From positions 44,182-108,181 of the forward strand of contig JANXXU010000013.1 of assembly GCA_025350465.1 (NCBI GenBank): a stretch of 64,000 nt of DNA, in the 5' to 3' direction. The notes under the pieces were generated by a model. It ran no database searches. It was not told the DNA's origin and was given only the letters and a program-made list of their open reading frames with translations. The position numbers and the translations under genes were made by a program. The DNA is from Alphaproteobacteria bacterium (GTDB lineage: Bacteria; Pseudomonadota; Alphaproteobacteria; Micropepsales; Micropepsaceae). Below are positions 1-64,000 of the stretch, in pieces. The first letter of the stretch is position 1. Each line of letters starts with the position of its first letter.

Positions 1-978
1 GGACGACCGGTTTGGATCGACGCCTATTCTTTGCCCGACGACGTCGATATCCGTGTGCAACTCGACTCGAGCGTCATTCGATTCGTGGTCGAGCGCAAAC
101 GCGTCGTCTCGACCAACACGCATATCTGGGTGCTGTGGATCAGCGCCGGCGGGATCATTTTGCTTTCCGTTGCGATCCTTTTCCTGCGCAATCAGATACG
201 GCCGATCGAACGGCTGGCCGATGCGGCGGAGGCCTTCGGTAAGGGGCGCGACGTGCCGGACTTTCATCCGACCGGCGCCACCGAAGTACGCCGTGCGGCG
301 CTCGCCTTTCTCGACATGCGCGAACGCATCTCGCGCTTTGTACAGCAGCGCACCGACATGCTCGCCGGCGTCAGCCACGATCTGCGCACGCCGCTGACGC
401 GCATCAAACTCGAGCTGGCGATGATGGGCGAAAGCGCCGAGGCGCAAGCGCTCAAGGCCGACATCGCCGAGATGGAGCACATGCTCGACGAGTACCTCGC
501 CTTTGCCCGCGGACAGGGCGGCGAGCCCGCCGCCGATACAGATATCGGCCAGCTCCTGCGAGACATCGCGACGAATGCCGGGCGCAAGGCGGAAGGCCAA
601 GGCGTCAGCAAAGCCGTCGACGTGAAGCTGGCGGGCGACCTCGTCATGCAGGTGCGGCCGAACGCGATGCGCCGCTGTCTCACAAACCTCGTCGACAACG
701 CGCTGCGCTACGGCAATCGCGCCGAACTGACGGCCGCCGAAAAAGGCAATGCCGTGGAAATCGTCGTCGACGACGACGGGCCGGGTATTCCCGCCGACAA
801 GCGCGAAGAGGTCTTTCGCCCGTTCTACCGGCTGGAAGGCGGACGCACGCTGGCGTCGGGCAACGTGGGACTGGGGCTCGCGATCGCGCGTGACATCGCG
901 CGTGGCCATGGCGGCGATGTGACGTTGTCGGACAGCCGCTTCGGCGGCTTACGCGCTGTGGTCCGGCTGCCGGTTTAG
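1..978 (+). CDS. Sensor histidine kinase, EnvZ-like (HAMP, HisKA, HATPase_c), 5' truncated by window edge
   Basis: Frame open from base 1; H-box 'MLAGVSHDLRTPLTRIKLELAMM', N-box 'RRCLTNLVDNALRYG', G-box 'DDGPGIP'. Confidence 0.9.
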   Translation, partial: GRPVWIDAYSLPDDVDIRVQLDSSVIRFVVERKRVVSTNTHIWVLWISAGGIILLSVAILFLRNQIRPIERLADAAEAFGKGRDVPDFHPTGATEVRRAALAFLDMRERISRFVQQRTDMLAGVSHDLRTPLTRIKLELAMMGESAEAQALKADIAEMEHMLDEYLAFARGQGGEPAADTDIGQLLRDIATNAGRKAEGQGVSKAVDVKLAGDLVMQVRPNAMRRCLTNLVDNALRYGNRAELTAAEKGNAVEIVVDDDGPGIPADKREEVFRPFYRLEGGRTLASGNVGLGLAIARDIARGHGGDVTLSDSRFGGLRAVVRLPV

Positions 979-982
979 ATCG

Positions 983-1336
983 CTAATGCAAGCGGGCGCC
1001 GTTGGGGATCGGCTGATCGGCGTTGATCAAAACGATGTAACCATCCTTGTCGGCGAAGCCCAATGTCAGCACCTCGGAGGCGAACGGCCCGATGCGGCGC
1101 GGCGGTAGGTTCACAACGCCGCAGACCTGGCGACCGATGAGCTGCGCGGGCGAGTAATGCTGCGTGATCTGCACCGAGCTTGTCTTTCGTCCGATCTCGG
1201 GACCGAAATCGACGACCAATTTGTAAGCAGGCTTTCGCGCTTCGGGAAAGGCGTCGGCGGACACAACCGTGCCGATGCGAATGTCGACGGCCATAAACTG
1301 ATCGAACGTGATCGTGAGGCTTGTTGCGGTCACCAT
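983..1336 (-). CDS. csaA: tRNA-binding domain protein, CsaA-like
   Basis: 'FDQFMAVDIRIGTVVSADAFPEARKPAYKLVVDFGPEIGRKTSSVQIT' matches EMAP/tRNA-binding CsaA pattern. Confidence 0.85.
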   Translation of the reverse strand: MVTATSLTITFDQFMAVDIRIGTVVSADAFPEARKPAYKLVVDFGPEIGRKTSSVQITQHYSPAQLIGRQVCGVVNLPPRRIGPFASEVLTLGFADKDGYIVLINADQPIPNGARLH

Positions 1337-1344
1337 TCAATCTC

Positions 1345-1485
1345 CGCCCGCTGTCATGGTCCGCCCCCGGGTCGCGGCTTCGCTTTGCCCGAGGGTAAAC
1401 TCAGGCAGACCATCCAACTTCCATCGCCTCAAGAGTAAAGTCGTGGATGGTCGGCGTTCGCCGACCATGACAATCCATGGATCAA
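1345..1485. repeat. Intergenic palindromic repeat cluster of the alphaproteobacterial 'GGATGGTC...GACCAT' type
   Basis: 'gtcatggtccgcccccgggtc...cagaccatccaac' and 'gtggatggtcggcgttcgccgaccatgac' are opposite-oriented copies. Confidence 0.55.
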
Positions 1486-1502
1486 ACGCGATCCAAGGAT
1501 TG

Positions 1503-1955
1503 TCACTTCTTACCGCTCGACATCTTGTCGGTCAGCGCGCGCAGCTCTTCAACCGATTCCGAGGCGCGGTCGCGCATGATCTTGAATGCGTCGCTGTTGG
1601 CGCTGACGGCCATGTCGGCCAATTCGCGCATGTGCTTGAAGGCGCGCCCGACCGTCTTTTCCACGAGTTCGGCCTGCTTCTTCGGCAAATCCTTGCCCGA
1701 ATTCGCCTTCATCAGATCGCCGACCGATTCCTGGATCGCCTGCATCGTCTCGCTCATGATCTCGCCTTGGCGGCGCATCATATTTGCGTAGCCTTCGGCG
1801 GCCTTGCGATTGGCGTTGACCAGCGCCTCGATGTTCTTGCGCTGACTTTCCATCAGCGCTTGCGTATCGATCCCCGGCACGGTGAAGCGCTCGAAAAAAC
1901 TTTGATCGAAATTCGGCCATTTGAAGTCGAATTCCGGGAAGGGTGATTTGGCCAT
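1503..1955 (-). CDS. Phasin family protein
   Basis: 'FDQSFFERFTVPGIDTQALMESQRKNIEALVNANRKAAEGYANMMRRQGEIMSETM' phasin-like helical protein. Confidence 0.8.
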   Translation of the reverse strand: MAKSPFPEFDFKWPNFDQSFFERFTVPGIDTQALMESQRKNIEALVNANRKAAEGYANMMRRQGEIMSETMQAIQESVGDLMKANSGKDLPKKQAELVEKTVGRAFKHMRELADMAVSANSDAFKIMRDRASESVEELRALTDKMSSGKK

Positions 1956-2006
1956 GTTTTGTTTTCTCCCAAGGTGGGCGACCTTGACGCCGCCCTGCCG
2001 GTTCAG

Positions 2007-2603
2007 TCAATCGGCAGATTGCTTTTCGTCTTTCGCGCGGTTGAGCGTGCCGAGCCATGACTCGGCCATGCGCAGGCGCCGGTCGACATGCGCCATCGTC
2101 TTGGAGAGATCTTCGCCGTCGGTCAGCCAGACGCCCATGGTGTCGGCGAGTAGGACGGCAATCCCCCGCGTCGTGGCAATGCCGCGCAAGCCCGTGGTGG
2201 GCAGCTGAGCGTTATCGGCGATCCACCGCGCGCTGCGCAGCAAAATGGGGGCGGCCTCGAGCCAGCCACCGGGGTCACCCAGGGTCTCGGCGTGGATTAC
2301 GGCGAGCGCCGGCCTATACGGTGCCATCGCTTCAAAGCAGCTCAAGACTGCGTCAAACGCGCGGTCTCGGGGCGGCGTGTTCTCGGCGGGTTCGGTCATC
2401 CGCTTCAATGCCGCTATGTCGATGCTGGCGCCGATTAGCTTCAGAAGGGCATGTTTGTCGGGGCAAAGTTGATAGACAGTCTCGACCGGTACATTCGAGT
2501 GGCGTGCGAGGTGGGCGAGGCTAAGCGCGCGCCAGCCGTCCCTCTCGATCATAGCGAGAGCGGCGGTGACGAGCTTGTCTTGTGCTGTTTGCCTTTCGGC
2601 CAT
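2007..2603 (-). CDS. TetR-family / COQ9-like helix-turn-helix protein
   Basis: N-terminal 'DKLVTAALAMIERDGWRALSLAHLARHSNVPVETVYQLCPDKHALL' HTH. Confidence 0.75.
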   Translation of the reverse strand: MAERQTAQDKLVTAALAMIERDGWRALSLAHLARHSNVPVETVYQLCPDKHALLKLIGASIDIAALKRMTEPAENTPPRDRAFDAVLSCFEAMAPYRPALAVIHAETLGDPGGWLEAAPILLRSARWIADNAQLPTTGLRGIATTRGIAVLLADTMGVWLTDGEDLSKTMAHVDRRLRMAESWLGTLNRAKDEKQSAD

Positions 2604-2627
2604 GGCGACAGCTTATGCCGTCCGAAG

Positions 2628-3482
2628 CTATTTGCCGAGTTCTTGTCCGCGCGCCGTCGCCGCGGCGACGGCGGCCCGCAGCAGCGGCTCAAGGCCGCGC
2701 TCCGACATCAGAATTTTGAGCGCCGCCTCGGTTGTGCCCCCGGGACTGGTGACCGCGCGGCGCAAATCGTCCGCCGCCTCCTTGCGTTCGGCAAGCAAAG
2801 CGCCCGCGCCTTCGACTGTCTTGCGCGCGAGCCTCAGGGCGGTCAGCGGCGGTAAGCCCACGGCCACACCGGCTTTGGCGAGCGCCTCGACGAGCAGGAA
2901 TACATAAGCGGGGCCGGAGCCCGAAACGGCCGTTACCGGATCGATCAACTCCTCGCGCTCGAGCCAGATCACCTCGCCGACCGCGCTCAGGATGCGTTCA
3001 GCCAAAGCGCGCTGCGGGCCGGTGACCTGAGGCGTCGCAAAGGCCCCCGAGATTCCCTTGCCGATCGCCGCCGGCATATTCGGCATGGCGCGTACGATCG
3101 CGGCGTCGCCACCAAGCCACTCGGCGATTTTTTCCGCTTTCGTTCCAGCGGCGATCGAGACGACCAACGCTGAACGCGCTGCCGACGCATAGTCCGGCAC
3201 GACGGTCTGCATAAGCTGGGGCTTGACGGCGAAGATGATCGCGCGCGGCTTCGCTGCTGCGACGTCTGCCGCAGACTTGACGGTTGTTGCTCCGGCCGCA
3301 CGAAAGCGGCGCGCATCGCGCTGGTTCAGCGCCGGATCAACGACAATCAGTTCGCGGCCTAATCCCTTGGCTGTGAGCCCGCGCGCCAAAGCGCCGCCCA
3401 TATTGCCGGCGCCGACGATGACGATCGGGCGCACCCTTGAGGATGCCGCGTCTTTTTTGGACTTCAGGCGCTGCCTTGGCAT
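2628..3482 (-). CDS. proC: Pyrroline-5-carboxylate reductase
   Basis: 'IVGAGNMGGALARGL', 'AVSGSGPAYVFLLVEALAKAGVAVGLP', 'VTSPGGTTEAAL'. Confidence 0.95.
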   Translation of the reverse strand: MPRQRLKSKKDAASSRVRPIVIVGAGNMGGALARGLTAKGLGRELIVVDPALNQRDARRFRAAGATTVKSAADVAAAKPRAIIFAVKPQLMQTVVPDYASAARSALVVSIAAGTKAEKIAEWLGGDAAIVRAMPNMPAAIGKGISGAFATPQVTGPQRALAERILSAVGEVIWLEREELIDPVTAVSGSGPAYVFLLVEALAKAGVAVGLPPLTALRLARKTVEGAGALLAERKEAADDLRRAVTSPGGTTEAALKILMSERGLEPLLRAAVAAATARGQELGK

Positions 3483-3961
3483 TCGTAGACGACCGTCGCG
3501 GCTGCTTCGGCAGCCGACTTACCCGCCCAAATCACGAATTGAAAGGCCGGAAAGTAGCGATCGCAGGCTTCGAGGGCCGCTTGCACCAAAGCCTCGCATT
3601 GCTCCGGCGTGGCGCCGATTGCGCCACGCAGCAGCAATCCATGCCGGTAAATGATCTGGCCGGAATCAGGATACATCTCGAAATGGCCGAGCCAGAGCTG
3701 CTCGTTGATCATGTTGATCAGCGTCGCGATCTCGGTGCGGCGCAGCTTGGGCACTTTGACCTCGAGTTGCGCGGCAAGCTGCAGCGTTTCGACGTCGGCG
3801 CGCCAACTGAACGATAGATGATGATCCTCGGTGCGGCCGGGGAAGGACAAATGCATCTCGTCCTCGCCGGCGCGATCGAACAGCCATTCGTTCTGGACGG
3901 CGATCTGCTCCATCAAATCGATGGGATTGCCGGAGGCGTCGACTTCGATGGCGGTATTCAT
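3464..3961 (-). CDS. YbjN domain-containing protein
   Basis: 'WLFDRAGEDEMHLSFPGRTEDHHLSFSWRADVETLQLA' typical of alphaproteobacterial YbjN proteins; overlaps the proC start. Confidence 0.8.
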   Translation of the reverse strand: MNTAIEVDASGNPIDLMEQIAVQNEWLFDRAGEDEMHLSFPGRTEDHHLSFSWRADVETLQLAAQLEVKVPKLRRTEIATLINMINEQLWLGHFEMYPDSGQIIYRHGLLLRGAIGATPEQCEALVQAALEACDRYFPAFQFVIWAGKSAAEAAATVVYECQGSA

Positions 3962-4201
3962 AGTGCTGCGACCTTTCTTACTGCCCGAGAGTCAGGCCGC
4001 CGCCGGAGGGGGCCGGCGGCGGGACACGCGAGGGTAAATGACGCAAGGGAACGCAGGGTGCGCTCAGGGCTCGTACTAACGCTACAGGTACTAGGTCTAG
4101 TCGCCCTACGCGAAGCAGCACCCATGAGTGGAAGGGTGCACCAACAGTTGAGTCGTGCGCAAGAGTCCCCCGACAAGAACGTCAAGCATCATGTGGACGA
4201 G

Positions 4202-4525
4202 TCAGCGGCGGCGACGCAGCCTTGGGGATTGGCTGCGGATAGGCCGATTTCTGACGCTCGCCGACTCTGTTTTCGGTGCCGCGATGCGCTCGGATTCGAG
4301 TTTTGTGATTCGCGCTTTAAGCGTTTCGACCTCGTTGCGTGCTTTTAGCGCAACGGCTTTCATCGCTTCGAACTCCTCGCGCGGCACGAGTTCCAAATCA
4401 TTCGCGAGTCGCTCGCCTTGGGAGCGCACAAGCGTCGCAATTTCGTCGCGCACGCCCTTTGCCGCACCGGCGGCGTTGGTCACGAACTTGGCGACCTGAT
4501 CGAGAAACGGGTTTTCGCTTTGCAT
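4202..4525 (-). CDS. Ubiquinone biosynthesis accessory factor UbiK/BMFP-like coiled-coil protein
   Basis: 'MQSENPFLDQVAKFVTNAAGAAKGVRDEIATLVRSQGERLANDLELVPREEFEAMKAVALKAR'. Confidence 0.8.
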   Translation of the reverse strand: MQSENPFLDQVAKFVTNAAGAAKGVRDEIATLVRSQGERLANDLELVPREEFEAMKAVALKARNEVETLKARITKLESERIAAPKTESASVRNRPIRSQSPRLRRRR

Positions 4526-4647
4526 GACTGCCACCACCGTGCAGGGGACCCAGAAAAGGTAGAGACCCGGCGGTGCCACCGCAATGCGGCCTGCTTGACA
4601 GCCCTTGCAGGCGGGCCTCACACCTGAGGCGGCCTTAAGGAGCCTCC

Positions 4648-5502
4648 ATGTTCGTCATCCCGTTCCCGCAGATCGACCCAGTCTTGATCAGCTTTGGGCC
4701 GATCGCCATTCGCTGGTACGCGCTGGCGTATGTCGCCGGCCTGTTGCTGGGCTGGTGGTACTTGGTCCGCCTACTGAAGATCGACCGGCTTTGGGTCGGC
4801 GTGCCGTTCGACGGTAAACCTCCCATGACGGCCGAGCAGGTCGGCGATCTGTTCGTTTGGGCCGCCCTCGGTGTGATTCTGGGCGGACGTATCGGGTACG
4901 TTCTCTTCTACGGGTTGGTCTATAACACTCAGTATTTCCTGGACAATCCGTTGCGCGTCTTTGCTGCGTGGGAAGGCGGAATGTCGTTTCACGGCGGGAT
5001 GATCGGCGTTGTCCTGGCGATCGCGATCTATGCGCGGCGAGTCGGCGCGGACATGGTTAAGCTGGGTGACTTGGTGGCTGTCGTGACGCCAATCGGATTG
5101 TTCTTCGGGCGCGTTGCCAACTTCATCAATGGGGAGCTGTGGGGAAAAGCGACGAGCGTGCCGTGGGCGATGATTTTTCCCCACGCCGATTTGCAGCCCC
5201 GTCATCCAAGTCAACTCTATGAAGCGGGGCTCGAAGGTATCGTGCTCTTCGCGATTTTGAATTTGCTGATCTATCGATACGGAGCGTTGCGTAAACCCGG
5301 GTTGACGATCGCCGTGTTCTTTGCGGGGTATGGTCTCTTCCGAATCCTGGTCGAGATATTCTTTCGCGACTCGGACCAATTGCTGTTCGGTGCAAACAGC
5401 GGCTTCACGATGGGCATCGCGCTCTCGCTGCCGATGTGGGCCGCCGCCGCGTTCTTTTACTGGTACGCGGTCTATCGAGTTCCGGTTGCCCCGAAAACAT
5501 GA
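4648..5502 (+). CDS. lgt: Prolipoprotein diacylglyceryl transferase
   Basis: 'WEGGMSFHGGMIGV', 'GRVANFINGELWGKAT', 'RHPSQLYEAGLEG'. Confidence 0.97.
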   Translation: MFVIPFPQIDPVLISFGPIAIRWYALAYVAGLLLGWWYLVRLLKIDRLWVGVPFDGKPPMTAEQVGDLFVWAALGVILGGRIGYVLFYGLVYNTQYFLDNPLRVFAAWEGGMSFHGGMIGVVLAIAIYARRVGADMVKLGDLVAVVTPIGLFFGRVANFINGELWGKATSVPWAMIFPHADLQPRHPSQLYEAGLEGIVLFAILNLLIYRYGALRKPGLTIAVFFAGYGLFRILVEIFFRDSDQLLFGANSGFTMGIALSLPMWAAAAFFYWYAVYRVPVAPKT

Positions 5503-6602
5503 TGCCGGTTCGCGATCATCTCGCACATCTGATTGCAGCCGAAGGGCCTTTGAGCATTGCCGAATTCATGCGCACCGCGCTTACCGCGCAGGGGCTCGGC
5601 TACTATATGCGCGGCGAGCCGTTCGGCGCGGCCGGCGATTTCGTGACGGCGCCGGAGATCAGTCAGATATTCGGCGAACTGATCGGGCTGTGGTGCGTCG
5701 CGACGTGGGAAGCTCTTGGCGCGCCGTCGCAGATTTCGCTGATTGAACTTGGGCCGGGGCGCGGCACCATGATGAGCGACGCTCTGCGTGCGGCCGGCGT
5801 GCGCCCCGCATTCCTCGAAGCAGCCCAGGTGACGCTCGTCGAGATTAGCCCGGTGCTGCGCGAGCGGCAACGAGAAGCTTTGAAGGGCGCGCGTGTCGGC
5901 GGCCTGGCCTGGGCGGGCGGCTTTGACGATGCGCTGCCGGCCGACCGGGCGCTGATCCTCGTCGCCAACGAATTCTTCGATGCGCTTCCGGTCCGCCAAT
6001 ATGTGGCGACCGATCGCGGTTGGCGCGAGCGCTTGGTGGAGTTTGCCAGCGATGGTGCCTTTGCTTTTGCACTCTCGCCCGATCCGGTCCCACAAGAATT
6101 GATCCCGCGCGCGGTCGAGGATGCGGCACCGGGAGCCGTTTTCGAATTCGCCGCATCGCGTAATGCCCTGGCGACGCGCGTCGCGGAGTGCTTAGTGCGC
6201 AATCGCGGCGCCGCGTTGGTGATCGACTACGGATTTTCCGGACCTGCCGTCGGCGATACATTGCAGGCGCTGAAGGCTCACGACTTCGTGCCGGTGCTCG
6301 ACGATCCCGGTCACGCGGATTTGACGACGCATGTCGACTTCGATGCACTGGCGACCGGTTTCGCCGAGGGCGGCGCCGAGGTCTATGGCCCGCTTGAACA
6401 ATCCGTGTTTCTTCAGCGCCTCGGCGCGCGCGAGCGGTTGGAAGCTTTGGCCTCGCGTGCGACAGCCAAGCGGCGCGAGGCGCTTGAAGCGGGGTTTGCA
6501 CGATTGACCGAACCGGCACAGATGGGCAGCTTGTTTAAGACCCTTGTCGCCGCCTCGCCTGGGCTGCTGCCGCCGGGATTTGCACAACATGAACGTCGTT
6601 GA
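5499..6602 (+). CDS. SAM-dependent methyltransferase, MidA/NDUFAF7 family
   Basis: 'YYMRGEPFGAAGDFVTAPEISQIFGELIGLW', 'IELGPGRGTMMSDALRA'; ATGA overlap with lgt. Confidence 0.92.
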   Translation: MMPVRDHLAHLIAAEGPLSIAEFMRTALTAQGLGYYMRGEPFGAAGDFVTAPEISQIFGELIGLWCVATWEALGAPSQISLIELGPGRGTMMSDALRAAGVRPAFLEAAQVTLVEISPVLRERQREALKGARVGGLAWAGGFDDALPADRALILVANEFFDALPVRQYVATDRGWRERLVEFASDGAFAFALSPDPVPQELIPRAVEDAAPGAVFEFAASRNALATRVAECLVRNRGAALVIDYGFSGPAVGDTLQALKAHDFVPVLDDPGHADLTTHVDFDALATGFAEGGAEVYGPLEQSVFLQRLGARERLEALASRATAKRREALEAGFARLTEPAQMGSLFKTLVAASPGLLPPGFAQHERR

Positions 6603-7362
6603 GTGCGTTGCGCTGTTGAAGCTGCCTGGACTCGCGCACGGATTCTTCGGGCGAAGCGGCGGCGTCTCGCAGGGAATGTTCGCGTCGCTTAACTGCGGCT
6701 TCGGTTCGAGCGACGATGCCGAGCACGTGCGCGAGAATAGGGAACGCGCGGCGCGGCGCTTGGGGGTATCCGGCGACCGTTTGCTGACTGCTTATCAAAT
6801 TCATTCCGCCGATGTCGTCGTTGTCGCAGAGCCTTGGATGCGCGGGTCGCAACCGAAGGCCGACGCCATGGTGACGCGCGAACGGAACATTGCGCTTGGC
6901 ATTTTGGCGGCAGATTGCGCGCCCGTGCTCTTCGCCGATGCCGACGCCCAAGTCATTGGAGCCGCTCACGCCGGTTGGAAGGGCGCGATCACCGGGGTCG
7001 TGGAGGCGGCAGTCGAGACCATGGAAAAGATCGGCGCGGCGCGTCAGCGGATCGTCGCGACAGTCGGTCCGTGCATCAGTCAGGCGTCGTACGAAGTGGG
7101 GCCGGAGTTTCGTGCGCAATTCGTTGCCACCGACGCCGCGAGCGCTTCGTTCTTCGCGCCCGGCAAACGCGCCGGCCATTGGCAATTCGATCTGCCCACC
7201 TATGTCGGTCAGCGGCTGATGAAACTTGGCCTTAAGGCCGTGAGCGTTCTAGATCGTTGCACATACGTCAACGAGGCGGACTATTTCTCGTTCCGCCGAA
7301 CGACGCATCGATCCGAACCCGATTACGGCCGTAATCTGTCGGCAATCGTGTTGACGTCATGA
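6589..7362 (+). CDS. pgeF: Peptidoglycan editing factor / polyphenol oxidase (YfiH/PgeF)
   Basis: 'HGFFGRSGGVSQGMFASLNCG', 'AADCAPVLFAD', 'AHAGWKGAITGVVE'. Confidence 0.95.
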   Translation: MNVVECVALLKLPGLAHGFFGRSGGVSQGMFASLNCGFGSSDDAEHVRENRERAARRLGVSGDRLLTAYQIHSADVVVVAEPWMRGSQPKADAMVTRERNIALGILAADCAPVLFADADAQVIGAAHAGWKGAITGVVEAAVETMEKIGAARQRIVATVGPCISQASYEVGPEFRAQFVATDAASASFFAPGKRAGHWQFDLPTYVGQRLMKLGLKAVSVLDRCTYVNEADYFSFRRTTHRSEPDYGRNLSAIVLTS

Positions 7363-8396
7363 TGCGTCGTCTCCCACTTCTGTTGTGTCTCGCGTTCGTT
7401 CTTGCGGGGTGCGCCGCCATCACCGATCCGATGGGCGTGAAGGATCCTTTCGCTATCCAACAGCCGTTTCAAGGCGTGGCGCGCAATGATCGCATTCTCT
7501 CTGTCGTCACTCAGGCGCCGGCGATCGTCGTCCGGCCAATCTACGGTTTGGGAGCGGAGCCCGCCGAAGCGCTGCGCAAGCGCGTGTTGATCGTGCTGCG
7601 CACACATGATGTCCCGGCGATCACGGAAAGCTCCGCTTCGATCGCATGGGTACTGCAAGGCCAAGCGGCCTTTATCCGACGTGAAGACGATCATGGCCAA
7701 GGGGAGATTAGCGGCACGATCGCCTGGCGGTTGACAGATGCGAAGGGCGACGAGCGCGCGCGGTTTTCAACGCCGATCACCGGCGATGAAAGCACCATTT
7801 CCGATTCGTTGTTCGGACCGATGGCCGATCAGATCGCGGCGCAGGTGGACCTCGCGCTAACAGGTCCCGGATCGCAGGTGGCCGAAGTGCCCATCGCTCA
7901 AGTCGAGGTCCCGCATGCGGCGGTGGCGCAAGTTACCGGTGCACCCGGCGACGGAAACGCCGCCCTGGCCAAGGCGCTGACGGCGCTTTTGCCGCTCAAG
8001 GGGATCAAAGTCGCCGATAAGAACGAAAAGGGGTCTTGGCGAATCGAAGGAAAGGTCAAGGTCGAAGCGAAGTCGCCGGCCGAAGATCTGGTCACTTTGC
8101 GATGGCGAGTGCTCGACGCCGCGGGTAAAGAACTTGGGACGATCAGCCAGCAAAATGCGGTCCCCCACAAACGGCTTGACGCTAAATGGGGAGAAATCGC
8201 CGCCTTCGCCGCCGAGGCGGCGGCGGAAGGAATCTCACAATTGATCCACAGCTATACGTCAGCGGCCCCAGCGACAGCGGCAGGACCAACCCCGCCGGCG
8301 GCTCCAGCGACAGCGGCCGTGCCAACCCGACCGGCGGCTCCGGCGACAACGACCGCACCGCCCGCACCGCCGCCATTGCGTAAATCGGTGGACTAA
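7359..8396 (+). CDS. Putative lipoprotein with Ala/Pro/Thr-rich repeat C-terminus
   Basis: Lipobox '[14 protein letters not shown]'; ATGA overlap with pgeF. Confidence 0.8.
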
Positions 8397-8506
8397 GTCC
8401 GCGACGTGTTCGCATGTTGCGTTGCGAAAATCGCGTTGCTACAAGCGCGGCATTCGCGGCGCGGGGTGGCGACGAGCCGGATTGCCCATCAAGGAAGCGC
8501 GGGTCC

Positions 8507-9439
8507 ATGAAACTCTTGTCCGGCAACAGCAACCGACCCCTTGCCGAACACATCGGCGAGTATCTCAAGATTCCTTTGACGAAGGCGGTCGTGCGACGCT
8601 TTGCCGACATGGAGGTCTTTGTCGAGATTCAGGAGAACGTGCGCGGCGAGGATGTCTTCGTCATCCAGTCGACGTCGTTTCCCGCCAACGACAATCTGAT
8701 GGAGCTCTTGATCTGCATCGACGCGCTCAAGCGTGCGTCGGCCAAGCGGATCACGGCCGTGATTCCCTATTTCGGCTACGCCCGCCAAGACCGGAAGACC
8801 GCCTCACGAGCGCCGATCTCGGCGAAGCTCGTCGCCAATATCATCACGCAAGCCGGCGCCGGTCGCGTTCTCACGCTCGATCTTCACGCGGGGCAAATCC
8901 AGGGATTCTTCGATATCCCCACCGACAATCTCTACGGCGCGCCGATCTTCGAAATCGATATCAAGGCGCAATTCGACGGCGAGGATTTGATGGTGGTTTC
9001 GCCTGATGTCGGCGGCGTGGTGCGGGCGCGGGCAATCGCCAAGCGGATCAACGCGGACCTCGCGATCGTCGACAAGCGGCGCGAGCGAGCCGGCGAATCC
9101 GAAGTCATGAATATCATCGGCGATGTCTCCGGGCGGACTTGTCTCTTGATCGACGACATCGTCGACTCCGCCGGGACGCTGTGCAACGCAGCCGAGGCAC
9201 TCGTGAGCAAAGGCGCGAAAGCGATTTTCGCCTATGCCACGCACGGTGTTCTGTCGGGCGGCGCGGTGGCGCGGATCAAGGGCTCGGCGCTCAAGGCGAT
9301 GGTGACCACCGACTCCATTGCGCCGACCGAGGCCGTGCGGGCCTGCCCGAACATCAGGATCATACCGACTGCCCCCCTCCTGGGTGAGGCAATCCGGCGC
9401 ATCGCGGAAGAACGCTCGGTCTCGAGCCTATTCGACTAG
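8507..9439 (+). CDS. prs: Ribose-phosphate pyrophosphokinase
   Basis: '[27 protein letters not shown]', '[10 protein letters not shown]', '[20 protein letters not shown]'. Confidence 0.97.
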
Positions 9440-9644
9440 GCACCTTCGCTAGAGCTAGAGCGCCCTTGGGCCGCCTCGCTACCGGGGGCGGTACCAGCGG
9501 AAATCATTGTCGCGAATGCCGTATTGGGGGTGGTATTAGGGCGATGGCACTTGAGCATTTGTGCCGGTTCGGCTAAATCCCGCGCCTTCCTTCCATTCGG
9601 AATGAACAGGATAAGGGGCCTGATGCTCCTGAAAGGGTTCAACT

Positions 9645-10469
9645 ATGACTGAAGTAGCCACAATTGCGGCCAAGACGCGGACCAAGACAGGCACCGGCGG
9701 CGCCCGCGCGGTACGACGCGAAGGCCTCATCCCCGGCGTCGTTTATGGCGGCCAAGGCGATCCAGAATACATCTCGATCGCCGTTCGCGATTTCGACAAG
9801 CATTTTCAGACCGGGCGCATGCTGTCGACCCTCTTCGTGCTCGACATCGCGGGCAAGAAATTGCGTGTCATCCCGCGCGAGGTTCAAACGGATCCGGTCA
9901 GCGACCGCCCGATCCACGCCGACTTCCAGCGGCTGGTCGAGGGCGCGCGCATTCGCCTCTTCATTCCAGTGCATTTCAAAAACCAAGACGCATCGCCGGG
10001 CATCAAGCGCGGCGGCGTTCTCAACGTCGTGCGCCACGAAGTCGAATTCTCCTGTCCCTCGGATAAGATTCCGCAATTCATCGTCGGCGATCTAACCGGC
10101 ATGGATATCGGCGACAGCTTGCATATCTCGCACTTCAAACTTCCCGAAGGGCTGGTGCCGGTGATCCGCAGCCGCGACTTCACGGTCGCCACTGTCGCCG
10201 CGCCATCGGCGTTCGCCGAAGTCGAAACGAAGACCGCAACGACGGCCGAAGGCGAAGTGGCGGCGGAAGGTGCGGCGGCGGCTCCGGCAACGGGCGCGCC
10301 AGGCGCGGCACCGGGCGCAGCGGCTGCGGCTCCGGCAGCGGGCGGCAAGGCACCGGCAGCAGGTGGCAAAGCACCGGCGGCCGGCGCGAAGGCGCCCGCC
10401 GCAGGCGGCAAGGCTGCGGCGCCGGCTGCGGCAAAAGCACCGGCGGGCGGCAAGGGCGACAAGAAGTAA
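9645..10469 (+). CDS. rplY: 50S ribosomal protein L25 (Ctc type) with long Ala/Gly/Lys tail
   Basis: 'GTGGARAVRREGLIPGVVYGG', 'HVDFQRL'-type core; repetitive C-terminus. Confidence 0.92.
   Translation: MTEVATIAAKTRTKTGTGGARAVRREGLIPGVVYGGQGDPEYISIAVRDFDKHFQTGRMLSTLFVLDIAGKKLRVIPREVQTDPVSDRPIHADFQRLVEGARIRLFIPVHFKNQDASPGIKRGGVLNVVRHEVEFSCPSDKIPQFIVGDLTGMDIGDSLHISHFKLPEGLVPVIRSRDFTVATVAAPSAFAEVETKTATTAEGEVAAEGAAAAPATGAPGAAPGAAAAAPAAGGKAPAAGGKAPAAGAKAPAAGGKAAAPAAAKAPAGGKGDKK
10305..10460 (+). repeat. In-frame repeats encoding (K)APAAGGK units in L25 tail
   Basis: 'APAAGGKAPAAGGKAPAAGAKAPAAGGKAAAPAAAKAPAGGKG'. Confidence 0.8.
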
Positions 10470-10493
10470 GCGTCTCGCGCTCGCGTTCGAGAT

Positions 10494-10527
10494 TGACGGC
10501 CGCCGGAGGCAATACCTCGGCGGCCGT
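10494..10527 (+). terminator. Strong GC hairpin downstream of rplY
   Basis: 'ACGGCCGCCGGAGG caata CCTCGGCGGCCGT' near-perfect stem 25 nt after the stop codon; no clear T tract. Confidence 0.5.
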
Positions 10528-10565
10528 CGCTTCATCGAGCCGGATGCTGAACGGAAAGACGTGCG

Positions 10566-11177
10566 ATGCTGTTGCTCGTTGGCTTGGGCAATCCTGGAGC
10601 CGCTTACCAAGGCCATCGCCACAACGTCGGCTTCATGGCGGTGGATGCGATTGCCCGGGCGCATAATTTCGGCACTCCGCGCCTGAGGTTTCGCGGCGAG
10701 GTTCGCGAAGGCACGCTGACGAGTGCGAAGGGCGCGACGAAAACGCTGATCCTGAAGCCGATGACTTATATGAACGAAAGCGGGAATGCCGTGCGTGAGG
10801 CCGTCGAGTTTTTCAAATTACCGTTGTCGGACGTCGTGGTGATCTACGACGAGATCGATCTGGCGCCCGGTAAGGTGCGAGCGAAGGCGGGCGGCGGCAA
10901 CGCGGGACACAACGGCCTGCGCTCGATCAGTGCGCATATCGGCAATGACTATCGGCGTGTTCGTCTCGGTGTCGGTCATCCCGGCATCAAGGAGATCGTG
11001 CACATGCATGTGCTGCACGACTTTGCGAAATCGGAGCGTCAGTGGCTTGATCCGCTGCTCGACGCGGTGGCGCAAGCCGCGCCTTATTTGGCCGACAGCG
11101 ACGACGCCGGCTTCATGAACAAAGTCACATTGTTGACGGCTCCACCCAAACCGCCATCGAAGTCCAAGGAGCAATAG
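10566..11177 (+). CDS. pth: Peptidyl-tRNA hydrolase
   Basis: '[29 protein letters not shown]', '[13 protein letters not shown]'. Confidence 0.97.
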
Positions 11178-11182
11178 AAACG

Positions 11183-12280
11183 ATGGGCTTCAAATGCGGC
11201 ATCGTCGGTTTGCCCAACGTCGGCAAGTCGACCCTGTTCAACGCACTCACGCAAACGGCGGCGGCGCAGGCGGCGAACTATCCGTTTTGTACGATCGAGC
11301 CGAATGTCGGCGAGGTCGCCGTGCCCGATCCTCGGCTCGATAGGCTCGCGCAGATTGCAAAGTCGGCGCAGACCATCCCAACGCGATTGACCTTCGTCGA
11401 TATCGCCGGACTGGTGCGCGGCGCATCGAAAGGCGAAGGGCTCGGCAATCAATTCCTTGCGCATATCCGCGAAGTCGATGCCGTGGCCTATGTGTTGCGC
11501 TGCTTCGACGACGGCGATGTGACGCACGTTGAGGGGCGTATCGATCCGACTGCGGACGCGGAAACCGTCGAGACGGAACTCATGCTCGCGGATCTCGAAA
11601 GTCTCGAACGGCGTGTGGCGGCGGCCGAGAAGAAGGCGAAAACCGGCGACAAGGAATCGGCGGTTCAGGTGTATGCGATGAAAGCCGCGCTGGCGCATTT
11701 GCATCAAGGGCAGCCGGCGCGCTTGACGCGCGTCAGCGAGGAACATCGACCGGTGTTCGACCAACTCGGACTGCTCACCGCGAAGCCCGTCGTCTTCGTC
11801 GCCAATGTCGACGAGGCGTCGGCCGCGACCGGCAATGCCTATTCGGCGCAGGTCGAGGAGCGCGCGAGAAAAGAAGGCGCGGCCTTCGTCGCGATCTCCG
11901 CCAAGATCGAAGCCGAGATCGCCCAACTCGGCGCTGGCGAACGCGACGAGTTTCTGCACACCCTCGGATTGAAAGAGCCCGGATTGAACCGGTTGATCCG
12001 CGCCGGCTATGCGCTGCTTGACCTGGTCACATTCTTCACCGTCGGGCCGAAGGAAGCGCGGGCGTGGACCGTGCACAAAGGCGCGCGGGCGCCGCAAGGT
12101 GCCGGCGTTATTCACACGGATTTCGAGAAGGGCTTCATCCGCGCCGAAACCATCGCCTATGACGATTATGTGGCGGGCAACGGCGAGGCGGGGGCGAAAG
12201 ACGCGGGGAAGCTGCGTCTCGAAGGCAAGGATTACGTCGTCCAGGACGGCGACGTCATGCATTTCCGCTTTGCCAATTAA
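11183..12280 (+). CDS. ychF: Redox-regulated ATPase YchF
   Basis: 'MGFKCGIVGLPNVGKSTLFNALT', 'NYPFCTIEPNVG', 'DIAGLVRGASKGEGLGNQFLAHIREVDA'. Confidence 0.97.
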   Translation: MGFKCGIVGLPNVGKSTLFNALTQTAAAQAANYPFCTIEPNVGEVAVPDPRLDRLAQIAKSAQTIPTRLTFVDIAGLVRGASKGEGLGNQFLAHIREVDAVAYVLRCFDDGDVTHVEGRIDPTADAETVETELMLADLESLERRVAAAEKKAKTGDKESAVQVYAMKAALAHLHQGQPARLTRVSEEHRPVFDQLGLLTAKPVVFVANVDEASAATGNAYSAQVEERARKEGAAFVAISAKIEAEIAQLGAGERDEFLHTLGLKEPGLNRLIRAGYALLDLVTFFTVGPKEARAWTVHKGARAPQGAGVIHTDFEKGFIRAETIAYDDYVAGNGEAGAKDAGKLRLEGKDYVVQDGDVMHFRFAN

Positions 12281-12350
12281 GCCTTACCTCAAACACCCAT
12301 TTGATTCCTGCGCGATTGGCAGCCAATAATCGCGCCGGGGGTTGCCACGC

Positions 12351-13370
12351 ATGAGCGTTCTGCCGGCCTGCGCCAATTGCAATACGGCGCTTCAAGGACC
12401 GTACTGCTCGAACTGCGGGCAGAAGGCGGCGGATCTGCATCGCCCGATCTGGTGGATCCTGGGCGAGTTTATGGACGCGGTGTTCAGCTTCGACTCGCGG
12501 ACGTTTCGCACGTTGTGGCTTCTGTTCGGCGAGCCCGGCGAATTCACGCGACGTTACAATTCCGGTCATCGCGCCTCGCTGCTGCCGCCGTTCCGGCTGT
12601 TCGTGATCGCGACGTTCTTGTTTTTCTTGACACTGCAGGCCACGGGTCTGGCGCTGGTCGCGTTCAACACCAAGATCATCTCGACCAAAGGCTTGCCGCC
12701 TGAAGCTATCAAAGCCTTGCAGCAGGAGGCTTCTGCAACCGTCACCACGGACAACGACAAGACCTTTACCAGCGTTCACCTCGATTTCTTCGTGCCGATG
12801 GCATCGGGCGCCGCCAGACGAGGATTGACCGCGGAGCAAAAGGCGCGCCTCGAAAAGAACGAAGCGGACATGGACAAAGAAAATGCGGCTGAAGAAGCCG
12901 CAGACCAAAGCGGTTGGTACAAGACGCTCAGGGCTTATGGCCATCGCGTCGTTCAAGGGTTCGAGAAAGCGATGGAGGACCCGCTAAGGCTGAACGGGCC
13001 GCTCAATGTCTGGCTGCCACGCATCATGCTGGTCTTGGTGCCTGTGTTCGCGTTGCTTCTGGCCGCGGTGCATTGGTGGCCCCGCGTCTACTACGTCGAG
13101 CACCTAATTTTTGCGTTGCACATCCATACCGTAATGTTTTTCGCGCTCACGATCGTTGCTTTGGCGGTGGCGCTCTTCGGCGATACGGGATTCTTGGGTC
13201 TCGCGGTTTGGCCGATCCTGCTCGTTTATTTTTGGATGGCGATGAAGCGCGTCTACGCCCGCGGTTGGCTTCTAACTTCGCTGAAGACGATCGCGGTCTG
13301 GCTGATCTATTCGGTAATATTAACCGCCAGTTTGAGTCTCGCTCTTCTCCAGGCTTTGACGGAGCTTTGA
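12351..13370 (+). CDS. DUF3667-like membrane protein with N-terminal zinc ribbon
   Basis: 'CANCNTALQGPYCSNCGQ' plus 'LWLLFGEPGEFTRRYNSGHRASLLPPFRLFV'. Confidence 0.75.
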   Translation: MSVLPACANCNTALQGPYCSNCGQKAADLHRPIWWILGEFMDAVFSFDSRTFRTLWLLFGEPGEFTRRYNSGHRASLLPPFRLFVIATFLFFLTLQATGLALVAFNTKIISTKGLPPEAIKALQQEASATVTTDNDKTFTSVHLDFFVPMASGAARRGLTAEQKARLEKNEADMDKENAAEEAADQSGWYKTLRAYGHRVVQGFEKAMEDPLRLNGPLNVWLPRIMLVLVPVFALLLAAVHWWPRVYYVEHLIFALHIHTVMFFALTIVALAVALFGDTGFLGLAVWPILLVYFWMAMKRVYARGWLLTSLKTIAVWLIYSVILTASLSLALLQALTEL

Positions 13371-13509
13371 CGGCAAAACGGCAACCACATTACGTGCCGT
13401 TCATGCTTGGGATTACGTCGAGTTCATGGCGTGGACACGATGGCGCAATGTGCGCTGTGAGATAGTGGCATCGTTGGATTGAGCCTCCAGCACCCCATTG
13501 CAGAGATCG

Positions 13510-13556
13510 CGCCCGGCACGCTTATCCCCATTCGCGTGCCGGGCGAAATCTTTTTT
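13510..13556 (+). terminator. Rho-independent terminator between convergent DUF3667 and aqpZ genes
   Basis: 12-bp perfect stem CGCCCGGCACGC/GCGTGCCGGGCG followed by 'aaatcTTTTTT'. Confidence 0.8.
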
Positions 13557-13592
13557 GGGACCAGGCAAAGCCGGTCCTGTTTCCCTCGCAAT

Positions 13593-14291
13593 TCAAGCCT
13601 TTTCGTTGTTCAGCCACCGGCTGAAGAAGCCAGCGCCGACGGCGCCGGCCAACGGCGCTGCCCAGAAGAGCCACAGTTGCTCGAGTGCCCAGCCGCCGAC
13701 AAATAGCGCTGGTCCAGTGCTGCGCGCCGGATTGACCGAGGTGTTCGTCACCGGAATGCTGATCAAGTGAATCAGGGTCAGCGCCAGACCTATGGAGATC
13801 GGCGCAAAGCCGGCGGGGGCGTTCTTTCCCGTCACGCTCAAGATGACGACAAGAAACATGAATGTCATGACCACTTCGGAGACGGCAGCAGAGACGAGCG
13901 AATAGCCGCCCGGCGAGTGCTCTGCAAAACCATTCGAAGCAAAACCGGCGTTGGGGTCAAAGCCTGTTGCACCGCTGGCGATGATGTAGAGAACGCCGGC
14001 GCCTGAGATCGCGCCAAGCACTTGGGCCGCCCAATAGGGTGCAATGTCTTTGAGTGGAAACCGTCCGCCGGCCCAAAGCCCGAGCGTCACCGCCGGATTG
14101 AAATGCGCGCCGGAAATCGAACCCAGTGCGTAGGCGCCGGTCAGCACGGTCAGACCAAAAGCGAAAGAAACGCCCAGCAGTCCGATACCGACATGAGGGA
14201 ATGCGGCGGCAAGCACGGCGCTGCCGCAACCGCCCAACACAAGCCAAAACGTTCCAAGAAACTCAGCGGCGATTTTGCGTTCGATATCCAT
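13593..14291 (-). CDS. aqpZ: Aquaporin Z
   Basis: Two NPA boxes: '[11 protein letters not shown]' and '[13 protein letters not shown]'. Confidence 0.95.
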
Positions 14292-14406
14292 ATTGAGCCC
14301 TCCCTTATCCAGCGCGGATCGAGTCGCACCTATAAGGGAGGGTTATTCAGGACGGCTCGGTTGTCGATCTCTCAGTTCCCGGCCGGGGCCCGGCCGCCCG
14401 GTTACT

Positions 14407-14443
14407 GGCCACAACGCCTGGCAAAAGCCAGAGCGTTGTGGCC
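14407..14443. other. Near-perfect long hairpin immediately upstream of the 14455 start codon
   Basis: GGCCACAACGC-CTGGC-AAAA-GCCAG-A-GCGTTGTGGCC (16 bp stem, one bulge). Confidence 0.7.
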
Positions 14444-14454
14444 TGTGCTTTGAT

Positions 14455-15936
14455 ATGGTTGCGGGGTGGGAGGGGGTGGGGACCTTGCGAACCTGGCTGG
14501 TATTAGCCGCGCTGTTGTTGGCCGGGACAGATCCCGCGCGAGCCGCCGCTCCGCAGCTTGACCAGGCTGCGGCGGCGATCGACGAGGCGCGTTATCAGGA
14601 TGCGCTCAATTTGGTGGACCGGTCCGCCGGTGCACCGGCGAGCGACGCCGATCGAGATTGGGGAAGTTATTTGAAGGCGCGCGCGTTGGTTGGGCTCGGT
14701 CGCAGTGAGGCGGCTGAAGCGGCCGTGCGGACGCGCTATCACGTGAAGCCCAGCGCATATGCCTGGGCGTCGATCGTCTCAATTTTGACGGTGCAGGGGC
14801 ACTACGATGCGGCGGCGGCGGAAATCCTGAAGCTCCCGGTGGAGAGCCTTGTTTTCGTCAATCGACTACGGCCGCGTACGGTCGAGGACATCGTCGCGGC
14901 ACTCGAGCACAGCGGTGCAAGCGATGTGCGCGATCAATTGGTAACGCGTCTGGTGATCAACAAATACGCGGGACCGACCGCCGCGCGGGTGCCGGATGTT
15001 CTGCGCCTGCGCTATGTCGGGCTGCTGCTGAAGCAAAATCACGTCGAGGACGCGGCGCACGAAACCGAGTCGCTTGAAGCACCTGCTCTGTTGGCGGCGT
15101 TGTTGGGCGATCGAGCCTATTCGGCTCTTTGGGACCATCCGGTCGTCAGCGCGCTCCTCGGTCAAGATGCGCTGGCCGCGCGTGTCGAACGCGGCGTTCA
15201 AGCACGGCTCGAGCAGCCGGTCATCTCGGCATCCGATTGGCTCGAGACGATGCATGCGCTGCGCGCGATCAACCGGCCCGCGGAGGCCGTGCGCTTGGGG
15301 CTGCATGCGATCAACGAAGCGCGGAACGAGCTGCGCGGCTCCGGCGCTTCGCTACGACTTGAGCTTGCTTATGCATATGCGGAGATGGGCGAAGCGTGGG
15401 CCGCCCGGCGGACGGCACGCGAATTGCTGCGCGAAGAGACGCAACTGGATGCGCCGACGCAGATCGCGCTTGCGAGGTTGTTGAGCGCGGCCGGCGATGA
15501 CGAGGGCGCGCTCGCGCTCGCGACGTCGATTGAAGAGGATTCGGAAAGCGACACGACGACCGCGATGGCAGATACGGTCGAGGCTTGCGCGGCGCACAAT
15601 TTGGGGCGCCTTGACCGGCGTGACGAGGTGCTCGCCGCGTTGGCGGCGTTGGGTAAGATCGCGCCGGAGGCGATGTTCAGCGCCGAACTGTGTACCGGGC
15701 ACACGAACGAAGCGATCGCAACGTTTGCGGCAATGTTGAAAGATCCAGCGACGCGGTCGCACGCCGTTCTCATCGTGCAGCTCTATGCCGATCCCCTCGA
15801 TCCAAAGACAGATCCGCGCGGCATGCGCTATCGGCTGCGGGCACTGGCGGCGAGCGAGGCGGTACAGGAGGCCCTCAAACCCTATGGCCGTACCGTTCCA
15901 TTGCCTTTCTTAAGCTCGACGGCCGATGTCTTTTAG
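14455..15936 (+). CDS. Secreted/periplasmic helical-repeat (TPR-like) protein of unknown function
   Basis: Signal-like N-terminus 'LRTWLVLAALLLAGTDPARAAA'; repeated Ala-rich helical segments. Confidence 0.7.
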   Translation: MVAGWEGVGTLRTWLVLAALLLAGTDPARAAAPQLDQAAAAIDEARYQDALNLVDRSAGAPASDADRDWGSYLKARALVGLGRSEAAEAAVRTRYHVKPSAYAWASIVSILTVQGHYDAAAAEILKLPVESLVFVNRLRPRTVEDIVAALEHSGASDVRDQLVTRLVINKYAGPTAARVPDVLRLRYVGLLLKQNHVEDAAHETESLEAPALLAALLGDRAYSALWDHPVVSALLGQDALAARVERGVQARLEQPVISASDWLETMHALRAINRPAEAVRLGLHAINEARNELRGSGASLRLELAYAYAEMGEAWAARRTARELLREETQLDAPTQIALARLLSAAGDDEGALALATSIEEDSESDTTTAMADTVEACAAHNLGRLDRRDEVLAALAALGKIAPEAMFSAELCTGHTNEAIATFAAMLKDPATRSHAVLIVQLYADPLDPKTDPRGMRYRLRALAASEAVQEALKPYGRTVPLPFLSSTADVF

Positions 15937-16550
15937 GGTTGCTTGACGCCCATTTTTACGAACCCGCGGGTCGAAACGACGCGGGAAAGCCAGTCGCAGA
16001 CGGCCGGGAATTTTTTGAGATTGAAGCCGCCTTCTCCGGCGCAATGCGTGTAGGCGTAAAGCGCGATATCGGCGAGCGAGTAATGATTGCCGGCGAACCA
16101 CGCGTTCTTTTTCAAGTGGCCGTCCATCACAGCGAGCGCGGCATTGCCTTTCGCGTGCCACTCCGGAATCAGGTGTTCCTTGGCGCGGAGATGTTCCTTC
16201 GAGACGAATACCATCCAGAAGCGGGCGACGGCGATGTAAGGCTCGTGACTGTATTGCTCGAAGAACATCCACTGCAGCATTTGCGCGCGCGCAAATTTGT
16301 CCGCCGGAATGAGCGGCGAGCCCTCGGCGAGGTACCAGACGATGGCATTCGATTCCGGCAGCAGGCGACCGTCGTCAAGCTCCAACAGCGGAACGCGGCC
16401 GTTTGGATTCTTCGCCAGAAACTCAGGCTGGCGCGTGAGGCCGTCCGTGACGTCGATATCGATCGTCTTCAGCGGGATGCCGAGATAGGCTGCCGTCAGC
16501 ACGACCTTGTAGCAATTGCCGGAGCGCGGATCTTGATAGAGCGTGTGCAT
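15933..16550 (-). CDS. Glutathione S-transferase family protein
   Basis: 'NPNGRVPLLELDDGRLLPESNAIVWYLAEGS'. Confidence 0.9.
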   Translation of the reverse strand: MHTLYQDPRSGNCYKVVLTAAYLGIPLKTIDIDVTDGLTRQPEFLAKNPNGRVPLLELDDGRLLPESNAIVWYLAEGSPLIPADKFARAQMLQWMFFEQYSHEPYIAVARFWMVFVSKEHLRAKEHLIPEWHAKGNAALAVMDGHLKKNAWFAGNHYSLADIALYAYTHCAGEGGFNLKKFPAVCDWLSRVVSTRGFVKMGVKQP

Positions 16551-16966
16551 CAGTCTTTCCGGTAGAAGTTGTCGATCGCCAGCGGCCCCGAGCCAAAGCC
16601 AACGAAGGCCAACAGTCCGGCGAACGTCGTCATGTTCTTCAGGAACATGATCATCTGAATAAATTGCTCGTGCCCGGCGCCGGTCATTTGCCAGAATGCG
16701 TGCAGGGTGACGGAAACCAAAATCACGAAAGCGGCTAGCAAAAGCGCCACCAGGCGCGTGTGGAGACCAATGACCAAAGTGAAGCCGCCGACGATTTCGC
16801 AGGCACCTGACAGCGGAAACAAATACTCGGCATATGGAATGCCGTGCGTTGCCATTTGCGCTATCTCGCCGCTGTCGCTCGCGCCGAAGATCTTGCCGGC
16901 GCCACCCAACAGAAAATAGGCGCCAAGAATTATGCGGCCGACGGTCGCGATGAGATGTAATGGCAT
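16550..16966 (-). CDS. DoxX family membrane protein
   Basis: 'IATVGRIILGAYFLLGGAGKIFG...GACEIVGGFTLVIGLHTRLVALLLAAF'. Confidence 0.8.
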   Translation of the reverse strand: MPLHLIATVGRIILGAYFLLGGAGKIFGASDSGEIAQMATHGIPYAEYLFPLSGACEIVGGFTLVIGLHTRLVALLLAAFVILVSVTLHAFWQMTGAGHEQFIQMIMFLKNMTTFAGLLAFVGFGSGPLAIDNFYRKD

Positions 16967-17044
16967 GAGGTTCCCCGATTGCGTAACGCCGGACTATATC
17001 GCGGCGCGCGACAATGCAAAGAGGTTCAGGTCGCGCCCCCGTCG

Positions 17045-17548
17045 CTAGGAGAAAACCTCGGCTTGGCCGGGCGCCAGCGGATCGTCACCGTATCTGTTCG
17101 CGCCGCTTTGTCCGCCCAGGAATAGAATATTGATGAGGGGATACAGAAGGACGCCAATAACGATCATTCCGGCAACGACGGCGGTGGTGGCGACGGATGG
17201 ATCGTTCATGTCGAACGGCGGCGCCGTCCCGTTCATCTTGGCAGTGTAGTAATAATAAGCAGCGATGCCGATCGCAAACGCCAGCGGCACCGGCAACGCG
17301 TTCCACCATCCCGTCATGCCCCGATCGTGCAATCGTTTGGTCGTCACAGCGATCGAGGGCCAGAGGAAGAACAGGGCGGTGATCGTCTGAAGAACGGGCG
17401 GAGGCTGTTGGGTACGCGGATCGATAGGAAAGAGGATGAAGTCGCCGATGATGCAGGCGAACGAAAGGGCCAAATACGGCAAAGCCCAGTTCAGCCAAAA
17501 CATCTTGCGCGAAATGCGCCCATACGGCGAGAAGAGAAAGCGCCACAT
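17045..17548 (-). CDS. DUF805 family membrane protein
   Basis: 'GRISRKMFWLNWALPYLAL...LWPSIAVTTKRLHDRGMTGWW'. Confidence 0.8.
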   Translation of the reverse strand: MWRFLFSPYGRISRKMFWLNWALPYLALSFACIIGDFILFPIDPRTQQPPPVLQTITALFFLWPSIAVTTKRLHDRGMTGWWNALPVPLAFAIGIAAYYYYTAKMNGTAPPFDMNDPSVATTAVVAGMIVIGVLLYPLINILFLGGQSGANRYGDDPLAPGQAEVFS

Positions 17549-17648
17549 CGTTCAACCCTCTATGCTTTGCAAGCATTACCACGACACTCTCGGAGTCAAT
17601 CGAGTCCGCCACCTGCGCAGCGTTAGGTGAAGCGATGTGGCCGCGAAG

Positions 17649-18035
17649 TCATAGGGTGAAGTGGGCGCTCCTTTCGGGCTTGGCGACGATTTGCACATCA
17701 TCGCGCCAGAGGACTTGGCCAGGGTGACGAATCTTCAGCATCGCCGTAGGCTGCCCGCCCTCGGCGATAAGTCGCGCGAGTTCGCGCGCTCGCGCGATGT
17801 GCTCGCACGCCTCCGGCCGAAATCAACAAATGCCGGCGTAGATCCGCCGTCGCCGCGATGCGACGGTGAAGCGACGCGGGATCGCCAGATGCTCGTTGAA
17901 CCACTCATAGTGCTCTTCGATCGGCACGCGCAGCCAATCCGGTAAATTCGCGTCGTCGCAGGGATCGTATTCTGATCGAAACAAGCCGAACGCAGGCCGC
18001 GCCCGAGGCGTGACCACAATAAATCGCAGAAACAT
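17649..18035 (-). pseudogene. Small conserved-type protein interrupted by a single in-frame TGA
   Basis: MFLRFIVVTPRARPAFGLFRSEYDPCDDANLPDWLRVPIEEHYEWFNEHLAIPRRFTVASRRRRIYAGIC*FRPEACEHIARARELARLIAEGGQPTAMLKIRHPGQVLWRDDVQIVAKPERSAHFTL*; TGA at 17825-17823, same frame stays open to 17649. Confidence 0.75.
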
Positions 18036-18258
18036 GGACGTGACTCTTCGCGTTTCGCATGGGCGCGAAGGCCGCAGGCGAATGCTCCGTGAACCGATGA
18101 TGAGGTCCGCCTAAGCCGGCGGGATCAGCGTTTCGCCGGCGGCGGCGCGGTGCGTTTGAACAGCATTGGACACGCGCCTCGTTGCGAAAGGTCGGGAGTG
18201 GGGCGGGGATGTAATCGAAGCATGCGGCAGGCACAAGCGGTAATCGCCCCTAAACGGA

Positions 18259-18294
18259 GAAGGGCGACAGAAGCTCTCGCCTCTGTCGCCCTTC
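18259..18294 (-). terminator. Perfect 13-bp hairpin downstream of the cold-shock gene
   Basis: GAAGGGCGACAGA/TCTGTCGCCCTTC with 10-nt loop, T-containing trailer on minus strand. Confidence 0.7.
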
Positions 18295-18324
18295 GGTCTG
18301 AGCCGCTCCGCGCGACGTAGTGCA

Positions 18325-18534
18325 CTACGCCGATTGGAGGTTCACCGCCTTGGGGCCGCGCGCGTCCGCTTCGGTGTCGAAGCTTACGCGTTGACCTTCG
18401 TTGAGCGTCCGCATTCCAGCGCGCTCGACAGCGGAGACATGGACGAATACGTCCTTGCCGCCGCCGTCGGGCGTGATGAAGCCAAAGCCCTTTGTGGCGT
18501 TGAAAAATTTGACCGTGCCGGTCTTCGAAGCCAT
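18325..18534 (-). CDS. Cold-shock protein (CspA family)
   Basis: '[41 protein letters not shown]'. Confidence 0.95.
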
Positions 18535-18895
18535 GCCCGCAGTTCCTGATGCCAGTGGTTTCACCTTGGCGACGTACCAAGGCGTCGTGAAGAGCAATGC
18601 AATCGTCCGGAAAGACTTGGAACCAATTGCCCGGACGGAGCTCTTCGCCACCGCCGTCAAGCTTGGCCCGCACTTCACAGATGTGCAGCCGTCACTGTCG
18701 CCTCACTAGCGCTCATTTGCTCCAAAGGCAAGGTGCGCGCCCTTGCGCGGTTCCGTCGCGGTGGCGCCACGTCATTGATTTCACTGAGGATATCGCCCTG
18801 CGTCGGCGATCAATTCCGCCGCGACTGTGCGATCTCGCACGAAGCAAATTGACACTTGGCAATCGGCTGAAGATCTGAGTCCGCGGCGAGCGGCG

Positions 18896-19657
18896 TCATT
18901 CCGGCCAGATCGTGCGGCCGGCTCTGAGTTCGGCGAAGAACCAATCGTCGAAGCCGCGCGCGAGCAGCCATTCAATGCGGTCGCCGCGCCAGAAAATGCG
19001 CTCGCGCTCGAAGCTCGTGTTGGTGGGGATCGATTTCATGAACTCGCCGGTGCGACGCGCGTCGTTGAGAAACAGCTTGTCGCGGCGCATCGTCGCAAAC
19101 CAGCCGTTGAGACGCGGATAAAGCTCGGGCGACATTGTGAAGCCGAGCGGGCGGAGAGCCGCCAGATGGGGCCACAGCGCGAACTCGGCGATCGTCAGAT
19201 GGCCGAACGGCAACGGCGTGGGACAATTCGCCAGTACGCTTTCGATGCGTGCGAAGATCGTGTCGAGATCGGCTTGACCTGCTTCCATCAATCCCGGCGG
19301 GGCCACATCCTTGCGATCGGCCCAGGTCCAAATCGAGCAATCGAGCATGATGGCGTCGATGCGCGTGTCGGCGAGACGTTCCAAAGCGCGCGCTTCGACG
19401 CGGTCTTTGATTGCCGCCGGATAAATCGGCCGCTCGGGATATTTGAGATCGAGATAGGCGACGATGTCGCTCGAGTTGACGATCGTGACATCGCCGTCGA
19501 TCAACGCCGGAACTTCGGCGCGGGGATTTACTTTGAGCAGTGCGTCGCGATTTTCGTGCGTCAGGCCGTCGATCGGCTCATAAGCGAGGCCCTTGTAATC
19601 GAGCGCCAGGGCAACCTTGCGCGCGAATGGACTGAAACCGTTGGTAAAGAACTGCAT
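18896..19657 (-). CDS. Glutathione S-transferase family protein
   Basis: 'NPRAEVPALIDGDVTIVNSSDIVAYLDLKYPERPIYP'. Confidence 0.88.
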   Translation of the reverse strand: MQFFTNGFSPFARKVALALDYKGLAYEPIDGLTHENRDALLKVNPRAEVPALIDGDVTIVNSSDIVAYLDLKYPERPIYPAAIKDRVEARALERLADTRIDAIMLDCSIWTWADRKDVAPPGLMEAGQADLDTIFARIESVLANCPTPLPFGHLTIAEFALWPHLAALRPLGFTMSPELYPRLNGWFATMRRDKLFLNDARRTGEFMKSIPTNTSFERERIFWRGDRIEWLLARGFDDWFFAELRAGRTIWPE

Positions 19658-19754
19658 GATGCGCTCCTCGCGATCTTAGGGTGGCGGACCACGTGGAGGT
19701 TCTTAACACTCTCAGGCGCACTTGTCGCCGACCAATGTTTCGCGATGTGCGCTC

Positions 19755-20261
19755 TCAAACTTTCCCATTGAACTGAAATTTCTCAAGCGATTTCGACTCC
19801 GGATCGTATTCGGCGCCGAAGGCGAGTTCGCCGCCATCGCAAATCCCGATAGCCGCAGTTTTCCACGAGGCGGCTTGCGGTGATTGTTCGACGACATGAC
19901 GGTGGAAGCCGTTGACGTAGATGATGCGCTGACCGCCGACGATGAGCCCGCCGTACTGCCGATAATAGTCTGTCGCTTGCCAACCGTTGTCGACCAGTTC
20001 GCGCTGAATGAGTTGGACCATAAGTGCCGGCAGCAGCTGATCATCGAGTTCGGAAATTTGCTGCGGCGAAGGCGTCCACGTCCCCTGCACGGGACCGGGA
20101 CTTGCGCGACTGCACTGGCGAGCGAGCTCAAGCGCTTTGGCGCCGGGAAAGACGACACCCCAGGCGGGATTGAATGTTGTGGCTGTTGGAGCGGCGAAGG
20201 CTTGCGCAGCCAGCAAGATCGTAAAGACGGCCGCGAACGCCCGGGTCGTGGTGAGCTTCAT
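19755..20261 (-). CDS. Hypothetical secreted protein
   Basis: Signal peptide 'FAAVFTILLAAQAFAAP'; no family recognised. Confidence 0.65.
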   Translation of the reverse strand: MKLTTTRAFAAVFTILLAAQAFAAPTATTFNPAWGVVFPGAKALELARQCSRASPGPVQGTWTPSPQQISELDDQLLPALMVQLIQRELVDNGWQATDYYRQYGGLIVGGQRIIYVNGFHRHVVEQSPQAASWKTAAIGICDGGELAFGAEYDPESKSLEKFQFNGKV

Positions 20262-20276
20262 GATTTCCCTGTTTCG

Positions 20277-20537
20277 TCAAAGCGGGGGGCACGTTTTCGT
20301 TTTCGCGACCATATCGTAGAGCTTCGCCCGTTCCGCGTCGCTGAGCGCGCCTTCGTTGGCGCACATCGACATCGCCTCGCAAGGCGGCGCGGGCTTTGAG
20401 GGATACTGCGCGATGGCGGCGTTGCAGAATTGATAGGCGTCCTTGCGGTCCCAGTCGCCGGGCGATTGCGCGACCGGTTCGCAAGCCGCGACCATGAGCA
20501 GAGCGCACGCGATGAAAGGCCGGCGCATCGCAGTCAT
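20277..20537 (-). CDS. Hypothetical small lipoprotein
   Basis: Lipobox 'FIACALLMVAACEP'. Confidence 0.6.
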   Translation of the reverse strand: MTAMRRPFIACALLMVAACEPVAQSPGDWDRKDAYQFCNAAIAQYPSKPAPPCEAMSMCANEGALSDAERAKLYDMVAKTKTCPPL

Positions 20538-21148
20538 TCGTTGAAGTCGATCTTGGGATCGCGGGTGCAGGCATCGACCGTAACGTCTTCTTGATGCACA
20601 TAGCTGATGCGATAGCAGCGGTCGTAGATCGAGCAATAGCAGATTTCGATGTCGAGGCGCGGCCGGTCTCCCGAGGTTGCGGCTTGGAGGGGGTTGGTGG
20701 CCAGATCATCTTCGGCGACAAGGGCTGGGATGCTGTTTCCCGGTGACAGGACACGACCCACAATCGTGACGCGGCTTTGAATTTTTGTCTCGGGGACGCC
20801 CAACGCCTTCAGTGTGCTCGGCCAGTCGGTTTGGTATTTGCCGTCTAGCCGGACGCGAAGCGTCATCAAACGGGCAGGGCCCATACCGGTGTTCTGAACA
20901 ACAAGCTTGAGGACGCCCTTGCTGATCGCTTCGTGGTGATATTCGCGGCCGATTTCGACGTGCGGCCAAACCGATGCTTGCTGCTGCTCGCGCATCAACA
21001 TCGACTGATAGATCGAGACGCTTAGGGCACAAGCGCCGACGACGACCGCGGTGAGCGCCGCGATCATGTCGGCATCCAACAGGCGCTGCCTGACGCTGCG
21101 CGACGCGCGCTGGTTGTCGTTGCTGGGCGATGGTGTCGTTTCCGGCAT
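20534..21148 (-). CDS. Hypothetical single-pass membrane protein
   Basis: TM segment 'ALTAVVVGACALSVSIYQSMLM'; ATGA overlap with downstream lipoprotein gene; start may be 21181. Confidence 0.6.
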   Translation of the reverse strand: MPETTPSPSNDNQRASRSVRQRLLDADMIAALTAVVVGACALSVSIYQSMLMREQQQASVWPHVEIGREYHHEAISKGVLKLVVQNTGMGPARLMTLRVRLDGKYQTDWPSTLKALGVPETKIQSRVTIVGRVLSPGNSIPALVAEDDLATNPLQAATSGDRPRLDIEICYCSIYDRCYRISYVHQEDVTVDACTRDPKIDFNE

Positions 21149-21229
21149 GGCGCCACCATAGCTAGTGCCGGCGCCGGGCACAAAACGGGTTCCAACGCCT
21201 TGCTGCCAAAATCCTGACAGACTGCTGTC

Positions 21230-21237
21230 AAAAATTG
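21230..21237. repeat. Left target-site duplication AAAAATTG
   Basis: Identical to 24975-24982. Confidence 0.9.
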
Positions 21238-21257
21238 GGTAGTGGGTCAGTTTGAAT
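21238..21257 (+). repeat. Left terminal inverted repeat
   Basis: GGTAGTGGGTCAGTTTGAAT. Confidence 0.93.
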
Positions 21258-21303
21258 CCTAGGGTGGCTTCGACCTTCAGCTGAGCCGTGCCATATTATA
21301 CGC

Positions 21304-21525
21304 ATGGCAAAGACTCATTCCAAAAGACCGCGCGACCCCAATCAACTGGCCAAGCACATCATCGGGATCGCAACGGGAGAGGTCGAGGAACCCGATCCTA
21401 AGGCCAACGCAGGCCAGCGGAAGGGTGGAAAGCGTGGTGGCGCTGCTCGCGCCAAGAGCCTCACGCCCCAGCAGAAATCCGAAATCGCCCGGGCTGCAGC
21501 GGCCGCCCGTTGGAAGAAGAGCTAG
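21304..21525 (+). CDS. Small basic histone-H1-like/hypothetical protein (transposon cargo)
   Basis: 73 aa, K/R/A-rich 'GQRKGGKRGGAARAKSLTPQQKSEIARAAAAARWKKS'. Confidence 0.7.
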   Translation: MAKTHSKRPRDPNQLAKHIIGIATGEVEEPDPKANAGQRKGGKRGGAARAKSLTPQQKSEIARAAAAARWKKS

Positions 21526-22013
21526 GCTACATCGTCCTCGTCGTCGTCCATCAGGTCAGCAGCGCGCCGCTCCGCACAGTCCTCAGTGAAGTCCGTGAAG
21601 AAGTTCAACTGCGGGTCCTTGGGGAACTGGAAGTTCATATGGTCCGCGTCACAGAGCGCGCGATACACTTTGTCGGCGACACGGTCGCGACGCTGACGCA
21701 TTGCTTTCTGACGCAGCTGCGGGGTGCCACCGTGATCTGTGTCAAACCAGAGCGGTATCTGATGCCCGTTGTCGGTGGTGACATAACACTGCTTCGCGCG
21801 GTAGGTGATTCCGTTTTGGTCAGTTCGCATCGCTTGGCGAAGCGCGGTAGTCACTTGCTTACGCAAGAGCCTGACAATGTCCTGAGGGTATGGCGCGAGC
21901 TTTTTATGGGCCATTGCCCAGCTGACAAAGTCAGTAGGATCATTTGCGTCTTTGCCGGTGTGCGCCTCCCACTCATCCCAGACGCGGAGCACCTGTTCGT
22001 TGAAGTTAGCCAT
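21522..22013 (-). CDS. Hypothetical protein, third gene of higB-higA operon (transposon cargo)
   Basis: 'MANFNEQVLRVWDEWEAHTGKDANDPTDFVSWAM...'; RBS-like AGGAG before ATG, 11 bp after the higA-like stop. Confidence 0.65.
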   Translation of the reverse strand: MANFNEQVLRVWDEWEAHTGKDANDPTDFVSWAMAHKKLAPYPQDIVRLLRKQVTTALRQAMRTDQNGITYRAKQCYVTTDNGHQIPLWFDTDHGGTPQLRQKAMRQRRDRVADKVYRALCDADHMNFQFPKDPQLNFFTDFTEDCAERRAADLMDDDEDDVA

Positions 22014-22024
22014 CAGTCCGTCTC

Positions 22025-23170
22025 CTAGAGTCCAGTCGGGGCCATGTGCCCCCATCCGTCAGTGAATTCCGCATCAAGCAGGTATTTGCGAATGCTCGTT
22101 TGATACTTTCGCAACCAGGCATATTTCTGCGTCTTGTGCTGTACCTGCCCAACGACAATGGCCGGATGAACTTCTAGCCGCGCTGCAAATGACAATACGT
22201 CCTGCTCTGAAATGAACGGGGCTTTCCTAAGAAGGAATGAGTTGAGCTGTTGACTTGGAATGCAAAACTCTGTGGCGGCGGCATTGGCCAATAGCTCGCA
22301 CTCCGGCAAATCCGCGTCGGCATTTAGGCTGGTGGCGTCAATCTCATCGACTGGTGCAAAGGACGTATCTCTGCCGTCACCGTTGAGGACATGTTCGCAT
22401 TCATGCCGCAGGACAAAGGCAAAGTTGTCCAGCCGATCGAGACGAAGCGTAAGCCCAATTGCTGGCTGACCGTCGATCCACACACATACGCCGTCGATCT
22501 TTGACCCTGGCAATGATTCGACCAGCACAAACCGGACACCACAGTTGCGCAGCATCTGCGGGATGCGCCCAAGGTCATCCTTGTCCTGCAAGTGCGCTTT
22601 GATCGTTGGCAAAGTCTTTCTGAGCGCTTCCTCGGAATAGAGCGGCGCCCTCATCAGCGAGGCCAACTTCATTACACGATGAAGCCATGCGTATTGAATT
22701 GCCGAGACTGTCTCGTAGCCCGTCTTCTTCGCGGCATGCGCGGTAATCTCTCCGCTTCCGATAAACGGAATGTCGTTGATGCTATTCTTGCCGAAGAACC
22801 GCAGCATTTGCAGATCAAGCAAGGCGGGGTCGGTCTCCTCGATCCAGCCGCGCTGGATCATCTCACGAACTGGAAACACGCTTTGCCAAGTAGCGCGGGT
22901 CCTAACGCCGGGGTCGGCAGGTTTCGCGCGTTGTAGGTCGTAGAGCTTCTGCAAATTCATAAAGAAGTCAGGCGATACGTTGAACGCATCGGAGAGGCTA
23001 TGAGCCATCTCAGGCGTAATTGCGCGCTTGCCAGTGAGCAACGGGCTAAGCTGCTCCGGTGCAATACCTAGAATGTACGCGAGGTCCACCTGCTTCCAGC
23101 CGCGCGCTTCCATCTCTTCAAGAAGGAAGGTGCCGGGGTGATCAACGGTCGATGTTGTGGCCTTGGTCAT
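22025..23170 (-). CDS. HigA-type XRE antitoxin fused to ImmA/IrrE metallopeptidase domain (transposon cargo)
   Basis: 'HPGTFLLEEMEARGWKQVDLAYILGIAPEQLSPLLTGKRAITPEMAHSLSDAFN' HTH plus 'RHECEHVL' zinc motif. Confidence 0.88.
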   Translation of the reverse strand: MTKATTSTVDHPGTFLLEEMEARGWKQVDLAYILGIAPEQLSPLLTGKRAITPEMAHSLSDAFNVSPDFFMNLQKLYDLQRAKPADPGVRTRATWQSVFPVREMIQRGWIEETDPALLDLQMLRFFGKNSINDIPFIGSGEITAHAAKKTGYETVSAIQYAWLHRVMKLASLMRAPLYSEEALRKTLPTIKAHLQDKDDLGRIPQMLRNCGVRFVLVESLPGSKIDGVCVWIDGQPAIGLTLRLDRLDNFAFVLRHECEHVLNGDGRDTSFAPVDEIDATSLNADADLPECELLANAAATEFCIPSQQLNSFLLRKAPFISEQDVLSFAARLEVHPAIVVGQVQHKTQKYAWLRKYQTSIRKYLLDAEFTDGWGHMAPTGL

Positions 23171-23466
23171 CAGTGGTAGTCCTCGAATGCAATAATGGTG
23201 ATCGTTGTTTGCTTGTCCTTCTCGTCAACCGTGAACACCAACCGCCATTGATCGTTGAGCCGAATTGAGCATTGCCCGGCTCGATCCCCCTTGAGTTTTT
23301 CGTAGTGCAGGCTTTTCCAATTTCTCAAATCCCGTTCGTCCAATGCGGCCCTCAGGAGGGTGAGCTTCCGCCGCGCGGACTTAATGACCGCTACGGGCAG
23401 GCGAAGCTTTGCCGCCTCCTCGGTCTCGATCTTCCCTAGGTCCGAATCGGCAAACACCACTTCCAT
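23170..23466 (-). CDS. HigB/RelE-superfamily toxin (transposon cargo)
   Basis: 'FADSDLGKIETEEAAKLRLPVAVIKSARRKLTLLRAALDERDLRNWKSLHYEKLKGDRAGQCSIRLNDQWRLVFTV'; stop overlaps higA-like start (ATGA). Confidence 0.9.
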   Translation of the reverse strand: MEVVFADSDLGKIETEEAAKLRLPVAVIKSARRKLTLLRAALDERDLRNWKSLHYEKLKGDRAGQCSIRLNDQWRLVFTVDEKDKQTTITIIAFEDYH

Positions 23467-23540
23467 GGGGGCTCGGTATACGTTGGAGGTATATGGCCGT
23501 CAAGAGAAATTAATTCAATGCATTAATCTGACCCTTATGC

Positions 23541-23569
23541 TTGACTAAAGTTGAGTGAATCCCTAGATT
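23541..23569 (+). promoter_or_regulatory. Predicted sigma70 promoter of transposase, TSS at or next to ATG (leaderless)
   Basis: TTGACT-N17-TAGATT; ATG begins 7 nt after the -10 element. Confidence 0.6.
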
Positions 23570-23575
23570 GAGGGC

Positions 23576-24424
23576 ATGAACCGGCTGAGCAAAGAGGACC
23601 GCGCCCGCATCCTGCACCTCCTTTGCGAGGGGTCCTCGATCCGCGCCATCACGCGCGTGACGGGGGCCAGCAAAAACACGGTGGCCAAGCTGCTGGGGGA
23701 CGCCGGGTGCGCCGTCGCCGCCTTCCAGGACGAGGCCCTGCGTAACCTCAAATGCCAGCGCGTGCAGGTTGACGAAATTTGGTCGTTCGTCGGCAGCAAA
23801 GAGAAAAACACAAGCGCGGAGAAGAAGGCGCAGGGCAATGGCGACTGCTGGACGTGGACCGCATTGTGCGCTGACACGAAGCTGCTGCTGTCTTGGTGGG
23901 TTGGCAGCCGCGATGCTGACAGCGGCAACGCTTTCATGGCTGACGTTGCCTCGCGCCTCGCCAATCGCGTGCAGCTGACCTCTGATGGTCACAAGGTCTA
24001 TTTGCAGGCCGTCGATAAAGCGTTTGGTGATAACATCGATTTCGCGATGCTCGTGAAAATGTACGGCAAAGCGTTTGAGGGACCGGCGCGCTATAGCCCG
24101 CCTGAGTGCATCGGCTGCAAACGCACGAAGATCACCGGCAACCCCGACAAGGACCACGTTTCGACCAGCTACGTTGAGCGCAGCAATCTCACAATCCGGA
24201 TGCATTCGCGGCGCTTTACGCGACTTACCAATGCGTTTTCAAAGAAGATCGAGAACCACATTCACGCAGTGGCGCTGCACTGCATGTATTACAATTTTGT
24301 ACGCATTCATAAGACTTTGCGTGTGACCCCCGCAATGGCGGCCGGTGTAACTCAGCGGCTATGGGAAGTATCCGATATTGTAGCTCTTGTTGAAGCGGCC
24401 GAAGCAAAGGGACTCGCTGCATAA
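23576..24424 (+). CDS. IS1-family-like DDE transposase
   Basis: HTH '[40 protein letters not shown]'; DDE-like 'VDEIWSF', 'TSDGHKVY', '[31 protein letters not shown]'. Confidence 0.88.
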
Positions 24425-24478
24425 GCGTCAAAGGTTTATGAGTCTTGCCCCCTGATTCGCAGGGGTTAGGAGTCTAAA

Positions 24479-24649
24479 ATGACGAAAGTAGCGCCTTTTC
24501 ATTCAGCGAAACCGAACACGCCGAATGTCTATCATGACAATAACAAGTGTACCGAGGGCAATAACATAGAAACGCAGTACCTGCGGCAAGGCACTGGCGG
24601 GCGCCCGCGCTGCCAACACTGCGACCGGCTTGCTACGCAGGGGCAGTGA
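24479..24649 (+). CDS. 56-aa small conserved-type protein (transposon cargo; absent from ORF track)
   Basis: MTKVAPFHSAKPNTPNVYHDNNKCTEGNNIETQYLRQGTGGRPRCQHCDRLATQGQ; RBS-like 'ggttaggag'; CxxC motif. Confidence 0.6.
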   Translation: MTKVAPFHSAKPNTPNVYHDNNKCTEGNNIETQYLRQGTGGRPRCQHCDRLATQGQ

Positions 24650-24956
24650 CTAAACCTTGGTGGAAAACCATCTCCCACCAAGGTCCTTGAAGCTGGCTAT
24701 CCGTGACGCCATACACCCGCTGTATGCGGCGCACGGGTAGCCCATGCTCCATCGCGATGGCGACCGCCTTTAAGCCAGCCCATGCGTTCCCGTGAAATTT
24801 GATTGTAGGTTCGTCGAAGGCGTGACCCTTGCCGCCCTCACATGATTCAAATGTTTCAACACCATCGCGGCGGAGTATCAGCACCGCGCGGCGAATACCG
24901 GGATCAAGTTCAAGATCGACTTCAGGCGCAAAAGCCTCTAGCGCAGGATCAGTCAT
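24633..24956 (-). CDS. Phage/plasmid-type hypothetical protein (transposon cargo)
   Basis: 'ILRRDGVETFESCEGGKGHAFDEPTIKFHGNAWAGLKAVAIAMEHGLPV'; start codon overlaps right IR. Confidence 0.6.
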   Translation of the reverse strand: MTDPALEAFAPEVDLELDPGIRRAVLILRRDGVETFESCEGGKGHAFDEPTIKFHGNAWAGLKAVAIAMEHGLPVRRIQRVYGVTDSQLQGPWWEMVFHQGLVTAPA

Positions 24957-24974
24957 TCAAACTGACCCACTACC
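24955..24974 (-). repeat. Right terminal inverted repeat
   Basis: ATTCAAACTGACCCACTACC = reverse complement of left IR. Confidence 0.93.
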
Positions 24975-24982
24975 AAAAATTG
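24975..24982. repeat. Right target-site duplication AAAAATTG
   Basis: Identical to 21230-21237. Confidence 0.9.
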
Positions 24983-25072
24983 TCAGTGCCGCTCGTCATA
25001 CTGCGCGAGCCTTGCGATAAACTGTCATGCGGGGCGCGTAGAATTGCAATTCTCGACGGATGGAGAGCGAAG

Positions 25073-25432
25073 ATGGACACCAAGACAATCGCAGCGGTCT
25101 TTACCGACCTGTGCAAGAAGGGCGAATTCGACGCCGCCGGCCAGAAATTCTGGTCGGAAGACGTCGTGAGTCGTGAGCCCGGCGAGGGCGACATGGCCAC
25201 GTTGAAGGGACGCAAAGCCGTTCAGGGCAAAGGAGAGTGGTGGTACGCCAACCACACGATCCACAACACCAAGGTCGAAGGGCCATACGTTCACGGCGAC
25301 CAGTTTGTCGTGCGCTTCACCATGGATCTGACGCCCAAAGACGGCAAACGCCACACGATGGATGAAGTCGGCATCTATACCGTGAAGAACGGCAAGATCG
25401 TCGACGAGAGCTTCTTCTATCACGGCGAATGA
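25073..25432 (+). CDS. SnoaL-like / NTF2-fold protein
   Basis: 'FAAGQKFWSEDVVSREPGEGDMATLKGRKAV...HTMDEVGIYTVKNGKIVDESFFY'-type pattern. Confidence 0.8.
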   Translation: MDTKTIAAVFTDLCKKGEFDAAGQKFWSEDVVSREPGEGDMATLKGRKAVQGKGEWWYANHTIHNTKVEGPYVHGDQFVVRFTMDLTPKDGKRHTMDEVGIYTVKNGKIVDESFFYHGE

Positions 25433-25516
25433 AGCGCTGCGCCGCCGAGTCTGTGGCGGCGCAAATTGTCGTCCCTATCATGATATGCAATCGTCCCGGT
25501 TGGCGCTGCACGCGCA

Positions 25517-26488
25517 GTGCCGATCGCGGGCGGTTGTATCGGCATGGACTTCGTACTGAGGATTCCCGACGTTTCGGTCTTCGCTGGGCCGATGTATTTG
25601 GCGTTCATCGGGCTTGAGGTTTGGCTGGTGCGCTCAGGGAAGGTGCACGGGCGCTACGACGCCAAGGATGCGCTGACCAGCATTGCGATGGGCGCGGGTT
25701 ATGCGATCACCACGTTCCTGTGGGGCGCGCTCGGCTTCGGCATCGTGGTAGCTGCCTACCAAGTGCGCATCTTCACGTTCGATCTCTCGGTGTGGTCGTT
25801 CCTGCTCTGCTTCGTGATCGACGATATGCGATTCTACTGGCTGCATCGCCTGTCGCACAGGTCGCGCTGGTTTTGGGCCTATCACGTGGCGCATCACTCG
25901 AGCGAGCATTTCAATCTGTCGACGGCGCTGCGCCAACCGTGGACCTTTGCGCTGACCGGCTATGTCGTGTGGTGGGCGCCGCTCGCGTTCATCGGCTTTC
26001 ATCCGGCGCTGATCGCGTTCTGCGCGGCGGTCAATTTGATCTTTCAGTTCTTCTTGCACACCGAGGCGGTGGGCAGACTGCATCCGTGGTTCGAAGCGGT
26101 GTTCAATACGCCCTCGCATCATCGCGTGCATCACGCCGCGAACGCGCGCTATCTCGATGCGAATTACGGCGGCACGTTGATCGTGTGGGACCGATTGTTC
26201 GGAACCTTCGTGCCGGAGATCGAGCGTGAGGCGCCGCGCTACGGCCTGGTCAAGAACATCGCGACGTTCAATCCGGTGCGGGTGGCGTTCGACGAGTATG
26301 TGGGCATCGCGCGTGACATGGCCGCACCGCGACTCACGCCGCGCGAGCGGATCGCTTACGTGTTCGCACCGCCCGGTTGGAGCCACGACGGCAGCCGGTT
26401 GAGTTCGGACTCACTAAAGCGCGCGCATTTGGCGGCGCACCCGGACGATGCTGGGACGCCGGGGTTTGCTAGCGCCGTCGCCCCCTGA
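25517..26488 (+). CDS. Sterol desaturase / fatty acid hydroxylase family protein
   Basis: Histidine boxes 'HRLSH', 'HVAHHSSEH', 'HRVHHAAN'; start may be 25544. Confidence 0.92.
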
Positions 26489-28721
26489 ACGGGCGTGAGC
26501 CCGGGCGGCCGGTGGCGCGCATCTGGGGCTGCTTAGGCGGCGGGGCGATTTCGGCGCCGGAGGCGTCGTAGCGCGGGCGTCTGCGGCTGGCGGCTTCGGC
26601 TTGCGCTGCTTCCACCGCTTCCTGGCGCGCGAAGGGATCGTCGGCGACGGCGAGTTCGGTTGCTTGCAGGCGCTTGATTTCGTCGCGCAGTCGCGCGGCC
26701 TCTTCGAACTCGAGATCGCTCGCCGCTTCCTTCATGCGCTTTTCCATATCGATGATATGGGCGCGCAGATTGTGGCCGATGAGATGGGGCTTGTTTTTGT
26801 CGCCGATGTCGACTGTGACGCGGTCGCGCTCATACGGGCTTTGGATGATGTCGCCGATGGATTTGCGCACGCTTTCGGGCGTGATGCCGTTCGCCTTGTT
26901 GTATTCGTCCTGCTTGGCGCGGCGGCGGCTGGTCTCGGCCATCGCACGCATCATCGATTTCGTCTCGTGGTCGGCGTAGAGGATGACGCGACCGTCGAGG
27001 TTGCGGGCGGCGCGGCCGATGGTTTGCACCAGCGAGGTCTCGCTGCGCAGGAAGCCTTCCTTGTCGGCATCGAGAATAGCGACGAGGGCGCATTCGGGAA
27101 TGTCGAGACCCTCGCGCAAGAGGTTGATGCCGACGAGCACATCGAAGGCGCCGAGGCGAAGGTCGCGTATGATTTCGATGCGCTCCAGCGTTTCGATGTC
27201 GGAGTGCATGTAGCGCACGCGGATTTTTTGGTCGTGCAGATACTCGGTCAGATCCTCGGCCATCTTCTTCGTCAGCACGGTGACGAGGATGCGATAGCCC
27301 TTCGCCGCGACTTCCTTGCACTCGGCGACGAGATCGTCGACCTGGTTTTCGACCGGACGCACGATCACCGGCGGATCGATCAAACCGGTCGGGCGGATGA
27401 CTTGTTCGACGAAGACGCCGCCGGTGCGCTCCATCTCCCAAGGCCCGGGCGTGGCGGACACGGCGACGGTTTGCGTGCGCATCGCGTCCCACTCTTCGAA
27501 TTTGAGCGGGCGGTTGTCCATGCACGAAGGCAAACGGAAGCCGTATTCGGCAAGCGTCGATTTGCGCCGGAAGTCGCCGCGATACATGCCGCCGATCTGG
27601 GGCACGGTAACGTGGCTTTCGTCGCAGAAGACGATGGCGTTGTCGGGCAGATATTCGAAGAAGGTCGGCGGAGGCTCGCCGGCTTTGCGTCCGGTCAGCC
27701 AGCGCGAATAGTTTTCGATGCCCGGGCATGAGCCGGTCGCATCCATCATCTCAAGGTCGAGCAAGGTGCGCTGTTCGATACGCTGGGCTTCGAGAAGCTT
27801 GCCCCTCTTATTGAAGTCGTCGAGCGTGACGCGCAGCTCTTCCTTGATGCCCTTGATCGCTTGCTGCAGCGTCGGGCGCGGCGTCACGTAGTGCGAGTTG
27901 GCGTAGACCTTGACGGTGTCGAGCTCGCCGGTCTTGTGCCCGGTCAGCGGATCGAATTCGTGGATCGCTTCGATCTCGTCGCCGAACAACGTCACCCGCC
28001 AGGCGCGGTCTTCGTAGTGGGCCGGAAAGATCTCCACCGTATCGCCGCGCACGCGGAAGGTGCCGCGCACAAAGCTGGCGTCGTTGCGCTTGTATTGCAG
28101 GGCGACCAGGTTCGCGAGCAATTCGTTGCGGGCGATGCTTTTGCCGGCAGCGATCGCGAAGGTCATTTGCGAATAGGTCTCGACCGAACCGATGCCGTAG
28201 ATGCACGAGACCGAGGCAACGACGATGACATCATCGCGCTCCAGCACCGAGCGGGTCGCCGAGTGGCGCATGCGGTCGATCTGTTCGTTGATCGAGGATT
28301 CCTTCTCGATATAGGTGTCGGTGCGCGGGACGTAGGCCTCGGGCTGGTAGTAGTCGTAATAGCTGACGAAATACTCGACCGCGTTTTCCGGGAAGTAGCT
28401 CTTCATCTCGCTGTAGAGCTGGGCGGCGAGCGTTTTGTTGGGCGCGAGGATCAGCGCCGGGCGCTGCGTCGCCTCGATCACCTTGGCCATCGTGAACGTC
28501 TTGCCGGAGCCGGTGACGCCGAGCAGGACTTGGTCTTTCTCGTTTTGCCTCAGGCCTTCGACGAGGCCCTTGATCGCGGTCGGCTGGTCGCCCTTGGGCG
28601 TCAGCTCCGAGACGACCTTGAAGCGCTTGCCACCCTCCGATTTTTCCGGCCGCGCAGGCTTGTGCGGCACGAACATCGCAGCCGGCGCTTCGGCGAATCC
28701 TTGGGTGGGCTTTGCGGGCAT
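26469..28721 (-). CDS. uvrB: Excinuclease ABC subunit B
   Basis: '[17 protein letters not shown]', '[16 protein letters not shown]', '[14 protein letters not shown]'-type UVR motif; start approximate. Confidence 0.97.
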
Positions 28722-28871
28722 GGCGGACGAATATGGAGCGCGTTGCGGGCGATTGCCAGGGCCGGACGGCGAGCGGCTTGTGAGCTCTGACGGTCTAGTC
28801 AAGCACTGCTGACATTAGATGGCAGTGTCTTTCCCAATTGGGACAAGCACCAGTGTCGGCTGTCGAGGAAC

Positions 28872-29372
28872 TCACGCTGCCGGCAGCGACTTCACGTAGC
28901 GCCACACGCCAAGCACGGTGAGCGCCAGCATCACATGCACGGCGATCACCGGGGGCCAGCCGATCAGATAGAGGATGTCGTTGGCGAGGCCCGGTTTGAA
29001 CGGGCCGCCGCCGAAGGCGAGGCCGCGTGTTCCAAGCAGGGCATGAAAGTAGGTCGGGATCGTAAACAACCAGGTGGTGACGACGGCCGACCAGAAAAGG
29101 ATGCGGTGCCATTTGGCGCTGAGATGGACGAAGCTGCCGCCGAGGCCGAGCGCCATTAGCAACAAGCCTTGCGTGATCGCCTCCATATGCACCATGCGCC
29201 AGGCGCGTTCGTCGCCGGGCACCTGAATGTCGATGGCGGGAATCACCGGCCACAACACGATCTGGCCCAGCAAAGCGAAGAACCAATGCCAACCGACAAA
29301 CACGGCGAAGCAGAATAAGCCGATGCCGTTCAGGAACAGCAGCGCGCGCAGGCGCTCGGGAATTGCGGTCAT
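28872..29372 (-). CDS. Four-TM membrane protein resembling styrene-oxide isomerase
   Basis: 'WRMVHMEAITQGLLLMALGL' and 'TRGLAFGGGPFKPG' resemble the SOI pattern from memory. Confidence 0.5.
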   Translation of the reverse strand: MTAIPERLRALLFLNGIGLFCFAVFVGWHWFFALLGQIVLWPVIPAIDIQVPGDERAWRMVHMEAITQGLLLMALGLGGSFVHLSAKWHRILFWSAVVTTWLFTIPTYFHALLGTRGLAFGGGPFKPGLANDILYLIGWPPVIAVHVMLALTVLGVWRYVKSLPAA

Positions 29373-29382
29373 CTTCGATCCT

Positions 29383-30270
29383 TCAGGCAGCTCGGGGGAC
29401 GGGAGCGGGCTCGGCGAGTTTGCCCATGTCGAGTTCGCCAAGGCGATCACCGCCGTCGCGATAGAGGCGCCACCACGCTAGCACCCAAGGCGGGTCCGGT
29501 ACTTCGCGCGGATCGTAGCTCGGTTTGAGAATGCGCATCAGGCGCGGCGTCAACTTGGCGAAGATGCGGACGAGCAACCGATAGAGGGCGAGGCGCGAAC
29601 GCCAGGTGAACCAGATGCCATCTTCGATCAGCATTGCGCGATAGCCTTGGCGCGTTCGTGCCATGATGTGAATCATCGCGTAGAGCAAACCGTAGATACG
29701 CCAAACGTAGCGGCCGTCGAGCGCCTTGAAGACATCGTAGGTGGCGCATTTGTGCTCGATCTCTTCAACGAAGTGCCAAAGCACGAGCGACGAGACGGCC
29801 GCGTCGCCGTCGCGAAAGAGAAACGCGCGGTCCTCAACCAGCATATGGCCGATGGTCAGCGCCATTGCCTCGAAGCCTTCGGCGTAGGCGACGTTGAACG
29901 TGAAGGAGCGCGAGCGGGCGAATGCCTCATAGTCGGCCTTCACGGTCGCTTCATGGGCCGGGACGGTTCGATAGCCGAGATCGGCGAGGCGCTTGTTGAA
30001 TTGCTGGTGCTGGCGGAAGTGCGTCGACTCCTGGCCGATATAAAGGTCGACATCCTTGAGCAATTGGGCATCGACGATCTTGGCGCGCGCTTGGCGCATG
30101 GTCTCGATCAGATAGGGCTCGAGATAGGGCATGGCGAGCGAAGCGGCGTTGACGATGTGGCTGAATTCGGGGCGTGCGGGATTCCACCATGCCTTCAAAC
30201 TTTCGGGATAGGGAAAGCGCATGCGTCGTACGGTCATGCGGGGATCGCCGCGGATGCTGTCCGCCATCAA
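29383..30270 (-). CDS. Metal-dependent hydrolase (PF10118-like)
   Basis: 'RMRFPYPESLKAWWNPARPEFSHIVNAASLAMPYLEPYLIETMRQA', 'QESTHFRQHQQFN', 'FVEEIEHKCATYDVF'. Confidence 0.85.
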   Translation of the reverse strand: MMADSIRGDPRMTVRRMRFPYPESLKAWWNPARPEFSHIVNAASLAMPYLEPYLIETMRQARAKIVDAQLLKDVDLYIGQESTHFRQHQQFNKRLADLGYRTVPAHEATVKADYEAFARSRSFTFNVAYAEGFEAMALTIGHMLVEDRAFLFRDGDAAVSSLVLWHFVEEIEHKCATYDVFKALDGRYVWRIYGLLYAMIHIMARTRQGYRAMLIEDGIWFTWRSRLALYRLLVRIFAKLTPRLMRILKPSYDPREVPDPPWVLAWWRLYRDGGDRLGELDMGKLAEPAPVPRAA

Positions 30271-30732
30271 AGTTCTCCCGCCTCCTCAGCCTTTCGCCAG
30301 CGAATTGAGGCAGCCTAAAACGATTCCAACCGGCGCGCGAACGCCCCATCAAGCGTGCGCCCGACACATCCTGCGCTTTCCGCGCTTGGGTCACTTGGTT
30401 CGTTGGCGCTGCAATTGGGCGTTGAGCGGGGTGAGTCGTAGATCGCGTTGAGCGGTAACGCCGAATCGCGGTACCGCTTATGCTTCCAAACGGGGTACCT
30501 CCAACGGCCCTTGGCCTTTGGGATACTTCCAACACACCGAACTGGTATTCATGGGGAGGCTCATTTTCCGTCAGATATCGCCGTGACCTGTGCGCCGAGG
30601 GCCACAGTCGCGGAAATGAGTTGCTTCCGGGGGGAACGGTTACGTCGCGCGCTGCGTTCGCGTCGCGGTGTCTCGTTTTGAGTTCAACCAATCGGCGTGC
30701 CGCGCGCGTCGGGATCGTTTGGAGTTCCCCTC

Positions 30733-31824
30733 ATGAAATACGCAAAGATTTTGCTTGGGACGGTGGGCGCGTTGGCGCTTTGTGGATCGGCACAGGCCGA
30801 ACACTTCCACGGCTGGTATGTCGGCATCGAAGGCGGTGCGAACGCGGTCCAGAAGGATAAGTTCGCCGACCTTCAACCCGGCGGCTTGACGGATCCGCTC
30901 AATCATATCCAGCAGACCTTCGACACCGGATGGGCGGCGTTCGGCTCCGTCGGCTATGCGTTCTACAATTGGCGCATCGAAGGCGAGTTTGGGTATCGCC
31001 AAAATGGTCTTGATAAGACGAAGACACCGGCCACGTTACTCGACGTCGCGTCGACGACAAAAACGAGCGGGCATCTCAGCGAGTTCACGCTGATGGCGAA
31101 TGTCCTCTACGATATTCATCTGACCGATCGCTTCGCGATCACGCTCGGCGCCGGCGCCGGCGGCGCGGACTCAAGACTCAAATTGGCTGCCTTGGACGAC
31201 GGCGTCGCGGCTGAAGGCGAATTCATCAAAGACTCGCACTATTCGTTTGCCTATCAGGGGCTCGCAGGCCTGAACTATTACATCGGCCCACGCAGCACGC
31301 TGTTCATCAACTATCGCTATTTGGACGTGACCAATCCCAACTTCGCGGTCGCGGGCGAAAGTGCGAAATTCGACGATCTGAGAAGCCACACCGTGACTCT
31401 GGGCCTGCGCTTCGATCTCGCGCCGGATGAAGAACCTGCGCCGCCGCCACCCCCGCCGCCTCCACCAGCGCCGCCGCCCCCACCGCCGCCCGCAGTGACG
31501 CACTTCATCATTTTCTTCGGCTTCAACAAGTGCAACATCACGAGCGAAGCGGACGGCGTCTTGTCGCAAGCGGCATCCACTGCGAAAAGCACCGGCGCCG
31601 CGTCGATCTCGATCGTCGGCCATACAGATACGTCCGGCTCGAGCAAGTACAATCAGAAACTCTCGGTCTGCCGCGCCGATGCCGCCAAAAGCAACTTGGT
31701 CGGCAAGGGCGTTCCGGAAGGGTCCATTGCCGCGACGGGCAAGGGCGAAACCGAACTCATGGTGCAGACGGGCGACAACGTGAAAGAGCCGCAAAACAGG
31801 CGCGCCACTGTCGACCTTCACTAG
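30733..31824 (+). CDS. OmpA-family outer-membrane protein (8-strand barrel, Pro-rich linker, OmpA domain)
   Basis: Signal peptide, 'GWYVGIEGGANA', 'PPPPPPPPPAPPPPPPP', 'ISIVGHTDTSGSSKYNQKLSVCRADAAKSNLVGKGV'. Confidence 0.93.
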   Translation: MKYAKILLGTVGALALCGSAQAEHFHGWYVGIEGGANAVQKDKFADLQPGGLTDPLNHIQQTFDTGWAAFGSVGYAFYNWRIEGEFGYRQNGLDKTKTPATLLDVASTTKTSGHLSEFTLMANVLYDIHLTDRFAITLGAGAGGADSRLKLAALDDGVAAEGEFIKDSHYSFAYQGLAGLNYYIGPRSTLFINYRYLDVTNPNFAVAGESAKFDDLRSHTVTLGLRFDLAPDEEPAPPPPPPPPPAPPPPPPPAVTHFIIFFGFNKCNITSEADGVLSQAASTAKSTGAASISIVGHTDTSGSSKYNQKLSVCRADAAKSNLVGKGVPEGSIAATGKGETELMVQTGDNVKEPQNRRATVDLH

Positions 31825-31845
31825 GTCAAGCGATTCTCGCAGAGG

Positions 31846-31873
31846 AAAGGGCGGCCGAGCGGCTGCCCTTTTT
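31846..31873 (+). terminator. Rho-independent terminator after ompA-like gene
   Basis: 'aaaGGGCgGCCgagcGGCtGCCCtttttc'. Confidence 0.8.
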
Positions 31874-31938
31874 CATGAGGGCGCTATAGCTCGAATGGCG
31901 GGTAAGGTTTGCGGATCGTGGAATCACGGAGCGCGACG

Positions 31939-32283
31939 ATGCCCGCAAGCCTGACGCCGATCATCATGCTGTCGATCTCGAATCTGTTCATGACGTTGGC
32001 GTGGTACGGGCATCTGAAATTCAAAGAGTACCCACTGTGGCTCGTCATTCTGGTGAGTTGGGGAATTGCCTTCGTCGAATATTGCTTCGCGGTACCGGCG
32101 AACCGCTACGGCAATGCCGTCTATTCGGCCGCCGAACTCAAGACGATTCAAGAAATCATCACGCTTATCGTGTTTGCCGGATTTTCGGTGATGTATCTGG
32201 GCGAGTCGATCCGCTGGAACCATGCCGCGGGCTTCGCTTGCCTCGTCGCCGCGGCGTTCTTCGTGTTTCACCGGTGGGAATAA
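31939..32283 (+). CDS. DMT family / DUF486 small membrane protein
   Basis: 'IIMLSISNLFMTLAWYGHLKF...LVILVSWGIAFVEYCFAVPANRYG'. Confidence 0.88.
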   Translation: MPASLTPIIMLSISNLFMTLAWYGHLKFKEYPLWLVILVSWGIAFVEYCFAVPANRYGNAVYSAAELKTIQEIITLIVFAGFSVMYLGESIRWNHAAGFACLVAAAFFVFHRWE

Positions 32284-32622
32284 TCAGAGGCCGGAGTCGC
32301 GGCGAATCTTTGCAAGCTCCGAGCAAAACGTACGATAGTCCTGGCTCGACGTGTAACTCTGGCCGGCCGTGAGCATGCGAGCCATGCCTTCGGCCGCCTT
32401 GACGCGATCGATTTTGCCGTCGGCTTCCGCCTTTTGAAGCTCGTCCGTCAACGCAGCGACGGCCGGATTGACGTCGGCCGCACTGGCGCAAGAACCGGTT
32501 GACGATGATCCGCAAGCCGCAAGAGCAAGGGAAAGAGTCAACGCGATTGCCATCGCGAAGGGGTGAAAATCCATGAACAGGCCCGCCCGGATCTTAGAAG
32601 GCGCGCACATTGCCTCAATCAA
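32284..32622 (-). CDS. Hypothetical small lipoprotein
   Basis: 'MAIALTLSLALAACGSS' lipobox; actual start probably internal. Confidence 0.55.
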   Translation of the reverse strand: MIEAMCAPSKIRAGLFMDFHPFAMAIALTLSLALAACGSSSTGSCASAADVNPAVAALTDELQKAEADGKIDRVKAAEGMARMLTAGQSYTSSQDYRTFCSELAKIRRDSGL

Positions 32623-32640
32623 CCGCGGATCGCCAGCGGC

Positions 32641-33069
32641 TCAATTGAATTGTTCGACGGGAAGACAGACGACTTTTTCCGTTAGTTTTCCGCCGGCATA
32701 AAAATAAAAGGTCATCGTCCGGGACCTTGGGTCGAAGACGAAGAGCGGAGCGACGCCGCCCGTTCGGGTGATCGTATCGTTTGCAAAATCAACCTGGCCG
32801 CGGACCGCTTTTGGCCACTGGTCCTTCATCGCCGTCTTGAGCTGACGCTCGGCCTCGAACTTGGCCGGCATCGACATGCCCTCGACACTGGCAGACAGGG
32901 CACTGGCGCGAATCGCATTGCCGTCGTCGACTTGAAGCCGCACGGCGATTGCCCAGGTCGGCGACTCGATGAAGCCTTCCCAACGACCGGTCGGCGCTTG
33001 CGAGGCGCCGCACGAAGTGAGCGTCAGCAGGCAGGCTGCCGCAAGGAAATATCGTCTTAGTCCGCCCAT
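32641..33069 (-). CDS. Hypothetical lipoprotein
   Basis: 'YFLAAACLLTLTSCGAS' lipobox. Confidence 0.6.
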   Translation of the reverse strand: MGGLRRYFLAAACLLTLTSCGASQAPTGRWEGFIESPTWAIAVRLQVDDGNAIRASALSASVEGMSMPAKFEAERQLKTAMKDQWPKAVRGQVDFANDTITRTGGVAPLFVFDPRSRTMTFYFYAGGKLTEKVVCLPVEQFN

Positions 33070-33173
33070 GCGCTGGATTCTGCGCCGCTCGACTTAAGGA
33101 CGATTTAACCGTCGTTAACATCTTGGCCCGCTTTCGCTTTTGCGATAACACCAGCGTCCTTCGCCCAAGGTAA

Positions 33174-34412
<1,239 letters not shown>

Positions 34413-34507
34413 CGGCCCTGTACCATGAGATGGTATGAAGCTTGGTGGGACGAATCCCCAAACTGCGGAATCGTTCCCTAGGCATTTGCGCTGTATCTCG
34501 GTGAGTA

Positions 34508-34700
34508 CCCTTGCCCCTCGCCCTTCCGGAATCGGAAGGGAGAGGGGGCGGGGGTGAGGGATGGCGCTTATGCCATGCACGTGCGAACGCAGAATTGCTC
34601 AAGCGTTTCGTGCAAAATTTCTAAGCTTCACGTTGCGTCGCACCTATCCCTCACCCCAACCCTCTCCCTTCCCATAAGTTGGGAAGGGAGAGGGAGGATT
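34508..34700. repeat. Pair of oppositely oriented GC-rich intergenic palindromic repeats
   Basis: 'ccctcgcccttccggaatcggaagggagagggggcgggggtgaggg' and 'ccctcaccccaaccctctcccttcccataagttgggaagggagaggg'. Confidence 0.75.
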
Positions 34701-34967
34701 AGAGCGACGATGTTCCGTCGCGTTGATACGCCGACATGCCGGGTGGCCGGTTCGCGCCGGCTTGTCCGGTCACGACGACGGGGAAGAAGGATTCGCGTTG
34801 CGCTGCGGCGAAGGCGTGTGGCCGCCTAAGCCCAAAGAGCAAGTGCGGGTGCTGAAGATTTTGCCCCTTGCGCTCGGGCGCAATCCGCTGAAACGATAAG
34901 GCGCCCGGTTCAGGGCGTAGCGCGCTGGGTTGCGCCCCTAAAACACCGGGCAAACGGGAGCAACCTC

Positions 34968-37016
34968 ATGGCTGAAAAGAACGGCAAGGGAGGACATGGG
35001 CCACGTTGCGTGGCCCTGGTCGGACCTCAGGGCAGCGGTAAGACGACGCTGCTCGAAAGCATTCTGTGGATCACTGGCGCCATCACGCGCAAAGGCTCGC
35101 ACGCCCAACGCAACACCGTCGGCGATGCCTCGCCCGAAGCCCGCGACAGGCTGATGAGCGTCGAGCTTGCCGCGGCCACGACAAATTATCTCGGCGATCA
35201 TTTCTCCTTTATCGATTGCCCGGGCTCGATCGAATTTCTGCAGGAATCTCTGAACGCAATGATGGGGGTCGACGCCGTGGTGGTCGTGGCCGAGCCCGAT
35301 CCGGCAAAGGCGCAGATGCTGCAGCCGATGCTGAAGCGGCTCTCCGATCTCGCCATTCCGCACTTCCTCTTCATCAACAAAGTCGACAAGGCCCAAGGCA
35401 GCATGCGCGATCTCTTGGTCGCGTTGCAGCCGGCGGCGCCCAAGCCGCTTGTCCTGCGTCAAGTGCCGATCTGGAAGGAGGGCGTCGTCACCGGTTTCGT
35501 CGACCTGGCGCTCGAGCGGGCGTTCGTTTACCGCGAACATGCGCCGTCCGAGGTCGTGGCGATCCCGACCGATGTCGCCGACCGCGAGCACGAAGCGCGC
35601 TTTCAAATGCTCGAGAAGCTCGCCGATTACGACGACCATTTGATGGAAGAATTGCTTTCCGACGTCGAGCCGCCGCGCGATGAAATTTTCGCCGATCTTT
35701 CGCGCGAGCTTGCCGAAGGACTGATCGTTCCGGTGTTGATCGGTTCGGCCGAAAAGGACAACGGTGTGCGCCGGCTCTTGAAGGCGCTGCGTCACGAGTG
35801 TCCCGGCGTCGACCGTGCGGCGGCGCGCCAAGGCGTCGCGGCGGCGGGCGACGACACGGTGCTGCAAGTCGTCAAGACGATCCACGGCGCCGGCGGCAAG
35901 CTTTCACTGGCGCGTGTGTTCAAGGGCATCTTGAAGGACGGCGCAACGCTTGCCCGCAGCGAGGGCGGGGAAGAACGCGCGTCGGGTCTTTTCTCGCTGA
36001 CCGGCGAAAAGCAAATGAAGATTCCAGCCGCCGGTGCGGGCGATTTGGTGGCGATCGGCCGCCTGGAAAAAGTGCAAACCGGAGAGACCCTGGCCGCGCC
36101 GAAAGCGGTCAAGGCCCTCAAGACCGCCGAGATCTTGCCGCCGGCCTATAAGCTCGCGATCAAGGCCGCGGACCGTAAGGACGACGTAAAGCTTTCGGGT
36201 GCGATTGCGAAACTGCGCGAAGAGGATCCCGCGATCGGGTTCGATCACATCGCCGAGACGCATGAAGCGGTTCTGGTCGGGCAGGGCGAAGTTCACCTCA
36301 AGACGGCGCTCGCGCGCACCGAACGCAAGTTCGGCCTGAAACTCGACACCCATCCCCCGCATGTCGGCTATCGCGAAACGATCCGCAAACCCATCGAGCA
36401 GCGCGGCCGGCACAAGAAGCAATCCGGCGGCCACGGCCAGTTCGGCGATATCGTGATCCATATCAAGCCTCAGCCGCGCGGCGGCGGGTTCGAGTTCATC
36501 GACAAGATTGCCGGCGGCGTGGTTCCGCGTCAGTTCATCCCTTCGGTCGAAAAAGGGGTTCGCGACTATTTGCACAAAGGGCCTTTGGGCTTTCCCGTTG
36601 TGGATGTGTCCGTGACCTTGATCGATGGGTCGTACCACTCTGTCGACTCGAGCGACGCTGCGTTCCAGCAGGCGGCGCGCATCGGGATGACCGAAGGCAT
36701 GGCGCTGTGTAACCCGGTGCTGCTCGAGCCGATCATGATTGTGGAGGTCAACACGCCGTCGGACTCGACATCGCGGATCAACCAGATCATCACCGGTAAA
36801 CGAGGCCAACTCTTGGGCTATGACGGACGGCCGGGGTGGCCGGGATGGGACGTCGTGCGCGCCCACATACCGGAGTCCGAGCTGCAGAACTTCATCATCG
36901 AGCTGCGCTCGGCTACCCAGGGTGCGGCGAACTTTTCCTACCGCTTCGACCATCTGTCGGAGTTGACGGGCAAACTTGCCGACAACGCGATTGCGCTGAA
37001 GGCGCAAGCCGCGTGA
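34968..37016 (+). CDS. Elongation factor G-like GTPase (paralogue with non-canonical G3 motif)
   Basis: 'LVGPQGSGKTTLLESILW', 'FIDCPGSIEFLQE', 'NKVD', C-terminal EF-G domains 'GYRETIRKPIEQRGRHKKQSGGHGQFGDIVI'. Confidence 0.93.
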   Translation: MAEKNGKGGHGPRCVALVGPQGSGKTTLLESILWITGAITRKGSHAQRNTVGDASPEARDRLMSVELAAATTNYLGDHFSFIDCPGSIEFLQESLNAMMGVDAVVVVAEPDPAKAQMLQPMLKRLSDLAIPHFLFINKVDKAQGSMRDLLVALQPAAPKPLVLRQVPIWKEGVVTGFVDLALERAFVYREHAPSEVVAIPTDVADREHEARFQMLEKLADYDDHLMEELLSDVEPPRDEIFADLSRELAEGLIVPVLIGSAEKDNGVRRLLKALRHECPGVDRAAARQGVAAAGDDTVLQVVKTIHGAGGKLSLARVFKGILKDGATLARSEGGEERASGLFSLTGEKQMKIPAAGAGDLVAIGRLEKVQTGETLAAPKAVKALKTAEILPPAYKLAIKAADRKDDVKLSGAIAKLREEDPAIGFDHIAETHEAVLVGQGEVHLKTALARTERKFGLKLDTHPPHVGYRETIRKPIEQRGRHKKQSGGHGQFGDIVIHIKPQPRGGGFEFIDKIAGGVVPRQFIPSVEKGVRDYLHKGPLGFPVVDVSVTLIDGSYHSVDSSDAAFQQAARIGMTEGMALCNPVLLEPIMIVEVNTPSDSTSRINQIITGKRGQLLGYDGRPGWPGWDVVRAHIPESELQNFIIELRSATQGAANFSYRFDHLSELTGKLADNAIALKAQAA

Positions 37017-37030
37017 TGCCTGTCACATAG

Positions 37031-37065
37031 TCTGAGATCGCGCCAAACGCCCGCACGATCTCAGA
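37031..37065. terminator. Hairpin downstream of EF-G-like gene
   Basis: 10-bp perfect stem TCTGAGATCG/CGATCTCAGA; no T tract. Confidence 0.45.
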
Positions 37066-37132
37066 GCCGTGATTGGTCCGTGTGGCGCCCCCACGCGTAT
37101 CTGCGTTCGGAACCGGACAACAGGAGACCGCC

Positions 37133-37651
37133 ATGACGCAGTTATCGAACCCCAACCTAAGCCGCCGGGCATTGCTGGGCGCGACGAGCGTCGTGGGTGT
37201 GCTCGCCGTGATCGGCGGAGCTTGGCGCTTCAACGCAAGCGCCCTCGGCGCCGGCAAGTTCGAGGTCGAGAAGAGCGACGCCGAATGGAAGCGCCTCTTG
37301 AGCCCGGACCAATACGCCGTGCTGCGCCAATCCGGTACGGAGCGCCCGTTCACCAGCCCGCTTGAGCACGAACACCGCAAAGGTATTTTCGACTGCGCCG
37401 GATGCGATCTAGCGCTGTTTTCCTCGACGAATAAATTCGACAGTGGAACGGGCTGGCCGAGCTTTTGGCAGCCGCTGGCGAATGCCGTTACGGAGACGAA
37501 GGACAGCTCGCTGTTCATGGAACGCACGGCCGTCTCGTGCCGGCGTTGCGGCGGGCATCTGGGCCACGTCTTCAACGATGGCCCGAAGCCGACGGGATTG
37601 CGCTATTGTATGAATGGTGTGGCGATGACGTTTAAGCCGACGGCGGCTTGA
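37133..37651 (+). CDS. msrB: Peptide-methionine (R)-S-oxide reductase with exported (Tat-like) leader
   Basis: 'LSRRALLGATSVVGVLAVIGG' leader; 'GIFDCAGCDLALFSSTNKFDSGTGWPSFW', 'CRRCGGHLGHVFNDGPKPTGLRYCMNG'. Confidence 0.95.
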   Translation: MTQLSNPNLSRRALLGATSVVGVLAVIGGAWRFNASALGAGKFEVEKSDAEWKRLLSPDQYAVLRQSGTERPFTSPLEHEHRKGIFDCAGCDLALFSSTNKFDSGTGWPSFWQPLANAVTETKDSSLFMERTAVSCRRCGGHLGHVFNDGPKPTGLRYCMNGVAMTFKPTAA

Positions 37652-37679
37652 GGCGCGCGTCCGCTTTTGAAGGGCGCCG

Positions 37680-38183
37680 ATGTTTGCAGTCGAGAGACCG
37701 GGCGGAACGAAAGTTGAAATTCACGCCGAGCTGCTGCGCCAAGCCCGGGGGATTCTTGAAGGTGAGCGCGATCCTATTGCCAACGCCGCGAACATCGCAG
37801 CGTTGATTTGGCACGGCCTGCCCGATCTCAATTGGGCGGGCTTCTATTTCCTGAAGCGCAGCGAGCTGGTGCTTGGGCCGTTTCAAGGCAAGCCCGCCTG
37901 CGTTCGGATCGCGGTGGGCAAAGGTGTTTGCGGTACGGCGGTAACGCGTCGCGCGCCGGTTCTCGTGTCGAACGTTCATGAGTTTGCCGGCCACATCGCT
38001 TGCGATTCCGCTTCGAATTCGGAACTTGTCGTGCCCCTTATTCGCGGCGGCAGCGTTGTCGGCGTGCTCGATCTCGACAGCCCAATGTTCGATCGCTTCG
38101 ACGGCGACGACAGCGCGTGCTGTGAAGCTCTCGCCCGACTGTGGGTTGCCGGCAGCGATCCGATGGAGAATCAAAATGCTTGA
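37680..38183 (+). CDS. GAF-domain free methionine-(R)-sulfoxide reductase (fRMsr)
   Basis: 'LIWHGLPDLNWAGFYFLKRSELVLGPFQGKPACVRIAVGKGVCGTAV...VPLIRGGSVVGVLDLDSP'. Confidence 0.93.
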   Translation: MFAVERPGGTKVEIHAELLRQARGILEGERDPIANAANIAALIWHGLPDLNWAGFYFLKRSELVLGPFQGKPACVRIAVGKGVCGTAVTRRAPVLVSNVHEFAGHIACDSASNSELVVPLIRGGSVVGVLDLDSPMFDRFDGDDSACCEALARLWVAGSDPMENQNA

Positions 38184-38424
38184 GCTGCGTCCGAATTGCG
38201 AATGTTGCGATCGAAACTTGCCGCCCTCGGTGAGCGGCGCGATGATCTGTTCCTTCGAGTGTACGTTCTGCGCGACGTGCGCAAGCGGCGTGCTCAAAGG
38301 CCAATGCCCGAATTGCGGCGGCAGTTTGATGCCGCGACCGACCCGCGCGATTACGCTGCTTGCCAAGTTTCCTGCGTCTGACGTGCGTAAACTGAAGCCC
38401 GCCGGCTGCACACCCGCGACATGA
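38176..38424 (+). CDS. DUF1272-type Cys-rich zinc-binding protein
   Basis: 'MLELRPNCECCDRNLPPSVSGAMICSFECTFCATCASGVLKGQCPNCGG'. Confidence 0.88.
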   Translation: MLELRPNCECCDRNLPPSVSGAMICSFECTFCATCASGVLKGQCPNCGGSLMPRPTRAITLLAKFPASDVRKLKPAGCTPAT

Positions 38425-38588
38425 AAGAAGAGCCGGACCGCCCGGTGTTCCAAGCGACCCGGCTCCGTCACGCGAGCACCTGCCGTGTAATGGGTGCCGG
38501 CAGGCGGCTGATTTCCATGGGGGGATAGAAACCAGCTGTCACGCCAGGAGGGGGCCTGGCACTGAAACCCGTTGGGGGAGGCCTCAGC
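38421..38588 (-). ncRNA. Candidate small RNA: five hairpins, three with C-rich loops, terminator at 3' end
   Basis: Hairpins (minus strand): CUGAGGCC(UCCCCCAACG)GGUUUCAG; GCCAGG(CCCCCU)CCUGGC; CUGGUUUCUAU(CCCCCC)AUGGAAAUCAG; CCUGCCG/CGGCAGG; terminator GAGCCGG...CCGGCUC-UUCUUUC; promoter-like TTGAGA-N19-TTTAAT upstream. Confidence 0.6.
38430..38465 (-). terminator. Terminator-like hairpin at 3' end of candidate sRNA / LysR transcript
   Basis: GAGCCGG...CCGGCTC then TTCTTTC on minus strand. Confidence 0.55.
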
Positions 38589-38592
38589 TCTC

Positions 38593-38623
38593 ATTAAATG
38601 GGTACAGGACGCGCATTTCTCAA
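38593..38623 (-). promoter_or_regulatory. Promoter-like pair upstream of candidate sRNA
   Basis: TTGAGA (38623-38618) and TTTAAT (38598-38593), 19-nt spacer. Confidence 0.4.
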
Positions 38624-38639
38624 GCGCGAGGCCCGGCGC

Positions 38640-39527
38640 TCAAAAGCTCCAATTGCGCGCTTCGTCGACCAGAAAATCCCGAAATACCGCCACTCGCTTT
38701 GTGCCTTTGAGATTTTCCGGATAGCACAAATGGACCTCGAATGAGGGGCCCGGCGTGTCGCACATCACGCGCACGAAATCCGCTTTGCCGGCGGCGAAAT
38801 AATCCGGCAGGGCGCCCAAGCCTACGCCTGTCTCGATCGCAGTGCCCATGCCGATGATGTTGTTGACGTAGAGCGCGGCCTTGCGCGGTTCGCCGGCCTT
38901 GCGTCCGACCTCGGCCAGCCAATTGATGTTCCTGAGTTCCGGCGGTGCGTCGCCGTAGACGATGACGGCGTGGGAATCGAGCTCGGCCGGGGAGTTCGGT
39001 TGCCCGCGGCGCCGAATGTAATCTCGCGACGCATAGACGTGGTAATTCACGTCGAACAATTTGCGCTGGATCAGATCGCTCTGCACGGGCTGGCGCATGC
39101 GCAAGGCGATATCGGCCTGGCGCTGAGCAAGATCGAGTTCGCCGTCGTCGATGATTAGCCGAACGTTCACATCCGGGTGCCGCGTGATGAATTTGTGGAG
39201 GCGCGGGGCCAGCCAATAGACGCCGATTCCCGTCGTCGCCGTCACACGCAGGTCGCCACGCGGCACTTCGCGGCTGTCGAGCAACGCTTCTTCGACGCCC
39301 GACAACTGCTCAAAGATCGTCTGCGTCGTGCGAAACAGCAGTTCGCCCTGCTCGGTCAGAATGAGACCGCGCGCATGGCGCGTGAAGAGAGGTACTCTGA
39401 GATCATCCTCGAGCGCGCTGATCTGGCGGCTCACGGCGGATTGGGAGAGGGCCAATTGCTCGCCGGCATGGGTGAAGCTGCCGGCGTGCGCGACGGCGTG
39501 GAAGACGCGAAGCTTATCCAAGTCCAT
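38640..39527 (-). CDS. LysR family transcriptional regulator
   Basis: 'MDLDKLRVFHAVAHAGSFTHAGEQLALSQSAVSRQISALEDDLRVPLFTRHARGLILTEQGE'. Confidence 0.95.
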   Translation of the reverse strand: MDLDKLRVFHAVAHAGSFTHAGEQLALSQSAVSRQISALEDDLRVPLFTRHARGLILTEQGELLFRTTQTIFEQLSGVEEALLDSREVPRGDLRVTATTGIGVYWLAPRLHKFITRHPDVNVRLIIDDGELDLAQRQADIALRMRQPVQSDLIQRKLFDVNYHVYASRDYIRRRGQPNSPAELDSHAVIVYGDAPPELRNINWLAEVGRKAGEPRKAALYVNNIIGMGTAIETGVGLGALPDYFAAGKADFVRVMCDTPGPSFEVHLCYPENLKGTKRVAVFRDFLVDEARNWSF

Positions 39528-39566
39528 ATGACTAACGCCTCAGCTCCAGTTGCGGCGAACGCGCGA

Positions 39567-40532
39567 TTACTCCGCCGCTTCTCTCAGCGTTGCGTGATGG
39601 GCCAGATATTTCTCTGCCTCGAGTGCCGCCATGCAGCCCATGCCGGCGGCAGTCACCGCCTGGCGGAAAATTCGATCTTTGACGTCGCCAGCTGCGAAGA
39701 CGCCGGGAACGGCGGTGCGTGTCGAGTCGGGCTCGGTGACGATGTAGCCGTCGGCGTCCATGTCGATTTGGCCCTTGAACAATTCGGTTGCCGGCACGTG
39801 GCCGATGGCAATGAACACGCCGTCCACCGGCAAATCGCTTAGGGCGCCAGTGTTCACGTCCTGAAGGCTCAGGCCCGTCACCGACTTCGGATCGTTGCTG
39901 CCGTGGACTTCGCCGATCACGCTGTTCCAGACCACCTTGATTTTCGGGTGCGCGAATATGCGGGCTTGCAGCATTTTTTCGGCGCGTAGCGCGTCACGGC
40001 GATGAATCAACGTCACCGAGGTCGCAAAATTCGTCAGGAAAAGCGCTTCCTCGACAGCAGTGTTGCCCCCGCCGACAACGGCGACATCCTTGCCGCGATA
40101 GAAGAAGCCGTCGCACGTGGCACATGCCGAGACACCATGACCTTTGAACATCTCCTCAGACGGGATGCCGAGCCAACGAGCTTGCGCGCCGGTGGCGATG
40201 ATCAACGCATCGCACGTGTAAACCGTGCCGCTATCGCCGATAAGGCGGATCGGGCGCGCGCGTAGGTCGGCGCTGATGATGACATCGTCATTCATTTTTG
40301 CGCCGACGTGTTCGGCCTGTGCCTTCATTTGTTCCATAAGCCAGGGACCTTGGATGGTCCCGGCAAATCCTGGATAGTTTTCCACATCGGTCGTGATGGT
40401 CATTTGGCCGCCCGGCTGAAGCCCAGCCACGATCATTGGCTCCAGCATGGCCCGCGTCGCATAGATCGCCGCCGTATAGCCGGCTGGACCCGAGCCCAGA
40501 ATCAGCACTCGCGAATGAATGGTCGACGTCAT
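39567..40532 (-). CDS. trxB: Thioredoxin-disulfide reductase
   Basis: 'RVLILGSGPAGYTAAIYATRA', 'GHGVSACATCDGFFYRGKDVAVVGGGNTAVEEA'. Confidence 0.97.
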   Translation of the reverse strand: MTSTIHSRVLILGSGPAGYTAAIYATRAMLEPMIVAGLQPGGQMTITTDVENYPGFAGTIQGPWLMEQMKAQAEHVGAKMNDDVIISADLRARPIRLIGDSGTVYTCDALIIATGAQARWLGIPSEEMFKGHGVSACATCDGFFYRGKDVAVVGGGNTAVEEALFLTNFATSVTLIHRRDALRAEKMLQARIFAHPKIKVVWNSVIGEVHGSNDPKSVTGLSLQDVNTGALSDLPVDGVFIAIGHVPATELFKGQIDMDADGYIVTEPDSTRTAVPGVFAAGDVKDRIFRQAVTAAGMGCMAALEAEKYLAHHATLREAAE

Positions 40533-40754
40533 GCGCCTCACTCTACGATTCGGTTTCACTGTGTAGGTATTGAGCCCGGGGTTCCGGCGCAATCCCTTGA
40601 CGGCCGCTTTCGCGGTTTCGTGTTGATTTTCGTACGAATAGGTAAGTTAGGGCCGGAATATTGCAGTTTTTCGCTTACGCGGCGCGGGCTTGGCGACCGA
40701 GAACATCATTGGAGGCTGGCGCCGCTGTTTCTCCAGCGAGCCCCCGTCTTCGTG

Positions 40755-41726
40755 CTAACCGGCACGCGCATTCATTCGCCGGTTGATCTCAGCAGCGATG
40801 TGGGAAGTCTCTTCGAGCGGCGGATAGCTCCAGGTCTCGATCTTCCCCGAGAAATGCCGCGCGATGCCGCGCGCGATCAAGTTGGCGTGGAGGCGGTCGA
40901 ATTTGGCGGTGCCGCCCGGCAGGTCGATGATGTGAATCGGTCTACCCGTGCTCGCCGGTTCGGTCAGAAGATTCGTCGAATCGCCCGTCACAAGAAACGC
41001 ATCGCAAAGAGCCAATATCGCGAAATAGGGGTTGTCGCCGGTGCCGTCCCAAACGAATGAGCTGGTGCCCTCGAGGGTCTGCTTGATGATGCGCGTTTGC
41101 CCTTCACCCGTTCGTCGCGAGGGAGTAACGATCAGGCTGAAGCCATCGTTTGCCAATTGCTTGAGCCGCGCTGCAAATTGTTCGGCAACGCGCTCGTCGA
41201 ACTGATGCGCGTTGCTATTGCCGCCGATGAGCACGCCGACGCGCGGGTGCTTCAAATGTTGAAACGTCGGGGCCCATTGCGCGGCCGCAGCCTCGAGTTT
41301 CGCACGGGTGACGCCGTTCGGGGCGCCCACGGTCGTAATGACGTTGGGGCCGACGACTTGGTCGTGCTCGGGTGGGATGACGAGATCGAAATGCCGCAAA
41401 GCGACCCGTGGTTTCTGAATGTGGACCGCAAACGTCTTGCCGGCCGAAAGCCGCTTGACGGCAAGGACGAAGGGAATGCTGCGCCAACCGCAATCGATGG
41501 TCAGCCTTGGCCATGGAGGTGCGAATGTCGGGCCGCCTGGGGGTAAAGATTCGAAGGGACGCGGCCACGCCGTCAGAGGGAGCCAGGTCCACGGGGCGCG
41601 CGGCTCGACAATCTTAACCTCAACCGGCAGACCGACTGCTTCGGCCAGACCCACGCATTGATTCACGATCCCCACCCGGGGGTCGCAAACGACCCAGCAG
41701 GCCTCCTTAAGACCAAAGCTATTCAC
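40755..41726 (-). CDS. ELM1/GtrOC1-like putative nucleoside-diphosphate-sugar epimerase family protein
   Basis: 'CWVVCDPRVGIVNQCVGLAEAVGLP', 'GVLIGGNSNAHQFDE', 'DAFLVTGDSTNLLTEPASTGRPI'. Confidence 0.85.
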   Translation of the reverse strand: MNSFGLKEACWVVCDPRVGIVNQCVGLAEAVGLPVEVKIVEPRAPWTWLPLTAWPRPFESLPPGGPTFAPPWPRLTIDCGWRSIPFVLAVKRLSAGKTFAVHIQKPRVALRHFDLVIPPEHDQVVGPNVITTVGAPNGVTRAKLEAAAAQWAPTFQHLKHPRVGVLIGGNSNAHQFDERVAEQFAARLKQLANDGFSLIVTPSRRTGEGQTRIIKQTLEGTSSFVWDGTGDNPYFAILALCDAFLVTGDSTNLLTEPASTGRPIHIIDLPGGTAKFDRLHANLIARGIARHFSGKIETWSYPPLEETSHIAAEINRRMNARAG

Positions 41727-41821
41727 AGTGTTTCGCGATCATGAAATTTTATTGCTGAAATCCCTTGCGACCTGCGCTAGAACGGCGCCGCGCAATATTA
41801 TGACTCCGCCGAGGACGCGTC

Positions 41822-42295
41822 ATGCAGCGGATCAAGCTGGATGCCATAGACCGTCGCATTCTGCACGAACTTCAGGCCAACGGCCGCATTACCAATGTGG
41901 AGTTGTCCAAAAGGGCCAAGATCTCCGCACCCCCCTGTTTAAGGCGGGTGCGCGCCTTGGAGCAAGCGGGCTTTATTCGAGGCTACCATGCCGACCTCGA
42001 TGCCAAGACGCTGGGCTATGAGGTCATGGCTTTTGCTTTCGTCGGACTCTCGAGTCAGGCCGAGCCAGATCTCAAGGCCTTCGAAGCTCAGGTCGCGCAA
42101 TGGCCGATCGTGCGGGAGTGCTACATGATGTCGGGGGAAACCGACTTCATCCTCAAATGCGCGGCGCGCGATTTGAGCGAATGGCAATCCTTTGTCACTG
42201 AAAAGCTGACGGCGGCAAAAAACGTCGCGTCGGTAAAGACAGCGCTGACGATCCGTCCGTCGAAGAAAGATCCGGGCGTGCCGATCGAGGTTTAG
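41822..42295 (+). CDS. Lrp/AsnC family transcriptional regulator
   Basis: 'IKLDAIDRRILHELQANGRITNVELSKRAKISAPPCLRRVRALEQAGFIRGYHA'. Confidence 0.95.
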   Translation: MQRIKLDAIDRRILHELQANGRITNVELSKRAKISAPPCLRRVRALEQAGFIRGYHADLDAKTLGYEVMAFAFVGLSSQAEPDLKAFEAQVAQWPIVRECYMMSGETDFILKCAARDLSEWQSFVTEKLTAAKNVASVKTALTIRPSKKDPGVPIEV

Positions 42296-42304
42296 GCGGC
42301 AGCT

Positions 42305-42748
42305 TCAGTTGGGCCGCGTCTGAAACAGCGCCTCGGCCTGGTTCAGCAAATCGTCGATTTCGACCGGCTTGGCGATGAACCCGTCGGCGTGAAGATCTGC
42401 CACTGCGCGGCTTGCATCGTCCTTATCGGACGCCGTGAAGATCAGCATGCAAGTGTTCTTATTCTTTGCCGATGCGCGCGCGGCGTGACCGACTTCGAGG
42501 CCGTCGACGCCCGGCATGAAAAGGTCGAGCAAGAGAAGGTCGTAGACATTGCGCTCGATCAGCGTGATCGCTTCGGCGCCGGTGGGCGTGGAGTCGACCT
42601 TCGCGCCCGCCATCAAAAAGGCTTCGACCGCGACGTCGAGATTGATCAGGTTGTCGTCGACGACAAGAACCTTCTTGCCGAAAAGCGCGGTGTTGGGCGA
42701 CGCAGAGCCATTTGGTGCGTCAGGTATATTGGCCAGCGTCTTCCGCAT
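42305..42748 (-). CDS. Single-domain response regulator
   Basis: 'KKVLVVDDNLINLDVAVEAFLMAGAKVD...DLLLLDLFMPGVDGLE'. Confidence 0.9.
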   Translation of the reverse strand: MRKTLANIPDAPNGSASPNTALFGKKVLVVDDNLINLDVAVEAFLMAGAKVDSTPTGAEAITLIERNVYDLLLLDLFMPGVDGLEVGHAARASAKNKNTCMLIFTASDKDDASRAVADLHADGFIAKPVEIDDLLNQAEALFQTRPN

Positions 42749-43110
42749 ATGGGGTTTCTCCGCGCTGTCGGCAAACTACACGTGAGCGCATTTATCGGCC
42801 GTAAACGAAAACGGACGGCAAACGAGTGCTCGGCGCACGCCTGTCATCCGAGCCAGGCATATAGTGAAAGCGCGATTAGCGGCTTAGGCGGCATTGTCGC
42901 TTTGCTGATGTTCGAGCCGATTTGACTGTCAAATTTAGGAAATGTTCGCCTTTCCCGCCAATGATAGACACGGACTGCACGCTGCGCACGCCCGACAGAG
43001 GCGAACGGGGCTCTTGGAATGATCAGTGCGAGCAAATTGCATCTTGTCGCCACTGCGGTATTTGCCGCGCTGGAGCCGGGCATCGACCATTCTCAGCTTG
43101 GCCGCGGCGC

Positions 43111-45048
43111 ATGATCGCGACTTCCAAGGGAGCCTATGAGCAGGCCCGTGAACTTGCGTTGGTCGCCGAGACGACGAGCGATCTGATCACCATCGCCGAT
43201 AAAAACTGGCACATCATTTGGGTCAATCCTGCGTTTGAACGTCTTACGGGATACTCGGCGAGCGAGGTCGTGGGACGCAAATCCTCAGATTTTGGTCTCG
43301 ATCAACTGAGGACGCCGGACGAGTTGAGCGTGATGCTCAAGGCGCTGAACAGCGGCGAAGCAGTCCGCGACGCTTTTGAGTTCACCTCGGCGTCTGGGCA
43401 AAAATACGATCTGGAAGGAATGATCCAACCGGTCAAGGACGATCGCGGCGAGATCTGCAAATTCATAGCCACGCACCGCGATATCACGCAACGCGTCGCC
43501 GTTCTCGCTCGTCTGCGCGAGAGCGAGGCGCGCTACCAGCTTGCGGTTCGGGGTTCGTCCGACGGAATTTGGGACTGGAACATCGCCGAGCAACGGACGT
43601 TCTTTGCGCCGCGGGTGCGTGAGTTGCTGGGCTATGGTCCGGAAGACCAGTTTTCCGACACGATGGAAACCTTTGAAAACGCCCTCCACCCCGACGACAA
43701 GAAACGCGCCCTCGCCGTCATGCGCGCGCATATCAAGCATCGCGAGCTCTATGATATCGACCATCGTCTACGCCTGAAGGACGGTTCCTATCGCTGGTTC
43801 CGTGCTCGCGCTCAAGCGGTATGGGATCGGCGCGGTCGCGCCATCCGAATGGCCGGCAGCATCAGCGACATCGACGATTTGATCCGCAGCCAGAAGCAGG
43901 CAGAGGAAGCAAATCGTCTGAAATCCGAATTCTTGGCCAATATGAGCCATGAAATTCGCACGCCGCTCAACGGCGTGATGGGCATGAGCCAACTTCTCAT
44001 GCGGACACCGCTCGACGACAAGCAGCAAAGATTTGCCAGCACGATCTTATCAGCCTCGAAGTCGCTGCTGGGGCTCATCAACGACATCCTTGATCTGTCC
44101 AAGATCGAATCTGGAATGATGAAACTCGACTGCGCTTGGTTCGACATGACGGAAATCGTCGAGCGGGCGATAACCACGGTCGAGGGCGTCGCCACGTTGA
44201 AAAAGACGCGCGTGCACTGCACGATCGCGCCGGAGTGCCTCGGCTCGTCGAAGGGCGACGGCGAGCGCATCGTTCAGATCTTAGTCAATCTGCTGGGTAA
44301 CGCCCTCAAGTTCACCAACGAGGGCGAAGTGTGGGTGCGGGTCGAATCGGTCGAGGGCGGCTGGACCAAATTCCTCGTCAGCGACTCCGGACCGGGCATT
44401 AAGTCAGAGCAATTGGCGCTGATTTTCGAACGCTTCCGTCAAGTCGACGGCTCAAGCACGCGCAAGTACGGCGGCACCGGCCTCGGTTTGGCAATCTGCA
44501 AAGAACTCGTGACGTTGATGAACGGCAAAATCGGCGTCGAGAGCACGTTGGGCGCAGGCGCGACCTTCTGGCTCACGCTGCCGCTCGAGCGGCAAGCCTT
44601 GGCCATGACGGAAACCTCGGAGGCGAATTCAGAACAGCGCGACGAGGCCTCGTTCCAGGGGAGGCGCGCACTCGTCGCCGAAGACAACATGACAAATCAA
44701 GCCGTCATCACCGAGGCGTTGAAACTGCATGGTTTTTCGGTTTGTCTCGTCGAGAACGGTCTTCAAGCGTTGCGGCGGCTTGAAGCAGAACCGTTCGATG
44801 TCGTTTTCATGGATATTCAGATGCCGGTGATGAATGGTGACGTGGCGCTGCAGAAAATTCGGAACTCCGGTGCGCCATTTGCAGACATTCCTATCGTGGT
44901 CGTTACGGCAAGCGCGATGAAGGGCATGGAGGAAAAATTCTTGGATCTTGGGGCCGATGCCTACATTTCTAAGCCCGTCGATCTCAAGGAATTGAGCGTC
45001 GCGATCGCCAAAGTCATGAGCGGCGTCGCCGCCAGGCGCGCGGCCTAG
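43111..45048 (+). CDS. Hybrid sensor histidine kinase (PAS-PAS-HisKA-HATPase-REC)
   Basis: '[20 protein letters not shown]', '[14 protein letters not shown]', REC '[14 protein letters not shown]'; ATG at 43111 overlaps the stop of a 31-aa upstream ORF. Confidence 0.92.
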
Positions 45049-45059
45049 AGGCACGAACG

Positions 45060-46292
45060 ATGTCGACATTTTCGCTGACGAGAACGCAAGAGCAACGGCT
45101 GAAGCAGGCGTTGCTCGGGGACGAGAAACTCGGCGCCTCCGAGTTGCGCGTCATCAACACGGACGTTTACAAAGAGCGCCTTGGAGCGGAATGGTTCAAG
45201 TATAAGAGCATCATCAACGCTTATGCGATCCAAGCGATCAAAGCCAATTTAGACGCTGACGATATCTTCGTGCCGACCAAGCATGGCTTCGCCGTCTTCT
45301 TTTTCTCCTCCAGCGAGGAGAAAGTCGCGGCTACCTCCGAAACAATGGCGCAGGAGCTTTCGCGGCTGCTCGGCGGAGAGAAGGTCTTCCAAGATCCGCC
45401 GGTGAGCTGCTCGGCGCGCGCTATGACGCGTGCGGACCTCGTCAACGAAATCGACATCGATCTTGGCTTGGGTCTGCAGCGCGCACCGCGAGCTGTCGTC
45501 GCCGAGCCCATTTTGAGGATCGATACGCCAACGCCTGCAGCAAGCGGGCGGGCGGCATCCGGCTATTGGCCATTGTGGCACGCCAAGGCCCAACGCGTGG
45601 TCGGTTGTATCAGCGAGCCGGAGAATGCCGGACCGCTGATGAACGACCCAAAATACTATGAAAGCGCCATTCAACATTTGCGCTACGACCTCGACACGTT
45701 CAACCTCGTTCTGCGCGACGTCTACAAGCTCTACAAGAGCGGTGAGACCGCGGTCATCATGTTCTCGATCAATTTCAAGAGCTTCTGCGCGCCGGAATTC
45801 AACAAGGAGTATTTGCTGGCGCTGCGTCAAACACCGGCGAATCTCTTGCCCTATCTGTTGCCGCGATTCGTCCGCATGCCGCCCGGCGCACCCAACACGT
45901 TGATCGCGACCAAGGCGCAGGCGCTATCGTCCATCTTCAAAAAGGTCGCGTTGCAAGCGCCGCTTGAGGGCGATCTGCGACGTTTCGAATATACGGCCTG
46001 CACCGTTCTCGCGACCTCGGTCAAAGAAGCAACGCGCGTCTCTCGACTCCCCGCCGTTGCGCAGCAGAGCATTGCGCCGCTTCTGGCGGGGTTCGTTCAG
46101 ACAGCCAAGAGCATGCGTTACGGTGCGCTGATTACCGGCGTCGACACTCAAGAAGCATTCGGATCGGCGCTGCAAGCCAAAGCCGACTTCGTCTCGGGCG
46201 CGGTCGTTGGTCCGTTGGCGCACCTCCCCGGCTCGCAATTCCATTTGACCGCGGACGAGATTCGCGCGACGCCACGTCAGAAGGCGGGTTGA
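45060..46292 (+). CDS. Hypothetical protein co-directional with the hybrid kinase
   Basis: 410-aa ORF 11 bp after the kinase gene; no family recognised. Confidence 0.75.
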   Translation: MSTFSLTRTQEQRLKQALLGDEKLGASELRVINTDVYKERLGAEWFKYKSIINAYAIQAIKANLDADDIFVPTKHGFAVFFFSSSEEKVAATSETMAQELSRLLGGEKVFQDPPVSCSARAMTRADLVNEIDIDLGLGLQRAPRAVVAEPILRIDTPTPAASGRAASGYWPLWHAKAQRVVGCISEPENAGPLMNDPKYYESAIQHLRYDLDTFNLVLRDVYKLYKSGETAVIMFSINFKSFCAPEFNKEYLLALRQTPANLLPYLLPRFVRMPPGAPNTLIATKAQALSSIFKKVALQAPLEGDLRRFEYTACTVLATSVKEATRVSRLPAVAQQSIAPLLAGFVQTAKSMRYGALITGVDTQEAFGSALQAKADFVSGAVVGPLAHLPGSQFHLTADEIRATPRQKAG

Positions 46293-46296
46293 GGCG

Positions 46297-46770
46297 CTAC
46301 TTGAACTCGACCTTGGTGACTTCGTAGGAGCGGCCGCCGGAGGGCGTGTTGACTTCGGCGGTGTCGCCGGTGGTCTTGCCGATCAAAGCGCGGGCCAAGG
46401 GCGAAGAAATCGAGATGCGGCCCTTGGCGAAATCGGCCTCCAGATCGCCGACGATCTGATACTTCGCCTTTTGTTCGGTGTCTTCGTCGATGAGCGTAAC
46501 CGTCGCGCCGAATTTGACGACCTTGCCGGAGAGCTTGGAAACGTCGATCACCTGCGCGCGCGAGAGCTTGTCTTCGAGCTCCATCACGCGGCCTTCGATA
46601 AAGCTCTGACGTTCCTTCGCGGAATGATATTCGGCGTTCTCCGAAAGGTCGCCGTGCTGGCGCGCCTCGGCGATCGCTCTGATCACCGCCGGACGCTCAG
46701 TCCCCTTCAAATGCTTGATCTCGGTTTCCAGGGCGGTGTAGCCCGCCGCCGTCATGGGAATTTTTTCCAT
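46297..46770 (-). CDS. greA: Transcription elongation factor GreA
   Basis: '[62 protein letters not shown]'. Confidence 0.97.
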
Positions 46771-47004
46771 CGGCACTCTGCCTTGTCCTTGGTCGTACCA
46801 CTGACAACAAATTCGCAAGGCCTTGGAGGTACGACCGCCCAAGGCCTCAAACCGTTCGTCGCTCGCCAGAAAGTCGGTTGCGCGGTGTTCGCGTGAGTCT
46901 TTCAACCCCAAACGACGCACCAGCAAAATCTAAAGCCGATGCGCCCAAAATTCAAGTATCTTCAACGCTAACGAAAACGTCATGAAACCTTTTAGATCAA
47001 GGCG

Positions 47005-50271
<3,267 letters not shown>

Positions 50272-50275
50272 GCGA

Positions 50276-50430
50276 CACACCCCCTCCGTCGCGTCGCCTG
50301 CGGCTCGCGACACCTCCCCCGTTAAGAACAGGGGAGGAAAGAAGAAAGCGCGCCGGTGCTTTCCTCCCCTGCTTGCGGGGGAGGTGGCCGAGCGTAGCGA
50401 GGTCGGAGGGTGGAAGTGGATGCGCAGACT
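50276..50430. repeat. GC-rich intergenic palindromic repeats ('CCTCCCC...GGGGAGG' family)
   Basis: 'ccccctccgtcgcgtcgcctgcggctcgcgacacctcccccgttaagaacaggggagg' and inverted 'cctcccctgcttgcgggggaggtggccgagcgtagcgaggtcggaggg'. Confidence 0.75.
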
Positions 50431-51089
50431 CACACATCCGTCGCCTCCAATTCCTTGAGCTCGCGCTTGATGTTGGCGCGGGCTTGGGCGGCGTAGGCGC
50501 CTTCGAAGACACCGGTGCGGAAGATGCGCGGTGCCAGGACGATGCGTTCGAGGAAGGCCATGCGTCCGGCTTTCCATTCGTCGTCGCTCAGATGGGCGTA
50601 TTCTTCGCGGACGCCCTCGACGTATTGGCGGTACGCGGCTTCGGGCGCGCCGAGGATCGCGAAATCGGCGTCGAGGAAGACGTCGTCGTCGTAGTCGCCG
50701 CCCGTCGCGCCCAAATGATTCTTCGTCGCCAATATCAATTTTGCGACGCGGTCGATCAAAAGCGTGTGGGCGCCCAAGGCGCGCAATTCGTTCGTCGCCC
50801 GTTCGGCGCTTTTTTCTTCGTTGTCTTTGGCTTTCGGATCGTAGACGCAATCGTGATACCAGGCCGCGAGAGCGAGGCGCGATGGGTCACCGATCTCGTC
50901 GGCATAAAGCTCCAGGCAATCGAAGAGCGCGACCAAATGGCTGAGCGTGTGATAGTGGCGCTGCGGTTCGGCATAGGACGCGCAAAGCCGATCGAACGCC
51001 TTGCCCGCCGCGCCGGCGTCGAAGGTGCCGAGCGCATTCATGTGGGTGCGCCATAGGCCCCTCAGCTTGGTCATCCGCTCCGTGCTCAT
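50430..51089 (-). CDS. HD-domain family protein (predicted metal-dependent phosphohydrolase)
   Basis: '[24 protein letters not shown]', '[24 protein letters not shown]'; ATGA overlap with carA. Confidence 0.85.
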
Positions 51090-52270
51090 TGTTTGGCCTC
51101 CATCGCATGCACGAAGCGGGTGAAGAGATAATGGCTGTCGTGGGGCCCGGGCGAGGCTTCGGGGTGATATTGCACCGAGAACACCGGGCGGCCCTCGAGG
51201 GCGAGGCCGCAATTGGTTTTGTCGAAGAGCGAGATGTGGGTTTCCTTGAGCCCGCGCGGCAGCGTCGCGCTGTCGACGGTGAAGCCGTGGTTCATCGAGA
51301 CGATCTCGACCTTGCCGGTCGCAAGATCTTTCACCGGATGGTTTGCGCCGTGATGGCCTTGATGCATTTTCTTGGTCTTGGCGCCGAGGGCGAGCGCCAT
51401 CATTTGATGGCCGAGGCAGATGCCGAAGACGGGTTTTCCTGAATCAATGAGCTTGCGGATCACCGGCACGGCGTAGGCGCCGGTCGCGGCCGGATCGCCG
51501 GGGCCGTTGGAGAGCACGACGCCGTCGGGCGCGTGGCGCATGATCGCATCGTAGCTCGTGTCGGCAGGAACGACCGTTACTTTCGCACCGATCGTCGCGA
51601 GGCCGCGCAGGATGTTGCGCTTCACGCCGTAGTCGATGACGACGACGTTGAAGCGCGTCTTGCCGGGCTTGGCGTAGCCCTTGTCCCACTGCCACTCGGT
51701 CTCGTCGAGCGACCAAGCCTGGCGCGCGGTGACTTCCTTGGCGAGGTCCATGCCTTCGAGGCCTGGCCAGGATGCCGCTTCGCGCTTGAGCGCCGGCAAA
51801 TCGAAATTGCCGTTGGGCGCGTGCGCGATGACGCCGCTCGGCATGCCTTTGTCGCGGATGGCGCGCGTCAGGCGGCGGGTGTCGATGCCGGCGAGCGCCA
51901 CGATGTTGTGGCGCTTCAGCCAAAGATCGAGATGCTGGGTGTTGCGATAGTTCGAGGGCGCCGTGATTTCCGCCTTGACGATCAGACCGCGCGCGGCGGG
52001 CGTTGCCGTCTCGATATCTTCGTTATTCGTCCCCACATTGCCGATATGGGGAAACGTGAAGCAAATGATCTGCGCGGCATAAGAGGGATCGGAGAGGATC
52101 TCCTGATAGCCGGTCATCGCGGTGTTGAAGCAGACTTCGCCGACCGCTTTGCCCGTCGCGCCGAAGCCCACGCCTTGGAAAACCGTGCCGTCGGCCAGCA
52201 CCAGCGTGCCCGAGATTCTTCTTCGCGCGGGGCCGTGGCCCGTGTCGCGGGGGCTTGTGGTCTCTGACAT
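51086..52270 (-). CDS. carA: Carbamoyl-phosphate synthase small subunit
   Basis: 'TVFQGVGFGATGKAVGEVCFNTAMTGYQEILSDPSYA', 'PVFGICLGHQMMALALGA'. Confidence 0.98.
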   Translation of the reverse strand: MSETTSPRDTGHGPARRRISGTLVLADGTVFQGVGFGATGKAVGEVCFNTAMTGYQEILSDPSYAAQIICFTFPHIGNVGTNNEDIETATPAARGLIVKAEITAPSNYRNTQHLDLWLKRHNIVALAGIDTRRLTRAIRDKGMPSGVIAHAPNGNFDLPALKREAASWPGLEGMDLAKEVTARQAWSLDETEWQWDKGYAKPGKTRFNVVVIDYGVKRNILRGLATIGAKVTVVPADTSYDAIMRHAPDGVVLSNGPGDPAATGAYAVPVIRKLIDSGKPVFGICLGHQMMALALGAKTKKMHQGHHGANHPVKDLATGKVEIVSMNHGFTVDSATLPRGLKETHISLFDKTNCGLALEGRPVFSVQYHPEASPGPHDSHYLFTRFVHAMEAKQ

Positions 52271-52467
52271 TTTCGATAACTCGCGCGCGTCCCGCAGAGT
52301 GATTCGGCGCCGGCTGCGGGATCGCGGGACCATATGGGAGGCCAAGCGCGTGCGTCAAGAAAGACGAAAAAGCCTTTCCACAAGCGCAGTTGCGCGAGGT
52401 GGCGCAATCGCCTGTGACCCACAGGTCGTTGCGGCTATGGTGCCGCCCTCAGTTCCAAGGAAACCAT

Positions 52468-52920
52468 ATGCGTGACAAGTTCAACGAGGCGCTGAAGACG
52501 GCCATGAAGGCCGGCGACAAGCGCCAGGTCTCGACGCTGCGTCTCATTCTATCGGCGCTGAAGGACCGCGACATCGAAGCGCGGGGCCTGGGGAAAGAGC
52601 CCACCAGCGCCGACGAGATCCTGCAGCTGCTGCAGAAGATGATCAAACAGCGCAACGACTCGATCGAAGCGTTCGACAAAGCGGGTCGCGTCGAACTCGC
52701 AAACCAGGAGCGCGAGGAGAAGGCGATCATCGAAGCCTATCTGCCGCAGCAGATGAACGCGGACGATGTGCGCGCGGCCGCGAAGGCCGCTGTCGCTGCC
52801 GTCAGTGCGGCGTCGGTCAAGGACATGGGCAAGGTGATGACCGAACTCAAAACGAAATACGCCGGCCGTATGGATTTCGCGAAGGCGAACGCCGTGGTGA
52901 AGGAGTTGCTGACTCAGTGA
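52468..52920 (+). CDS. GatB/YqeY domain-containing protein
   Basis: 'MRDKFNEALKTAMKAGDKRQVSTLRLILSALKDRDIEARG'. Confidence 0.95.
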   Translation: MRDKFNEALKTAMKAGDKRQVSTLRLILSALKDRDIEARGLGKEPTSADEILQLLQKMIKQRNDSIEAFDKAGRVELANQEREEKAIIEAYLPQQMNADDVRAAAKAAVAAVSAASVKDMGKVMTELKTKYAGRMDFAKANAVVKELLTQ

Positions 52921-52939
52921 ACGGCGGTCGCGTCACTCT

Positions 52940-53085
52940 GCCTCTTCTTTCCTCACCCGCAATAGCGGGGGAGGTGTCGCGAGCCGAAGGCGATGCGACG
53001 GAGGGGGGAAGTGGTGCGCGTTACCTCCCCCCTCCGACGTCGCTTCGCTCCGCCACCTCCCCCGCAATAGCGGGGGAGGAAAGAT
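52940..53085. repeat. Two inverted copies of the GC-rich palindromic repeat family between yqeY-like gene and dnaG
   Basis: 'cacccgcaatagcgggggaggtgtcgcgagccgaaggcgatgcgacggagggggg' and 'cctcccccctccgacgtcgcttcgctccgccacctcccccgcaatagcgggggagg'. Confidence 0.8.
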
Positions 53086-53086
53086 A

Positions 53087-55012
53087 ATGCGCTTTAGCCC
53101 GCGATTTTTGGATGAGTTGCGCGATCGGGTGCGTGTCACCGAGGTCGTCGGCCGCAAGGTCCGGCTGATCCGGCGCGGGCACAATCACGTCGGCTTGTGT
53201 CCGTTCCACAACGAGAAGACGCCGTCGTTCTCGATCAACGAGCAGAAGGGATTTTATCACTGCTTCGGCTGCGGCGCGCATGGCGACATCATCACCTTCG
53301 TGATGGAGACGGAGGGGCTCACGTTCCCCGAAACCGTTGAGCAGCTCGCGAACCAAGCGGGCATGCCATTACCGGCACGCGACGCGCACGAAGAGGAGCG
53401 CGAGAAAACGCGGCGTTCGCTCTACGACGTGATGGAGCTTGCGGCCGTCTTCTTCGAGAGCGAACTGCAAGGCGCGCGCGGAAAGAAGGCGCTGGCTTAT
53501 CTTGAAGGCCGCGCGCTCACCGGCTCAGGCGTTGCGCCGTTCCGCTTGGGCTTTGCGCCGGAGTCGCGCAGCGCGCTGAAGGAGCATCTGACCGGCAAAG
53601 GCGTTTCGCTCGACGAAATGATCGAGGCGGGTTTGCTGATCGCGCCGGACGACGGCAGCCCGCCTTACGACCGCTTTCGCGGCCGGGTGATTTTTCCGAT
53701 CGCCGACGGGCGCGGGCGGATCATCGCGCTCGGCGGACGCACGCTCGATCCCGAGGGCACGCCCAAATATCTGAACTCGCCCGAGACGCCGCTCTTCAGG
53801 AAGAGCGCGGTGCTGTTCAATCTGGGCCAAGCGCGCAAGGCCGTGGGGCAAGGCGCTCTGCTTGTCGCCGTCGAAGGCTATGTCGACGTGATCGCGATGG
53901 TCGCGGCCGGGTTCGGCGGTGCGGTCGCGCCGCTCGGCACCGCGCTGACGGAAGAGCATCTCGGCATGATGTGGCGCATGGCGCCCGAGCCGATCCTCTG
54001 TTTCGACGGCGATGCCGCCGGGCAGAAGGCGGCGTTTCGCTCGCTCGATCTGGCGTTGCCGCTGCTCGAGCCCGGGCAGTCGTTGCGTTTCGCCGTGCTG
54101 CCGGAAGGCGAAGATCCCGACGATCTGATCCGTGCGAAGGGCGCCGGCGCAATGCAATCCGTGCTCGCCGAGGCGCAACCTTTGTCCGACGTCTTGTGGC
54201 GGCGCGAGAGCGAGGGCCACGATCTCACGACGCCGGAGCGGCGCGCCGGCTTCGAAGGCCGGATCATGGGTTTTGCAAACCAGATCGCCGATCCGAAGGT
54301 CCGCGAGCATTATCGCCGGCTCTATCAGGAGCGCATTCGCGAGCTCTTCGGCGGCGCGCCGGCGGCCAAATCGGGGGGGCTGCGCGAGTGGCGGCCGCCG
54401 ATGCCGCGGCGCAAATGGGGCGAGGCGCCGAACCCGGCGCGCGATCATCGCGAGAGCCGGGCCTTCAGCGGCCAGGCGTCGGACGCCCTAAAGCGGTCGC
54501 TGGCGGCGCGCGCCTCAAGCCACGCCGTGATTTCCTCGGTCCGGCTCTTGGAGGCATTGCTCCTCGCGGTGCTCAACCACCCCTTCCTTTTGGAGGCAGA
54601 AGTCGAGACCTTGTCGGCGTTGGCGATCGAGGACGCTCAACTTGACAAGCTTCGGAGCGAACTTCTACATGCGGCCTCTTCGGGCCAAACCCTTGACAGT
54701 CAAGGCATACGAGACCACCTCACCGACCGGGGAATGGGGGCCGTTTACCAAGTCATGGAGCAAAGGCCGTTGCTCAGAGGCATGCCGTTTACGCAGGCCG
54801 GATCGGCCATGGCGACCGTGCGCGAGGGCTGGGCCCACGCCATCCGCCGCTACCGCAAGCTGACGGACCTCGAAGATGAGCGGATTTCGGCGGCTGCGGC
54901 CATGAAATCGGACGACACCGAGGAAAGCCGCCTGCGCCTGGACGAAGTCGACAAAGCGCAGAAGTCGCCGGAAGGATCGGAAGCAGGCCCCCCTGATTCA
55001 TCTGCCATATAG
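53087..55012 (+). CDS. dnaG: DNA primase
   Basis: Zinc finger 'CPFHNEKTPSFSINEQKGFYHCFGCGAHGDIITFVM', TOPRIM 'VAVEGYVDVIAM'. Confidence 0.98.
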   Translation: MRFSPRFLDELRDRVRVTEVVGRKVRLIRRGHNHVGLCPFHNEKTPSFSINEQKGFYHCFGCGAHGDIITFVMETEGLTFPETVEQLANQAGMPLPARDAHEEEREKTRRSLYDVMELAAVFFESELQGARGKKALAYLEGRALTGSGVAPFRLGFAPESRSALKEHLTGKGVSLDEMIEAGLLIAPDDGSPPYDRFRGRVIFPIADGRGRIIALGGRTLDPEGTPKYLNSPETPLFRKSAVLFNLGQARKAVGQGALLVAVEGYVDVIAMVAAGFGGAVAPLGTALTEEHLGMMWRMAPEPILCFDGDAAGQKAAFRSLDLALPLLEPGQSLRFAVLPEGEDPDDLIRAKGAGAMQSVLAEAQPLSDVLWRRESEGHDLTTPERRAGFEGRIMGFANQIADPKVREHYRRLYQERIRELFGGAPAAKSGGLREWRPPMPRRKWGEAPNPARDHRESRAFSGQASDALKRSLAARASSHAVISSVRLLEALLLAVLNHPFLLEAEVETLSALAIEDAQLDKLRSELLHAASSGQTLDSQGIRDHLTDRGMGAVYQVMEQRPLLRGMPFTQAGSAMATVREGWAHAIRRYRKLTDLEDERISAAAAMKSDDTEESRLRLDEVDKAQKSPEGSEAGPPDSSAI

Positions 55013-55024
55013 TAGGGGGATCTT

Positions 55025-57634
55025 GTGAGCCGAAAACTCCCGTGGCCGTTTTCTCTTTTTATCGCTGACGAAGCTGACGTGACAAAGAAACAGACCGAAG
55101 ACCGCAAAGCCGCCGCGAAATCCGTGCCGGCCGCAAAAAAGACAGTGGAAAAGACGGGCACCAAGCCTGCAGGGGGGAAACCGACGGTTAAGGCCGACGC
55201 GAAAGCGCCGCCGCCAAAGCCGAACGGCAAGACTGCGGCAAAAGCGCCGCCGCCAAAGCCCGGGGCTAGCAAGCCGTCCGCTGCGCCAGCTTCCGCCAAG
55301 AGCGCATTACTGACCAAGTCCGCCGCGCCTCAAAAGCCTTCAGCCCCAGTAAAACCAGTTTCCCCCGGAGCGGCAAAGTTCATGACGAAGATTCCAGGCG
55401 CCGCTCAGAAATTGCTCGCCGGACAGCGCCCGTTGGCGCAGAGCGGCAAGCAAGCGGCGGCCAAGACGCAAAAGCCCGGCGAGGCCGAACCGCAGGGTGA
55501 AGATCGCCACGATTCCCCGCTGCTCGATCTGACCGACGCCGCCGTCAAGAAGATGATCGCGCGGGCCAAGACGCGCGGCTACGTCACCTATGACGAGCTG
55601 AACAAGGTGCTGCCGTCCGAGCAGGTGTCGTCCGAGCAGATCGAAGACACGATGTCGCTCCTCAGCGACATGGGCATCAACGTCGTCGAGACGGAAGAGA
55701 AAGAAGAAGAGTCCGAAGGCGGCACCGACGTCGCCCTGCAGAAAGAAGAAACGACCGCCGTCACCAAGGTCGAGACCGAGGTGGTCGAGCGCACGGACGA
55801 TCCGGTGCGCATGTACTTACGCGAGATGGGCTCGGTCGAGCTGCTCTCGCGCGAAGGCGAAATCGCCATCGCCAAGCGCATCGAGGCGGGGCGCGAATTG
55901 ATGATCGGCGCGCTCTGCGAAAGCCCGCTGACATTCGAAGCGATCATGGTGTGGCGCGACGAATTGAACGAAGGCAAGATTTTGCTGCGCGACATCATCG
56001 ACCTCGACGCGACCTATGGCGGTGGACCGGAAGGCAAATTGCTGGCGCAGCAACAGGCATTGCTGCAGCAGCAGATCGCCGACGGCTTGGTGCAGCCGTC
56101 GCCCGAACTCGCCAGCATTATGCAACAGCGGCCGATGCAGCCGACGCAACAGCGCTCGCCGTTCGGCCAGCCGATGCGCCCGGGCATGCCGATCGGCGGC
56201 CAACCGCCGCGTCCCGGAATGCCGGGTGCGCCCAAGCCGTTCCTGCGCGCGGTGCCGTACGCGGCGCCGAGGCCGGCGGTGAAGACTGCCGAGGACGGCG
56301 ACGTCACGGCCGTCGAAGGCGGCACACCCGAACCGCAGGAAGACACCGGCGAGGACGATGAGGGCAATCTCTCGCTCGCCGCGATGGAAGCGACGCTGAA
56401 GCCCAAGATCCTCGAGACGTTCGAAGAGATCGCCTCGCGCTACAAGAAGCTCGGCAAGCTCCAGGACGCCGAGATCGAAGCGCATATCTCGTCGGAAGAG
56501 TTGTCGACGAGCCAGGACCGGCGCTACAAGAAACTGAAGAACGAGACGATCGAGCTGGTGAAGAGCTTGCGGTTGAACAACAACCGCATCGAAGCGCTGG
56601 TCGACCACAAATACGGCCTCAACAAGCGTTTGATCGGGCTCGAGTCGCGTTTGCTGCGTCTGGCCGAAAGCCACGGCGTGCCGCGCGAGGAATTCCTGAA
56701 GGAGCACGAGGGCGAAGAGCTCGACCCCAACTGGGCGCGCCGCGTCGGCCGCTTGACGCGCCGCGGCTGGAAGGACTTCGCCCACGAGGAGCGCGACAAG
56801 ATCCGCGATCTGCGCGGCGAAATCCAAGTCTTGGCGCAGGAGACGCGCCAGCCGATCTCCGAGTTCAAGCGCATCGTGCGCACGGTGCAAAAGGGCGAGC
56901 GCGAAGCCCGCCAGGCGAAGAAGGAAATGGTCGAGGCCAATTTGCGCCTCGTGATTTCGATCGCCAAGAAATACACCAACCGCGGCTTGCAGTTCCTCGA
57001 CCTCATCCAGGAAGGCAATATCGGCTTGATGAAGGCGGTCGATAAGTTCGAATACCGCCGCGGCTATAAATTCTCGACCTATGCGACGTGGTGGATCCGG
57101 CAGGCGATCACGCGCTCGATCGCCGACCAGGCGCGCACCATCCGCATCCCGGTCCATATGATCGAGACGATCAACAAGCTGGTGCGCACCTCGCGCCAGA
57201 TGCTGCACGAAATCGGCCGCGAGCCGACGCCGGAAGAACTTGCAGAGAAATTGGCGATGCCGCTGGAGAAGGTGCGCAAGGTTCTGAAGATCGCCAAGGA
57301 GCCGATCAGCCTCGAGACGCCGATCGGCGACGAGGAAGATTCCCATCTAGGCGATTTCATCCCCGACACCAACGCTATCCTGCCGATCGACGCCGCCATC
57401 CAATCGAATCTGCGCGAGACGACGACGCGGGTTCTGGCCTCGCTGACGCCGCGCGAGGAGCGCGTCTTGCGCATGCGCTTCGGCATCGGCATGAATACCG
57501 ACCACACGCTCGAAGAAGTGGGCCAGCAGTTCTCGGTCACCCGCGAACGCATCCGCCAGATCGAAGCGAAGGCGCTCAGGAAGCTGAAACACCCGAGTAG
57601 GTCGCGGAAGCTGCGGAGTTTCTTGGATAATTAG
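55025..57634 (+). CDS. rpoD: RNA polymerase sigma factor RpoD
   Basis: '[32 protein letters not shown]', region 2 '[36 protein letters not shown]', region 4; GTG start 55025 or 55079. Confidence 0.98.
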
Positions 57635-57678
57635 GTTCGAGAGCGTCCTTGCGGCACTCCCGCGATGATTTTTCGCCG

Positions 57679-58428
57679 CTACCGCTTCCGATAGAAGAGC
57701 CGAGGATCGAGGGACGACGGGCTAACCTTCGCCGCAAGATCACCTTTCTTCGCCGTATCCGCGATCTTCGCCGCGAAGCCGTCGCTCGCATAGGGGCTGA
57801 CGATGACTTCGTCGATAAACGTGGCGAGATCGAGCGGGACGTCGAGGCCGGCTTCCGGGATTTCGTAGCCGATCGCTGCGTTTACAAGTATTCGTACCTC
57901 GCGCTCGTGCTCAAAGCCGTGATTTTTGATCATGAACGGACGAAAGGTATTGGGCAGCGGTCCGTCCACCACCAGGCCGTCCTTGGAATGATCGAGGTAC
58001 GTCACCTTGCCTACGCCGCACAGCCCGATTGCGCCGCTCGACTTCGCCTCATCTTCCATTTTCACGACGAGCTCTTCGAGCTTGGCGAACGTCGACACGA
58101 TAGCGATGCTGTCGCCCTTGGCATAAAGGTCCCACATCGCGACTGACTCGTACTCCGCACCCACCCAGCAGGAAGCGGCCGTCCTTGGACGCTGAAAATC
58201 GGTGTACGCTGCGATGTCAAAGCCGCCCCTCTTCTTCACGTCGTCCCAAAATTCGTAATCCTTTTTGGGCCACGCGCCTTCGAAGTGATCGCCGAAGCGG
58301 TCCACGCGGGTGAAGTGAAGGAGGGCGGTGCCGAAGAGGTGTTCGATCTTCGGCAACGTCAAGTACCGCCATACGCGCGCCTCGGGCGGCAGCTTGTTGG
58401 CAAAAGCGGGGTGAACAGGTGCTGTCAT
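57679..58428 (-). CDS. DUF2971-like protein
   Basis: 'VWRYLTLPKIEHLFGTALLHFTRVDRFGDHFEGAWP...MWDLYAKGDSIAIVSTFAKL'. Confidence 0.75.
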   Translation of the reverse strand: MTAPVHPAFANKLPPEARVWRYLTLPKIEHLFGTALLHFTRVDRFGDHFEGAWPKKDYEFWDDVKKRGGFDIAAYTDFQRPRTAASCWVGAEYESVAMWDLYAKGDSIAIVSTFAKLEELVVKMEDEAKSSGAIGLCGVGKVTYLDHSKDGLVVDGPLPNTFRPFMIKNHGFEHEREVRILVNAAIGYEIPEAGLDVPLDLATFIDEVIVSPYASDGFAAKIADTAKKGDLAAKVSPSSLDPRLFYRKR

Positions 58429-58481
58429 AGACGTTATTATATCACGCGACTCTCAGAGCATACCGCATCGATCGGAAACAG

Positions 58482-59513
58482 ATGTCGACGCGAGACGAAG
58501 AAGAGCGGCGCGCGCGCGCATGGCTAGGCGAACGAGGGTACGCTTGCGAGCGGCCGAAGTGGCTGCCCAAGGGTCGCAACCCTGACTATTGGGCGCAAAC
58601 GGAAACCGTCGATCCGCCCGGAATTTGGATTGAGGTCAAGAGCACGGATGAAGACGGCGGAACGTCTGCGCTTGGAAAGCACTATCCGCAGATTAGCGAC
58701 GCGGTCATTCCACCAGGGCTTCACGGGCATGCGCTATTTCACTTGGCGGCGGACACCGCCAAACAATCCATCGCTCGCTTGCTCAAGAGCTTCGCGCTGC
58801 AGGCGCCCCGGTATGTCGGCAAGAAGTGCGTGCTCGCGTTTGTCCAGCAGTCGCGCGACAAGAAGGATTTGCTTCGCGCCGAGGTCACAACCGAGATCCC
58901 GGAGATGCTATGGATCTTCGGCAGCGGCGGCGGCCTGTTTCATCCACCGCTCGGAATGGTCAAGGACAGCTACGCGATAACCTCGGTCTTTGACCGCACA
59001 GCGCTGGTGCGCAGCGAAAGAGCGTTCAACATTTTTGATTGGCTTGGGAAAAATGAGTGCGCGCTGGTCGTTCACCTCGATCCGTGCGACCGGCCACTCG
59101 AACAAATTTCATCCATGTCTGGTGGAACGGTGACGCTGCGCGAAAAGTCTGTCGCGGCGCTTGCCGATGCCAACAATCAGATCAAGACTGCATGCCGGGT
59201 GCGACCTGCGCCAGGTATTGCTTTGTTAGTACCGCGTGATCGGCACGCCAGCTCGTTGATGGTTCAAGCGGCCTGCTATGGGCAACTACAAGTCCCCGTG
59301 ACCGTGGCTGCAGAACACTCAGGCCAATCGGCTCAGATGTTTCATGGCGGAGGCGGAGTATTTGCCGAGGGAAAGAACCGGCATCTGTCTGCAGCGATCT
59401 TGCTTACGATGTCCGGAGACGCAACGTTCTATCCCAACCCATACGCGCATCACAAAATTCTCGACGATGCTCAAGTCTTCGACGGGGCGACGAGGGCGCG
59501 TGTTTCCTTCTGA
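58482..59513 (+). CDS. Hypothetical protein with N-terminal PD-(D/E)XK-like nuclease signature
   Basis: 'GRNPDYWAQTETVDPPGIWIEVKSTDE' fits PD-Xn-ExK; remainder unrecognised. Confidence 0.6.
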   Translation: MSTRDEEERRARAWLGERGYACERPKWLPKGRNPDYWAQTETVDPPGIWIEVKSTDEDGGTSALGKHYPQISDAVIPPGLHGHALFHLAADTAKQSIARLLKSFALQAPRYVGKKCVLAFVQQSRDKKDLLRAEVTTEIPEMLWIFGSGGGLFHPPLGMVKDSYAITSVFDRTALVRSERAFNIFDWLGKNECALVVHLDPCDRPLEQISSMSGGTVTLREKSVAALADANNQIKTACRVRPAPGIALLVPRDRHASSLMVQAACYGQLQVPVTVAAEHSGQSAQMFHGGGGVFAEGKNRHLSAAILLTMSGDATFYPNPYAHHKILDDAQVFDGATRARVSF

Positions 59514-59517
59514 CAAT

Positions 59518-59715
59518 TGGCGACAACAGCGCATTCGAAAAAGGCGACAGGACAGCTATTCCTTCGCCTCATTGACGCTGCCGGGAACGGGTAAACCGTC
59601 CAAAAACGAAGCGCGGCGACAGCATTCATATTTTCTCGCTTTCTGGGAGATACGGCGACAGGATACCAATTCCCTCGGCTCAATCACCCCGAAGGCAATA
59701 GGTAAGCCGTATTAG
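59518..59715 (+). repeat. Degenerate direct repeats 'GGCGACAGGATACCxATTCCC...'
   Basis: Four units starting near 59518, 59542, 59614, 59653. Confidence 0.6.
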
Positions 59716-59747
59716 CAATTGAAATAATTCAGCACGGGGTAGACCGG

Positions 59748-60653
59748 ATGGATTTCGAAGCTGACATTCGAGAGCATGTGCTAGCGCACCTTCCGTACCC
59801 GCCGGAATTCGAGAGCGAGTTGCGACAGAAGCCAATCGAGGATTTGGCGATCATCTACGGAAATTGGTGTAGCCGACATATTCAAACGCGCCCGCGCACC
59901 GTACACAAATCGGCCGCGCTGCGTCTCAACCCCCAGGCCGTCACATTCGAGCGCGTATTGGTTGCGATTACCGAAAAGGTCAAAACAGGGGTCGACATAA
60001 CACCCCATCTGAGTCGACGCATTCGGCACGGATACGTGGCGCCGGACACAAACAAACCTAAGGCGCTTAACCGACGAAAAGACCTTGACCTCCTCCTGAA
60101 CGATTGGGGCATGCATCACCTCCATCTTTCGACGATGCTCGAAGCCGACGGTTTCGTCTCGCGAACCGGGCCGCTGCTATTTGTGATCTTTAGACATTCT
60201 GATGCATATTTGGTTGATATCGCCGAGCATGGCGATTGGACCAACGATCAAATGATCGATGTTGTGATCAAAGAGTGGCCAACAATTGGAGCGGTAGCAG
60301 AACTAAAGGGCGTGTTGCCGCCGACACAGCAACCAAGCGCGAAAGAACGCCAAACCCTTCGAAACGCGGGAATCAATTCGCCTCTCGTCGCCGACGGAAA
60401 GGTTTTTTTCCCGCTGGCTGGCCTGACAACCGCAGGGACAGCCGGCAGCGTGACCATGGCAGTCATTCACCTCTTCAAGGGCCTTAAACGCTTCATCGCG
60501 ATGATGAGCGATGACCCGGATTTCGTCGCTAAATCAATGAGCTCTTACGGCGTTGAGACCCCAGCAACGCCGGACTTGCACTTTGCTTTCTTCGAAGACG
60601 GTGGATACGGCATAATCGAGCGCATCACCGGCTTCCGATTCCGCCTTCTCTAA
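59748..60653 (+). CDS. Hypothetical protein, accessory
   Basis: 301-aa ORF with 'RKDLDLLLNDWGMHHLHLSTMLEADGFVSRTGPLLFVIFRHSDAYLVDIAEHGDW'; family not recognised. Confidence 0.65.
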   Translation: MDFEADIREHVLAHLPYPPEFESELRQKPIEDLAIIYGNWCSRHIQTRPRTVHKSAALRLNPQAVTFERVLVAITEKVKTGVDITPHLSRRIRHGYVAPDTNKPKALNRRKDLDLLLNDWGMHHLHLSTMLEADGFVSRTGPLLFVIFRHSDAYLVDIAEHGDWTNDQMIDVVIKEWPTIGAVAELKGVLPPTQQPSAKERQTLRNAGINSPLVADGKVFFPLAGLTTAGTAGSVTMAVIHLFKGLKRFIAMMSDDPDFVAKSMSSYGVETPATPDLHFAFFEDGGYGIIERITGFRFRLL

Positions 60654-60667
60654 CTATCAGGTGAAAC

Positions 60668-60815
60668 CAGGGACAGCATACCTATTCATCGGCGGTTGCC
60701 GGCCCAGCCGCGGGCGGTCAGGAATGCAGCGACGGGATACATTCCCGCCGGTCCAATCACTACACAGGCAATACGCAACCTTTCCCGAACTCGGCTTTCT
60801 GGGATTGACACGAGT
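60668..60815 (+). repeat. Further degenerate copies of the same repeat downstream of the 59748 gene
   Basis: 'GGGACAGCATACCTATTCATCGGCGG' and 'GCGACGGGATACATTCCCGCCGGTCCAATCACTACACAGGCAATACGCAACC'. Confidence 0.5.
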
Positions 60816-61091
60816 CGCTTCATGCTTATGACAAAGGTGTTTCGTTTGACATTGTGAAATGGGATGTCCTGAGGCGGTTGCGGCCCAATGCGCGATGTGT
60901 GCCCGGATTGCGCCCCGTGTTCGGTGCGTTAAGCCTGTCTGCTTCTGCGGGCTCCTGCTGTAAATTTCTGCTTTTAACAGCGAAATACAGCGGGATGGCC
61001 CGATGCGATGCGACGGCGAAACAGGGCCAAGCAGGCGCCGGAATTGCCTGCGATCGATTTGGCTTGGTTCCAACTGGACGCGCTCCACTTC

Positions 61092-62795
61092 ATGAAGATT
61101 GCGACCTTCAACGTCAACAACATCAGGAAGCGGCTACCCAATCTCATCGATTGGCTTGATGCGACGAAGCCCGATGTCGTCTGCCTGCAGGAGCTCAAGG
61201 CGACGGACGCGGAATTTCCCGCAGCTGCGATTAAGAAAAAAGGATACGGCGCCGTTTGGCGGGGGCAGAAATCGTGGAACGGGGTTGCGATTCTTGCGCG
61301 CGGGGCTGAGCCCGTTCTGACGCGCGACGCGCTGCCCGGCGATGCGAAGGACGGCGAGGCGCGCTATATCGAGGCGGCGGTGAACGGCGTGCTGATCGCC
61401 TCGCTCTACGCGCCGAACGGCAATCCGCAGCCGGGGCCGAAATTCAAGTCCAAGCTCGCGTGGATGGAGCGGCTCATCAAACATGCGGCCGAGCTCACCG
61501 CGTCCGGCGCGCCGATCGTACTCGCCGGCGATTACAATGTCGTGCCGACCGATTTCGATATTTATGTTTCGAAGACGGATTCATATGCCAAGAACGCGCT
61601 GGTTCAACCGGCGCCGCGAGAGCACTTTCGCCGCCTGCTCGCGCAAGGCTGGACAGACGCCATGCGCAAGCTCCACCCGAACGCGCCGATGTTCACGTTC
61701 TGGGACTACATGCGCAACAGATGGCCGCGCGATGCAGGCTTACGGCTCGATCATCTGTTGTTGAGTCCGGAGGCGGCGAAACGGCTCGTCGCGGCGGATG
61801 TCGATCGCGATGTGCGTGCGCAAGGTAACGCCAGCGACCACGCGCCGGCGTGGATCGAACTCAGCGACGGCAAAGCGCCGCGACGCGCTCAAACGACTTC
61901 AGCGAAGGGCGGCGACATGAAGGCCAAGCCGACCAGGCAGACGACGAAGAAAAAATTGGCGCGGCCGCTGCTGGTGGTCGACGGCGATAACTTCGCCCAC
62001 CGCTCCTATCACGCGTTGCCGAAGTCGATCCTAAGGCGGGGCAAGAAACCCGCGGGCGCGATTCTGGGCTTTGCCAACATGCTGGTGCGGCTCTATCAAG
62101 CGGAGCAGCCGCGGGCCGTGCTCGTCGCTTGGGACACGTTGGAGGCGTCCACGTACCGCCACAATGCCTTCCCGGATTACCAAAGCGGGCGCGAATTCGA
62201 CGACGCCTTGCTCGAGCAGCTCGATCTGTTGCCGCAGGTGGTCGAGGCGTTCGGCTTTGCCATTGCCAAAGCGGCGGGCTACGAGGCCGATGATTTCCTT
62301 GCCGCCGGGGTTGCGGCAGAGGAGCGGCGGGGCGGCACGGTGCTCGTCGCCAGCGGCGATCGCGACACGTTTCAGCTGGCGTCGGAACGCACGACCATTC
62401 TTTACCCGCAGCGCGGCGGCGAGATGGCGCGCATCGGTCCGGCGGAGGTGCGCGAGCGCTACGGCGTCGATCCGGGACAGGTGCCGGATTTCATCGCGCT
62501 GCGCGGCGATCCGTCCGACAAGCTGCCGGGCGCGCGCGGCGTCGGCGCGGTCGGGGCCGCCAACCTAATCCAAAAATATGGGACATTGGAGAACGTGCTG
62601 AAGGCAGGCCGCTTTCCGACGCAGGCCGAGGAGCTGCGGCTCTTCCGCAAAATCGCCACCATGAATGCCAAGGCGCCGCTGCCGCGCATTGCCGACCAAA
62701 AGCCCAATTGGGCGAAGGCCGCCAGCCTGATGCGCGCGTGGGAGATCAATCGCCTGGCCGATCGCCTCGAAGAATTGGCAGAGAGGAAGGGCTAA
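61092..62795 (+). CDS. Exonuclease III (AP endonuclease) fused in one ORF to a 5'-3' exonuclease / flap nuclease domain
   Basis: XthA: 'MKIATFNVNNIRKRLPNLIDWL', 'LAGDYNVVPTDFDIY', 'LRLDHLLLSPEA', 'ASDHAPAWIEL'; FEN: 'LLVVDGDNFAHRSYHALP', 'AAGYEADDFLAAGVAAE', 'VLVASGDRDTFQLAS', 'IALRGDPSDKLPGARGVGAVGAANLIQKYGTLENVL'. Confidence 0.92.
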   Translation: MKIATFNVNNIRKRLPNLIDWLDATKPDVVCLQELKATDAEFPAAAIKKKGYGAVWRGQKSWNGVAILARGAEPVLTRDALPGDAKDGEARYIEAAVNGVLIASLYAPNGNPQPGPKFKSKLAWMERLIKHAAELTASGAPIVLAGDYNVVPTDFDIYVSKTDSYAKNALVQPAPREHFRRLLAQGWTDAMRKLHPNAPMFTFWDYMRNRWPRDAGLRLDHLLLSPEAAKRLVAADVDRDVRAQGNASDHAPAWIELSDGKAPRRAQTTSAKGGDMKAKPTRQTTKKKLARPLLVVDGDNFAHRSYHALPKSILRRGKKPAGAILGFANMLVRLYQAEQPRAVLVAWDTLEASTYRHNAFPDYQSGREFDDALLEQLDLLPQVVEAFGFAIAKAAGYEADDFLAAGVAAEERRGGTVLVASGDRDTFQLASERTTILYPQRGGEMARIGPAEVRERYGVDPGQVPDFIALRGDPSDKLPGARGVGAVGAANLIQKYGTLENVLKAGRFPTQAEELRLFRKIATMNAKAPLPRIADQKPNWAKAASLMRAWEINRLADRLEELAERKG

Positions 62796-62916
62796 TGTCA
62801 GGAGCCTGCATACCCCCACCCAAGCGCCGCCAGGACCGCGCGGGCGCGCGGTGCGGCGCTATCCCTCCCCACAAGGGTGGAGGGAGAATAGACTGCCCGA
62901 AACTGGGGAAGCTTTC

Positions 62917-64000
62917 GTGCAGCGCAAACTAACCGTCATCTTTTCGGCCGACGTCGTCGGCTATAGCGGGTTGATGGAGCGCGATGAGGCGGGGACACTC
63001 GCGCGTCTCAAGGAAAACCGCCGCGCGCTGTTCGATCCGCGCGTCGCCACGCATGGCGGGCGCATTTTCAAGCTGATGGGCGACGGCGTGCTGATCGAAT
63101 TTTCGAGCGCCACCTCGGCCGTCAGCTGCGCGCTCGAGATACAGCAAGCAATGGATGCCGCGGAAGCGGACGCACCGGAGAGCGAGCGGCTGCGCTATCG
63201 CATCGGCATCAACCTCGGCGACGTCATCATCGAGGGCGATGACATCTATGGCGAGGGCGTCAACGTCGCGGCGCGGCTGCAGGCGCTGGCGCCGGTCGGC
63301 GGCGTCGCCTTGTCGCGCAATGTCAGCGATCAGGTCACCGGCAAGGTCGCGGCGGCGTTCGAGGACATGGGGCTGCACACGGTCAAGAACATCGAGCGCC
63401 CGGTGCATGTGTTCGTGGCGCGGGCGGCGTCGGGGTCGCTCAAGGCGGTGAAAGCGGAGGGCGCGCATCGCGTCTCCATCTGTGTTCTGCCGTTCGCCAA
63501 TATGAGCGGCGACGCGGAGCAGGAATATTTTTCCGACGGCATTACCGAAGACATCATCACCGATTTGAGCAAGGTCTCGGCGCTGTGGGTGGCTGCGCGC
63601 AACACCGTGTTTACCCTCAAGGGCAAACACGTCGACACGCAACAGACCGCGCGCGCGCTAAACGTGAGCCACCTGCTCGAAGGTAGCGTGCGAAAATCCG
63701 GCAACCGCGTGCGCATCACCGCCCAGCTGATCGACGGCGCCAGCGGCGGGCATATCTGGGCCGAGCGCTACGACCGCGACCTCAACGATATTTTCGCGCT
63801 GCAGGACGAAATCTCGGAAGCGATTGTCGCGGCGCTCAGGATCAAGCTGCTGCCCGAGGAAAAATCCGCCATTGAGCAGCGCGGCACCAACAACCTCGAG
63901 GCCTACAAAATGTTCCTGCTGGCGCGGCAGTTAAGCGTCAACGCCAATTCCGGCGACACCCGCCGATCCGAAGCGATTATCCGCCTATGCCGGCGCGCCA
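62917..64000 (+). CDS. Adenylate/guanylate cyclase domain protein with TolB-like/TPR C-terminus, truncated by window end
   Basis: GTG start; 'QRKLTVIFSADVVGYSGLMERDEAGTLARLKENRR', 'YGEGVNVAARLQALA', 'VSICVLPFANMSGDAEQEYFSDGITEDIITDLSKV'. Confidence 0.9.
   Translation, partial: MQRKLTVIFSADVVGYSGLMERDEAGTLARLKENRRALFDPRVATHGGRIFKLMGDGVLIEFSSATSAVSCALEIQQAMDAAEADAPESERLRYRIGINLGDVIIEGDDIYGEGVNVAARLQALAPVGGVALSRNVSDQVTGKVAAAFEDMGLHTVKNIERPVHVFVARAASGSLKAVKAEGAHRVSICVLPFANMSGDAEQEYFSDGITEDIITDLSKVSALWVAARNTVFTLKGKHVDTQQTARALNVSHLLEGSVRKSGNRVRITAQLIDGASGGHIWAERYDRDLNDIFALQDEISEAIVAALRIKLLPEEKSAIEQRGTNNLEAYKMFLLARQLSVNANSGDTRRSEAIIRLCRRA

What the first reader, a model, noticed from the sequence alone, without database searches (positions are those of the whole stretch)
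21522..23466. Three-gene HigB / HigA-ImmA / unknown operon carried as transposon cargo
HigB-like toxin (23466-23170) overlaps by ATGA a HigA-type HTH protein that extends into an ImmA/IrrE peptidase-like domain (HECEH). A third gene (22013-21522) follows 11 bp later with its own RBS. HigA antitoxins are usually about 100 aa, while this one is 381 aa. A protease-linked antitoxin plus a third component on a mobile unit could be an addiction or defence module stabilising the transposon.
Basis: partly seen in the sequence, partly recalled or inferred. Interest (0 to 1): 0.72.

Follow-up and report, generated by a model that had tools for sequence, protein, structure and literature searches.

The report
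Three-gene phage-defence-like toxin cassette in transposon
A small jumping gene (an IS1-type transposon) carries a toxin, a repressor fused to a protease, and a third protein of an undescribed family that always sits next to that protease; the set resembles a known bacterial phage-defence operon but has a different toxin family and an unrelated third part, and the same kind of transposon carries other defence-like modules in related bacteria.

Summary
The three genes lie inside an intact 3,737-bp IS1-family transposon (21238-24974; perfect 20-bp inverted repeats, 8-bp target duplication, empty site in a relative). Its other core gene is a convergent 73-aa 'KGG' gene. In relatives, the slot between transposase and KGG holds interchangeable cargo, including RosmerTA defence modules.

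The cargo has the architecture of the phage-defence system PD-lambda-2: HigB-like toxin, HigA-ImmA peptidase, third gene. HigA-ImmA is a full-length PD-Lambda-2_B homologue with an invariant HExxH...E site. The toxin is another family (PF05015, not PF09907). The third gene is unrelated to PD-lambda-2's beta protein; its family has no Pfam, PADLOC, PHROG, PDB or fold match. It sits directly downstream of HigA-ImmA in 79 of 79 testable loci across several phyla, is under purifying selection, and co-evolves with HigA-ImmA rather than HigB.

HigB was lost about three times, always in transposons, while peptidase and third gene stayed, which argues against simple addiction. Defence is inferred by analogy, untested. 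Verdict: new variant of a known kind, on a transposon platform not described in the papers I could search.

The parts
21230..21237 (.). target-site duplication, left copy (AAAAATTG)
   Evidence: empty site in L096
21238..21257 (+). left terminal inverted repeat GGTAGTGGGTCAGTTTGAAT
21304..21525 (+). KGG ('histone H1'-like) 73-aa gene, convergent with the operon, 4-nt overlap with the third gene; part of the transposon core
   Evidence: homologue in 29 of 31 transposase-bearing loci; co-varies with the transposase, r=0.68; present with other cargoes
21522..22013 (-). third gene, 163 aa, undescribed family
   Evidence: family sits directly downstream of HigA-ImmA in 79 of 79 loci; no family match; dN/dS well below 1 in relatives
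22025..23170 (-). HigA-type HTH fused to an ImmA/IrrE zinc-peptidase domain (antitoxin/repressor/peptidase), 381 aa
   Evidence: TIGR02607, PF06114, PADLOC PD-Lambda-2_B 2.3e-44; H256, E257, H260, E292 invariant in 81 sequences
23170..23466 (-). HigB-like toxin, PF05015, 98 aa; D96/H98 of the C-terminal DYH and R69/N71/Q73/R75 conserved
23509..23527 (.). candidate HigA operator, imperfect palindrome ATTAATGCATTGAATTAAT, in the divergent higB/transposase intergenic region
   Evidence: window score reached by 3.3% of shuffles; palindrome at this position in 77% of standalone loci against 3.4% of shuffles
23576..24424 (+). IS1-family-like transposase, 282 aa, divergent from the operon
   Evidence: PF03400, NF033558
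24478..24648 (+). small CxxC ORF, 56 aa, extra cargo at the right end
   Evidence: homologue in another element of the family, L191
24633..24956 (-). 107-aa ORF at the right end, start codon inside the right inverted repeat; no relative found
24955..24974 (-). right terminal inverted repeat
24975..24982 (.). target-site duplication, right copy (AAAAATTG)

Best explanation
A three-gene, toxin-antitoxin-derived module of the PD-lambda-2 architecture, carried as interchangeable cargo by an IS1-family transposon whose own core is transposase plus a KGG gene. Proposed working: the HigA-ImmA protein binds HigB through its HTH-containing antitoxin domain and represses the operon (and possibly the divergent transposase) from a palindrome about 60 nt upstream of higB. 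On phage infection or DNA stress, the third protein, acting with HigA-ImmA, switches the zinc peptidase on or off so that the antitoxin is cleaved or released. The freed toxin (HigB as a translation-dependent mRNA nuclease, or the peptidase itself) then stops growth and aborts the infection. Shown here: anatomy, transposon boundaries, linkage, selection, co-evolution, intact catalytic motifs. Inferred from relatives: neutralisation, repression, phage triggering. Unknown: which protein is the real effector.
For: Full-length PD-Lambda-2_B homology (2.3e-44 here; all 74 family members), and the same operon order in PD-lambda-2 loci. PD-lambda-2 is an Abi system whose third gene is needed for defence but not for neutralisation (PMC9519451). 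The third gene is directly downstream of HigA-ImmA in 79 of 79 loci. Partial correlations of protein distances put HigA-ImmA at the hub: B-T given A 0.70, A-B given T 0.60, A-T given B -0.01. Peptidase residues invariant; HigB conserved positions kept; third gene under purifying selection. Operator palindromes. Occurrence on prophages and a phage, and near restriction or Shedu genes. Element ends, target duplication and empty site. Same transposon family with RosmerTA cargo.
Against: No function was tested. In PD-lambda-2 the HigA-peptidase, not HigB, was toxic and the HigB-like A protein was the antidote, so the usual polarity may be reversed. HigB is missing in 7 of 78 loci. The window's own third protein is unusually diverged (median 26% identity to relatives, against 45% overall) and has lost several nearly invariant residues (E60, E61, Y62, H75), so this copy may be drifting. 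The operator in the window is imperfect and the palindrome signal is weaker in transposon copies (23% against 77%).
Confidence: 0.6

Rival explanations
1. The HigA-ImmA peptidase plus third protein is the functional core (effector or sensor pair), and HigB is a dispensable neutraliser or accessory toxin. HigB-less copies work as a two-gene system.
For: One supported clade of seven HigB-less loci, all in transposons, plus two further losses. Gap between transposase and HigA start 2-135 nt in these, against median 439 with HigB, so no HigB-sized gene is there. HExxH kept in all of them. Third gene tracks HigA-ImmA, not HigB. [quoted passage not shown]
Against: HigB is present in 71 of 78 loci and conserves active-site-like positions, so it matters in most of the family. 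HigB-less copies could be decaying passengers.
Confidence: 0.3
2. A classical addiction module that stabilises the transposon by killing cells that lose it, as proposed by the first reader.
For: TA genes inside a mobile element with intact ends. TA modules are known in Tn3-family transposons (PMC7157771).
Against: 41 of 74 loci have the operon without transposase or KGG gene. HigB was lost repeatedly within transposons. The same transposon lineage is found with unrelated cargo.
Confidence: 0.12
3. The operon mainly regulates transposition: HigA binds between higB and the divergent transposase gene, and peptidase-triggered loss of HigA under stress switches the transposase on, as ImmA does for ImmR in ICEBs1.
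For: Divergent arrangement with a palindrome in the 109-bp intergenic region. HigB-less copies keep HigA-ImmA next to the transposase.
Against: [quoted passage not shown] Transposase co-varies with KGG more than with HigA-ImmA (0.68 against 0.51). Palindromes are weaker in transposon copies.
Confidence: 0.2
4. A plain PD-lambda-2 member whose third gene is simply a diverged PD-lambda-2C.
For: Same operon position; homologous B protein.
Against: PD-lambda-2C is Pfam Beta_protein, about 360 aa. Profile comparison gives probability 0.5%. No PADLOC C match in 73 members or in the genome. The AF2 model is well predicted yet matches no known fold. Toxin families differ too.
Confidence: 0.03

Closest known systems
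PD-lambda-2 (Vassallo et al. 2022, PMC9519451)
   Same: operon order toxin / HigA-peptidase / third gene; full-length homologous B protein; third gene directly downstream
   Different: toxin is PF05015 rather than PF09907 HigB_toxin; third gene unrelated to Beta_protein PF14350 and less than half its length; transposon-borne in about 40% of loci
RelE + COG2856-Xre fusion modules predicted by Makarova et al. 2009 (PMC2701414)
   Same: RelE-type toxin next to an Xre-zincin fusion; protease proposed to cleave the repressor/antitoxin
   Different: no third gene of this family and no transposon platform in the passages read
RosmerTA (RmrTA)
   Same: HTH-ImmA antitoxin in a defence TA; carried by the same IS1/KGG transposon family in relatives
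   Different: different toxin and a different HTH-ImmA lineage (window match to RmrA only 6.8e-5, HTH only)
TA modules in Tn3-family transposons (PMC7157771)
   Same: type II TA genes inside a transposon
   Different: IS1-type transposase, 8-bp duplications, no resolvase, three-gene module, swappable cargo
Toxin-antitoxin-chaperone systems (CmdTAC, HigBAC)
   Same: three genes, a HigB/HigA pair in HigBAC, third gene involved in the phage response
   Different: third protein shows no SecB match by sequence or fold; antitoxin carries a peptidase instead of a ChAD tail

Membership tests
PD-lambda-2 | HigA-Xre fused to ImmA-type peptidase (B) | tested here: met
   PADLOC PDLC03982 E=2.3e-44, 74 of 74 members
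PD-lambda-2 | PD-Lambda-2_A toxin model | tested here: not met
   no PADLOC match; PF05015 rather than PF09907
PD-lambda-2 | third gene = P4 beta-like protein (PF14350) | tested here: not met
PD-lambda-2 | abortive-infection phage defence | not testable with these tools
   needs phage assays
HigBA type II toxin-antitoxin | HigB-family toxin gene upstream of HigA-family antitoxin gene | tested here: met
   PF05015 and TIGR02607, 1-nt overlap
HigBA type II toxin-antitoxin | toxicity of HigB neutralised by HigA | not testable with these tools
   in PD-lambda-2 the polarity was reversed
HigBA type II toxin-antitoxin | autoregulatory operator | tested here: inconclusive
   palindrome near -60 in 77% of standalone loci against 3.4% of shuffles; imperfect in the window; no binding test
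ImmA/IrrE (M78) zinc peptidases | HExxH plus downstream glutamate ligand | tested here: met
   H256, E257, H260, E292 invariant
IS1-family transposon | IS1-type transposase, terminal inverted repeats, 8-9 bp target duplication | tested here: met
   PF03400 above cutoff; NF033558 E=1e-18 but below its cutoff; repeats and 8-bp duplication
RosmerTA | RmrA antitoxin with RmrT toxin | tested here: not met
   window protein matches RmrA only weakly over the HTH; no RmrT match
Toxin-antitoxin-chaperone | SecB-like third protein | tested here: not met
   no SecB match by sequence or fold

The most novel reading that the evidence does not exclude
Two linked novelties. (1) A family of compact (2.4-4.2 kb) IS1-type transposons, defined by transposase plus a KGG gene and GGTAGTG(GG/TC)TCAGTTTGAA ends, that serves as a swappable carrier for small TA and defence modules in Alphaproteobacteria and beyond. 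(2) In one cargo lineage, a peptidase-antitoxin and a third protein of a new family form the real working pair, with HigB dispensable.
Probability: 0.4. Interest if true: 0.75.

Novelty: new variant of a known kind. Interest (0 to 1): 0.6.

Why it matters
It splits PD-lambda-2-type systems into a conserved HigA-peptidase hub with exchangeable toxin and exchangeable third component, which makes the open question of what the third gene does (sensor, activator or effector) testable by swapping. The new protein family, with a confident model and no known fold relative, would be a good structural target. The transposon family shows that a very small IS1-type element can shuttle TA and defence modules, a possible route for their spread outside large defence islands. 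HigB-less copies directly test whether the peptidase, rather than HigB, is the toxin, as hinted in E. coli.

Tried and rejected
Third gene as a diverged PD-lambda-2C: rejected. Third gene as SecB-like chaperone: no sequence or fold match. Weak Pfam, PADLOC and PHROG hits of single members (SEA, GCN5L1, Csx1 and so on) judged chance because no family recurs widely. Best viral fold hit A0A220NS53 (E=0.015, TM 0.44) noted but too weak and unnamed. First alignments of the third protein were too diverse for pattern scans; a subset worked. A single-protein viral scan found nothing. The RES/Xre pair next to an element in Acidiphilium looked like cargo, but lies outside the inverted repeats. Addiction as sole role: disfavoured. 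Literature searches for IS1-type cargo transposons with TA or defence found none in the held library, which lacks most subscription papers.

Full report
What is there. The HigB-like gene (98 aa, PF05015) and the 381-aa HigA-ImmA gene overlap by one base (TGATG). The third gene starts 11 nt after the second, behind AGGAG. HigA-ImmA matches TIGR02607 over residues 11-83 and Peptidase_M78 over 215-336; the third protein matches nothing.

The transposon. A 20-bp perfect inverted repeat (GGTAGTGGGTCAGTTTGAAT) bounds 21238-24974, with the 8-bp duplication AAAAATTG outside each end. A same-genus genome has the uninterrupted site with a single AAAAATTG; only about 16 nt align to the left of the junction, so the right side carries most of that evidence. 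Inside lie, left to right, a convergent 73-aa KGG gene, the operon, a divergent IS1-type transposase and two small right-end ORFs. At least 17 other loci show the same kind of ends and exact 8-bp duplications around transposase, HigA-ImmA, third gene and KGG.

Linkage of the third gene. From the third protein I collected relatives in plasmids, phages, viral contigs and 78 genome loci. After removing duplicates, 79 of 79 loci with enough sequence have HigA-ImmA directly upstream, and 71 of 78 have HigB. They span Alpha-, Beta- and Gammaproteobacteria, Nitrospirota, Nitrospinota, Acidobacteriota and others. The search started from the third protein alone, so the linkage is not built in. The gap between the second and third genes is mostly 9-13 nt. 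Third-gene dN is far below dS in near relatives (for example 0.014 against 0.587).

Who goes with whom. Across 65 three-gene loci, distances of the third protein follow HigA-ImmA (partial r 0.70) and not HigB (-0.01), while HigB follows HigA-ImmA (0.60). Within transposons, two blocks appear: HigA-ImmA with third protein (0.84) and transposase with KGG (0.68), with weaker cross-links (0.26-0.51). Transposase and KGG occur together in 29 loci, neither in 41, one alone in 4.

HigB loss. On the HigA-ImmA tree, HigB absence needs three changes; seven HigB-less loci form one supported clade, all transposon-borne. The space is physically gone (2-135 nt against a median of 439), yet HExxH and the third gene remain. 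That weakens a pure addiction role.

Platform. A class-wide survey with the transposase gave 31 of 386 alphaproteobacterial genomes. Of the elements examined, most have the same kind of ends, exact 8-bp duplications and a KGG gene; six carry HigA-ImmA plus third gene (three without a HigB match) and the others different cargo. Among 39 such other cargo proteins scanned, five are RmrA-type HTH-ImmA proteins and two match RmrT (RosmerTA); others match SocA/Panacea, Schlafen AlbA_2, ClpP-like proteases, P63C and Bro-N, and the rest are unknowns.

Compared with the known. PD-lambda-2 has the same layout and a homologous B protein, so the window operon resembles it in architecture. But its toxin is PF09907 and its third gene is Beta_protein PF14350; the window's are PF05015 and an unrelated family. 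It therefore should not be filed as PD-lambda-2, only as a relative sharing the hub. HigA-peptidase fusions next to RelE toxins were predicted as three-component systems in 2009.

Structure. AlphaFold2 models the third protein well (mean pLDDT 92, pTM 0.72): three helices, a beta hairpin region, a long helix and a final helix. Foldseek finds no PDB match at E<=0.001. The HigA-ImmA model (pLDDT 89) matches HigA structures over the N-terminal domain.

Caveats. No assay was possible. The window's third protein is among the most diverged members (about 26% identity, missing several nearly invariant residues). The tree is a quick one. The transposon survey is centred on Alphaproteobacteria. The literature library holds only part of the published record.

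Noticed in passing
L125, L127, L128, L129, L139, L140, L171-L205: A family of compact IS1-type transposons with transposase + KGG gene, GGTAGTG(GG/TC)TCAGTTTGAA ends and 8-bp target duplications, carrying interchangeable cargo: RosmerTA (RmrA/RmrT), SocA/Panacea, Schlafen AlbA_2, ClpP-like SDH protease, P63C, Bro-N and unknown families.
   Followed up: partly
window 21304-21525; homologues in most elements: The KGG/'histone H1'-like gene co-varies with the transposase and is kept with most kinds of cargo, so it is likely a transposition accessory or DNA-binding factor.
   Followed up: partly
window 24478-24648: 56-aa CxxC ORF with a relative at the far end of another element (L191), suggesting a second cargo slot near the element ends.
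   Followed up: no
window 24633-24956: 107-aa ORF whose start codon lies inside the right inverted repeat; no relatives found.
   Followed up: no
L007 (Thauera plasmid pTX1): Third gene is split or partly deleted while HigB and HigA-ImmA are intact.
   Followed up: no
L009, L138 (Micrococcus and Rhodococcus plasmids): Two-gene HigB / HigA-ImmA modules next to multiubiquitin and ThiF/E1-like genes, a ubiquitin-like neighbourhood.
   Followed up: no
L006 (Achromobacter phage CF418P1), L010-L016 viral contigs: The three-gene module is carried by phages or prophages without the transposon.
   Followed up: partly

Follow-up and report, generated by a model that had tools for sequence, protein, structure and literature searches.

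The AbcR small RNAs (sRNAs; ar15, RF02345), compared here as they are found in Rhizobiaceae and Brucellaceae, are tandem RNAs of 114–121 nt with three hairpins, the anti-Shine–Dalgarno (aSD) motifs CUCCUCCC (aSD1, in the first loop) and UUCCCCUC (aSD2), and an A/U-rich Hfq region. The gene order in Agrobacterium is trxB-vtlR-abcR1-abcR2 (PMC7486931), and abcR1/2 of Sinorhizobium adjoin lsrB (PMC8844928). Sinorhizobium AbcR1 is preceded by a sigma70 promoter (CTTGAC-N17-CTATAT) with an LsrB box and AbcR2 by an RpoH1 promoter (CTTGAA-N16-CCTATAT). NfeR1/SmelA075 and SmelA099 (ar14, RF02344) fold into three to four hairpins whose loops are all aSD-like and whose stems are free to vary. The NfeR1 loops repress their targets at ribosome-binding sites, and the validated aSD loops of AbcR also act there. 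The CcsR1–4 "cuckoo" RNAs of Rhodobacter are stress-response sRNAs associated with alternative sigma factors, all four being cotranscribed with ccaF1. CcsR RNAs carry a C-rich loop motif.

The RNA locus behind trxB and lysR

The window analyzed here is a 64,000-nt stretch of DNA from a member of the Micropepsaceae. Between the stop codons of a LysR-type regulator gene (minus strand, 38640) and a convergent DUF1272 gene (plus strand, 38424), its minus strand carries, in this order, CTTGAG-N17-CCATTT, the hairpins H1–H4, and an intrinsic terminator (38624–38421; Table 1). The −35 element begins 16 nt beyond the end of the LysR stop codon, and the terminator overlaps the DUF1272 stop codon. The RNA is present in a single copy, and a search of its own genome for paralogues found none. 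Nearby (37073–38183, plus strand) are msrB and a gene whose GAF-domain product may be a free-methionine sulfoxide reductase, which makes this a redox-repair neighborhood.

Table 1. Coordinates of the genes and RNA elements at the locus (window positions).
Feature	Positions	Strand	Basis
trxB, thioredoxin reductase, upstream of the LysR gene	39567–40592	−	TIGR01292, 401.6 bits, above cut-off
LysR-type regulator gene, LsrB/VtlR-like	38640–39527	−	Pfam HTH_1 and LysR_substrate
Promoter: −35 CTTGAG (38619–38624), 17-bp spacer, −10 CCATTT (38596–38601); full match CTTGAGAAATGCGCGTCCTGTACCCATTT	38596–38624	−	
Candidate small RNA, ~167 nt	38423–38589	−	Ends inferred from promoter and terminator
Hairpin H1, 10 bp with wobbles, loop CCCCCAAC, contains CCUCCCCC	38561–38588	−	MFE fold
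Hairpin H2, 6 bp, loop CCCCCU (CCAGG-CCCCCU-CCUGG)	38543–38560	−	Fold
Hairpin H3, 12 bp, loop CCCCCC	38507–38536	−	Fold
Hairpin H4, accessory, 9 bp, 12-nt loop without a run of four C	38477–38506	−	Fold
Linker with GCGUGACG before the terminator	38467–38476	−	GCGUGA: invariant alignment columns in the genus
Intrinsic terminator: 17-bp stem (38429–38466), then U-rich tail CUUCUUUC	38423–38466	−	
DUF1272 gene, convergent with the LysR gene	38179–38424	+	PF06906

An earlier sequence-only reading had described three stacked C-loop hairpins, a fourth stem, and a terminator here, and all are present with small adjustments of extent. H2 is exactly as claimed; H1 lies where it was placed, with a wobble-containing stem of 10 rather than 8 bp; H3 keeps its CCCCCC loop on a stem of 12 rather than 11 bp; and the fourth stem and the terminator stem now span 38506–38477 and 38466–38429, with a tail to 38423. 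The −35 element TTGAGA (38623–38618) also stands. The −10 element is better read slightly upstream of the suggested TTTAAT, as CCATTT (38601–38596), because relatives have CYATCT at that place.

The folding energy of the minus strand of the RNA region was −92.3 kcal/mol against a mean of −72.5 for shuffled sequences (z = −4.42), and none of 200 shuffles was as good; the plus strand was not remarkable (z = −0.97). Among the MFE hairpins of the 10 genus loci, 22 of 41 had CCCC-containing loops, compared with 0.7 of 25.8 in shuffles that preserved nearest neighbors. A by-eye reading of the genus folds found a loop run of at least three C in 27 of the 29 H1–H3 hairpins, the exceptions being H1 and H3 of a single locus (L047), and the H2 loop has CCC or longer in 10/10 loci. 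The hairpin of the relatives that corresponds to H1 has UCUCCCCCAGA. On these sequence grounds, the multi-hairpin RNA on the minus strand beside trxB-lysR is confirmed as real and conserved, and it is predicted to be transcribed.

Conservation, covariation, and promoter

The LysR gene was found in 10 of the 11 genus genomes, including that of the window (the eleventh is 64% complete), and in 10/10 of these the RNA lies directly behind its stop codon. The set of hairpins varies: H3 is absent in one relative (L044), and H4 is an extra of the window, L039, and L040 that is missing from the other genus loci. At L043, DUF1272 was not found beside the RNA and the RNA was kept; hence, the RNA is not tied to the DUF1272 gene.

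A covariance model (R1) built from five genus loci recovered the RNA in nine genomes when the family was scanned with strict filters and in all 10 with the filters off. Outside the genus it gave weak matches only, none of them adjoining the LysR gene, because the stems are too diverged. In the covariance-model alignment (A5), 97.2% of the cells are paired and 26 of 38 pairs are changed on both sides; none of 500 shuffles attained any of the five measures of covariation. Since A5 is fitted to the structure and displaces the hairpins of the window and L039 by one, the pairs of H1–H3 were recounted by hand from the individual folds. The hand count gave 180 paired cells of 181, with U-A/C-G, A-U/G-C, and G-C/C-G exchanges. 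H1 shows compensatory U-A/C-G and A-U/G-C pairs, H2 is paired in 50/50 cells with compensatory changes at three of its five pairs, and H3 is paired in 71/72 cells with compensatory changes at most positions. The terminator helix (A5) is 99.2% paired over 10 sequences, also with compensatory changes. Another alignment (A4) was left out, as it contained opposite-strand terminator matches, and MAFFT alignment of the whole RNAs put H1 out of register. The sequence-only reading had looked to a covariance search for conserved stems with compensatory changes and kept C-rich loops, which is what the relatives have; its proposal that several C-loop hairpins form an sRNA is thus supported by conservation, covariation, and the conserved promoter and terminator.

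The promoter motif is CTTG[AG][AGC]-N17-[CT][CT]ATCT in the genus and CTTGAA-N16/17-CYATNT in the sister genus, giving CTTGA[AG]-N16/17-CYATYT as the family consensus. Its strict form occurs at 9/10 genus loci (0.015 in shuffles) and at 6/19 sister-genus loci (0.02 in shuffles). When the entire own genome was searched with the strict motif, two matches came up, the RNA site and one other; a reversed control pattern gave none. The other match (L186, G000:C3:171836–171863) is located just upstream of a gene for a small secreted-looking protein that appears PepSY-like by eye. The LsrB box (GCAT-N3-TG-N3-T) is absent before the RNA in the genus loci. Because the motif is close to the AbcR2 RpoH1 promoter and the LsrB box is absent, the promoter resembles the RpoH type and is unlike the LsrB-box type of AbcR1; control by an RpoH-type sigma factor is plausible. 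This conserved, RpoH-like rather than LsrB-type promoter had escaped the sequence-only reading. The RNA promoter motif is lacking at two heat-shock genes of the genus, groES and clpB; groES has CIRCE and a CTTGAC promoter, and clpB a CTTGC[AC]-N16-CCCAAAT-like one.

In the sister genus (Rhizomicrobium-type, Micropepsales), most loci examined have an RNA of like build behind the orthologous LysR gene, with C-rich-loop hairpins and a terminator (examples are L079–L083, L085–L090, and L092–L094), and the RNA is absent at L084, L091, and L095–L097. These RNAs are usually preceded by CTTGAA/TTGAA and a CYATNT-like −10 element, and a single-stranded CCCAAGC just before the terminator is conserved in most of them (L079–L094). 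Two sister-genus loci are identical in 3′ sequence to loci of named records (L089 to L119, the latter from a Rhizomicrobium MAG; L094 to L116), which places the RNA family in Micropepsaceae, order Micropepsales.

Relation to AbcR, NfeR1, and CcsR RNAs

The best PDB match of the LysR protein was Agrobacterium LsrB (9HH1, E = 8.6e-91), followed by a match at 2e-36. A scan of named genomes kept 80 LysR relatives. For 79 of them the 3′ region had a readable length, and 76 of these have trxB upstream. With trxB and an LsrB-like LysR gene upstream, and AbcR behind this gene in Agrobacterium and Sinorhizobium, the RNA occupies the AbcR position; the sequence-only reading had missed the LsrB/VtlR-like identity of the gene behind trxB and hence this position. 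LsrB-like LysR genes were also seen outside Hyphomicrobiales, in Magnetovibrio, Thalassospira, Azospirillum, Sneathiella, and Kiloniella (L110, L135, L138, L148, L160, and L169), linked to trxB where the contig allows, contrary to the description of LsrB as unique to Rhizobiales (PMC11975290).

At gathering score, Rfam gave no match at the RNA locus, ar15 (AbcR) and ar14 (NfeR1) included, in agreement with the earlier statement that no known family could be assigned. Matches to Ms_IGR-8, P17, and ST7-AS1_2 at relaxed thresholds were due to chance. ar15 (gathering threshold 40 bits) did not match the locus even at relaxed thresholds, and across the 96 genomes searched in the order no match passed the cut-off. 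ar14 (cut-off 58.8 bits) was not found at the locus and stayed below the cut-off in all 41 genomes searched; the sister-genus RNAs L088 and L089 reached 32 bits, well under it. Weak ar14 matches elsewhere in the own and sister genomes (L245, L248, and L249) resemble ordinary terminators or coding sequence. In another alphaproteobacterial family, an ar14-like RNA with CCUCCUCCC loops (L243, G032:C1:2640689–2640814) scored 35.7 bits, below the cut-off.

The RNA is like AbcR1/AbcR2 in its position downstream of trxB-lsrB/vtlR, its C-rich loop stretches, and its intrinsic terminator, and like AbcR2 in its family promoter. Unlike AbcR, it is single-copy and has a larger number of hairpins, loops of plain C-runs, and neither an LsrB box nor an Rfam score. 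The AbcR motifs aSD1 and aSD2 are missing in the window, which has CCUCCCCC and CCCCCUCC instead, and the A/U-rich single-stranded Hfq site before the terminator is absent, the linker being GCUCGCGUGACG. Several hairpins with aSD-like loops on diverged stems are shared with ar14/NfeR1, whereas ar14 loops are identical (CCUCCUCCC) and those of the present RNA are CCCCC variants. C-rich loops are also a feature of the CcsR RNAs, of which the stress-sRNA type with alternative sigma factors is characteristic; however, the present RNA has a promoter to itself, occurs once, behind LysR, and is not cotranscribed with ccaF1. Thus, the RNA shares its position with ar15 and its architecture with ar14, and, judged by Rfam score, motifs, promoter, and Hfq region, it is neither. 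It appears to represent a new, unlisted family within a known kind of sRNA, differing in promoter and architecture.

In other Alphaproteobacteria, too, this LysR gene is followed by C-rich or aSD hairpins, a point in favor of the anti-SD sRNA proposed below. The LsrB box was found at 24/79 named loci (2.1 expected by chance), notably in Bradyrhizobium. Behind trxB-lysR of Bradyrhizobium/Afipia (L157, L161, L162, L166, L170, L175, L178, and L180–L182), there are an exact LsrB box such as GCATGTCTGACAT and a hairpin whose loop is rich in aSD sequence, for example GUCCCCCUCCUCCA. Scanned against Rfam, L157, L166, and L182 gave no match at gathering score; the RNA at these Bradyrhizobium/Afipia loci looks like an uncatalogued AbcR-type RNA. 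In a Tepidamorphaceae MAG, an ar15-like RNA lies directly behind the LysR gene (L128:3512–3643, plus strand; 37.5 bits, cut-off 40) and is a possible intermediate to AbcR. Sister-genus genomes also contain an ar15-like RNA (L102:1501–1606, plus strand; 38.7 bits) and a suhB/mmgR-like RNA (L103:1491–1570, minus strand; 37.4 bits); both are ruled out as the RNA of the LysR locus, since they lie on contigs other than that of the LysR gene.

Proposed function and alternative readings

Here, we propose that the locus encodes a trans-acting anti-SD sRNA with its own conserved promoter, the Micropepsales counterpart of AbcR/NfeR1-type RNAs; we hold this, with reasonable though limited confidence, to be the best explanation of the whole. 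An sRNA of ~167 nt would be transcribed from its own promoter just behind trxB-lysR and would correspond to the AbcR/NfeR1-type RNAs by position and general type. In its hairpins, rigid loops would carry short C-rich seeds, and the fast-changing, covarying stems would only display these loops. By pairing with G-rich Shine–Dalgarno (SD) stretches in several mRNAs, the loops would prevent translation. As the promoter is of the RpoH-like stress type, the RNA may be produced in response to heat or oxidative stress, beside the redox gene set (trxB, lysR, and msrB). By analogy, translational repression through pairing of C-loops with the SD is the most likely mode of action, because the build of the RNA matches NfeR1/ar14 and AbcR. 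The likeness to anti-SD and cuckoo-type RNAs drawn by the sequence-only reading is therefore apt at the functional level and at that level only, SD pairing and targets being predicted. In 464 kb of the own genome, with crude start calls, GGAGG was enriched before starts (7/81 versus 0) and pure G-runs were not, so pairing with ordinary SDs would be confined to the CUCC/CCUCC portions of the loops. The loops are mostly plain C-runs and not CCUCCUCCC, which speaks against the proposal. We also count against it the lack of an A/U-rich Hfq site, the different groES/clpB promoters, and the sister loci devoid of the RNA.

The RNA might instead be a true but extremely diverged AbcR homologue, derived from one ancestral gene behind trxB-lsrB, in which stems, loops, and promoter have drifted. 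Its position behind an LsrB-like gene is the same, some Hyphomicrobiales RNAs look intermediate (L128, with its ar15 score of 37.5 bits, and L107, with CAGCUGUUCCCCUCUGGAA), and H2 of L040 contains the AbcR aSD2 UUCCCCUC. Given that ar15 does not score at the locus even when relaxed, that the hairpin number differs, and that both the LsrB box and the A/U-rich Hfq region are missing, we regard this homology as unlikely, if still a serious contender. The main functional rival is a protein-binding role of the repeated loops, in which the C-rich hairpins would act as sponge or scaffold of a C-binding protein, the role that CsrB-type RNAs have toward CsrA. Similar loops repeated in a modular array of variable number (H3 lost in L044, H4 at three loci) would suit such a role, and the RNA-binding protein CcaF1 influences the maturation of CcsR RNAs; yet the characterized alphaproteobacterial RNAs of like build (NfeR1) base-pair at ribosome-binding sites via their loops, and a sponge seems distinctly improbable.

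Two further readings fare worse. An element that lies between converging genes and ends in a terminator could serve as transcription punctuation only, its hairpins and bidirectional terminator having no trans function, but one hairpin suffices for a terminator, and the upstream hairpins covary, keep their C-loops, follow a conserved promoter, and persist without DUF1272. We give this reading very little weight. That the region is a short-protein gene or a coding 3′ extension has a negligible chance of being correct: an ATG-started frame does run through the minus strand, but it continues antisense through DUF1272, a search of seven homologues of the RNA found no common ORF, and the stem changes are compensatory.

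With regard to the trans-acting anti-SD sRNA, a broader and more tentative picture, which we put somewhat below even chances, is that of an ancient module of trxB, a redox LysR regulator, and a C-rich-loop sRNA running through much of Alphaproteobacteria. In Micropepsales, the sRNA would have exchanged LsrB control for an RpoH-like promoter and developed into a modular C-loop array, an undescribed family with conserved loops but changing stems and a changing number of hairpins. To our knowledge, AbcR-type RNAs have been studied mainly in Rhizobiaceae and Brucellaceae. Now that Micropepsales is seen to have an LsrB-like gene with trxB and a C-rich-loop sRNA, and other orders to have similar genes, the origin of the regulator–sRNA pair and a possible exchange of its sRNA or promoter become directly testable. 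The family is also a clear example of an RNA in which conservation lies in the loops and not in the stems, a type that sequence-based catalogues overlook.
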